Origin: a virus | Strand: one strand, 5' to 3' | Length of the DNA stretch: 32,662 nucleotides | IMG/VR virus record: IMGVR_UViG_3300042311_000399 | Location: 1-32,662 of that record | In this document: positions 1 to 32,662 of the stretch, piece after piece | Numbering within the stretch: position 1 is the first letter of the stretch | How the letters are laid out: each line of letters begins with the position of its first letter | The notes under the pieces: generated by a model | What the model was told of the DNA's origin: nothing | Database searches by the model: none | The model's input: only the letters and a program-made list of their open reading frames with translations | Translations under genes and position numbers: made by a program

Positions 1-127
1 CACGACAATGCGATGGTGCGCCAGCGTGAAGCTGCGCTTATGGCAGGTGCGCGTCTGTTCGAGCAGACCAAGGCAAGCCAAGAAAGCGGCGAAGCCAAGA
101 AGCTGCGTTACGCAAGCGAAACCGCTA
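1..127. repeat. Left copy of 127-bp terminal direct repeat (assembly closure)
   Basis: The first 127 bases are identical to positions 32536-32662. The portal reading frame continues in phase across the joined copies. An exact 127-bp overlap is what a k=127 assembler leaves on a circular contig, so this is most likely an assembly signature and not a biological terminal repeat. Confidence 0.95.
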
Positions 128-426
128 CGCTTGTCAGCATCGCTCAGAATAGCTGCTTGCTGTTGGAGCGTGCGCTTAAGAACACAGCGATGATTATGGG
201 TTTGCCGGATGAAGACATTGTTGTTGAGGCTCCGACTGACCTGATGGATCGCACCATGTCGCCGCAGGAATTCTCTGCGCTGTTCGGCGTTTATGACGCT
301 GGCGGCATGAGTTGGGAGACTTACTTTGCCAATGGTCAGAAGGGCGGGATTTTCTCGCCTGAGACTACAGCGGAGGAAGAAGCGGCAAGGCTGGACACTG
401 CCTTGTCAAATGACACTACCGTGTGA
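1..426 (+). CDS. Portal protein (DUF4055-like), C-terminal part; N-terminal part at 31624
   Basis: This is the last 141 codons of the portal protein whose start lies at 31624. Joining codon 304 (ending at 32535) to position 1 gives one frame of about 445 aa. The portal forms the dodecameric ring at the capsid vertex through which DNA is packaged and ejected and to which the neck binds. This C-terminal part is alpha-helical and rich in Glu and Ala, with a stop (TGA) at 424-426. The scaffold-like gene follows 44 bp downstream. The split is caused only by where the circle was opened. The family assignment rests on the N-terminal half. Confidence 0.85.
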   Translation, partial: HDNAMVRQREAALMAGARLFEQTKASQESGEAKKLRYASETATLVSIAQNSCLLLERALKNTAMIMGLPDEDIVVEAPTDLMDRTMSPQEFSALFGVYDAGGMSWETYFANGQKGGIFSPETTAEEEAARLDTALSNDTTV

Positions 427-470
427 TAAAACTTAAGTGAACGCGATGCGTTGCGAAAGGAATTAGGCCG

Positions 471-1133
471 ATGGCCCTTAAAACCGTTATTGAAACCACA
501 GATGGCCTCGATGAAGCCATTGCAGCATTCTACACTGAACAAGACGGCAAGTATGTCTTGCAGATTGAAGGTGTGGACGAACACCCCGAAGTTACTAGCC
601 TCCGCAATGCCTATGCTCGCACCAAAGAAGGGCAAGCAACAGCAAAAACGGAAGCTGCAAGACTGAAGGCGCAGATCGAAGAATTGCAGGCGGGCGCACC
701 GGATACGGCAGCGACACAGGCAAAGATCACCGCGCTGGAAGAAAAGCTGGCTGCGCTCGCGGGCGAAGCTGAGGCATGGAAGGGCAAGTACACGGGCATC
801 ACCCGCGATCAATCGCTTCAGGGTGCGCTGCAACAGGCTGGTATTACCGAGCCTGCTTTCATCAAAGCCGCAACAGCGATGCTGTCTGGCGATGTTAAGC
901 TTGGTGAGGACGGCACTGCCTACGTGGAAACCTCAATGGGGCCAAAGGTGCTTGGCGATTACGTTAAGTCTTGGTCGGCAGGTGAGGGCGCTGCATTCGT
1001 GACTAAGCCGCAAGGCAGTGGGGTCACACGTGGAGACATTGGCGGAAACCCAACCCCGTCTAAGGGCAGTTTGGCAGGCAGTAAGCTTGAACGCCAAGCG
1101 GCCTTGAAGGCTCGTTTCCCTGAACTTGATTAA
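471..1133 (+). CDS. Scaffold-like capsid assembly protein
   Basis: This 220-aa acidic protein sits directly before the major capsid gene, the usual place of a scaffolding protein that templates procapsid assembly and then leaves the shell. Residues about 45-105 are a heptad-rich, Ala/Glu/Lys-rich coiled coil (for example the segment AALAGEAEAWKGKY). A small globular part follows, and the end is Gly/Ser-rich with a basic C-terminus (SKLERQAALKARFPELD), as expected for a capsid-binding tail. Start is ATG after GAAAGGAATTAGGCCG. It resembles the DUF6651-type proteins found upstream of capsid genes in proteobacterial phages. Function is inferred from position and architecture. Confidence 0.75.
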   Translation: MALKTVIETTDGLDEAIAAFYTEQDGKYVLQIEGVDEHPEVTSLRNAYARTKEGQATAKTEAARLKAQIEELQAGAPDTAATQAKITALEEKLAALAGEAEAWKGKYTGITRDQSLQGALQQAGITEPAFIKAATAMLSGDVKLGEDGTAYVETSMGPKVLGDYVKSWSAGEGAAFVTKPQGSGVTRGDIGGNPTPSKGSLAGSKLERQAALKARFPELD

Positions 1134-1144
1134 GGAATATTGAT

Positions 1145-2119
1145 ATGTCTCTCTCGCAGATGCAGGTCTTCAACGAATATGTGATGCCTGCCACCATCGA
1201 AACTCTCGGCCAGATGGTCGAAAAGTTCAACGGCGCTTCGAACGGCGCAATCCGTCTCACGACTGACGGCTTTGACGGCGATTTCCTTCAGGAATCGTTC
1301 TTCGCTGCCATCCACTCGGCCCAGCGCCGCGTTGACCGTTATGCTTCGCAGGGTTCGGCCTCGGCCACTGACCTGACGCAGCTTAAGCACTCGTCGGTTA
1401 AGGTTGCTGGCGGCTTCGGCCCGATCCGCTTCGAACCGTCGCAGCTTACGTGGCTCAACAAGCCCACGACCGAAGGCATCGAAGTCGCTTCGCGCAACTT
1501 CGCTGAAGCCATGATGCGCGACCAGCTTAACAGCGCAGTTGCTGCGCTGCGTGCTGCCATCGTCAATCAGGGCGCTGCCACGACCGTGGACATCACCGCT
1601 GGCACCAACGCCGTGGTCACGTACAACACCATCAACGACAGCCATGCGCTGTTTGGTGATCGTTCGGCTGACCTCGTTGCTGAAGTGATGACGGGTTCGA
1701 TGTATCACAAGCTGATCGGCCAGAACCTGACCAACAGCAACCGTCTGTTCGTCGCTCAGGGCGTGACCATCGTGGACATTCTCGGCAAGGCCGTGATCGT
1801 GACCGACGCTCCGTCGCTGACCGTTACCGGCACGCCGGGTACGGATTGCGTTCTGTCGCTCGCTGCTGGCGCTGCCACGGTGTTCGACGGCGGCGATGTG
1901 ATCTCCAACATCGACACCAGCAACGGTCAGACCCGCATCGAAACCACCATGCAGGTGGATTACAGCTTCGGCCTCGGCCTGAAGGGCTATGCGTGGGATG
2001 AAGCCAACGGCGGCAAGTCCCCGACCGACGCTGAACTGGCGACCGGCACCAACTGGGACAAGGTCGCGACCGACATCAAGCAAACCGCTGGTGTTGCCGC
2101 GATTGGCGACCGCAGCTAA
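1145..2119 (+). CDS. Major capsid protein
   Basis: This 324-aa protein is the only one of suitable size between scaffold and connector genes, and its composition and codon use suit a highly expressed structural protein. It begins MSLSQMQVFNEYVMPATIE. It has a helical region with many Ala residues around 110-140, then beta-rich segments with TVTGTPG-like turns near 225-235, compatible with an HK97 fold of the type seen in phages of alphaproteobacteria. No separate head protease gene is visible, so the shell probably assembles on the upstream scaffold without a classic prohead protease. Ribosome binding site is AAGGAATATTGAT. A strong terminator follows the stop. Confidence 0.85.
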   Translation: MSLSQMQVFNEYVMPATIETLGQMVEKFNGASNGAIRLTTDGFDGDFLQESFFAAIHSAQRRVDRYASQGSASATDLTQLKHSSVKVAGGFGPIRFEPSQLTWLNKPTTEGIEVASRNFAEAMMRDQLNSAVAALRAAIVNQGAATTVDITAGTNAVVTYNTINDSHALFGDRSADLVAEVMTGSMYHKLIGQNLTNSNRLFVAQGVTIVDILGKAVIVTDAPSLTVTGTPGTDCVLSLAAGAATVFDGGDVISNIDTSNGQTRIETTMQVDYSFGLGLKGYAWDEANGGKSPTDAELATGTNWDKVATDIKQTAGVAAIGDRS

Positions 2120-2126
2120 TGAATGC

Positions 2127-2160
2127 GGGCGGGGGTTTCGGCTCCCGCCCCTTTCCTTTT
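2127..2160 (+). terminator. Rho-independent terminator after major capsid gene
   Basis: GGGCGGGGG (2127-2135) pairs with CTCCCGCCC (2142-2150), nine base pairs with one G-T wobble, around a TTTCGG loop. CTTTCCTTTT follows directly. It probably raises capsid mRNA relative to the downstream head and tail genes by partial termination, since the same operon continues with no other promoter seen. Confidence 0.85.
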
Positions 2161-2170
2161 GAGGTGAATT

Positions 2171-2302
2171 ATGCCGTTGAAGAAGGGTAAGTCTCAAAAG
2201 GTAATCTCCGAAAACATTCGGAAAGAGATTCAGGCAGGCAAGCCTCCCAAGCAGGCGATTGCCATTGCCTTAAGCGCAGCAAGGAAGGGCAGAAGGCGTT
2301 AA
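2171..2302 (+). CDS. Small basic phage protein, unknown function
   Basis: This 43-aa, Lys/Arg-rich protein begins MPLKKGKSQKVISENIRKE and ends ALSAARKGRRR. It belongs by eye to a very widespread family of short phage proteins with a GKS...NI..E...GKP..QA.AIAL pattern, for which no function is established. Start is ATG after GAGGTGAATT. It lies directly behind the capsid terminator. The strong positive charge could suit binding to nucleic acid or the acidic capsid interior, but this is only inference. Confidence 0.75.
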   Translation: MPLKKGKSQKVISENIRKEIQAGKPPKQAIAIALSAARKGRRR

Positions 2303-2304
2303 CG

Positions 2305-2523
2305 ATGAAAATCATTTATGAGCCTCACCCTGTAAGCCCTGAGCGCAAGGCGGAACTGCGTGCGCAAGGCTGCAAGATCATCGACGAGCGGTTCAAGCCG
2401 GTTGGCTTTGTGGAACTGATTGAGGAAGCCCCAAATGCCATACAAGCCAAAGACGAAGCCCAAGCCGAAGCCCCGTCCGCGCCCGCGCTAAAGCGCCGTG
2501 GTCGCCCTAAAAAGGACGCTTAA
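2305..2523 (+). CDS. Hypothetical head-region protein with basic AT-hook-like end
   Basis: This 72-aa protein begins MKIIYEPHPVSPERKAEL. A hydrophilic Ala/Pro/Glu-rich linker leads to a basic tail KRRGRPKKDA, which looks like an AT-hook core (RGRP). The N-terminal part (HPVSPERKAELRAQGCKIID) resembles short phage proteins in capsid operons that read as a Gly-Cys-Lys-Ile-Ile-Asp strand motif. It starts 2 bp after the previous stop and ends 2 bp before the next start, so it is translationally linked. Function is unknown; a DNA or capsid contact through the tail is a guess. Confidence 0.7.
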   Translation: MKIIYEPHPVSPERKAELRAQGCKIIDERFKPVGFVELIEEAPNAIQAKDEAQAEAPSAPALKRRGRPKKDA

Positions 2524-2525
2524 TC

Positions 2526-2798
2526 ATGCTTGGCCCTAACGCAACGCACACCGCCACTACGGTGCTGGAAGTCACGCCGAGCGACACGACTGTTTTGCAG
2601 GATGGCGTCCGCTATCTTTATATCGGCAGTCACGGAAGCGGTGGCGGCGGTGGCGGCAGCGGCGATGTGGCTGTAGTCACTGTGGGCGGGCAGACAGTGA
2701 CATTCAAAAATGTCCCGATTGGCAGTTATGTCTTTGTGCAGTGCGTCAAAGTGCTTGCCACTGGCACTGGTGCAACAAACATATTGGCGTTGATCTGA
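2526..2798 (+). CDS. Head spike base protein, RCAP_Rcc01079-like
   Basis: This 90-aa protein has the signature of the spike-base family first named in the Rhodobacter capsulatus gene transfer agent: VTPSDTTVL..GVRYLYIG, then GDVAVVTVGGQTVTF.NVP, then KVLATGTGATNILAL. In the gene transfer agent this protein sits on the capsid and anchors head spikes. A run GSGGGGGGSG (about residues 37-46) replaces a turn and is longer than usual. No recognisable spike fibre partner is adjacent. The stop overlaps the next start (ATGA). Family resemblance is by pattern recognition, without a database search. Confidence 0.75.
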   Translation: MLGPNATHTATTVLEVTPSDTTVLQDGVRYLYIGSHGSGGGGGGSGDVAVVTVGGQTVTFKNVPIGSYVFVQCVKVLATGTGATNILALI

Positions 2799-3247
2799 TG
2801 GCACTGATAATCGAAAATGGCACGGGTGTCGCAGGGGCTGAAAGCTTCATTACGGTTGCTGAGTTTGAAGCTTATGCCTTGGCATACTTCAATTACACCG
2901 AAACCGGAAACACCGCGAGCAAGGAAGCGGCTTTGCGCCGCTCTTGGCTTTACCTGAAGTCGCTGCCGTGGAAGACTGAATATCCTTGGCCTACGCTTGG
3001 CGGCACGATCCCCGCTGATGTGAAGCTTGCTCAAGGCATTTTGGCGCACTTCGAAAAGGCAACGCCTAGCGGTTTGCAGCCCAGTGTTGTGCCGGGGCAG
3101 CAGAAGGTTTTGACCCGCGTTGGCGAAATCGGCTGGACTGCAATGGGCCAGACGGGCGTTGATGCGCAGCGGGCTGTCGTAACAATGGCCGACGATCTGC
3201 TGGCACCGTATTTGCAAGCAAAGACCAATTTCCTTTTGCGAGGGTAG
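2798..3247 (+). CDS. Head-tail connector (DnaT-like adaptor) protein
   Basis: The 149-aa protein begins MALIIENGTGVAGAESFITV, the typical opening of the phage family annotated as putative DnaT-like ssDNA-binding protein. In tailed phages this protein stands at the position of the head-tail adaptor ring under the portal. Helical segments with EAALRRSWLYLKSL and WPTLGG follow the family layout. The ATG at 2798 is chosen over an upstream in-frame ATG at 2741 because it fits the family start and overlaps the previous stop as ATGA. The DnaT name is historical; a structural role is more likely. Confidence 0.8.
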   Translation: MALIIENGTGVAGAESFITVAEFEAYALAYFNYTETGNTASKEAALRRSWLYLKSLPWKTEYPWPTLGGTIPADVKLAQGILAHFEKATPSGLQPSVVPGQQKVLTRVGEIGWTAMGQTGVDAQRAVVTMADDLLAPYLQAKTNFLLRG

Positions 3248-3248
3248 C

Positions 3249-3500
3249 ATGGCGAATGTCGTGGGGTTGTTCGGGGATGTCCCCTCTGGTGAGCCAGTAG
3301 ATTCGTGCGTTGAGTGCTTGCGTGATTTGCTGGCACAAGCCGAAAGCGGTGAATTGGTCGGAATCGCTTATGGCGCTGTCAGCCGTAACGGGCAGGGCCA
3401 GAACGGCATTGGCGGCATGATCGGCGGTTATTCGATGGTCGGTGCGCTTGAAATGGCGAAGGCCGAATTGATTGAGCTGATGCAGGAGTGTATGGCATGA
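3249..3500 (+). CDS. Hypothetical protein in head-tail operon
   Basis: This 83-aa protein contains CVECLRDLLAQAESGELVGI, followed by a Gly-rich stretch and a terminal helix ALEMAKAELIELMQECM. Similar short proteins with a helix, SGEl.GiAY and a final amphipathic helix are common in head-tail regions of phages and have no known role. It starts 1 bp after the connector stop and its end overlaps the next ATG as ATGA, so it is part of the structural operon. Confidence 0.7.
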   Translation: MANVVGLFGDVPSGEPVDSCVECLRDLLAQAESGELVGIAYGAVSRNGQGQNGIGGMIGGYSMVGALEMAKAELIELMQECMA

Positions 3501-3865
3501 GCGGCGCTCAGATCGCAGCGGAAGTGAATGCTGCGCTGCTTGAAGTGGCGGTTGATGTTGGTGATGGCGAGTTTCTCGTCACGCTTCAGGAACCGACTTC
3601 AGCCCCTGCGAATCCTTGGGACGCTCCCGGCGGTTCGCCAGTGCAGACACAGCTTCGTGCGATGGTCACGGATTATCCGCAGGCGCTGATTGATGGCACG
3701 CTGATCCAGCAGAATGATCGGCGCGTTATGCTTTCGGCGGTTGGGCCGAAGCCATCCACTGCGGATCGCCTTGTCATTTTGGGCGTGTCGTATCGGATCA
3801 TCAATGTGCAAGAGACAGGCCCTAGCGGCACTGCTCTTTATTACGTTGTGCAAGCGCGGGTATAG
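3497..3865 (+). CDS. Head closure / head-tail stopper-like protein
   Basis: This 122-aa protein is mostly beta strands, with RLVILGVSYRIINVQETGPS close to the C-terminus. That layout, a conserved strand pair ending in YYVVQAR, is typical of head-closure proteins that plug the connector before the tail joins. It lies between the adaptor and the MuF-like minor head gene. ATG at 3497 overlaps the previous stop (ATGA); an in-frame GTG at 3488 is the alternative. Function is assigned by position and fold-like pattern only. Confidence 0.6.
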   Translation: MSGAQIAAEVNAALLEVAVDVGDGEFLVTLQEPTSAPANPWDAPGGSPVQTQLRAMVTDYPQALIDGTLIQQNDRRVMLSAVGPKPSTADRLVILGVSYRIINVQETGPSGTALYYVVQARV

Positions 3866-4836
3866 TGGCCCGCCGCCTATCCTTAGAGCGCATCAAGAAA
3901 GCCCTCGCCAAGCACGATAGGGCTATTCAGCGTGCGTTTGAGCAGGCTATTGTCGCAAGGCGTGAGAGCATCAACTTGCAGGCGCTGGCACAGGCGATTG
4001 AGGGGCGTGACTTCAATCGGGCGGTTGAGATTGCTGGCATCACGCAGGCAGATATGTTCCCCTTCGACCAATCGCTGCGTGACGCTTATGTGGATGGCGG
4101 GCGTACCATCGCTGCCGCTGCGCCAGCGTTTGCCGCTAGGGTTGCGCTTGACGGCAATGCGCCTCGCGCTGTGGCATGGGCGCGTGACCATGTAGGCGGT
4201 CTTGTCACCGAGATTGTTGAAGATCAGCGCAACGCCATTCGCCAGATTATCACCGAGCAAGTCAATGTTGGCCGAAACCCGCGTGACGCTGCAAGGGCGG
4301 TGCGGGCTGAGATCGGCATAACCTCGCAGCAGGCTGGGTACGTGGCAAATGCAAGGGTGCAGCTTGAAACGCTGGACTCAGGCTATTTCACGCGGGAGTT
4401 GCGCGATAAGCGGTTCGACGGGCTGGTGCGCAGGGCGATTGCAGAGGGTAAGCCGCTTTCGCAGACTGACATTGACCGCATTGCTGGGCGATACAGCGAG
4501 CGCTTGCTGAAGTACCGCGCTGAGACAATCGCACGCACCGAAAGCATCACGGCACTGCGCGCTGGGCGGCAGGAAGGCATCCAGCAGGCTATTGAGCAGG
4601 GCGCAATCCGTGCTGACAGCGTTGTGAAGGTATGGGATGCGACATTGGACAGCAGAACCCGCCCCGATCACGTTGCCGCAAACGGGCAAGAGGTTGACGG
4701 CGTTAATGGCGTATTCGTTTTGGCTGACGGATCGCGGATGCTGTATCCCGGCGACACATCGCTAGGAGCTAGTGCGGGGCAGACGATCAATTGCCGCTGC
4801 TACGCTGAACACAGGGTGGATTGGCTGCGTGGCTGA
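3865..4836 (+). CDS. Minor head protein, Mu gpF-like / SPP1 gp7-like
   Basis: This 323-aa protein carries a C-terminal MuF domain (about residues 210-320): ARTESITALRAGRQEGI, VWDATLDSRTRPDH, then a Gly-rich loop and TINCRCYAEH. MuF proteins bind near the portal inside the head and help packaging, DNA exit or tail connection. The N-terminal 200 residues are helical and highly charged. Start is GTG at 3865, sharing one base with the previous stop. No extra toxin domain is attached, unlike some MuF proteins. Confidence 0.88.
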   Translation: MARRLSLERIKKALAKHDRAIQRAFEQAIVARRESINLQALAQAIEGRDFNRAVEIAGITQADMFPFDQSLRDAYVDGGRTIAAAAPAFAARVALDGNAPRAVAWARDHVGGLVTEIVEDQRNAIRQIITEQVNVGRNPRDAARAVRAEIGITSQQAGYVANARVQLETLDSGYFTRELRDKRFDGLVRRAIAEGKPLSQTDIDRIAGRYSERLLKYRAETIARTESITALRAGRQEGIQQAIEQGAIRADSVVKVWDATLDSRTRPDHVAANGQEVDGVNGVFVLADGSRMLYPGDTSLGASAGQTINCRCYAEHRVDWLRG

Positions 4837-5227
4837 CAATCGTCAATTCATCGCAGACGTACAAGCCTTTGCCGACAAGACGGCAGATCAGATGCTGCGC
4901 GTTGCCCGTCAGTCCATTCAGGACGTTGTGCGGATTGCCCAAACACCCGTGGCGCAGGGCGGCAATATGCCGGTCGATACTGGCTTCCTGCGCAACTCGC
5001 TTGTGACTGAGGTTCGCGGCTCCCGTGCTGGCGAAGGCGCTGACAGTTATGTGCTGGGATTGAGCGCGTTGCAGCTTGGCGACCCGTTTCAGGTGTCATG
5101 GACGGCAGAGTATGCTATACCGCGTCACTACATGGTCGGCGTCGGTCAAGGCGGCGGCTTGTGGCGTGATAATGCAGCACAGCAATGGAGCCGCATTGTC
5201 CAGCAGAACGCGAGGCTGGTGCAGTGA
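4829..5227 (+). CDS. Tail completion / HK97 gp10-like protein
   Basis: This 132-aa protein begins VADNRQFIADVQAFADKTAD and has the PVDTGFLRNSL motif near residue 50. That motif marks the HK97 gp10-like family of neck or tail-completion proteins. These proteins act at the head-tail interface. The GTG at 4829 overlaps the MuF stop by 8 nt; upstream in-frame codons lie inside the MuF gene and give a non-family N-terminus. The stop overlaps the next GTG. Confidence 0.78.
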   Translation: MADNRQFIADVQAFADKTADQMLRVARQSIQDVVRIAQTPVAQGGNMPVDTGFLRNSLVTEVRGSRAGEGADSYVLGLSALQLGDPFQVSWTAEYAIPRHYMVGVGQGGGLWRDNAAQQWSRIVQQNARLVQ

Positions 5228-5622
5228 CGTTTGATGAGATTGAAAGGGCTATCGGGCAAAGGCTGACGGGCATGGCAAGTTGCCCGCCTGTTGCATGGCC
5301 TAATCAGGACTTCACGCCAAACGGCACATATATTGAGTTTCGCCACGTTCCCGGTGATCGTGTTGATGATACTGTGTCTGGCGGCTTCCCGTTTCAAACA
5401 GGGGTTGTGCTTTTGACCGTTGTGATCCGCTCTGGTGGGTTCAATACGTCAGCCAATACTATCGCGCAGCAAGTAGCGGATAGGTTTCCTAAAGCCCTTC
5501 GCCTTGCGTCAACTGGGGGTGATGTGCTAATGTATGCACCAGCCGCATTTGGGACACCGTTTCAGGACGGGGCTTATTGGCGGCAACCTGTCCGGGTGTT
5601 TTATATTACGGAGCCATCATGA
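5224..5622 (+). CDS. Tail terminator protein (DUF4128-like)
   Basis: This 132-aa protein matches the tail-terminator layout: an N-terminal helix (MTFDEIERAIGQRL), a strand TYIEFRHVPG, a central strand pair VVLLTVVIRSGG, the helix ANTIAQQVADRFPK and a final strand WRQPVRVFYIT. Tail terminators form the hexameric cap that ends tail-tube growth and joins the neck. The next gene but one is the tail tube, the expected order. GTG at 5224 overlaps the previous stop (GTGA). Confidence 0.75.
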   Translation: MTFDEIERAIGQRLTGMASCPPVAWPNQDFTPNGTYIEFRHVPGDRVDDTVSGGFPFQTGVVLLTVVIRSGGFNTSANTIAQQVADRFPKALRLASTGGDVLMYAPAAFGTPFQDGAYWRQPVRVFYITEPS

Positions 5623-5771
5623 AGGTTCGCATGACACATAAGGCATACCTTAATGGTGTTGCCAATGTTAAGCCGGAGGATGTTTCCGTCTGGGAAGCCG
5701 CCGGATGGGTAGCTGATATTGTTCCTGCTCCCGCTCGCAAAACTGTTACCAAGAAGGGTGATGACGAATGA
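5619..5771 (+). CDS. Small hypothetical protein before tail tube
   Basis: This 50-aa protein begins MKVRMTHKAYLNGVANVKPE and ends in a charged KTVTKKGDDE. The strand-rich start and WEAAGWV motif resemble short phage proteins that often precede the tail tube gene and have no known role. It overlaps both neighbours as ATGA, indicating translational coupling. Confidence 0.7.
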   Translation: MKVRMTHKAYLNGVANVKPEDVSVWEAAGWVADIVPAPARKTVTKKGDDE

Positions 5772-6265
5772 CCACTACCTCACATATCGGCAAGCGCCTT
5801 TTCGTTGCTGCTGCGCTGCCTGCTACCAACAACGAAGTGGGCTTTGATGCCCTGACTTGGGTTGAAGTTGTCGGCGTGCAGGTTCTCCCGCAGCTTGGCG
5901 TGAGCCATGCCAACATTGACGTTCCCGATCTGGCAAGCGGCTTCACCCGTGGCCTTAAGGGCGCAGGCACCGGCAACGACAGCACCATGACTGTTCGTAA
6001 GATTTCGGGCGATGCGGGCCAGACCAGCGTTCGCACTTTGGCAAACAGCGGCGGTCTGTCGGGCGTTGGCAGCATCAAGATCGTTAAGGCTTCGGGTGCG
6101 CTGACCAATGGCGTTCCGGCTGTCGTTGTTGGCGATCCGGTGCAATACGCTCAGGGCTACTTCCATTCGTATCTGGAAACTCAGGGTGACACCACAACCC
6201 ATGAGGGCTTCACTGTCAACTTCAAGCAGAACGCGGAAACCATTGACGCCCTTGAGGACGCATAA
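5768..6265 (+). CDS. Major tail tube protein
   Basis: This 165-aa beta-rich protein (many Gly, Thr and Val) begins MTTTSHIGKRLFVAAALPAT. It includes LTWVEVVGVQVLPQLG near residue 30, a pattern typical of siphovirus tail-tube proteins where a ring-forming beta sandwich has a conserved W-E-V-G strand. It polymerises into the tail tube around the tape measure. There is no sheath gene anywhere in the genome, so the tail is non-contractile. It is followed directly by the tail chaperone genes. Confidence 0.85.
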   Translation: MTTTSHIGKRLFVAAALPATNNEVGFDALTWVEVVGVQVLPQLGVSHANIDVPDLASGFTRGLKGAGTGNDSTMTVRKISGDAGQTSVRTLANSGGLSGVGSIKIVKASGALTNGVPAVVVGDPVQYAQGYFHSYLETQGDTTTHEGFTVNFKQNAETIDALEDA

Positions 6266-6705
6266 TGGATTTTGCCAAGCTTGACCTGCGGGCCGCGTCT
6301 GAGCGCGGTTCGTGGGTGCATTTGCACTATCGTGATGAACCGATTGGCGGGGAGGGTAAACCTTCCCGCCTTCGTGTTCGCGGGATGGGGTCGCGCACTG
6401 TAATGGACGCTTTCCGCAAGGTTGAGCGTGTGCAGGCGTTGCGGGCTGAACGCATGGCTCGAACCGCTGATCGTGACGCTGACAACATCCTTGCCAAGTT
6501 CCAGACGGAGCTTGAGGATGCGATGGCTGATCTGGTCGTTGCTGCCGTTGCCGAATGGGAGAACATCGAGTGGGATGGCAAGCCGCTTGATTTGAACCGC
6601 GACAATGTCCTGAAGATTTGCGGCCCCGGCACGCTATTCTTTAGCCAAGTCAACACGGCCATTGCGGAAGAACAGCGCCTTTTTATCGAAGCCGACAGCG
6701 CCTAA
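6265..6705 (+). CDS. Tail assembly chaperone (gpG-like)
   Basis: This 146-aa protein sits between tail tube and tape measure, where siphophages encode the chaperone that coats the tape measure during tail assembly. It has a long charged helical centre (MDAFRKVERVQALRAERMA) and ends IFIEADSA-like with TAA TAA. The -1 frame opens at 6645, stays open past this stop and runs to 7031, so a share of ribosomes probably shift at the C-TTTTT-A run (6679-6685) to make a longer gpGT-like protein. ATG overlaps the tail-tube stop. Confidence 0.75.
   Translation: MDFAKLDLRAASERGSWVHLHYRDEPIGGEGKPSRLRVRGMGSRTVMDAFRKVERVQALRAERMARTADRDADNILAKFQTELEDAMADLVVAAVAEWENIEWDGKPLDLNRDNVLKICGPGTLFFSQVNTAIAEEQRLFIEADSA
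6679..6685 (+). promoter_or_regulatory. Candidate -1 ribosomal slippery site
   Basis: Zero-frame codons read CTT TTT ATC. The five-T run (6680-6684) lets the Phe tRNA on TTT slip back one base onto another TTT, after which reading continues TAT CGA AGC. It lies in the only window where the two frames overlap (6645-6705). It is not a perfect X-XXY-YYZ heptamer, so the exact slip point is inferred. Confidence 0.45.
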
Positions 6706-7031
6706 TAACTTTCGCCGCGCAGGTCGGCTGGCTGTTTGTAAAACCTGATGGCGAAGAAGAAACCCGCCTGCAGCTATATGGTGAAAGCTTGCCGGTTTTA
6801 GCTGCGGGTGAGCGTTTGGCTGACGTTTGGCGTGAATTGGGTTATGCCAAATCTGGGCCGCACGGGGCTGTTCCGTTTGACTTTACTGAGGTTGAGGCAT
6901 TCAATCGGCTGACTAATTGCAATTTAGCGCCAGTTGAGGCATTATGCCTTGTCGATATGTCCCGTGTGTATTGCACGGAGATCATAGATAACAACCCGCT
7001 GCGCAAGTCACCAATGGAGCGTGAGCAATGA
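6684..7031 (+). CDS. Tail assembly chaperone T-domain (gpT-like), made by -1 frameshift
   Basis: About 115 residues in the -1 frame follow the chaperone gene with no good start codon near the beginning. The segment FAAQVGWLFVKPDGEEETRL lies before any plausible start and looks like genuine protein. A TTG at 6789 could start a shorter 80-aa product. With the frameshift, the fused product would be about 255 aa. The T-like part would bridge the chaperone to tail-tube subunits. The stop overlaps the tape-measure ATG as ATGA. This is the classical lambda G/GT arrangement, inferred here from frame and position. Confidence 0.55.
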   Translation, partial: YRSRQRLITFAAQVGWLFVKPDGEEETRLQLYGESLPVLAAGERLADVWRELGYAKSGPHGAVPFDFTEVEAFNRLTNCNLAPVEALCLVDMSRVYCTEIIDNNPLRKSPMEREQ

Positions 7032-9091
7032 CCGATTTTGCCCGCCTTGTATTGGATGCCGACACGCGGGGGCTTAAGCAAGGTGAGCGTGACCTTGAAA
7101 GCCTGCAAAGGCAATCCGCACAAACTGCACGGGAAGTAGACTCTAACGCTTCGACTATGGGCGGGGCGTTTAAGCGTGTAGGCGTGGCCTTGGTGGCTGC
7201 GGGGATCGGTAACGTCATATTCGACTTCGGCAAGAAGTCTGCGCAAGCCGCGATTGACGCTCAGGAAATGGGTAGCGCATTCGAGGTTGTGTTTGGCGGC
7301 ATGGCTAGTGATGTTGCGGCATGGGCTGAAGAAACCGGCAATGCGTTGGGCCGCTCAACGCAGGAAATCCAGCGCGGTGCCTTGGCGTTCCAAGAATTGT
7401 TCGGCAAGGCTCTAAACCCAGAGCAATCGGCTGAACTGTCCAAGCAGTTCGCTATCCTGACGCAAGACCTTGCCAGCTTCAAGAACCTGTCAAACGAAGT
7501 TGCCCAGCAGAAGCTGTTTTCGGGCCTTGTGGGTGAGGCTGAACCGCTTCGTGCTGTAGGCGTGTTCTTGAGCGAGAATGCGCTTCAGGCCCGTGCTGCT
7601 GCGATGGGGCTTGGCGACTTTTCAAAAGAACTTACCGATCAGGAAAAGATCGTTGTGCGGGCGGCTGAAATACAGGCCCAGCTTGCGATGGCGAGTGGCG
7701 ATGTGGCGCGCACTGGCGGCAGCACCGCGAACCAGATCAAGACGATGAACGCTGCGGTTGAGGAATTGCAGGTTGCAGTCGGGCAAAAGCTTTTGCCGCA
7801 ATTGACACCGCTGATTACTGTCACCGCAGAACTTGTCACGATGATGGCGAATGCCGCTGCGGCAATCAACGTCTCGGCTCAAAGCACGCAGGACTTTGTT
7901 TCGGGCCTGCGGGTGATGTCTGGGTATGTTTCAAGCACCGCTGGTGCCATTGCTGGGCTTGCGGATACGATTGGCATAACAGGAAGCCGCTTGGAGTGGC
8001 TTGCTGGCAAAGCGTTTGCGATGCTTAGTCCGTTGGCTAGTGTTATAAACCTGATTGAGCGGGTTGGTGCTGCGCGGCGCAGCCAAGATCGCGCCAACAG
8101 CCTCGGTGTAGGTGCGGGCGCTCCTGATTTCTCTATGTTCAATGCTGGTGCTGAATTGGCTGCATTGAAAGGGGCAAAGCTTAATGCTCCCGCTGCGCTT
8201 CCGTCTGTGGCGGCTAATTTGGAAAAAGTCGCGGGTGCTGCGCGATCCGCCGGGACTTCCGTTAAGGCTGCGAATGATAACTTCGCCCAGCTTTATGACA
8301 GGCTTTTCCCGTTTCAGGCTGCAAGCAAGAAGTTTGCAGAGGAAATGGCGCTCATCCAAAAGTCACGGTTGTCTGACGCTGAAAAGGAAGCGGCAATCGC
8401 ACGGCTTGAGGGTGAGGCTTTTGACAACCGCACCAGAAGTCTTGGCAAGGCGACTGTTTCAAAGGATTTCACCACCCAAGGTTCGTTGATGGTTTTGCCG
8501 GAAAACACCGGCCTGACTACGCAGCAGATCAGCGCGCAAACGGAAGCCGAGCGGATCATTAAGCAAACCGGCGATTTCAAGTCGGCCATGAAGGTTCTTC
8601 AGGATGCCAGTGCAAAAACCACTGCGTCTGTCACTGAAAACTTCACGCAGATGGCAGATCGGACACTGCAAGCCCTTGATCGCATGGTCGGTGCCATCCG
8701 TGGTGGTGGGTTCTTGAATATTTTGAGCAGCGTGGTCAACCTCGGCATTCAGCTTGGGGGCATTGGCGCTTTTGGCAAAAACGTTCAGGCCCGCATTAAT
8801 GCTAATGCGCGTGCTGATGGTGGTCAGGTCAATGCTGGGCGCACTTATCTGGTGGGCGAGCGTGGGCCGGAATTGTTTAGTCCTGCATCGCATGGCTCCA
8901 TTATTCCCAACAGCAAGCTGCAAGGCGGCGGCATGGTGATTAACGTGGATGCTCGCGGTTCAACCGATCCTGAAGCCGTTCGCCAGCAGGTCGAGCGTGG
9001 CATACTTGAGGCGGCTCCGAGCATTGTGGCGGCAGCAGAACAGCGCACCATTGCAACCTTGCGCCGTCCCCGATTGGCAGGTGCAATGTAA
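7028..9091 (+). CDS. Tail tape measure protein
   Basis: This 687-aa protein begins MTDFARLVLDADTRGLKQGE and has an N-terminal helical region, hydrophobic segments near residues 50-60 and 305-340, and a long Ala-rich helical body. Near the end is a Gly-rich segment RADGGQVNAGRTYLVGERGP, a typical tape-measure C-terminal motif (GE.GPE.). It sets tail length; at about 1.5 angstrom per residue the tail would be about 100 nm. No lysozyme or peptidase domain is visible. The start overlaps the upstream stop. Confidence 0.9.
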   Translation: MTDFARLVLDADTRGLKQGERDLESLQRQSAQTAREVDSNASTMGGAFKRVGVALVAAGIGNVIFDFGKKSAQAAIDAQEMGSAFEVVFGGMASDVAAWAEETGNALGRSTQEIQRGALAFQELFGKALNPEQSAELSKQFAILTQDLASFKNLSNEVAQQKLFSGLVGEAEPLRAVGVFLSENALQARAAAMGLGDFSKELTDQEKIVVRAAEIQAQLAMASGDVARTGGSTANQIKTMNAAVEELQVAVGQKLLPQLTPLITVTAELVTMMANAAAAINVSAQSTQDFVSGLRVMSGYVSSTAGAIAGLADTIGITGSRLEWLAGKAFAMLSPLASVINLIERVGAARRSQDRANSLGVGAGAPDFSMFNAGAELAALKGAKLNAPAALPSVAANLEKVAGAARSAGTSVKAANDNFAQLYDRLFPFQAASKKFAEEMALIQKSRLSDAEKEAAIARLEGEAFDNRTRSLGKATVSKDFTTQGSLMVLPENTGLTTQQISAQTEAERIIKQTGDFKSAMKVLQDASAKTTASVTENFTQMADRTLQALDRMVGAIRGGGFLNILSSVVNLGIQLGGIGAFGKNVQARINANARADGGQVNAGRTYLVGERGPELFSPASHGSIIPNSKLQGGGMVINVDARGSTDPEAVRQQVERGILEAAPSIVAAAEQRTIATLRRPRLAGAM

Positions 9092-9681
9092 TGGCGACGA
9101 TCACATTCCCATCGAACTATAACGCTGCTGCATTGCAGTGGAGGCTTATCATGCCCTCGCAAACCAATGTGAGCGGCTGGACGGGGCAACGTCAAACGAT
9201 TGGCTCTAATCGTGGCTGGTGGGAGTGCCAGTTCACGCCACCGCCGCTTGTGGGGCGCGAGGCAATCCGTCCTTGGCGTTCGTTTGTCGCGCAGGCTCGC
9301 GGCGGTGTGAATGACTTCCGCGTTCTGGCACATCCAAGGCCGCAATCGACGCTTGCCAACACTGTGCTTGTGCGGGGCGGTGGGCAGACGGGGCGTAGCA
9401 TCATCACTGACGGCTGGCCCAATTCCGTAACCCCGATCTTGGCTGGCGATTACATCACGATTGGCGACCAGCTACTGCAATTGACTGCGGATGTTGTCAG
9501 CGACGGTTCTGGCATCGCAACGCTGACCTTTGAGCCGCCGATCCGCAGAGCGCCCAGCGACAACTCGCCGGTCGAGTACAAGAATCCTTATGCATTGATG
9601 TATATGATACAGGAGCCTGCTATAAGCGTGAGCGTGGGCGATGTTCACACGTTCGCACTTGAACTACGCGAGGCTTTCTAA
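9091..9681 (+). CDS. Distal tail protein-like, unknown fold
   Basis: This 196-aa beta-rich protein contains LQWRLIMPSQTNVSGWTGQR and GGWWECQF-like aromatic patches near the start. Its location directly after the tape measure is the usual place of a distal tail or tail-tip protein that caps the tube. The phrase MPSQTNVSG resembles short phage tail proteins of Sphingomonadales phages, but the family could not be named from sequence alone. ATG shares one base with the previous stop. Confidence 0.65.
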   Translation: MATITFPSNYNAAALQWRLIMPSQTNVSGWTGQRQTIGSNRGWWECQFTPPPLVGREAIRPWRSFVAQARGGVNDFRVLAHPRPQSTLANTVLVRGGGQTGRSIITDGWPNSVTPILAGDYITIGDQLLQLTADVVSDGSGIATLTFEPPIRRAPSDNSPVEYKNPYALMYMIQEPAISVSVGDVHTFALELREAF

Positions 9682-10397
9682 TGGTGGACGCGACCACACA
9701 GGCGGCATTAGAAGCGCCGATACTTCAGTGGCGCGTGATGCTTTACGCGGACTTCGAGGGCGATGTTCTGCGTGCGACTTCTGGCATTTACGAAAAAGTT
9801 GTTTCGGGAAGTGGTGATCCTGAATTGGACGGCACTTACTTCAGCCTAGATCATGACTTGATTGAGGTCAGTCCGGTCAAGCACAGTGAATCTGGATCAG
9901 ACACCGTTTCCATTACGCTGAATGGCATCTTGGCCGCGACTGAGTTTGTCCAAGATCGGGCCGAATCAATTATTGAGCAGCGCGATGCTGACTTTATTCG
10001 TATTCGCGGATCGTCGTTGTTGAATATTCTGGGCGATATTACTCGCTGGCAAGGGCGTACTGCCCGCCTGTGGTTTTACATTGTTGATGAAAACGAAAAC
10101 CAGATTGGCTCAATTGTTCCATATTACACCGGCTACATGGACGATATTACAATCGCAGGGTCGCCTTCATCACAACAAATTTCGCTGGTAATTGAAAACT
10201 ACATTGCCACCCTAACGGGCGCTTCAAACAAAAACTACTTGGCGCAGAGTCAATTTGACTCAGGTGACAACAGTGCGGCTGCGACAATTTCTGCTGCGAA
10301 TGGTTTAGTCGCTGGTGTCATTAGCGGCGGTGCCGGTGGTGGTGGGGGCGGCGGCGGCGGCGGTTATGACGCTTTCCCCGGAGTCGATAAAAGATGA
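9681..10397 (+). CDS. Tail hub-like protein with poly-Gly tail
   Basis: This 238-aa protein starts MVDATTQAALEAPILQWRVM and continues with beta-strand segments such as RTARLWFYIV, consistent with a DUF2163-like hub protein at the tail tip. The last 30 residues include an unbroken run of ten glycines (GAGGGGGGGGGGYDAF), encoded by GGT/GGG/GGC repeats at about 10338-10367. It lies between the distal tail gene and the DUF6950-like gene. A hub role is inference from order. Confidence 0.65.
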   Translation: MVDATTQAALEAPILQWRVMLYADFEGDVLRATSGIYEKVVSGSGDPELDGTYFSLDHDLIEVSPVKHSESGSDTVSITLNGILAATEFVQDRAESIIEQRDADFIRIRGSSLLNILGDITRWQGRTARLWFYIVDENENQIGSIVPYYTGYMDDITIAGSPSSQQISLVIENYIATLTGASNKNYLAQSQFDSGDNSAAATISAANGLVAGVISGGAGGGGGGGGGGYDAFPGVDKR

Positions 10398-10786
10398 GCC
10401 GAGTAAGTGATTGGGAAGCGCGCCTGAGCGAATACATCGCCAGCAAGCGCAGCGTCACCTTTGAATGGGGTGTGGAAGATTGCTGCACTTTTTCGGCGGG
10501 CGCTGTGGAGGCTCTGACCGGCGTTGACCCTGTGCCTGAATATCGCGGCGCTTACAGCACTGCCTTGCAGTCTGCGAGGGTGCTGGACGGCAAGACAATG
10601 GAAGAAGTGCTGGACAGCAAATTCGACGAAGTGCCGATTGGTTTCGCCCAACGGGGTGACTTGGTGCTAATGGATGATTGCGTCGGCGTAGTCGCTGGGG
10701 ATTACGCATGGTTCATTTCAGAGGTTGGCCTTGAGCGTGTGAAGCGCGGCTTGTGGGAAAAGGCATGGGGAGTCGGTCGTGGGTAA
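10394..10786 (+). CDS. DUF6950 family, NlpC/P60-like tail protein
   Basis: This 130-aa protein has the layout of the DUF6950 family: DWEARLSEYIASKR, FEWGVEDCCTFSAGAVEALT, RGAY, then AQRGDLVLMDDCVGVV and GLWEKAWGVG. The DC motif (Cys near residue 36) matches the position of the NlpC/P60 active-site cysteine. The expected histidine after the GD motif is not evident: where papain-like members have GHVGI there is CVGVVAGDYAW, so catalysis is uncertain. Located before the large tail-tip gene, as usual for this family in siphophages. Confidence 0.8.
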   Translation: MSRVSDWEARLSEYIASKRSVTFEWGVEDCCTFSAGAVEALTGVDPVPEYRGAYSTALQSARVLDGKTMEEVLDSKFDEVPIGFAQRGDLVLMDDCVGVVAGDYAWFISEVGLERVKRGLWEKAWGVGRG

Positions 10787-13520
10787 AACTCTCCGCACTA
10801 TAGCGTTGGTCGCTGGCACTGTTGCGCTTGTCGCCACTGGCGTTGGCGCATTTGCTGTAGCTGGCTCAAAGCTTGCCCTTACAGCAGCCAGCGTGGCAAA
10901 GTTCGCGTTCTTGGCGGCTGGCACTGCCACCCTCACTTCGACGGTGTTTTTTGGCCCGAAAACGCCCAGATCACAAATTTCACGGCTCAATGTTTCGTTA
11001 GACCCAAGCACAGGCCGCAAGGCGGTTCTCGGCACTACCGCCATGCCGCTTGATCTGCGCTATCACGAAGCGAGCGGGACGGATCAGGAATTCATCGACT
11101 ACATCATTGCGCTGGCGGCGCATAAGGTCGCCAGCATTGATGAAATCTACTTTGAGGAGAAACTGGCTTGGACAGCCCTTGGCGGTGTAACGGCCACCTA
11201 TACCGGATACCTTACGGTCACGGCAATCACTGAAGGTACTGCGGGCAATGCGGCACCAGTAAACGCTGGCACGGTCTGGGACGCATCGTGCCGCCTGACG
11301 GGCTGTGCTTATGTGCGCATCCGCATCAAGCGGAGTGGCAACAGCAAGAAGACCGAAAGCCCGCTGGTACAGGGTCTGCCGTCGCGTGTCACCATTATCG
11401 GTGAAGGTGCGCCGCTTTACGATCCGCGTCTCGACAGCACCGTTCCGGGTGGCAGCGGTTCGCACCGCGCCAACAATCAGGCGACTTGGGGCGCATATGC
11501 AGGCGCTGACCATTATGACAACCCTGCCCTGCAAGTGCTGTGGTTCCTGCTGGGTTGGAAGATCAATGGCAAACTGTCAGTGGGCGCTGGTGTTCCGCCA
11601 GCCCGCATTGACATGGAATCGTTCATCACGGCTGCAAACATCTGCGATGAAGACATCACGCTTGCGACGGGTGGAACGCAGAAGCGTTACCGCACCAGCG
11701 CCACGGTGTCGGATGAAGATGGCCGCATGGATACGATCAACACGTTCCTCGCCTGCATGAACGGGACGCTACGGGATAGCGGCGGGAAGTTGACCCTTGC
11801 TCTGTTGAAGAACGATCTGGCTGATCCGGTGCTGGACTTCACGGATGGCGACTTCTTGGGCGAGTTCGCTTGGGATCAAACCGGCGGCGGTCTGTCACAA
11901 GGCCACAACATCATTCGCGGCAGGTTCGTCGATCCTTCGACGCAGAGCCTGTACCAGATGGCCGAATATCCAGAAGTGTCGCTTCCTTCGCCGGATGGCA
12001 TTGAACGTGTGATGACGTTCGATGTGCCGTTTGTGGAGGACGGGCGACGGGCGCAGCGCCTTGCCAAGCAGGTTTTGCAGCGCCAGCAGTTCCGTGGGCA
12101 GCTATCGGCTGAGTTCAACGCCAAGGCTTTGGGCTGCGAGGTTGGCCACATTGTCACGATCACGCTTTCGGCGCTTGGCTTCAACGAAAAGCCCTTTCGT
12201 GTGATCTCCAAGGAAGTCCGCGTTGATGGCCGTGTGCCGTTGGCGTTGCTGGAAGAAAGCCCGCTGATCTACCAGTGGGATCGGGATGACCGAGCACCTG
12301 TAGTGGCTCGCACGCCGATCACATACAACCCGTTGCTCAACATGATTACGCAGGGCGACGAGCAGGTGTTCGATCTGGCGACACAGGCGATTGCGGATGC
12401 GGCAGGGGCGCAATCGACCGCAGACGGCAAGATCGAGTCGTTCTATCAGGACAATATGCCCACAGGCGGCTCTCTGGGCGACTTCTGGATCGACACCAAC
12501 GATGGCAACAAGCTTTACCGTCACAACGGCATCACGTTTATCGAAGTGCAGGACGATGCCATCGCGCAGGCCATTTCTGACGCTGCTGGGGCGCAGGCAA
12601 CGGCTGACGGCAAGGTGACGACCTTCTACTCGTCTACTGCGCCGGTTGCCGAAGGCGTTGGCGATTTGTGGTTCGATACTGATGACAACATTCTGTATCG
12701 CTGGAACGGCACCTCTTGGTCTGATGATGTGGCCGATATTACGTCCGCCACGATACCGCGTCACGAACCTGCTGACAGTGCGGCGACCTTCACAGCAAAC
12801 TACCAAGGGACGCTGGATGTCGGGCAATTGCCGACCAATATTCAGTTCCGGCGTTTCCGTGGCAGCACGGATGTGTCCACGACTTCGACATGGTCGATTG
12901 TGTCGCAGTCTGGCGTCACTGGCGGGACGGTTACGGTGTCCAATGGCGTTGTGACTATCCCTACCGGCGTGACGATTGGCTCGACCGGCGAAATCGTTGT
13001 CAAGTCTGTGCGTGACAGCTTTGAGATTACCAGCCGAGTTGTAATCACCCGGATTGATGCTGCGCCGCCTAACACTGGTGGCACGACCGGCGGTACGACT
13101 GTGAATGACAGCACGTTCAACACCGTGACCGGCACCAGCCTGACAGCGATTTCCGATCTGATGACGGTCAAGACCGGCTCTGGTGGGCAGATAGTGTTCT
13201 CTGCGCCGTTGTCTATTTTGGCGACGGCTGCTGATCCTGAAGGGACGTTTGGCGCTATCGGGCGCTGGCGTTACCGCACTGTGGGCGGCAGCTTCGTGGA
13301 TACGGGGACTCAGGCTGATGATAGTCAACCTTGCGAAATCTTCTACGATCTTGAATTGGATCGTTACTTCCGTATCGCAGGTTCGATCAGCATTGGTGCA
13401 ACGGTGACGGGCCTGAGCGCGAACACTGACTACGAAGTGCAGTTGTTTGCGGCGCGGGATAGTGCGCCTTCCGCGAAGACCATTAGCTTTGGCGGCACAG
13501 CTTCGGCCACGGGTAGCTAG
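10779..13520 (+). CDS. Large tail-tip / host-specificity (J-like) protein
   Basis: This 913-aa protein begins with GTG at 10779, overlapping the previous gene by 8 nt. Residues about 7-58 form two hydrophobic segments, possibly for membrane insertion during injection. A central tail-tip domain includes WDQTGGGLSQGHNIIRG and QRLAKQVLQRQQFRGQLSAE, as in lambda J-like proteins. Two tandem units of about 60 residues (starting near 531 and 595) share DAAGAQ.TADGK...GD.W.DT.D...LYR.NG. Fibronectin-like beta domains form the C-terminal third. It probably binds the receptor. Confidence 0.85.
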   Translation: MGKTLRTIALVAGTVALVATGVGAFAVAGSKLALTAASVAKFAFLAAGTATLTSTVFFGPKTPRSQISRLNVSLDPSTGRKAVLGTTAMPLDLRYHEASGTDQEFIDYIIALAAHKVASIDEIYFEEKLAWTALGGVTATYTGYLTVTAITEGTAGNAAPVNAGTVWDASCRLTGCAYVRIRIKRSGNSKKTESPLVQGLPSRVTIIGEGAPLYDPRLDSTVPGGSGSHRANNQATWGAYAGADHYDNPALQVLWFLLGWKINGKLSVGAGVPPARIDMESFITAANICDEDITLATGGTQKRYRTSATVSDEDGRMDTINTFLACMNGTLRDSGGKLTLALLKNDLADPVLDFTDGDFLGEFAWDQTGGGLSQGHNIIRGRFVDPSTQSLYQMAEYPEVSLPSPDGIERVMTFDVPFVEDGRRAQRLAKQVLQRQQFRGQLSAEFNAKALGCEVGHIVTITLSALGFNEKPFRVISKEVRVDGRVPLALLEESPLIYQWDRDDRAPVVARTPITYNPLLNMITQGDEQVFDLATQAIADAAGAQSTADGKIESFYQDNMPTGGSLGDFWIDTNDGNKLYRHNGITFIEVQDDAIAQAISDAAGAQATADGKVTTFYSSTAPVAEGVGDLWFDTDDNILYRWNGTSWSDDVADITSATIPRHEPADSAATFTANYQGTLDVGQLPTNIQFRRFRGSTDVSTTSTWSIVSQSGVTGGTVTVSNGVVTIPTGVTIGSTGEIVVKSVRDSFEITSRVVITRIDAAPPNTGGTTGGTTVNDSTFNTVTGTSLTAISDLMTVKTGSGGQIVFSAPLSILATAADPEGTFGAIGRWRYRTVGGSFVDTGTQADDSQPCEIFYDLELDRYFRIAGSISIGATVTGLSANTDYEVQLFAARDSAPSAKTISFGGTASATGS

Positions 13521-13552
13521 AAAGCGCACTCAAACTGGTGTAAAGGTGGAAT

Positions 13553-15607
13553 ATGGCTTTTATCTATGACCTGACCGACACTTGGAACGCTGGGGGGACT
13601 TCCTTCAACGCGATCAAGATGAATGTGACCGACACGGCTTCGGCTGCTGCTTCGCAATTGATCACCTTGCAAGTGGGTGGCTCAGAGCGATTCGGCGTTC
13701 GCAAGGACGGGCAGGGCTATTTTGCGGGCAACGTGGGGATCGGCACGAACACTCCTGCCACTTCCCTTAGTGTCGTAACGAACACCACAATCCATAACGG
13801 GATGCGCGTCACCAATAATTCGACAACGCAGTTCGCTGGCGCTGGTTTGCAGATGCTTGGCCCCAGTGCCGCTGGTTCGCAGGGTGGTGCGGCCATTTAT
13901 TATTTCAACACCACTGTTGGCGGCACTCAGGGTGCGCTTGGCATAGCCCAACTGAGCAGTGGCGGCATTTTCCAGCGTTCCCTCGCCACCTATGATTTTA
14001 ACGCGCAATATTGGGCTTTCCTTACCAGCGACACTGAACGTATGCGCATCACCAGCGCGGGCAACGTCGGGATCGGCACCAGCGCACCTGCGGCGCGGTT
14101 GGATGTGAGCGGAACCAGCCGCAATCGTCTTGATTTGTCTTCCGTAACTGCCTCTTGGGTCACCACAAACGCGGCGGCAAATGCTTACGCCGAAATTGCC
14201 CATGATGCTCTGGCGCATCGTTGGTTGATCTCTTCGGCCAACGCGATGGTGCTTAACACTAGCGGCAACGTCGGGATCGGGACGAGTTCGCCCGGTGCGC
14301 GGCTCGACGTAAACGCTGGGGCGCTCGGCGGCACTGCGGGCAATACGCTAGATTTGTCTAGGTTCTTTGGGCAAACTGGTGGGAACCAGCGCACTTTGAC
14401 GACCACCCTCGTCCGCAACTCAAACGGGTCGGACTGGACGACCACCACGATGCGGTTGCAGGCTGTCGTTGACGCAACCAACAGTACCTATGTTGATTTT
14501 TCGCCCAACGGTACGCATGACCTTGCTTTCGGCAGCCTCGGTTCCGAACGTATGCGCATCACGAGCGCAGGCAACGTCGGGATTGGCACCACCAATCCTA
14601 GCGAGCGGCTGGATACTGGCACGGGTAACATTCGGACGCAGGCGCTTATAATTAGCGGCAATCAGCACCTACTCTACAGCGCGGACGCTAACACGTTGGG
14701 TCTCCGAATCGGTGCGGCTGGCCCTTTCTACGGGATCGGCACGACCGGCTCCAACAATATGCGCTTCAATAATGCGTCTGGCGGAGACATGCTTTTCGCC
14801 ATCGCCGCAACTGAACGTATGAGGATTGCTAACACTGGTGAAGTGCTCATCGGTACTACGGTGGGTGGGCGCACGGTGTGCGTCAACTCTTCCGATACGT
14901 GGCTAAGACTTTCCAATCCCAGCCGTTCATGGCTTCTTGGCATGGGCGTGACGAACAGCTTCTTCATCTGGGATGAGAGCGGCGGCGGTGCGCGGCTTAT
15001 GATCGACACTAGCGGTAACGTAGGAATCGGCACTACCGTCCCCTCACGGCGGCTTGATGTCGTAGGGGGCGCGCTCACCGCAGGAACGCAGTCCAGTTAT
15101 GCCGTTGGTGTTGCCAACTCCGGCGGCGCAAACGGTGATCTTACCTTTGGCAGCGACGGCAGCTTCTCTTACGTCCAATCGTGGGCTGGCAAACCACTCA
15201 TCATCAACGGTCAAGGCAATGTGGTTCGCATGGCTGGAACCATTGACCGAGGCGCGTTCAATCTGCAAGTAAACGGCACAGGCGTGTGGGGTGCAGGTGC
15301 CTATGTCAACGGCTCTGACCGCAATCTTAAGGAAGAGATCGCACCGCTCGCAGATGCCCTTGATGTTGTCGCTGCGCTGAAGCCTGTAACCTTCCGCTAC
15401 AAGGAAGAGTATTCCAAGGATCAGTCGATCCAGCCGGGTTTCATCGCGCAAGAGCTACAAGAGGCTTTGGTGGATCAGGTTTATCTCGACGGAATTGTGC
15501 AGGCTGGCCCAGAGCATCTGAACGTTGCTTATCAATCCCTGATCCCTGTGCTGGTGAAGGCCATACAAGAACTGACTGCCCGCGTGGCCCAACTTGAAGG
15601 AAACTAA
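13553..15607 (+). CDS. Tail fibre with S74 intramolecular chaperone
   Basis: This 684-aa fibre has six repeats of GNVGIGT-like turns (about nucleotides 13730, 14064, 14263, 14571, 14833 with variant GEVLIGT, and 15017), most preceded by RMRIT and followed by a strand like RLDV. The last 100 residues are the S74 peptidase chaperone: GSDRNLKEEIAPLADALD, then LKPVTFRYKEE and GFIAQELQEAL. Ser588 and Lys593 are spaced like the Ser-Lys dyad of the endosialidase chaperone, predicting self-cleavage before Ser588 after trimer folding. RBS AAAGGTGG lies upstream of ATG. Receptor recognition is the likely role. Confidence 0.92.
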   Translation: MAFIYDLTDTWNAGGTSFNAIKMNVTDTASAAASQLITLQVGGSERFGVRKDGQGYFAGNVGIGTNTPATSLSVVTNTTIHNGMRVTNNSTTQFAGAGLQMLGPSAAGSQGGAAIYYFNTTVGGTQGALGIAQLSSGGIFQRSLATYDFNAQYWAFLTSDTERMRITSAGNVGIGTSAPAARLDVSGTSRNRLDLSSVTASWVTTNAAANAYAEIAHDALAHRWLISSANAMVLNTSGNVGIGTSSPGARLDVNAGALGGTAGNTLDLSRFFGQTGGNQRTLTTTLVRNSNGSDWTTTTMRLQAVVDATNSTYVDFSPNGTHDLAFGSLGSERMRITSAGNVGIGTTNPSERLDTGTGNIRTQALIISGNQHLLYSADANTLGLRIGAAGPFYGIGTTGSNNMRFNNASGGDMLFAIAATERMRIANTGEVLIGTTVGGRTVCVNSSDTWLRLSNPSRSWLLGMGVTNSFFIWDESGGGARLMIDTSGNVGIGTTVPSRRLDVVGGALTAGTQSSYAVGVANSGGANGDLTFGSDGSFSYVQSWAGKPLIINGQGNVVRMAGTIDRGAFNLQVNGTGVWGAGAYVNGSDRNLKEEIAPLADALDVVAALKPVTFRYKEEYSKDQSIQPGFIAQELQEALVDQVYLDGIVQAGPEHLNVAYQSLIPVLVKAIQELTARVAQLEGN

Positions 15608-15610
15608 GTC

Positions 15611-15940
15611 ATGACCGTAACCCACAACTGGACTGTCGCCCAGATGGATGCGTATCCCGAATACGAAGGCCACAGCGATGTAGTGTTCACCGTTCACTGG
15701 CGTCTTGATGGCACTGAGGGCGAACACGCCGCTGGTGTTTACGGCACGGTCGGCCTTACGCTCGACCCTGAAGCTACCTACGTTGCCTATGCCGACCTGA
15801 CTGAAGCGCAGGTGATCGGCTGGGTGCATGAGGCGCTGGGCGAAGATCAGGTTGTGTCTTACGAAGAGAACGTGGCGAAGCAGATCGCGGCACTCGTTAA
15901 CCCGCCCGTGGTCACGCCTGCCCTGCCGTGGGGTGCATGA
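15611..15940 (+). CDS. Hypothetical protein after tail fibre
   Basis: This 109-aa protein starts MTVTHNWTVAQMDAYPEYEG and has VVFTVHWRLDG and VHEALGEDQVVSYEENVAKQ. The pattern resembles DUF7936-like proteins often encoded directly behind phage fibre genes. No catalytic motif is visible. It starts 3 bp after the fibre stop and overlaps the next gene, so it belongs to the same transcript. A fibre-assembly or tip accessory role is possible but not shown. Confidence 0.7.
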   Translation: MTVTHNWTVAQMDAYPEYEGHSDVVFTVHWRLDGTEGEHAAGVYGTVGLTLDPEATYVAYADLTEAQVIGWVHEALGEDQVVSYEENVAKQIAALVNPPVVTPALPWGA

Positions 15941-16407
15941 TGAGCTTCTGGGATCGCTTTGAAAGCCAGCGCGAGGGCGTCAATGACACCGTCGAGTTCG
16001 TGATCCGTGTGGCTATCGTCACGCTGTCCGCTGTGATCCTTGTGGTCGTGGCGGCACTCGTTGTCGGCTTGTTCTTGCCCAATGATGTTGTCGATAGCGC
16101 AGCCATCCTCGACATGGTCAACCCTGCCTTCCAGACCATTATCGGTGCCTTTGTTGGCCTGCTGGGCGGCTTGAGCCTGAATGCCAATGCGCGTGACGAG
16201 CAGCCGGAAGCACCGGAACCAGAACCCGAAGCGCCCAAGACCTATGACGATCCGAATGGGACTGTCTTTATCGAGACCCCGGAAGAGGATGATGGTGACG
16301 ATTTGGAGCCTTGGGAAAAGTACCGCAACGACCTGCGGTATGACGCGAACGGCGACGGCGTTGTTGACGAGAACGACTTCCCTGATTGGCGTAATTCGGG
16401 GGCTTAA
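15937..16407 (+). CDS. Two-TM membrane protein with EF-hand-like end (holin candidate)
   Basis: This 156-aa protein has two hydrophobic segments (about residues 23-46 and 61-82), then an acidic Pro/Glu-rich linker. A C-terminal loop DANGDGVVDEND fits the EF-hand calcium-binding consensus (D-x-N-x-D-G-x-V-x-x-x-D). Position just before the endolysin suggests a holin or lysis regulator, with the acidic part probably in one compartment. Start could be ATG 15937 or ATG 15940. An EF-hand on a phage membrane protein is unusual. Confidence 0.65.
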   Translation: MMSFWDRFESQREGVNDTVEFVIRVAIVTLSAVILVVVAALVVGLFLPNDVVDSAAILDMVNPAFQTIIGAFVGLLGGLSLNANARDEQPEAPEPEPEAPKTYDDPNGTVFIETPEEDDGDDLEPWEKYRNDLRYDANGDGVVDENDFPDWRNSGA

Positions 16408-16575
16408 ATGACCGGAGAACTCTCCACCGTGGAACTGATCGGCCAACTATGGCCGGTTGTTCTGGCGTTCATTTCTCTGACGATCATCCTCGCTAAGATG
16501 GATGTGCGCCTCGGTGTGGCAGAGGAAAAGATCAAGACGCTTTTCGAACTTTGGAATAAGGACAAGGATAAATGA
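16408..16575 (+). CDS. Small single-TM protein of the lysis region
   Basis: This 55-aa protein begins MTGELSTVELIGQLWP, crosses the membrane once (about residues 13-30, PVVLAFISLTIILAKM) and ends in a charged helix VRLGVAEEKIKTLFELWNKD. The layout resembles short phage proteins of the XhlA/holin-associated kind with a helix that can form a coiled coil. It directly follows the upstream stop and overlaps the endolysin ATG as ATGA, so translation of the two is coupled. A role in lysis is inferred. Confidence 0.65.
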   Translation: MTGELSTVELIGQLWPVVLAFISLTIILAKMDVRLGVAEEKIKTLFELWNKDKDK

Positions 16576-17183
16576 GCCTTGTAAATCTTCAGCGCAAGAT
16601 CGGGGTCACGGCTGATGGGGCTTTCGGCCCCGGTACGCTCAAAGCTGCCTGCGCCCACTACAAGTTGAACCGCAACCGTGGCGCTCACTTCTTCGCGCAG
16701 TGCGCCCATGAGAGCGGCAACTGGCGGGCTACCAGCGAGAACCTCAACTACAGTGCGCAGGGGCTGCGGGGCATCTTCCGCAAGTACTTCCCGACAGACG
16801 CACTCGCCGCCCAGTACGCCCGCAAGCCCCAGGCCATCGCCAACCGTGTCTACGCCAACCGCATGGGCAACGGGCCTGAGAGCAGTGGCGACGGCTGGAA
16901 GTTCCGTGGTCGCGGCTTCCTGCAACTCACCGGCCACGACAACTACAAGGCGCTGTCCCAGTACATCAACCGCCCCGACATCATGGACAACCCTGATCTG
17001 GTGGCTGGCGAACTGGCGATTGAAAGCGCCCTGTGGTTCTTCGACCGTAACAAGCTCTGGTCGATCTGCGATCAGGGCATCACAGACGGTGCGATCCTCG
17101 CGCTGACCAAGCGCATCAACGGCGGCACCCACGGCCTCGCTGATCGCAATGCAAAGACCAAAAAATACGCGACTTGGCTCTAA
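16572..17183 (+). CDS. Endolysin, glycoside hydrolase family 19
   Basis: This 203-aa enzyme has a short peptidoglycan-binding-like start (LQRKIGVTADGAFGPGTL) and a GH19 lysozyme domain. Glu47 in FAQCAHESGNW and Glu56 in SENLNYSAQGL fit the general acid and base positions. YARKPQAIANRVYANRMGNG, WKFRGRGFLQLTG and NLDLVAG-like segments are family hallmarks. It cleaves the glycan strand of peptidoglycan to end infection. There is no signal peptide, so a holin is needed for release to the periplasm. Confidence 0.93.
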   Translation: MSLVNLQRKIGVTADGAFGPGTLKAACAHYKLNRNRGAHFFAQCAHESGNWRATSENLNYSAQGLRGIFRKYFPTDALAAQYARKPQAIANRVYANRMGNGPESSGDGWKFRGRGFLQLTGHDNYKALSQYINRPDIMDNPDLVAGELAIESALWFFDRNKLWSICDQGITDGAILALTKRINGGTHGLADRNAKTKKYATWL

Positions 17184-17193
17184 GGAGACGGAC

Positions 17194-17376
17194 ATGAACC
17201 TGAAGAAAATCATCAGCAGCATCGCCAAAGATAAGCTGGCGGAACGTGCCATTAGCGAAATCGCCCCTATGGACGAGGCAGCGGCCCCGAAGGGCTGGAA
17301 GGTGAAAGCGGCGGGTGTCCTTGCGGTTATCGCTACCATCGCTGGTGCGCTATCCCAGTTCCTTGGCGGCGCATAA
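17194..17376 (+). CDS. Small membrane protein after endolysin
   Basis: This 60-aa protein begins MNLKKIISSIAKDKLAERAI and has one hydrophobic C-terminal segment AAGVLAVIATIAGALSQFLG. An amphipathic Lys-rich N-terminus followed by a terminal membrane helix resembles small holin-like proteins. RBS AAGGAGACGGAC precedes ATG at 17194. It stands 10 bp after the endolysin stop, suggesting a lysis function, though no family name can be given. Confidence 0.6.
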   Translation: MNLKKIISSIAKDKLAERAISEIAPMDEAAAPKGWKVKAAGVLAVIATIAGALSQFLGGA

Positions 17377-17391
17377 TCCGCTATCGCGGCC

Positions 17392-17416
17392 TCGGCCCTG
17401 ATGCTGGCCGACCTTT
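17392..17416 (+). terminator. Weak terminator-like hairpin
   Basis: TCGGCC (17392-17397) and GGCCGA (17406-17411) form a six-base-pair stem around CTGATGCT, followed by CCTTT. The stem is short and the T run only three, so termination would be partial at best. Confidence 0.35.
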
Positions 17417-17433
17417 GAACATAGGAGACGAAT

Positions 17434-17592
17434 ATGCCGATTAATCTCGCTCTTTCCGTGGATGAAGTGAACGCCATCCTTCAGACTCTTGGTAATCTGC
17501 CCACCTCGTCTGGCGCTTGGCCGCTTGCGGTCAAGATCAAAGAGCAGGCAGAAGCGCAGCTTCCCGCGCAGGAAGCGGCTGAATCAGAATAA
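17434..17592 (+). CDS. Small widespread phage protein, unknown function
   Basis: This 52-aa protein begins MPINLALSVDEVNAILQTLG and ends LPAQEAAESE. It matches by eye a very common phage family of the form (I)NL.L.V.EVN.IL..L...P......L...I..QA..QLP, for which no function is established. RBS ATAGGAGACGAAT precedes ATG. It lies near the lysis genes. Confidence 0.75.
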   Translation: MPINLALSVDEVNAILQTLGNLPTSSGAWPLAVKIKEQAEAQLPAQEAAESE

Positions 17593-17614
17593 CACGCATT
17601 GGGTGGCCTTCGTC

Positions 17615-17875
17615 ATGGATTATCAGGTTCTCTTTAACATTGCCCTGACCGCTGCCGGATTCCTCGGTGGCTGGGTGTTGAACAACATGACCAAGGCCAT
17701 CGAGCGTCTGGATAATGATGTGCGCGATCTGCCCAAGACCTACGTGTCGAAGGAAGATTGGCGCGAGGATATGAAGTCCTTGAAGGAGGACATGACCAAA
17801 GGCTTCGACAAGATCGACAGCACCCTTGGGACGATTTTCAAAAAGCTGGACGGAAAAGAAGATCGCAGCAAGTGA
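17615..17875 (+). CDS. TM plus coiled-coil protein (XhlA/holin-like candidate)
   Basis: This 86-aa protein has an N-terminal membrane helix (about residues 5-24, FNIALTAAGFLGGWVLNN) and then a charged heptad helix from RLDNDVRDLP to IFKKLDG. This arrangement resembles prophage proteins thought to act with holins. An in-frame GTG upstream could lengthen it by a few residues; ATG 17615 fits the membrane-helix start better. It is the last gene before the exonuclease block. Confidence 0.6.
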   Translation: MDYQVLFNIALTAAGFLGGWVLNNMTKAIERLDNDVRDLPKTYVSKEDWREDMKSLKEDMTKGFDKIDSTLGTIFKKLDGKEDRSK

Positions 17876-17939
17876 TTGGCTGCGGCTAGACCTTGAGGCG
17901 CACTAATAGCCCTATGTAGAAACAGCGCGGGGACGGGAT

Positions 17940-18662
17940 GTGCTGGATGCAAATATATTGTTCTTGGACATTGAGACGAGCCTTATGCTTGTCTACACCT
18001 TTGGCCTGCGCGATCAGCACATAACCATCAATCAGATCGCAGATGATCGGGCTGGCAAGCTGATCCACTGCGTCGGCCTGAAGTGGAAAGGCCAGCCGGT
18101 CAAAGTCTACTCCGAATGGGAGCATGGCTATGAAGGCATGATGCAGGCCACTCATGATGCGCTGAACGAGGCTGACGCTATCGTTACCTATAACGGGGCC
18201 AAGTTTGATCTGCCCAAGATCAACGGGCAGTTCCTGTTGCTTGGCATGGAGCCGCCTCCGCCGCCGACACAGATCGACCTGTTCCTGACCGCCCGCAAAA
18301 TGGGATACCCATCAGGCAAGCTGGATTATCTCTCGCAGAAGCTGGGGATCGGCCAAAAGGTCAAGCACGACGGTTTCAAGCTATGGGTCGATGTGTTCAA
18401 CGGTTGCCCGAAGGCCCAGGCCAAGATGGCGCAGTATTGCGCGGGTGATGTTCGACTAACCGAGCGGGTTTATAATCGCCTGCGCCCGCATATCCAGAAC
18501 CACCCACACTTGGCTTTAACCAAGCGTGAGCAGTGTGGGGCTTGTGGCTCAAGTCGTTTGCAGTCTCGCGGTATAACCCGCACTTACGCCACCCTCTACC
18601 AGCGGTATCAGTGCCAAGGTTGCGGGGCGTGGTCGAGAAAGTATTTGGAAAAGGCGACCTAA
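17940..18662 (+). CDS. DEDD-type 3'-5' exonuclease with C-terminal zinc ribbon
   Basis: This 240-aa protein has the RNase H-like exonuclease motifs: LFLDIET (Asp10, Glu12), VTYNGAKFDLPKI for the second site and AQYCAGDVRLTERVY for the third. The C-terminal zinc ribbon has Cys199, Cys202, Cys225 and Cys228 as two CxxC pairs 22 residues apart, a possible nucleic-acid contact. GTG at 17940 is used. Its stop overlaps by 4 nt the stop of the last gene of the leftward array. A second exonuclease of this class lies at 23765. Confidence 0.82.
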   Translation: MLDANILFLDIETSLMLVYTFGLRDQHITINQIADDRAGKLIHCVGLKWKGQPVKVYSEWEHGYEGMMQATHDALNEADAIVTYNGAKFDLPKINGQFLLLGMEPPPPPTQIDLFLTARKMGYPSGKLDYLSQKLGIGQKVKHDGFKLWVDVFNGCPKAQAKMAQYCAGDVRLTERVYNRLRPHIQNHPHLALTKREQCGACGSSRLQSRGITRTYATLYQRYQCQGCGAWSRKYLEKAT

Positions 18663-18667
18663 GTCGC
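18654..18667. terminator. Convergent terminator-like hairpin
   Basis: GCGAC (18654-18658) and GTCGC (18663-18667) form a short stem around CTAA exactly where the two converging gene blocks meet. Leftward transcripts read CTTTTCC after the stem; rightward transcripts read GCATTTC. The stem is only five pairs, so efficiency is uncertain. Confidence 0.4.
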
Positions 18668-18814
18668 GCATTTCTGATGCCCATCTGCCTTGTTGATGCT
18701 GGTTTCCAGTAGCGCGGATTCTACTTCCGGCCACTCGCGGCAGATGTCCACCATCTCCGCTTCACTGATCTGCCCGCTGCGATAGCAGGCGAGAATTGAT
18801 GCTACGTCGGTCAT
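18659..18814 (-). CDS. Array gene 19: small hypothetical protein
   Basis: This is the last gene of the leftward chain, 51 aa, beginning MTDVASILACYRSGQISEAE. The short helix pair with ISEAEMVDICREWPEVESAL resembles little phage proteins with no known role. Its ATG lies in the ATGA overlap with array gene 18. Its stop overlaps the convergent exonuclease stop by 4 nt. Support comes mainly from the unbroken overlap pattern. Confidence 0.7.
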   Translation of the reverse strand: MTDVASILACYRSGQISEAEMVDICREWPEVESALLETSINKADGHQKCAT

Positions 18815-19086
18815 TCCGTCTCTCCCAGTGCGAAGGCTTCGGTGAGGACTTCGCTTATTTCCCGCCAGATGTCATAGGGCAGCATATCCCCACCAAGCAC
18901 CGGCCAAAGCCCAGTCATGATCTTTGCGCGGGTGATGTCGGCTTTGACCGCAATGGCCTCGATGCGGTCGGCGGCTTGGTGGCAGTCGTCATCCGGTGCT
19001 GGGCGGGGCGGATTGACCAGCAACATACGTGTATAGCTGGTGCGTTCACGCAGCCGCTTCACCAGCGCCTTGTCGTTCTCGGTCAT
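18811..19086 (-). CDS. Array gene 18: Ea22-like small protein
   Basis: This 91-aa protein begins MTENDKALVKRLRERTSY and has DDDCHQAADRIEAIA, the signature of short phage proteins in early regions that pair an LVKRLR head with an EAADRIEA helix. It ends FALGETE, one of the recurring ALGET(E/K) tails in this array whose codons carry the next ribosome binding site. No function is established for this group; they are usually called Ea22-like or hypothetical. Confidence 0.75.
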   Translation of the reverse strand: MTENDKALVKRLRERTSYTRMLLVNPPRPAPDDDCHQAADRIEAIAVKADITRAKIMTGLWPVLGGDMLPYDIWREISEVLTEAFALGETE

Positions 19087-19226
19087 TTCAGGTGTTCTCC
19101 CTTCTCAAGCATCATGGCCGTCTGCCGCATCCCGTGCTTGCGCAGCCACTCTGCGATCAGCGCCTCTCGCGCCTGCACAGCGTCGTCGATCATGGGCTGC
19201 ATCATGTAAAAATGGACTTCGGTCAT
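19083..19226 (-). CDS. Array gene 17: small helical protein
   Basis: This 47-aa protein begins MTEVHFYMMQPMIDDAVQAR. It is largely one helix with EALIAEWLRKHG, which echoes the EREAIVEWLRR segment of array gene 16, so the two may be remnants of one duplicated helix. It overlaps both neighbours by 4 nt. No function can be assigned. Confidence 0.68.
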   Translation of the reverse strand: MTEVHFYMMQPMIDDAVQAREALIAEWLRKHGMRQTAMMLEKGEHLK

Positions 19227-19465
19227 TTCCGGTACTCCTTGTTCTCAACCTGCGCGCTAACCCAGTTAGCGATGATCGGGTCGGCGCTACGCCGCAGCCA
19301 CTCCACAATCGCTTCACGCTCGGCCTTCACGGCGTTGTCGATTTCGATCTGGCGGGCGGCGGCCTGCGCGTCGAGGACGCTGTCGAACGTCAGCACCTCG
19401 TCAAAGGCACCGCGCAGCCAGTAGAATTGATCTTTCTCCGACCAGTTGACTTTCGGTGTTGTCAT
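19223..19465 (-). CDS. Array gene 16: hypothetical protein
   Basis: This 80-aa protein begins MTTPKVNWSEKDQFYWLRGA and contains a helical half with KAEREAIVEWLRRSADPI. The ATG at 19465 is chosen because it overlaps the upstream stop by 4 nt; a start further upstream would lie inside gene 15. Trp-rich start and helix-rich end suggest a small folded protein. No family could be named. Confidence 0.7.
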   Translation of the reverse strand: MTTPKVNWSEKDQFYWLRGAFDEVLTFDSVLDAQAAARQIEIDNAVKAEREAIVEWLRRSADPIIANWVSAQVENKEYRK

Positions 19466-19776
19466 TTCCCAAGCCCCTTTTCCCAAAGTTCAATGGCGCG
19501 GAGGGCGACCACTATTGGATCGCGGTCATCGCGGTAGCCATGCCGAAACTCTAGTTCCTCCGGCTCGCCAGCGAACAGCAGCGCCACAGCCTCTCTCGCG
19601 CACAGCACCTTGCGATCCACGGGCGGCTGCTCGTAGCGTTCGATCATGTCGCAGAGGGCGGTGAATGCGTCATAGTTTTCATAGTAAATGCGCAGAGTGT
19701 CAACGGCGTCGCACCATCCGCTCCGCTTCGCAGCTTCGAGTAGCACCCAGTCTGGTGGTGTTTGCTTGTCGGTCAT
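19462..19776 (-). CDS. Array gene 15: paralogue A of duplicated pair
   Basis: This 104-aa protein begins MTDKQTPPDWVLLEAAKRSG and includes ALCDMIERYEQPPVDRK and LCAREAVALLF. It is clearly homologous to array gene 10 (20645-20938), sharing the start, the CDMIERYEQPPVDRK core and an RAIELW end with a short insertion. The pair is part of a duplicated gene cassette. Helical composition and the ARE segment suggest a small all-alpha protein. No known function. Confidence 0.78.
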   Translation of the reverse strand: MTDKQTPPDWVLLEAAKRSGWCDAVDTLRIYYENYDAFTALCDMIERYEQPPVDRKVLCAREAVALLFAGEPEELEFRHGYRDDRDPIVVALRAIELWEKGLGK

Positions 19777-20057
19777 TTCGTCTCTCCTAATGCGGCGCGG
19801 GCCGCTGCAACATACTCAGGGTGAGCTTCCTGCCACCTTTCATTGAAGCGTGAATACTCGACCATGCCGCGCAACGCCTCGCGCAACCGCTTGACCGCAG
19901 TCGCTTGGGTTTCGAGTGCGTCGAGTAACGGTCTGGCGATCTCCACCGCGCTACAGTGCTGCCTGCGGTATTCGGCGATCTCAGCCGCTTGGGCTTCGAC
20001 CTTGGCGACATATTCGCAGTCGTAACCGAAGGTGGGGCAGGTTCCACAGTCACTCAC
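19773..20057 (-). CDS. Array gene 14: paralogue B, coiled-coil protein
   Basis: This 94-aa protein begins with GTG (MSDCGTCPTFGYDCEYVA) and has four cysteines in the first 14 residues followed by a helix AKVEAQAAEIAEYRRQ. The end REALRGMVEYSRFNERWQ and HPEYVAAARAALGETK is shared with array gene 8. GTG at 20057 is supported by a 4-nt overlap with the stop of array gene 13. The cysteine-rich start could bind zinc, an inference. Confidence 0.75.
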   Translation of the reverse strand: MSDCGTCPTFGYDCEYVAKVEAQAAEIAEYRRQHCSAVEIARPLLDALETQATAVKRLREALRGMVEYSRFNERWQEAHPEYVAAARAALGETK

Positions 20058-20179
20058 CAATCGTCTCCCTCATTAATCATCTCTGGCATATGCTCACACA
20101 TCCATGCGCGGCGGCGGCACTCGGCCATGTAGTCGGCCTGCCTCTCGGCCCAGCGGACGAGGTAGCTGTCGGGGATCAT
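19791..20179 (-). repeat. Duplicated cassette copy 1 (array genes 13-14)
   Basis: This segment and 21183-21535 share long near-identical stretches at DNA level, for example the words around 19793/21184 (GCGGCGCGGGCCGCTGCAAC) and 19853/21243, and around 20085/21441. The matching gene order is C then B. Near-identity in DNA implies a fairly recent duplication or gene conversion inside the array. Confidence 0.75.
20054..20179 (-). CDS. Array gene 13: 41-aa paralogue C
   Basis: This 41-aa protein begins MIPDSYLVRWAERQADYMAE and ends MPEMINEGDDW. It is nearly the same as array gene 7 (MIPAAHLDRWAETQ...), also 41 aa, and both are followed by a B-type paralogue. Conservation of both copies at protein level argues that this short frame is a real gene. 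Function unknown. Confidence 0.75.
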   Translation of the reverse strand: MIPDSYLVRWAERQADYMAECRRRAWMCEHMPEMINEGDDW

Positions 20180-20358
20180 GCGCGCGGCTCCGCGAGTGCG
20201 GCGCGGGCGTATTGCCTAGCCACCGCGCAAGCATCTGGATCAATCGCCAGCGCGGCAAACAAACCCCGCAGCCGCTCGTTCTCGGCAGTCAGGGCTTCGA
20301 TGCGGTCGGCTTGCTCCTTGCAGGTGGCGCAAAAATTAGTGCGAATGTTGTCGGTCAT
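20176..20358 (-). CDS. Array gene 12: coiled-coil protein with CxxC
   Basis: This 60-aa protein begins MTDNIRTNFCATCKEQADRI and holds a CATC motif followed by a heptad helix RIEALTAENERLRGLFAAL, then YARAALAEPRA. The same IEALTAENERLR helix occurs in the adjacent array gene 11, which suggests internal duplication. CxxC plus coiled coil could make a small zinc-stabilised dimer. No known function. Confidence 0.72.
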   Translation of the reverse strand: MTDNIRTNFCATCKEQADRIEALTAENERLRGLFAALAIDPDACAVARQYARAALAEPRA

Positions 20359-20648
20359 TTCCCGTCTCCCTTCATTGCGCGGATGGTGGTGGCGATGCGG
20401 GAGCTATCCGTTTCGGTTAGATGCTCTGTCAGGCCACGTACCGACTTGGCCCATTCTAGTGCGCGTTCATGGAAACAATCCGCCACCTTCGCCGCTTCCT
20501 CCAACACCTCATCCCTCACCGCTGCGAGGTGGGTGCGCAGCCGCTCGTTCTCGGCAGTCAGTGCTTCGATGCGTCCGCACAGTTCTATAACTTGTGTGTG
20601 CCTTGCGGCCTTCTTGCTGAGAACCCGCTTCACCAGATCGTCGGTCAT
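20355..20648 (-). CDS. Array gene 11: Ea22-like coiled-coil protein
   Basis: This 97-aa protein begins MTDDLVKRVLSKKAARHTQV and includes RIEALTAENERLRTHLAAVR and EEAAKVADCFHERALEWAKS. The LVKR head, EALTAENERLR helix and AAKVAD segment are typical of phage Ea22-like proteins. ATG at 20648 overlaps the previous stop by 4 nt and is preferred to a longer start inside gene 10. Function unknown. Confidence 0.75.
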   Translation of the reverse strand: MTDDLVKRVLSKKAARHTQVIELCGRIEALTAENERLRTHLAAVRDEVLEEAAKVADCFHERALEWAKSVRGLTEHLTETDSSRIATTIRAMKGDGK

Positions 20649-20938
20649 TTCCCAAACCTTCCTACCCAGAGTTCGATGGCGCGGATGCAAGCGTTCTCCG
20701 CCAAGTCACCCTGATCGTATCCATAATCTTTAGCTGCCTCTCTCGCACACAGCAGCTTGCGATCCACGGGTGGCTGCTCGTAGCGTTCGATCATGTCGCA
20801 GAGTGCGCGGTAGCTGCCGTAGTCAGGGTGTTCACTGATGTAGCAACGAAGCAGGTGGTCAGCGGGCCATTTATCCCAGCCAGCTTTGTCGGCGGCTAGT
20901 TTAAGCACCCAGTCGGGCGGTGTTTGCTTGTCGGTCAT
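20645..20938 (-). CDS. Array gene 10: paralogue A' of duplicated pair
   Basis: This 97-aa protein begins MTDKQTPPDWVLKLAADKAG and shares ALCDMIERYEQPPVDRK, LCAREAA and IRAIELW with array gene 15. The N-terminal 12 residues are identical to that paralogue, while the middle has diverged, so selection seems to retain the helix core. No family function is known. Confidence 0.78.
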   Translation of the reverse strand: MTDKQTPPDWVLKLAADKAGWDKWPADHLLRCYISEHPDYGSYRALCDMIERYEQPPVDRKLLCAREAAKDYGYDQGDLAENACIRAIELWVGRFGK

Positions 20939-20960
20939 TCCGTCTCTCCCAGTGCGGCGC
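20929..20960 (-). repeat. Recurrent gene-junction element (C-term tail, SD, next start)
   Basis: A common sequence is seen at several junctions in the array: GCGGC.C...GGGAGAGACGGAATGACCGA read on the minus strand. It encodes the ALGETE tail of one protein, serves as ribosome binding site and starts the next as ATGACCGA. Other copies are at about 18808-18832, 19769-19800 and 21161-21190. Confidence 0.7.
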
Positions 20961-21168
20961 GGATGGCTAGACCTGTCGGGGTGAAGTCGGCTTTATATCC
21001 AATGCGGCACCGCCCACTCATACCCGGTATGCTGTGGTAAATCGGTTCGTATGTCGCCAAACCCGCTCGCACCAACGCGAAGAAGTCAGCCTTCTTGCCG
21101 CGCTCGGAGAGCAAGCAATCGCGCTCCGCCTTCGTCAGCTTAAGTGTAATCGCTTCAATGTCAGTCAT
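20935..21168 (-). CDS. Array gene 9: hypothetical protein
   Basis: This 77-aa protein begins MTDIEAITLKLTKAERDCLL and has a basic helix SERGKKADFFALVRAGLATYE, then a beta-like GMSGRCRIGYKADFTPTG and the tail AIRAALGETE. It has no paralogue in the other copy of the cassette and looks like an insertion between B' and A'. The ITLKLTKAERDCL start resembles helix-turn-helix-like phage proteins but evidence is weak. Confidence 0.7.
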   Translation of the reverse strand: MTDIEAITLKLTKAERDCLLSERGKKADFFALVRAGLATYEPIYHSIPGMSGRCRIGYKADFTPTGLAIRAALGETE

Positions 21169-21413
21169 TCTGTCTCTCTCAGTGCGGCGCGGGCCGCTGC
21201 AACATACTCAGGGTGGTCGTCCTGCCACCTTTCGCAGGACATCGAATACTCGACCATGCCGCGCAACGCCTCGCGCAGCCGCTTGATCTCAGCCGCTTGG
21301 GCTTCGATGGTGTCGGCGGCTTCGCCCGGTAGCGCCAGCATACCGTTGTCGTGGGCAGTGAAAATGCCGTGCTCTTCTGTGTAGCGCAGCCGCTTGATCA
21401 GTTCCTCACTCAC
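21165..21413 (-). CDS. Array gene 8: paralogue B', Ea22-like
   Basis: This 82-aa protein begins MSEELIKRLRYTEEHGIFTA and has GEAADTIEAQAAEIKRLREA, then the shared end GMVEYSMSCERWQ..HPEYVAAARAALRETE. Compared with array gene 14 the C-terminal half is conserved and the N-terminal half is different, so the two are mosaics joined at the AAEI helix. Start overlaps the previous stop by 4 nt. Confidence 0.77.
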   Translation of the reverse strand: MSEELIKRLRYTEEHGIFTAHDNGMLALPGEAADTIEAQAAEIKRLREALRGMVEYSMSCERWQDDHPEYVAAARAALRETE

Positions 21414-21535
21414 CAGTCCTCTCCCTCATCAATCAGTTCTGGCATATGCTCACGCATCCATGCGCGGCGGCGTATCTCGGCCATGTAGTCGGCCTGCGTC
21501 TCGGCCCAGCGGTCGAGGTGTGCGGCGGGGATCAT
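21183..21535 (-). repeat. Duplicated cassette copy 2 (array genes 7-8)
   Basis: Second copy of the C-B cassette described for 19791-20179. Its N-terminal part of gene B' differs from B, so the copies have been reshuffled at the AAEI helix after duplication. Confidence 0.75.
21410..21535 (-). CDS. Array gene 7: 41-aa paralogue C'
   Basis: This 41-aa protein begins MIPAAHLDRWAETQADYMAE and ends MREHMPELIDEGEDW. It is the twin of array gene 13 in length and sequence. The Asp/Glu-rich end and one amphipathic helix are the only visible features. The 4-nt overlaps on both sides support the start. Confidence 0.76.
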   Translation of the reverse strand: MIPAAHLDRWAETQADYMAEIRRRAWMREHMPELIDEGEDW

Positions 21536-21699
21536 GTTTTCACCTTCACGTTGGTGTTGTTGGACAAGAGTATCGTCAGGATGAACCACCACGGCGACCA
21601 GTCATGCCAGCCGACGAGGTAGGCTGTGCCGCCCCACAGAAAGGCGAGCCACGAAACGGTCGCCACAAGCGCGACGGCGATGAGGGTGTTCTTGCTCAT
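21532..21699 (-). CDS. Array gene 6: two-TM membrane protein
   Basis: This 55-aa protein begins MSKNTLIAVALVATVSWLAF and contains two hydrophobic helices (about 5-29 and 37-47) with Trp-rich turns (WHDWSPWWF). It ends in a basic VKVKT. It is one of three likely membrane proteins next to each other in the array. Start at 21699 overlaps the previous stop by 4 nt. Role unknown. Confidence 0.7.
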   Translation of the reverse strand: MSKNTLIAVALVATVSWLAFLWGGTAYLVGWHDWSPWWFILTILLSNNTNVKVKT

Positions 21700-21800
21700 G
21701 ATGCCAGCCACCCGATCACGCCGATCCAGAAGGCAACGGTCAGGCAGAAGATAACCGTCCACGCAATCGCGGCTGATTGGTCTAGTGGCTCGCGGCTCAC
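21696..21800 (-). CDS. Array gene 5: 34-aa membrane peptide
   Basis: This GTG-started frame encodes 34 residues beginning MSREPLDQSAAIAWTVIFCL, almost entirely one membrane helix (IAWTVIFCLTVAFWIGVIGW). It is too short to be convincing alone, but it closes the gap between array genes 4 and 6 with exact 4-nt overlaps at both ends (GTGA and ATGA). Function unknown. Confidence 0.6.
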   Translation of the reverse strand: MSREPLDQSAAIAWTVIFCLTVAFWIGVIGWLAS

Positions 21801-21940
21801 GGCTTGGTCACCTTCGGCTGGTAGTGCGGCTGTGTTGCGGCGTAGGTCTGCCCGTCAGCGCGGCGCAAGGGCCACACGCTGTCGCTGCTGCGACGGATTC
21901 GGGCGGCGGGTTCGATGGTCTGTGCGATGGCGAATTTCAT
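21797..21940 (-). CDS. Array gene 4: small basic protein
   Basis: This 47-aa protein begins MKFAIAQTIEPAARIRRSSD and ends YQPKVTKP. It is basic and rich in Arg, Pro and Gln with no membrane helix. Overlaps with neighbours are 4 nt on both sides. No family could be recognised. Confidence 0.65.
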   Translation of the reverse strand: MKFAIAQTIEPAARIRRSSDSVWPLRRADGQTYAATQPHYQPKVTKP

Positions 21941-22026
21941 AGTGCGATCCACTTCACAATTGCGGGGGCAATAAGCCATGACATCATCAGGCATCCACCA
22001 GCGGCGATTTTAAAAATAGAGATCAT
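21937..22026 (-). CDS. Array gene 3: 29-aa membrane peptide
   Basis: This 29-aa frame, beginning MISIFKIAAGGCLMMSWLIA, is a single hydrophobic helix. It is supported by its exact 4-nt overlaps with both neighbours. Without gene 3 the chain would have its only real gap, which argues that it is translated. Role unknown. Confidence 0.55.
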   Translation of the reverse strand: MISIFKIAAGGCLMMSWLIAPAIVKWIAL

Positions 22027-22175
22027 GCGTTCCTCCCAAGCATAAGTTCAATTCGGTCTTGCATATCAATCAGCGCAACCCGCATCTGGTCTAATTCAGT
22101 TTGCGGGCAAAGCGAAAGCCGTTCGATGGCTCGCCATGCGTCAATTGCCAAAAGCTCTGTGTTGCTGTCGGGCAT
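22023..22175 (-). CDS. Array gene 2: small helical protein
   Basis: This 50-aa protein begins MPDSNTELLAIDAWRAIERL and continues as a helix with QTELDQMRVALIDMQDRIEL. Its composition suggests one long amphipathic helix able to form a coiled coil. Start shares one base with the stop of array gene 1 (TAATG), the only junction in the chain that is not 4 nt. Confidence 0.67.
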   Translation of the reverse strand: MPDSNTELLAIDAWRAIERLSLCPQTELDQMRVALIDMQDRIELMLGRNA

Positions 22176-22399
22176 TAGAGCGCCTCCAACAGAGCATCTT
22201 CGCAGGCTTCAATGTCGCAGTCCAAAAGGCGCTTCCACATCCGCGTTGGGATGGGCTTGCCGTTTGCCCAGCAGATTTCATCAATCTCAGGGCATTCGCC
22301 GCAGCCAACATCAGGCTCGGCAGGGTGAACGCGGCCAATCACAATCACAGGCATATATCCGCCAAGAATGTGGGTTTTGGTTTCGATTAAAATTGCCAT
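22175..22399 (-). CDS. Array gene 1: first gene of leftward operon, CxxC protein
   Basis: This 74-aa protein begins MAILIETKTHILGGYMPVIV and has a CGEC motif plus two further Cys near CDIEAC, so a metal site is possible. RBS AAAGGAGACGTTC precedes ATG at 22399, the strongest ribosome binding site in the array. It lies about 25 bp downstream of the predicted -10 box. Being first in the operon it should be the most highly expressed early product. Function unknown. Confidence 0.72.
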   Translation of the reverse strand: MAILIETKTHILGGYMPVIVIGRVHPAEPDVGCGECPEIDEICWANGKPIPTRMWKRLLDCDIEACEDALLEAL

Positions 22400-22423
22400 G
22401 AACGTCTCCTTTGCTGCCGCCTG

Positions 22424-22452
22424 TTCTATGCGCTGTGCATAGCAAGGGTCAA
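22424..22452 (-). promoter_or_regulatory. Leftward early promoter (sigma70-like)
   Basis: On the minus strand TTGACC (22452-22447) lies 17 bp before ATAGAA (22429-22424). The -35 is close to consensus and the -10 is weak. Array gene 1 starts 25 bp further downstream with a good ribosome binding site. This is the only promoter-like sequence upstream of the 19-gene array. Confidence 0.55.
22426..22442. promoter_or_regulatory. Perfect 17-bp operator palindrome
   Basis: CTATGC (22426-22431) and GCATAG (22437-22442) are perfect inverted arms with a 5-bp spacer. The site overlaps the spacer and -10 box of the leftward promoter, so a bound repressor would block it. Size and position match operators of lambda-type repressors; the Cro-like protein encoded at 22506 is the obvious candidate ligand. 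Confidence 0.6.
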
Positions 22453-22505
22453 GCCCTAAAATCGCGTCATTGCGTTTCGTGTAATTTAATGGCAATGCGC
22501 GGGGC

Positions 22506-22673
22506 ATGACATTGACAGACATTAGGACTCGCATGGGATTGTCGCAGCAACAGCTTGCTGAAGCGGTCGGCGTGGATCAGGCAACGATCAGCCGAATTGA
22601 GCAAGGTAAGTCTCCGCGCATGGAACGCATCGCCAAGCTCGCGGCGCTGGCAGTGCATCACAAGCTGGCATGA
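22506..22673 (+). CDS. Cro/C1-type repressor, short XRE helix-turn-helix protein
   Basis: This 55-aa protein is almost only an XRE DNA-binding domain: GLSQQQLAEAVGVDQ forms helices 1-2 and ATISRIEQGKSPR the recognition helix and turn (residues 11-38). It is transcribed away from the leftward array and probably binds the palindrome at 22426-22442 to switch early expression. There is no cleavage or dimer domain, so it is Cro-like and not a full CI. The stop overlaps the RusA ATG (ATGA). ATG 22506 has only a weak ribosome site. Confidence 0.8.
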   Translation: MTLTDIRTRMGLSQQQLAEAVGVDQATISRIEQGKSPRMERIAKLAALAVHHKLA

Positions 22674-23074
22674 TCCGCTTCACCGTCCCCGGCAAGCCAC
22701 AAGGCAAGGCCCGCCCAAGATTCGCAAGGGGGCGCACATACACGCCCGCCAAAGCCGTCGCCTATGAACGTGAAATAGCACAGGCCGCTAGGGAGGTGTG
22801 GGAGGGCCGCGATCTGCTGGATGGGCCGGTTTATATCATCATCAATGCGTTTTTTCCGATTCCCGCAAGCTGGCCCAAGCGCAGGCGGCAAGAGGCGGCT
22901 TCTGGTGCGCTGTGGCACACCAGCAAGCCTGATTGGGACAATATCGGCAAGGCTGTCTCTGACGCACTAAATGGCATTGTTTGGGGTGATGACTGCCAAG
23001 TGGCATTCGCCAAAGTGACCAAGCATTATGGTGTCGAGCCAAGGCTGGAAATCTACATCGAACCGTTGCTTTAA
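22670..23074 (+). CDS. rusA: RusA family Holliday junction resolvase
   Basis: This 134-aa protein has the RusA signature: VPGKPQGKARPRF at the start and KPDWDNIGKAVSDALNGIVW then GDD. Acidic residues Asp88, Asp90 and Asp107/108 and Lys94 are spaced like the catalytic Asp70, Asp72, Asp91 and Lys76 of E. coli RusA. It resolves four-way junctions in phage recombination and packaging intermediates. Coupled by ATGA to the Cro-like gene, so transcription from that start feeds the recombination block. Confidence 0.9.
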   Translation: MIRFTVPGKPQGKARPRFARGRTYTPAKAVAYEREIAQAAREVWEGRDLLDGPVYIIINAFFPIPASWPKRRRQEAASGALWHTSKPDWDNIGKAVSDALNGIVWGDDCQVAFAKVTKHYGVEPRLEIYIEPLL

Positions 23075-23132
23075 GGCTTGCCACATTATGCCGCTTGCAT
23101 TAAGCGTGCGAATGTCAGCAAGGAGATAAAGC

Positions 23133-23753
23133 ATGACAGAACACAAGAACATTTATGCGGCGCTGTGCGCTGCGCAGAGCGAGTTTGGCAAAGTCACCAA
23201 GGGTGCGACCAATCCCGCATTCAAGTCCAAGTATGCCGATCTGGCGGATGTTGCGGGTGTGATTATCCCAACGATGAATGCCCACGGGTGCGCTGTGCTG
23301 CATTACGTGGTCGATGGTGCGATGCGCACTGAGTTTGTTCACGCTGCAAGCGAAACCAAGGTGACTTGTGACGTTCCGCTGATCGTGGACAGGCAGAATA
23401 TGCAGGGTATGAAATCCGCGACAACCTATGCAAAGCGGATCGGGTTGGAAAGCTTGTCGGGCATTGCGCCAGAAGATGATGATGGCAATGCCGCTGCTAA
23501 GGCACCGCCCAAGAGCGAGCCTGCCCCGTCACTCATCACCGAGGATCAGCGCGGCGAATTGATGACGCTGTTCACGCATCTGAATGTGCCTGTCGCAGAG
23601 TTCCTTGCGGTGGCGAAGGTGGCATCGCTTGATAAGCTTCCGGCGGCTTGGTTTGACCGCGCAAAGACATGGGTGAATGACAAAGCCAAGCAAAAGCGCG
23701 AAGCGGCAAAGCCTAGCGTATCGGATGAGCTTGACGATAATGTGCAGTATTGA
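23133..23753 (+). CDS. erf: ERF family single-strand annealing protein
   Basis: This 206-aa protein carries the ERF core: KNIYAALCAAQSEFGKV, GATNPAFKSKYADLADV and GMKSATTYAKRIGLESLSGI followed by APEDDDGN. ERF proteins form rings on ssDNA and anneal complementary strands during phage recombination and genome circularisation. The end is acidic (DELDDNVQY), typical for this family. RBS AAGGAGATAAAGC precedes ATG. Neighbours RusA, exonuclease and NinB complete a recombination module. Confidence 0.9.
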   Translation: MTEHKNIYAALCAAQSEFGKVTKGATNPAFKSKYADLADVAGVIIPTMNAHGCAVLHYVVDGAMRTEFVHAASETKVTCDVPLIVDRQNMQGMKSATTYAKRIGLESLSGIAPEDDDGNAAAKAPPKSEPAPSLITEDQRGELMTLFTHLNVPVAEFLAVAKVASLDKLPAAWFDRAKTWVNDKAKQKREAAKPSVSDELDDNVQY

Positions 23754-23764
23754 GGGAGGGCAAC

Positions 23765-24427
23765 ATGATTAACGTTTATCTAGACATTGAGACGATACCA
23801 AACCAATCGCCTGATTATCGGGCCAAGGTGCGCGAGGGCATCAAGCCGCCTGCAAGTTACAAGAAGCAGGATAGCATTGACGCTTGGCTGGCAGAGAACG
23901 CAGATGCGGCAGCGGACGAGGCGATTGCCAAGACCAGCTTTGATCCGGCGCATGGGCATATCTGCTGCATTGGCTGGGCCATTGGCAGTGAAGAGCCTCA
24001 GAGCGTGTCGATGACGCATATCGACGAGGAAAAAGCCACTTTGCAGGCGTTCTTTGACGCCATTTCACCGCAGGTCGGCATGGCCTGCTTTATCGGTCAC
24101 AACGTTAGTGGTTTTGATCTGCGCTTCCTGCTTTGCCGGTCTATCGTGCTTGGCGTGCAGATTCCGAAAATCATCCCGCGTGACATTAAGCCTTGGTCGC
24201 AAGATATTTTCGACACCATGACGGCTTGGGCTGGTGCGCGTGGCACAATTGGGCAGGCGCGGCTTGCCGAGGCTCTTGGGCTGGATGGCGGCAAGGATGA
24301 TTTTGACGGCTCCAAGGTCGCTGGCGCATGGGCGCGTGGTGAGCATGAGCGCATTGCTAGTTATTGCCGATCTGACGTTGAAGTGGTTCGGCAGATTTAC
24401 CGCAAGTTCGAAGCGGTCGGGTTTTGA
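23765..24427 (+). CDS. DEDD-type 3'-5' exonuclease
   Basis: This 220-aa protein begins MINVYLDIETIPNQSPDYRA with the first DxE motif (Asp7, Glu9). GHNVSGFDLRFLLCR provides the second acidic site and IASYCRSDVEVVRQIYRK the third. This matches the PolB-like 3'-5' exonuclease family often paired with ERF, where it may process ends for annealing. RBS GAGGGAGGGCAAC precedes ATG 23765; the upstream TTG at 23750 is less likely. Confidence 0.85.
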   Translation: MINVYLDIETIPNQSPDYRAKVREGIKPPASYKKQDSIDAWLAENADAAADEAIAKTSFDPAHGHICCIGWAIGSEEPQSVSMTHIDEEKATLQAFFDAISPQVGMACFIGHNVSGFDLRFLLCRSIVLGVQIPKIIPRDIKPWSQDIFDTMTAWAGARGTIGQARLAEALGLDGGKDDFDGSKVAGAWARGEHERIASYCRSDVEVVRQIYRKFEAVGF

Positions 24428-24438
24428 AAGGAAAAGAT

Positions 24439-24684
24439 ATGAGCAACCGTAAAGACATTATGGCCCCGCGCAAAAAGAAGGACGGCGGCACCTATTGGGT
24501 AAAGATTGGCACTGCTTGGGAAGGGCCGAAAGGTATTCAGCTTGTGTTTGATGCGTTGCCTTTGCCAGACAATGAGGGCCGCGTTGTTGCAAACCTGTTT
24601 GAACCGCGTCAGAATGACCAACGTTCCGCTCCGCGTCAGCAAAGCGGATTTGATGATGATCTTTCGGATGATATTCCGTTTTGA
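24439..24684 (+). CDS. Small ssDNA-module protein with SSB-like acidic tip
   Basis: This 81-aa protein has a basic N-terminus (NRKDIMAPRKKKDGG), a beta-rich core YWVKIGTAWEGPKGIQLVFD and ALPLPDNEGRVV, and ends FDDDLSDDIPF. The last residues reproduce the conserved SSB tail (D-D-I-P-F) that docks replication and repair enzymes. The core resembles short phage proteins with a KIG.A....G....L..LP pattern. It may be a mini-SSB or a decoy for SSB partners. RBS AAAGGAAAAGAT precedes ATG. Confidence 0.7.
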   Translation: MSNRKDIMAPRKKKDGGTYWVKIGTAWEGPKGIQLVFDALPLPDNEGRVVANLFEPRQNDQRSAPRQQSGFDDDLSDDIPF

Positions 24685-24693
24685 GATTGCTGG

Positions 24694-24911
24694 GCGTGTA
24701 ATGGAAAGTCACGCTTGTTGGAAACCGCTGGCAGGCCGGTGCAATGTGTCTGCCAATTTAGTTTCGCGCACGGCTGGGCCACTCCTTGCCTGCTGATCCT
24801 CGCTGGCAGACCGGGGGAGCCGTGTAGCGTCTGCCACTACTATTCGTGGCGTGCCGTTGTAAGATCAGGCGCGTTGGAAGCCCTTGGCGGGAGGGTGCGA
24901 AGAACCCGCCA
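24694..24911 (+). ncRNA. Candidate structured RNA / hairpin-rich intergenic stretch
   Basis: Between stop 24684 and start 24932 I see four successive hairpins: GCGTG/CACGC (24694-24714), TGGCAGGC/GTCTGCCA with one G-T pair (24729-24755), TGGCAGAC/GTCTGCCA perfect (24804-24836) and TGGCGGG/CCCGCCA perfect (24885-24911). The second and third are an imperfect direct repeat. No good gene start exists; a TTG frame at 24715 reads through with an AGRP..C..C motif twice, so coding cannot be excluded. Function unknown. Confidence 0.4.
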
Positions 24912-24931
24912 TTTCACACAAGGATGCACCC

Positions 24932-25276
24932 ATGATCCGCAAGCTGCCCAAAAAGCCAAAACGCGAAACCCGTTTTCGGTCGCAGCGGCATCTTCGCCAT
25001 ATTCGCAGCCATGCTTGCGTCATTTGTGATGCAGATGCGCCCATTGAGGCTGCGCACGTTCGTTTAGGCAGCAATGCGGGAATGGGCTTTAAGCCGGATG
25101 ACTTTCGTGCCGTGGCGCTTTGTGGCGGGCATGATGGGTGTCATCAGCGGCAGCATTCCCAAGGTGAGCGCACATTCTGGCAGGGCAAGGATGTGGAAGC
25201 CATTATCGAAGCGTTTATCCGCAGCAGCCCAGTTCGTGCCGAAATCGAAGCGCACAGGCGAAGCGATGCCACATAG
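24932..25276 (+). CDS. HNH/DUF968-like zinc protein of the nin-type region
   Basis: This 114-aa protein has a basic start (MIRKLPKKPKRETRFRSQRH), then CVIC (Cys29, Cys32), AAHVR (His42), FKPDD, ALCGGHDGCHQRQHS with Cys64, His67, Cys70, His71 and His75, and GERTFW. This is the layout of DUF968/Ref-like HNH nucleases found beside NinB in lambdoid phages. RBS ACAAGGATGCACCC precedes ATG. It overlaps NinB by 11 nt. Nuclease activity is likely by family but not shown here. Confidence 0.8.
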   Translation: MIRKLPKKPKRETRFRSQRHLRHIRSHACVICDADAPIEAAHVRLGSNAGMGFKPDDFRAVALCGGHDGCHQRQHSQGERTFWQGKDVEAIIEAFIRSSPVRAEIEAHRRSDAT

Positions 25277-25694
25277 AATCATCAACACGCCGCATGACTT
25301 GCAGGCACTGGGCCGCACGCTGGGCGCGTTGAAGCTGCCGATCACGGTAACATGGCGGCAAGGCAGGGATCGGTCGCTAGACCAAAATCATCTTCAGTTT
25401 TTGTGGGCGCGTGAATTCTCTGAGGTGATGGGCGACCGGACGCTTGACGAAGTGCGGTGCGATTGGAAGCTGCGGCATGGTGTGCCGATCCTGCGTGCCG
25501 AGGATGATAAGTTCCGCCAGACCTATGACGCGGTTCTGAAGCCTCGCACGTTCGAGGAAAAGCTTGCTGTGATGCAGTATCTGCCCGTCACCAGCTTAAT
25601 GACTGTGCCGCAGATGACGGCATATCTTGATGCAGTGCAGCGTGAATGCCTGCAAATGGGCGTTCGCCTAACCGATCCTGATAAAAACGCTTGA
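25266..25694 (+). CDS. ninB: NinB / Orf-family recombination mediator
   Basis: This 142-aa protein matches lambda NinB (Orf): WRQGRDRSLDQNHLQFLW (residues 30-47), then DRTLDEVRCDWKLRHGVPIL, FEEKLAVMQYLPVTSLMT and MTAYLDAVQRECLQMGVRLT with a final DP. NinB binds ssDNA and SSB and helps strand-annealing recombination, replacing RecFOR for lambda Red. ATG 25266 lies inside the end of the HNH gene. An RNA hairpin region follows. Confidence 0.92.
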   Translation: MPHRIINTPHDLQALGRTLGALKLPITVTWRQGRDRSLDQNHLQFLWAREFSEVMGDRTLDEVRCDWKLRHGVPILRAEDDKFRQTYDAVLKPRTFEEKLAVMQYLPVTSLMTVPQMTAYLDAVQRECLQMGVRLTDPDKNA

Positions 25695-25716
25695 CCGCAT
25701 AGCGGAACCAGCGCAG

Positions 25717-25750
25717 AAAAAGACCGCCCAGTGCTACTAACACTGGGCGG
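25717..25750 (-). terminator. 10-bp perfect hairpin with leftward U tract
   Basis: CCGCCCAGTG (25724-25733) and CACTGGGCGG (25741-25750) pair perfectly around CTACTAA. On the plus strand AAAAA (25717-25721) precedes the stem and no T run follows, so it would terminate leftward and not rightward transcription. A smaller palindrome CCGCATAGCGG lies at 25695-25705. Confidence 0.6.
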
Positions 25751-25775
25751 CAACTAGCGGCTATAGGAGAGCCAC

Positions 25776-25946
25776 ATGAGCGATGATACGCAGCGCATAA
25801 TTGCGCCGCAAGACCCCCTTATCACGTATGCGCGTCTGGTGAATGTCAACGCGGAGATTGAACGCAACCTGCAAAGGCGGCGGGCGATGCGCCCTGCCCG
25901 TTCTGAAGCGGCAATTAAGGGCTGGGAGACACGCAATGACAAGTAA
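25776..25946 (+). CDS. Small basic hypothetical protein
   Basis: This 56-aa protein begins MSDDTQRIIAPQDPLITYAR and has an arginine-rich helix IERNLQRRRAMRPARSEAAI. It ends GWETRNDK. It resembles short charged phage proteins with no assigned role. RBS ATAGGAGAGCCAC precedes ATG. Overlaps the next gene by 11 nt. Confidence 0.7.
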   Translation: MSDDTQRIIAPQDPLITYARLVNVNAEIERNLQRRRAMRPARSEAAIKGWETRNDK

Positions 25947-26145
25947 CAAAAAGCAACTGCAAAAGTTTTGGGCGCTGCCGACGCTGGATCGCACTTTGGT
26001 CGGCATTGAAGAGTATCACGAAGCGCATTTGCGCAATGCCAGCAGCTATTACGGCTGGGCTATTGCTATGGCGGCATCAGGGCATGATCCGCAAACGCCT
26101 AAAGAGCCAATGCGCCTTCCAAGTGATCGTTTGAACAGGGATTGA
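25936..26145 (+). CDS. Hypothetical protein, aromatic-rich
   Basis: This 69-aa protein begins MTSNKKQLQKFWALPTLDRT and has ASSYYGWAIAMAASGHDPQ, ending PSDRLNRD. ATG 25936 lies inside the previous gene's end, and an upstream in-frame start at 25843 would overlap it fully. Function unknown; it stands just before the first DnaA-like gene. Confidence 0.68.
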   Translation: MTSNKKQLQKFWALPTLDRTLVGIEEYHEAHLRNASSYYGWAIAMAASGHDPQTPKEPMRLPSDRLNRD

Positions 26146-26149
26146 TCGA

Positions 26150-26731
26150 ATGACCATCGAAGAACTTGCCTACTTAAAATGTTCGAATAAAATTCGCACT
26201 GCGCTAATCAACACGGTCGGGCGTGCGCCGCCGATTGATGTGATTGAGCGTAAGCTGAAAGAATTTGAGCCTAAGCGGGTTCGCTGGAACGTTGGGGAGC
26301 CAAAGGACAGCGATGCTGTCGGTTATATGCCGGAATACCTGCAAGACAGGCTGGAGCGCATCAGCAAGCCTGAAAAGCCCAAAAAACCGCGCAAGATATA
26401 TATCCCCAAGCCAGCAAGCCTTGAGCCGCGTGAATATAAGCCAACGCTGCTGTCGGAAAAGCTTGCCCAAGAGGTTTGCAAGCGCATGGGCCTTGACGTT
26501 GCAACGTTCTACAGCGCCACCAGAGTCAAGCCTTACGTCCATGCTAGGGGTATCGTTTGTCAGGTGCTGCGTGAGCGCAATCCAAGCGTCTACAGCCACA
26601 GCAGGCTTGGTGCGTGCATTGCGCGTGAGGATCACAGCACTGTTGCACACCTGCTGAAGCAGTTTCAATCTTACTGCCGCCATCCAAACGTGTGGAGGGT
26701 TTATCAAGAGGTCAGCCAGCTTGAATTATAA
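26150..26731 (+). CDS. DnaA domain IV-like DNA-binding protein 1
   Basis: This 193-aa protein has a basic N-terminal part with KPEKPKKPRKIYIPKP linker (about residues 72-90) and a C-terminal helix-turn-helix resembling DnaA domain IV. HARGIVCQVLRERNPS matches the R-x-I...L segment, and REDHSTVAHLLKQF (159-165 for REDHSTV) matches the RDHSTV DnaA signature. There is no Walker A or AAA+ part. It probably binds DnaA-box-like sites. A second such gene follows after a hairpin. Confidence 0.75.
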   Translation: MTIEELAYLKCSNKIRTALINTVGRAPPIDVIERKLKEFEPKRVRWNVGEPKDSDAVGYMPEYLQDRLERISKPEKPKKPRKIYIPKPASLEPREYKPTLLSEKLAQEVCKRMGLDVATFYSATRVKPYVHARGIVCQVLRERNPSVYSHSRLGACIAREDHSTVAHLLKQFQSYCRHPNVWRVYQEVSQLEL

Positions 26732-26744
26732 AATGGGCTGCTAT

Positions 26745-26792
26745 AAAAAAATGGGGCCGGGAGCGGTGGGAGGAAGCCCGCTCGACCGGCCC
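26745..26792. repeat. A7 tract plus bulged GC-rich hairpin between DnaA-like genes
   Basis: AAAAAAA (26745-26751) precedes GGGCCGG (26754-26760) paired with CCGGCCC (26786-26792). An inner stem GAGCGG/CCGCTC is separated by a GA bulge. On the minus strand it reads stem then CATTTTTTTAT, a leftward terminator. It could also be an initiator-binding or origin-associated element. Confidence 0.5.
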
Positions 26793-26819
26793 TATCAACG
26801 CCTGAAGAGGAGGCACTGA

Positions 26820-27290
26820 ATGATTGTTCGTGTACACTGTATACCGCCTATCCGCAATGTTCCGCCGCAGCCAACGGTTGTGGAGCGGATACCGCTGCGC
26901 CGATCTCTTACGCCAGAGCAAAGGGACGAAATTGCTCGCTTGGCCGCGCTGATTCCAGATCGGATTAACGACAAGCAGCATATCAAGCAGAAAGCGGCTG
27001 ATGAAGCGCAAGAGTTGATCGCCAGTGTTTTGGCACGATGCCAGATCGGGCGGCGCAAGTTCTTTCAGCAGCGCAGGCGGGCGCAAAACGTTGCTGTCGC
27101 TGGCGGTATTGCCGTGCTGCTGCGGGAGCGTGATGAAAAGCTTTATTCCTACCCGTTTCTTGCGTCCTTGCTTAATCGCAAAGACCACACCACGATGATG
27201 AATGCCGTGAGGCGTTGGCCTGAGTTGGCAGCACAGTTCCCAGACATTGCAGCGGTGATCGAAGCTGTGCGTAAGGAGTGGAAGCGATGA
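26820..27290 (+). CDS. DnaA domain IV-like DNA-binding protein 2
   Basis: This 156-aa protein begins MIVRVHCIPPIRNVPPQPTV and ends in a DnaA domain IV-like unit: GGIAVLLRERDEKLYSYPFL then LLNRKDHTTMMNAVRRW (RKDHTTM at 120-126). A helical charged part (ERIPLRRSLTPEQRDEIARL) precedes it. The two DnaA-like proteins differ in the N-terminal halves but share the terminal domain. ATG 26820 has RBS GAAGAGGAGGCACTG. Confidence 0.75.
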   Translation: MIVRVHCIPPIRNVPPQPTVVERIPLRRSLTPEQRDEIARLAALIPDRINDKQHIKQKAADEAQELIASVLARCQIGRRKFFQQRRRAQNVAVAGGIAVLLRERDEKLYSYPFLASLLNRKDHTTMMNAVRRWPELAAQFPDIAAVIEAVRKEWKR

Positions 27291-28027
27291 GCGGTTTGCC
27301 TTGGTTTCGCGTCTATCATCGCATGATTGACGATGAGCGCTTGCGCCTTTTGGCTTTCGAGGATCGTTGGCATTTTGTGGCAGTGCTTTGCCTTAAGGCT
27401 GATGGTTTGCTTGATGACGATCATGATGATCTGTGGGAGCGCAGGCTTGCATTAAAGCTTGGCATCCAGCTTCGGGAGCTTGATGAAATCAATCGGAGGC
27501 TGATGAATGTCGGCCTGATTGATGCTGAATGGCAACCGATAAAGTGGGACGAATTACAGCAACGATCAGATCACAGTCGAGATCGGGTTAGAAAGTTTCG
27601 GGACAAGCAAAAATCGTTGCAAAACAGCGGTGAAACAGATGTAACCGTTACAGTAACGGAAATGAAACGGCCTAGAGTAGATAAGATAAGACAAGATAAG
27701 AAAGAACCTAAAGGTTCTAGTGCATCTGGCGATGCACCTGCATTCACAATCGAAGATTTTGTTGAAGCATGGAATGAGACCGCCGAAGCGTGCGGTCTGG
27801 CAAAGATTCGGAAGTTGACCGAATCGCGGAAGCGGGCTTTTAATGTGCGCCGCCGAGAGTATCCTGAGATCAGTGATTGGCAGGCTGCGTTTAGCTGTTT
27901 GCGCGACAACAAGTGGATGCACGGCGACAATCATCAGGGCTGGAGGGCCGATCCTGATTTCTTCCTGACCGCATCGAAGTTCACAAAGCTAGTGGAGGGG
28001 CAATATGGCAAAGCTGATCGAAACTAA
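27287..28027 (+). CDS. Lambda O / DnaD-like replication initiator
   Basis: This 246-aa protein begins MSGLPWFRVYHRMIDDERLR, with LLAFEDRWHFVAVLCLKADG forming a winged-helix-like N-terminal unit as in phage replisome organisers. A charged linker at residues about 120-160 (TVTEMKRPRVDKIRQ) is encoded by a stretch full of palindromes. A C-terminal helix domain with RKRAFNVRRREYPEIS and GWRADPDFFL completes it. ATG 27287 overlaps the upstream stop. It would load the host helicase at the phage origin. Confidence 0.78.
   Translation: MSGLPWFRVYHRMIDDERLRLLAFEDRWHFVAVLCLKADGLLDDDHDDLWERRLALKLGIQLRELDEINRRLMNVGLIDAEWQPIKWDELQQRSDHSRDRVRKFRDKQKSLQNSGETDVTVTVTEMKRPRVDKIRQDKKEPKGSSASGDAPAFTIEDFVEAWNETAEACGLAKIRKLTESRKRAFNVRRREYPEISDWQAAFSCLRDNKWMHGDNHQGWRADPDFFLTASKFTKLVEGQYGKADRN
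27645..27737. other. Candidate lambda-type replication origin within the initiator gene
   Basis: In 93 bp I see CCGTTAC-A-GTAACGG (27645-27659, perfect odd palindrome), three GATAAG units (27680, 27685, 27695) in a purine-rich AT-rich run, AGAACC-TAAA-GGTTCT (27703-27718) and GTGCATC-TGGC-GATGCAC (27720-27737). In lambda the origin iterons lie inside gene O in the linker region, and this position matches. No experiment supports it. Confidence 0.5.
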
Positions 28028-28226
28028 TTCCGCCAGCCGGATGGGCATTGGCGAGGATGCGCTGCTGCACTTCATCGACGAGATAAACTGCGTTCGCGCC
28101 AGATCGTCCAGCAGGTTCCGAATGCGCCCCGTCCGCAAGGCTGATGGCGTGCTTGGCATGGAGGATTGTTACGAAATACGCCGCCCCATGCGCCCGGACA
28201 CGCCAAGCGAGCGTTATGGGCGATGA
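28005..28226 (+). CDS. Hypothetical protein
   Basis: This 73-aa protein begins MAKLIETNSASRMGIGEDAL and is Arg-rich in the middle (CVRARSSSRFRMRPVRKADG). It resembles no family I can name. RBS GAGGGGCAAT precedes ATG, and it overlaps the initiator by 23 nt and the next gene by 4 nt. Confidence 0.65.
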   Translation: MAKLIETNSASRMGIGEDALLHFIDEINCVRARSSSRFRMRPVRKADGVLGMEDCYEIRRPMRPDTPSERYGR

Positions 28227-28471
28227 ATAGGATTTGGCCGATCCCTGCGCCGGGGTACACGAAGATTAGTGGCAAGCGCAGACCGCCAAAGGCTTGGGGT
28301 GATACGCTTTGGTGCCAGCTACGCAGCGGCATCTGCGGCAAGGAACCTTGGCCGACCGCAACCTGCATCTGGATACACGATGGCAGCTACTCCGACATCG
28401 TGGCAGTGAAGCGCACGGATGAGACGCTTGCAAAGGAAGAAGGCAGGCAAAAAAATGGCAGCTATGAATAG
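28223..28471 (+). CDS. Hypothetical protein
   Basis: This 82-aa protein begins MNRIWPIPAPGYTKISGKRR and is Trp-rich (WGDTLWCQLRSG and TATCIWIHDG). A C-terminal helix ETLAKEEGRQKNGSY follows. ATG 28223 overlaps the previous stop. Function unknown; its stop is 10 bp before the -35 of the next promoter. Confidence 0.65.
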   Translation: MNRIWPIPAPGYTKISGKRRPPKAWGDTLWCQLRSGICGKEPWPTATCIWIHDGSYSDIVAVKRTDETLAKEEGRQKNGSYE

Positions 28472-28481
28472 CGAAAAGGTG

Positions 28482-28510
28482 TTGACAGGGTAATTGGTCG
28501 TGGGTATCAG
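28482..28510 (+). promoter_or_regulatory. Sigma70-like promoter with perfect -35
   Basis: TTGACA (28482-28487) is followed by a 17-bp spacer and TATCAG (28505-28510). The -35 is exact consensus and the -10 matches four of six. The gene it drives starts at 28536 with RBS GAGGAGACACGC. Confidence 0.65.
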
Positions 28511-28535
28511 GGTGCATCAACTGAGGAGACACGCA

Positions 28536-28847
28536 ATGACCACCGTTAGCACCAAGATTATCCGCGAATATATGGACAGCCACTCGATCATCGGCACGCG
28601 CCTTGTGCGCTGCATCGAAGTCGAAGGGATTGAGAACACTGCGGGTGATGCCGAAGCTTACCGCGTGATGCTCGACGGTTTTTATAACGATGGCTCACTC
28701 CGATTTGATGTTCATGTTCAGAGGCCAAACGGTTCATTTGCTTTGCTTAACAGCAATCGTCACTACCAGCGGATCAGCTTGGTCAAACATTTTATCGCTG
28801 ATGCTGTGGCCGAGTATCGCAAAGACAACGCCACCGCCACCGCTTAA
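28536..28847 (+). CDS. Hypothetical protein with its own promoter
   Basis: This 103-aa protein begins MTTVSTKIIREYMDSHSIIG and has LVRCIEVEGIENT, AYRVMLDGFYNDGSL and a final helix LVKHFIADAVAEYRKDN. No family was recognised. It is flanked by the promoter at 28482 and a hairpin at 28854, so it forms an independent transcription unit inside the early region, unusual in this genome. It may be expressed at a different time from its neighbours. Confidence 0.7.
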   Translation: MTTVSTKIIREYMDSHSIIGTRLVRCIEVEGIENTAGDAEAYRVMLDGFYNDGSLRFDVHVQRPNGSFALLNSNRHYQRISLVKHFIADAVAEYRKDNATATA

Positions 28848-28853
28848 CACCAA

Positions 28854-28871
28854 CGGGGGCTTCGGCCCCCG
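28854..28871 (+). terminator. TTCG-loop hairpin after the solo gene
   Basis: CGGGGGC (28854-28860) and GCCCCCG (28865-28871) form a perfect seven-pair stem with a TTCG loop, a very stable tetraloop. No T run follows, so it could be a weak or Rho-assisted terminator or an RNA stabiliser. Confidence 0.55.
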
Positions 28872-28895
28872 CCCACTATCAGCAAAAGTGAAAAT

Positions 28896-29060
28896 ATGAT
28901 CCTCAACATCGCAGAGCGGAAATACGTTCAGTCGTTGCAAGCCCGCATTGACGAACGCAAGGAACTGAACCGATCAGATCGAATGGAAATACGGCGCATC
29001 GAAATGCGGGGCTATCAGCGCTCCGCCAGAGCGCGAAAAAAGGAGGCTATTGATGACTGA
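28896..29060 (+). CDS. Small basic helical protein
   Basis: This 54-aa protein begins MILNIAERKYVQSLQARIDE and is rich in Arg, Glu and Lys (RRIEMRGYQRSARARKKE). It forms one long charged helix. It overlaps the methyltransferase start by 8 nt. Function unknown. Confidence 0.65.
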   Translation: MILNIAERKYVQSLQARIDERKELNRSDRMEIRRIEMRGYQRSARARKKEAIDD

Positions 29061-29739
29061 GCCTGTCGTTATTGGCAATGCTACGCTCTACCTTGGCGAT
29101 TGCCGGGATATTCTGCCGACGCTGGGAAAGGTGGACGCGGTTGTTACCGATCCGCCGTATGGCATCGGCAGTGCGCTGGTAAAGGGTGGCAGGGGTGGAA
29201 GCTTTGAGCGCCTAATCGCAGCCAACGCGGCTGAGTGGGACGTTACGCCAGAAGTGGGCCTTTTGCGCGACCTCATAGCCATGTCAGACCATCAGCTATT
29301 TTGGGGCGGGAATTATCTTGACCTTCCACCGACCCGCAAGCCGCTTTGCTGGAACAAGCTACGCCCGAACCAGAAAAACCTTTCGGAATGGGAGATGGCT
29401 TGGACGTCGCTTGAAGGTCGCGCGCAGATGTTTACCTATTGCGCCAACGGCGGCTTTGTTGCGCCTGAGCCCAACGTCCATCCGACACAGAAGCCCGTTC
29501 CGCTTATGCGATGGTGCCTTGAATTTTTCCCTGACGCATCGCTGGTTTTCGATCCGTTTCTTGGCAGCGGCACCACAGGCGTTGCAGCCGTTCAGATGGG
29601 CCGCAAGTTCATTGGCATCGAACGCGAGCCTAAATACTTCGAGATTGCCTGCAGGCGCATCGACGAAGCGCAGAAACAAGCCGATCTATTTGTTCCGCAA
29701 CACTCAAAGCCCACTCCGAAGCAAGAGGCTATGTTATGA
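29053..29739 (+). CDS. Orphan site-specific DNA methyltransferase, beta class
   Basis: This 228-aa enzyme has motif IV DPPY at residues 33-36 and motif I-like DPFLGSGTTG at 167-176, the order of beta-class amino-methyltransferases. HPTQKP at 143-148 is motif X-like. DPPY suggests N6-adenine as product. There is no restriction endonuclease nearby, so it probably protects phage DNA or alters host or phage gene expression. RBS AAGGAGGCTATTG precedes ATG 29053; stop overlaps the next start. Target site cannot be read from the sequence. Confidence 0.85.
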   Translation: MTEPVVIGNATLYLGDCRDILPTLGKVDAVVTDPPYGIGSALVKGGRGGSFERLIAANAAEWDVTPEVGLLRDLIAMSDHQLFWGGNYLDLPPTRKPLCWNKLRPNQKNLSEWEMAWTSLEGRAQMFTYCANGGFVAPEPNVHPTQKPVPLMRWCLEFFPDASLVFDPFLGSGTTGVAAVQMGRKFIGIEREPKYFEIACRRIDEAQKQADLFVPQHSKPTPKQEAML

Positions 29740-29912
29740 TTAATCCGAATGAAGACGCGCTCATCGCAGCCCGCGCTGTGGTCGCAGCCCGATATAACGC
29801 ACGTTATCACTTAAACGCGATTATGGCTGGCGGTTGGGATAAGGGTTTGCTGGTACAGAACGCCCTGCGTGACATTCTGGTGCATCCCGGTAACACTGAA
29901 GGCGACGAGTGA
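29736..29912 (+). CDS. Small hypothetical protein after methyltransferase
   Basis: This 58-aa protein begins MINPNEDALIAARAVVAARY and has ARYHLNAIMAGGWDKGLLVQ, ending GNTEGDE. It overlaps the methyltransferase stop by 4 nt and the next gene as GTGA, so it is translated with them. Two short helices and an acidic end are all that can be described. Confidence 0.65.
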   Translation: MINPNEDALIAARAVVAARYNARYHLNAIMAGGWDKGLLVQNALRDILVHPGNTEGDE

Positions 29913-30040
29913 AACGAAGCCCATACGCAGCCACTTTGCGGCACTACATTGCAAAATGTATAGAAGACCGAAGGCACAAAAAGCGCAGCAAGTCCGAAAG
30001 GCAGCGTGACGCGAAAAGGCAGGAGCAAGAGGGTGAGTGA
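29909..30040 (+). CDS. Small Lys/Arg-rich protein
   Basis: This GTG-started 43-aa frame begins MKRSPYAATLRHYIAKCIED and is strongly basic (RRHKKRSKSERQRDAKRQ). It overlaps its neighbour by 4 nt, which supports the GTG. It may bind nucleic acid but no family is known. Confidence 0.6.
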   Translation: MKRSPYAATLRHYIAKCIEDRRHKKRSKSERQRDAKRQEQEGE

Positions 30041-30071
30041 TGCCTGCCTTGCACAATTGAGCTTGTGGGCG

Positions 30072-30097
30072 TAAATTGTATCTTGCTGGACAATTTA
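30072..30097. promoter_or_regulatory. AT-rich 8-bp inverted repeat upstream of terminase
   Basis: TAAATTGT (30072-30079) and ACAATTTA (30090-30097) are perfect inverted arms around ATCTTGCTGG, and another ACAATT half-site lies at 30053-30058. A sigma70-like TTGCAC-N17-TAAATT overlaps (30049-30077). It may be an operator for the late operon that starts with the terminase. Confidence 0.5.
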
Positions 30098-30114
30098 ATA
30101 TCAAAGGAAATTAA

Positions 30115-30405
30115 ATGCCCGTAGGAGGCAAGCGTTCTGGTGCGGGTCGCCCAAAGGGGTCACGCAACGTAAAAACGCAAGAGCAGGCAAAGGCTATTAA
30201 AGAAAGCGGTCTTACCCCGCTTGATTATATGCTTTCCGTCATGCGCAATGAAGGAAACGAATTGGGCGTTCGTCTGGACGCTGCCAACAAGGCTGCGCCT
30301 TATGTTCACGCAAAGCTGGCGACTGTCGATCACAAGTCTAGCGATGGATCAATGACTCCACCGATCCGCATTGTGGTGCAGGGCATTGACACAAGCGACG
30401 GTTAA
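30115..30405 (+). CDS. Terminase small subunit
   Basis: This 96-aa protein begins MPVGGKRSGAGRPKGSRNVK, the GAGRPKGS motif seen at the start of many small terminases. A helical part LTPLDYMLSVMRNEGNELG and RLDAANKAAPYVHAKLATVD follows. The small subunit recognises the packaging start and recruits the large subunit, whose gene overlaps its end by 20 nt. RBS AAAGGAAATTAA precedes ATG. It is short for the family, with no separate C-terminal domain. Confidence 0.85.
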   Translation: MPVGGKRSGAGRPKGSRNVKTQEQAKAIKESGLTPLDYMLSVMRNEGNELGVRLDAANKAAPYVHAKLATVDHKSSDGSMTPPIRIVVQGIDTSDG

Positions 30406-31624
30406 GCTTCCCCGCAAGATCGCTGAAACATTCGCCCCTGAGCGCGGTGCTGTTCAGTATCGCGGGCTGTATGGCGGTCGCGGGTCGGGAAAGTCTTTTG
30501 GTGCAGCCAAGATGGCCGCAGTTTGGGGTATGGTCGAACCGCTGCGCATCCTTTGTACCCGCGAGCTACAGGTGTCGATCAAGGAAAGCTTTCACGCTGA
30601 AGTGAAGGCGGCAATCGCCAGTGAGCCTTGGCTGGAAGCACATTACGATGTTGGCGTCGATTACATTCGGGGCAAAAACGGCACCGAGTTTATCTTTCGC
30701 GGGCTTCGGCACAACACAACCGCGATCAAGTCCCTCGCCAAGATCGACCTAACGATTGTCGAAGAAGCGGAGGACGTTCCTGAAGACAGTTGGCTTGCGC
30801 TTGAGGCGACCGTGTTTCGCCAGCAAAAGTCTGAGCTTTGGGCAGTCTGGAACCCGCGTCTTGACGGATCGCCTGTCGATAAGCGGTTCATCAAGTCACC
30901 GCCTGCGAACGCCATCATCCGCAAGGTCAATTACAGCGACAATGCGTTTTTCCCGGTCGGCCTTGAGACGCTTCGCCAGCGTGAGCAAGAGCGGCTTGAT
31001 GTTGCCACCTATGCCCACATCTGGGACGGTGAGTATCTAACCAACAGCGATGCACAAGTGCTGGCAGGCAAGGTGCGCGTTGCGGAGTTTGAACCTAGCA
31101 GCGATTGGGATGGGCCTTATTACGGCGGTGACTTTGGTTTCAGCCAAGACCCGACCGCTGCCGTCAAGTGCTGGGTACATGGCCCGCGTCTCTACATCGA
31201 ACATGAGGCAGTGCGCGTCGGGCTTGAATTGGATGATACCGCCAGCTTTGTTGTCAACTGCATCCCCGGCTTTGATCGTGAAGTATCACGCTGGGACAAC
31301 TCGCGGCCTGAAAGCATTAGCCACCTGACGCGGCATGGATTGCCCCGTGCCACCGCGTGTGAAAAGTGGCAAGGCAGCGTGGAAGATGGCATAGGTTACT
31401 TGCGCAGCTTCGCTGAAATTGTGGTGCATCCTCGCTGTTCTAGCGTTGCAAGCGAAACTAGGTTATACAGCTACAAGGTTGACCGGCTTTCAGGCGATGT
31501 AACGAGCAATATTGTGGACGCGCACAATCACACCATTGATGCTATTCGCTATGCGCTTGGGCCAATGATTAGGCATCGCCAGCAGCCGTCTACTAAGTCC
31601 AAGCCTTTGCGGGGTCTATACTAA
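30386..31624 (+). CDS. Terminase large subunit
   Basis: This 412-aa protein from TTG at 30386 begins MTQATVKLPRKIAETFAPER. Walker A is YGGRGSGKS (residues 29-37) and Walker B-like acidic motif is LTIVEEAE (122-129), as in PBSX-type terminases. Nuclease-domain acidic segment GGDFGFSQDPTA lies near residue 248 and VDAHNHTIDAIRYAL near the end. It powers DNA packaging and cuts concatemers. An in-frame TTG at 30371 would add five residues; no ATG is suitable. The stop overlaps the portal ATG as TAATG. Confidence 0.93.
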   Translation: MTQATVKLPRKIAETFAPERGAVQYRGLYGGRGSGKSFGAAKMAAVWGMVEPLRILCTRELQVSIKESFHAEVKAAIASEPWLEAHYDVGVDYIRGKNGTEFIFRGLRHNTTAIKSLAKIDLTIVEEAEDVPEDSWLALEATVFRQQKSELWAVWNPRLDGSPVDKRFIKSPPANAIIRKVNYSDNAFFPVGLETLRQREQERLDVATYAHIWDGEYLTNSDAQVLAGKVRVAEFEPSSDWDGPYYGGDFGFSQDPTAAVKCWVHGPRLYIEHEAVRVGLELDDTASFVVNCIPGFDREVSRWDNSRPESISHLTRHGLPRATACEKWQGSVEDGIGYLRSFAEIVVHPRCSSVASETRLYSYKVDRLSGDVTSNIVDAHNHTIDAIRYALGPMIRHRQQPSTKSKPLRGLY

Positions 31625-32662
31625 TGACTACTAGCGTTTCGACATTGCATCCGGCGGTCACGACAATCCGCCGTGCCGAGTGGCAGCTTTGCCGTGACGC
31701 TATGGACGGTGAAGGCGCGATCAAAACACGCGGTATTGAATACCTGCCAATGCCATCCGGCTTTGCCTCGCAGGAAGATGGCGGCAAGGCGATGTATCAC
31801 GCCTATAAGGGCCGCGCTCAGTTCCCCGAAATGCTTGCGCCCAGTGTCGCGGCGATGATCGGCATCATCCACGGGCGCGAAATCCCGATCACGATTCCTG
31901 ATGCCATGATGTACCTGTGGGAAAACGCAGACGGCATGGGGTTGCCGCTGGAAGCGTTCCACCGCCGCATTACCCGCGAGCTACTTGTGATTGGCTCCTA
32001 TGGCATTCTGTCTGACGCTCCCCGTGATGGCGGTGACGCTTATCTGGCAGGCATCCGCCGCGATAAGGTTATCAACTGGGATAGCGATTGGTGGGTGCTG
32101 GACGAAAGCACGATGCGCCGGAATGGCTTCGTGTGGGAGCAGGTGCGGCAGTATCTGGTGCTGGGCATCATCGACGGCGGCTATGTCCCGACGCTGCTGG
32201 ATGAAAACGGCACGCTGATGGATCAGATCGAAGTGCGGGCGCGGGGCGGTGCGCTGCTAGAGCGTATCCCGTTTGTGATCGGCACTGCACAAGACTTGTC
32301 GCCACGGATCGAAGCGCCGCCGCTGATCGGTGTCGCCCGTGCTGCGTTGGCATATTACCAGCTTTCGGCAGACTATCGCCACCAGCTTTACATGAGTGGG
32401 CAAGAGACGCTTGTTGCCATCGACGGCGAGGCTCCGACAACCGTTGGCGCGGGCGCTGTACATGAGATGCGCGGCGCTCCGGGCATGAAGCCTGACCTGA
32501 AATACGTTTCGCCTACCTGTGCTGGTATTGAGGCACACGACAATGCGATGGTGCGCCAGCGTGAAGCTGCGCTTATGGCAGGTGCGCGTCTGTTCGAGCA
32601 GACCAAGGCAAGCCAAGAAAGCGGCGAAGCCAAGAAGCTGCGTTACGCAAGCGAAACCGCTA
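31624..32662 (+). CDS. Portal protein (DUF4055-like), N-terminal part
   Basis: This part begins MTTSVSTLHPAVTTIRRAEW and includes CRDAMDGEGAIKTRGIEYLP and YKGRAQFPEMLAPSVAAMIG, the pattern of DUF4055 phage portals (W..CRD...GE.A.K..G..YLP). The frame runs through the 127-bp repeat and continues at position 1 to a stop at 424-426, giving about 445 aa. ATG 31624 shares a base with the terminase stop. Position between terminase and scaffold supports the portal role. Confidence 0.88.
   Translation, partial: MTTSVSTLHPAVTTIRRAEWQLCRDAMDGEGAIKTRGIEYLPMPSGFASQEDGGKAMYHAYKGRAQFPEMLAPSVAAMIGIIHGREIPITIPDAMMYLWENADGMGLPLEAFHRRITRELLVIGSYGILSDAPRDGGDAYLAGIRRDKVINWDSDWWVLDESTMRRNGFVWEQVRQYLVLGIIDGGYVPTLLDENGTLMDQIEVRARGGALLERIPFVIGTAQDLSPRIEAPPLIGVARAALAYYQLSADYRHQLYMSGQETLVAIDGEAPTTVGAGAVHEMRGAPGMKPDLKYVSPTCAGIEAHDNAMVRQREAALMAGARLFEQTKASQESGEAKKLRYASETA
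32536..32662. repeat. Right copy of 127-bp terminal direct repeat
   Basis: Identical to positions 1-127, in the same orientation and in frame within the portal gene. Removing one copy leaves a 32,535-bp circle. Confidence 0.95.

Follow-up and report, generated by a model that had tools for sequence, protein, structure and literature searches.

A probable phage replication origin with predicted non-coding-strand minihairpins inside an initiator gene

We describe a cluster of symmetric DNA elements in the linker-coding part of a phage initiator gene which, judged from sequence comparison, is likely to be a replication origin composed of initiator-binding boxes, an opening tract and minihairpins that would form on the bottom (non-coding) strand. 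We lean, with less assurance, towards a broader reading in which unrelated initiator families, lambda O included, would share an unrecognised cis-acting minihairpin (loop cGNNAg/cGNAg or TTTA, always on one and the same strand, at the distal end of the tract) that is selected as a DNA structure and is probably read or tolerated by a common host replication factor.

Results

The DNA analysed, referred to here as the window, is the whole of a 32,662-base virus record, a linear fragment with about 55% GC. Its O/DnaD-like initiator gene (27287-28027, + strand) was recognised from PHROG matches of its product (DnaD-like helicase loader, 2.9e-20; O-like replication initiator, 3.1e-19), from predicted domain limits and from a weak fold match of its N-domain to plasmid initiator N-domains (best PDB neighbours 4pt7, 4pql, 4pta and 5kbj, E ~1); a Pfam search of the same product returned no match, Phage_rep_O included. 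An AlphaFold model (20 relatives) predicts helices within residues 5-113, a disordered linker at residues 115-148 and a helical C-domain at residues 155-243, which would divide the gene into a folded N-domain (about 27287-27625), a linker (27629-27730) and a C-domain (about 27749-28015). Residues 115-148 correspond to codons 27629-27730 and in the model coincide with the cluster of palindromes and hairpins, so that the cluster appears to sit where protein constraint is lowest; the preliminary description, which had assigned it to the linker-coding part, agrees with the model.

Two consecutive genes upstream of the initiator (26150-26731 and 26820-27290) both have a DnaA C-terminal helix-turn-helix domain, the domain that binds DnaA boxes (5.1e-8, above the cut-off, and 1.8e-5, below it), and a similar-looking gene lies upstream of the initiator in the related locus L002 (2415-2927). 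DnaA boxes (TTWTNCACA) had no match anywhere in the 32,662 bases. The GC skew of the window had no extremum at 27.7 kb, a test that is empty for a linear fragment.

The cluster begins with two overlapping palindromes, TGTAACCGTTACA (27640-27652) and CCGTTACAGTAACGG (27645-27659), which together (27640-27659, no strand assigned) contain three copies of the word GTAAC/GTTAC, each inverted relative to the one before, and are predicted to be initiator-binding boxes. Beyond them lies a purine-rich tract with a 6-bp period (27674-27702, + strand), probably an opening tract, which holds three GATAAG units (starting at 27680, 27685 and 27695, the first two having one base in common). The stretch 27664-27702 is 64% A+T and 77% purine within the ~55% GC window, an asymmetry that is moderate rather than extreme, and thus has the composition of the A+T-rich, strand-asymmetric tract beside the boxes of a lambda-type origin. 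Hairpin 1 (27703-27718; AGAACC-TAAA-GGTTCT on the coding strand) and hairpin 2 (27720-27737; GTGCATC-TGGC-GATGCAC on the coding strand) follow, both assigned to the minus strand, on which their loops read TTTA and C-GCCA-G, the latter of the cGNNAg class. The preliminary description had listed CCGTTACAGTAACGG, the GATAAG units and both hairpins, and all are present; the overlapping palindrome TGTAACCGTTACA was absent from it.

With a tight repeat defined as an arm of ≥6 and a loop of 1 or 3-5, four tight inverted repeats (27640-27652, 27645-27659, 27703-27718 and 27720-27737) fall inside 98 nt, an arrangement seen in 0/200 trinucleotide-Markov sequences of equal length (three repeats: 32/200). 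No other 93-bp stretch of the record is as dense in inverted-repeat bases, in agreement with the earlier impression by eye, yet 7/60 shuffled windows reached that simple density somewhere. Two looser inverted repeats in the same gene (27777-27798 and 27805-27825), likewise not listed in the preliminary description, are missing from the closest relative, L123, and were taken as chance rather than as parts of the cluster. An Rfam search of the region gave no family above its cut-off, the best match being RNAI (minus strand 27774-27861; 20.3 bits, cut-off 47), which lies over these non-conserved repeats and is probably due to chance.

For comparison, we gathered 322 distinct linkers by criteria that took no account of hairpins: 77 through alignment of N-domains to the window family, 74 from DUF1376-type initiators (seed L094, Pfam DUF1376 match), 76 from Rep_O-type initiators (seed L018, Pfam Phage_rep_O; homologous to lambda-type O proteins) and 95 chosen by the repeat GATACAGATACAGATACAGA alone (the GATACA set). 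For three of the four sets the N-domain alignments include genes with hairpin 1, a possible bias from which the GATACA set is free.

The relatives share a three-part anatomy. Directly 3' of the N-domain lie palindromic boxes that use one word per phage and different words among phages (GTAAC/GTTAC in the window; GTGAC/GTCAC, GAAACG/CGTTTC and ACGCGTGAC in relatives; TGGGG/CCCCA in Rep_O types). These boxes were found in 66 of 70 window-family linkers vs. 12 expected when codons were redrawn for the same protein, and the comparison of relatives that the preliminary description had called for thus finds linker DNA kept beyond protein need. The second part is a tract with a 6-bp period, of GATACA, GATAAG or GAGACA type in the window family and of A/C-rich type in DUF1376 initiators, and the third consists of one or two hairpins at the 3' end of the tract. 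Since the place of GATAAG is taken in relatives by a simple 6-bp repeat of varying sequence (among them GATACA and GAGACA), that stretch is better read as a spacer or opening tract, and the upstream palindromes as the likely initiator sites; GATAAG by itself is common, with 15 copies on both strands of the window. The earlier interpretation, a lambda-like origin with GATAAG iterons, is in this way partly supported: the sequence comparisons speak well for a lambda-like origin in the initiator gene, and the units do not appear to be iterons.

The nearest N-domain relative, L002, is 76-78% identical to the window in the N-domain, has an HNH endonuclease (Pfam HNH, 1.3e-11) inserted before the linker and has a different C-domain; despite the endonuclease domain and the other C-domain, it still has TGTAACCGTTACAGT, GATAAG units and AGAACCTAAAGGTTCTAG. 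In all, endonuclease-type domains stand in frame between N-domain and origin linker in five loci, with HNH in four (L002, 2924-3955; L131, 2684-3625; L172, 3001-3924; L212, 2263-3255) and T5orf172 in L036 (4033-5028), and these insertions possibly reflect homing into replication genes. Low-complexity linkers (DTDTDTD, EPEPEPE, TNNQEP) recur in phage initiator genes, at viral contig loci with GATACA/GAACCA-type repeats, and the 6-bp repeats beneath them seem to be origin DNA and not protein features. A whole-gene DNA search of known phages gave no match, and a 57-nt query of repeat plus hairpin gave no hairpin match and several matches of its repeat half in initiator or replisome-organizer genes.

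We found a motif hairpin (C-TNNC-G, C-TNC-G or C-TNNA-G on the coding strand) in 105 of the 322 distinct linkers vs. ~2 expected under synonymous recoding (32/77 vs. 0.73 in the N-domain set, 22/74 vs. 0.5 in the DUF1376 set, 33/76 vs. 0.68 in the Rep_O set and 18/95 vs. 0.27 in the GATACAGATACAGATACAGA-repeat set). Kinship inflates these counts; when one linker was taken per sequence cluster, the motif hairpin was present in 56/201 vs. 1.03 expected. Counting distinct hairpins (stem ≥6, loop 3-4) in linkers and in the rest of the same loci, C-TNNC-G and C-TNC-G together made up 53/210 in linkers vs. 14/1155 elsewhere (Fisher p ~3e-33, a guide only as the sequences are related), and C-TNNA-G accounted for 21 more in linkers and 10 outside. 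Loops turned the other way, whose coding strand reads C-GNNA-G or C-GNA-G, numbered 0 in linkers vs. the 53 in motif orientation, and 6 outside. About two thirds of the linkers are without a perfect motif hairpin of stem ≥6; the element is widespread, not obligatory.

By sequence and by folding, hairpin 2 of the window is closed by C:G and has the 5'G/3'A loop on its bottom strand; hairpin 1 keeps the closing pair, but with TTTA as its bottom loop it does not belong to the strict cGNNAg class, and its two strands have equal energy in the folding model. The exact 16-mer of hairpin 1 occurs in at least 119 viral contig stretches, and at 80 loci, most of them initiator-like, it reads EPKGS in frame in a long ORF; the exact 18-mer of hairpin 2 occurs in 23 stretches, 18 of which are initiator linkers. 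Across linkers, the peptide encoded at the hairpin varies widely (EPKGS, EAKAS, TPKGV, ETNVS, VNTNVL), so the protein is not the conserved thing at this place, and as part of the reading that we consider likely, the hairpins would be selected as DNA, independently of the protein.

Covariation in the stems points the same way. In 20 distinct sequences aligned with hairpin 2 as the anchor and hairpin 1 unselected, 30 cells had changes in both partners (10.5 on average after shuffling), pairing was kept in 89.2% of cells (75.7 shuffled, 29-45 with partners slid) and the covariation score was 0.325 (0.107 shuffled, 0.066-0.142 slid). Because hairpin 2 had been picked for paired stems (bar one row), it is helix 1 that bears independent weight, with two-sided changes in 5/6 pairs and 77.5% of cells paired. 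Another type of hairpin, seen in L124 (3086), L127 (3071), L129, L201 and L213, has a loop of 11 nt (TC-N-C(TNC)G-N'-TC) in which N and N' covary (G/C, A/T, C/G). It encodes an SSLRSE-like motif and may be a form of the same element that contains an internal loop.

Seen from the non-coding strand, the TNNC and TNC loops become cGNNAg and cGNAg, an exceptionally stable class of DNA hairpin loop. Where the stem of a motif hairpin has a single mismatch, the coding strand shows A.C in 5 cases, G.T in 0 and another type in 9 (small numbers), and an A.C there is a G.T wobble on the other strand. The hairpin of lambda (NC_001416; 39162-39189, counted from L334), GTCAGAG-A-ATTC-TGGC-GAAT-C-CTCTGAC, lies directly 3' of the AT-rich tract; it was missed by the search for stems of ≥5, its inner stem having 4 bp below the mismatch, and was read by eye and confirmed by folding. 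It contains exactly one mismatch, A.C, and so folds better on the bottom strand (-8.5 vs. -6.4 kcal/mol by folding). Together, the mismatch bias and the lambda folding hint at a bottom-strand hairpin. The published ori-lambda spans 39034-39160 (PMC3349717), which leaves the hairpin just outside.

Among other known phages, the lambda core recurs in Proteus phage Pm34, where the loop is TAAC, and in Klebsiella phage 2b, where another N-domain and other repeats precede it. Hairpins are also present in P22 gene 18 (CCCCC-TAAA-GGGGG), in Pseudomonas phage YMC11/07/P54 (AGTCCTAC-tgac-GTAGGACT) and, in weak form, in a Bacillus phage (CAAAC-taaa-GTTTG). Lambda, Pm34, 2b, P22 and the Pseudomonas phage agree in both the loop class and its location. 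The motif hairpin was absent from DUF1376-type phages of Vibrio, Acinetobacter, Moraxella and Thalassomonas and from one Streptococcus phage. Lambda and P22 gene 18, like the window, have inverted-repeat boxes, an A+T- or purine-rich tract and then an inverted repeat in the linker-coding region, the same order of parts, and the preliminary description had likened the location of the cluster to that of the lambda origin in gene O; the loop TGGC of lambda is that of hairpin 2, and the loop TAAA of P22 is that of hairpin 1. On the modelled linker and the base composition, the window has two of the features that define lambda-type origins, the linker position and the opening tract. It differs from lambda in its N-domain, which has no Pfam Phage_rep_O match despite the O-like PHROG match, in having two overlapping palindromes on one word instead of four separate 18-bp iterons, and in having two hairpins.

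Discussion

In the mechanism we favour, the initiator N-domain would bind the palindromic boxes (27640-27659), the adjacent purine tract would open, and one or two inverted repeats at its far end would form minihairpins on the non-coding strand, with cGNNAg/cGNAg or TTTA loops. Such hairpins would most likely form on supercoiled or opened DNA and resist SSB, a resistance known from N4 only. Followed from its 5' end, the bottom strand has first the hairpin, then the open tract and then the boxes. DnaB travels 5' to 3', and a helicase on the open tract would therefore have the hairpin immediately on its 5' side and travel leftward. The hairpin, directly 5' of the part of the bottom strand that has opened, could then act as a boundary or as a landing mark at which the C-domain and the host loader might place DnaB or the first primer might be made; if SSB does not melt it, it could mark the loading place, hold the bubble open or offer a primer start. 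We put forward a role in helicase loading or priming tentatively, as something that is perhaps so.

The same origin could instead use its hairpins as start signals for primase (DnaG), with the coding-strand loop 5'-CTG/CTA-3' templating the first primer. Bacterial primases start at CTG/CTA-type trinucleotides, and of 64 distinct motif hairpins, 56 have a purine at position 2 of the tetraloop, which gives CTA or CTG. The triloops, however, use all four bases (TGC 4, TAC 2, TCC 2, TTC 2), for which reason we demote this reading to an unlikely one; in addition, the constant final C of the loop and the closing G are not needed for CTR, and the purine bias may stem from the linker codons (Asn, Asp, Ser, Gly).

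We regard it as very improbable that the hairpins act in the initiator mRNA (in translation, stability or attenuation) and not in DNA. They do lie in a transcribed gene and in a single orientation relative to it, but single stem mismatches on the coding strand are A.C five times and never G.T (G.U in RNA), albeit in small numbers, no T-run follows the hairpins, no Rfam family matches, the loops obey the rule known for stable DNA loops when the template strand is read, and in lambda the hairpin stands at the end of the origin tract. Slightly less probable still is that short identical hairpins are mainly recombination hot spots for swaps of initiator domains: the same C-domain and hairpins do follow different N-domains (L045/L055; L029/L048; lambda/Klebsiella 2b), and L002 has the N-domain and hairpin 1 of the window without its C-domain, but this would leave the covarying stems, the loop rule and the strand polarity unexplained, and differing stems would not recombine by homology. 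A chance cluster of palindromes in a codon-biased linker has next to no likelihood, for although shuffled windows can match its simple density, the four tight repeats, the synonymous-recoding nulls and the covariation all oppose it and the relatives refute it.

Our favoured reading, an origin with bottom-strand minihairpins, has likenesses in two other systems. The early promoters of N4, used by its virion RNA polymerase, have like the motif hairpins a C:G closing pair and a 5'G...3'A loop on one strand; they differ in being promoters rather than origins and in having a 3-nt loop that is read by a phage RNA polymerase, and we claim no homology. In N4 promoters, the closing pair and the 5'G/3'A loop are required for extrusion, for which physiological supercoiling suffices; E. 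coli SSB melts the opposite-strand hairpin but spares the one with the 5'G/3'A loop (PMC4496689). In repABC plasmids, oriV lies inside repC, at a central A+T-rich part, as was shown with silent mutations (PMC3155836); as in the window, the origin is within the initiator coding sequence. RepC and RepA_N are plasmid initiators from families other than that of the window initiator, and the fold of the window N-domain is weakly like that of RepA_N N-domains.

A literature search, which did not extend to the 1979-1981 lambdoid-origin papers, turned up nothing on the loop rule, on the strand it applies to or on its spread over unrelated initiators; the inverted repeat of lambda as such may well have been reported in those early papers. 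If our reading is right, it would add a defined part to lambda-type origins, just outside the textbook boundary of ori-lambda, and would explain odd linkers of phage initiators (EPKGS, SSLRSE, VNTNVL) as protein shadows of hairpins. It would also offer a rule for placing origins in phages known from sequence only (palindromic boxes, 6-bp tract, C-TN(N)C-G hairpin) and would tie phage origins to DNA hairpins of the N4 type that survive SSB.

Elsewhere in the window, the minus strand at 19773-21592 carries several short, paralogue-like ORFs with common IEALTAENERLR and REALRGMVEYS...EYVAAARAAL motifs, which run opposite to the early genes on the right.
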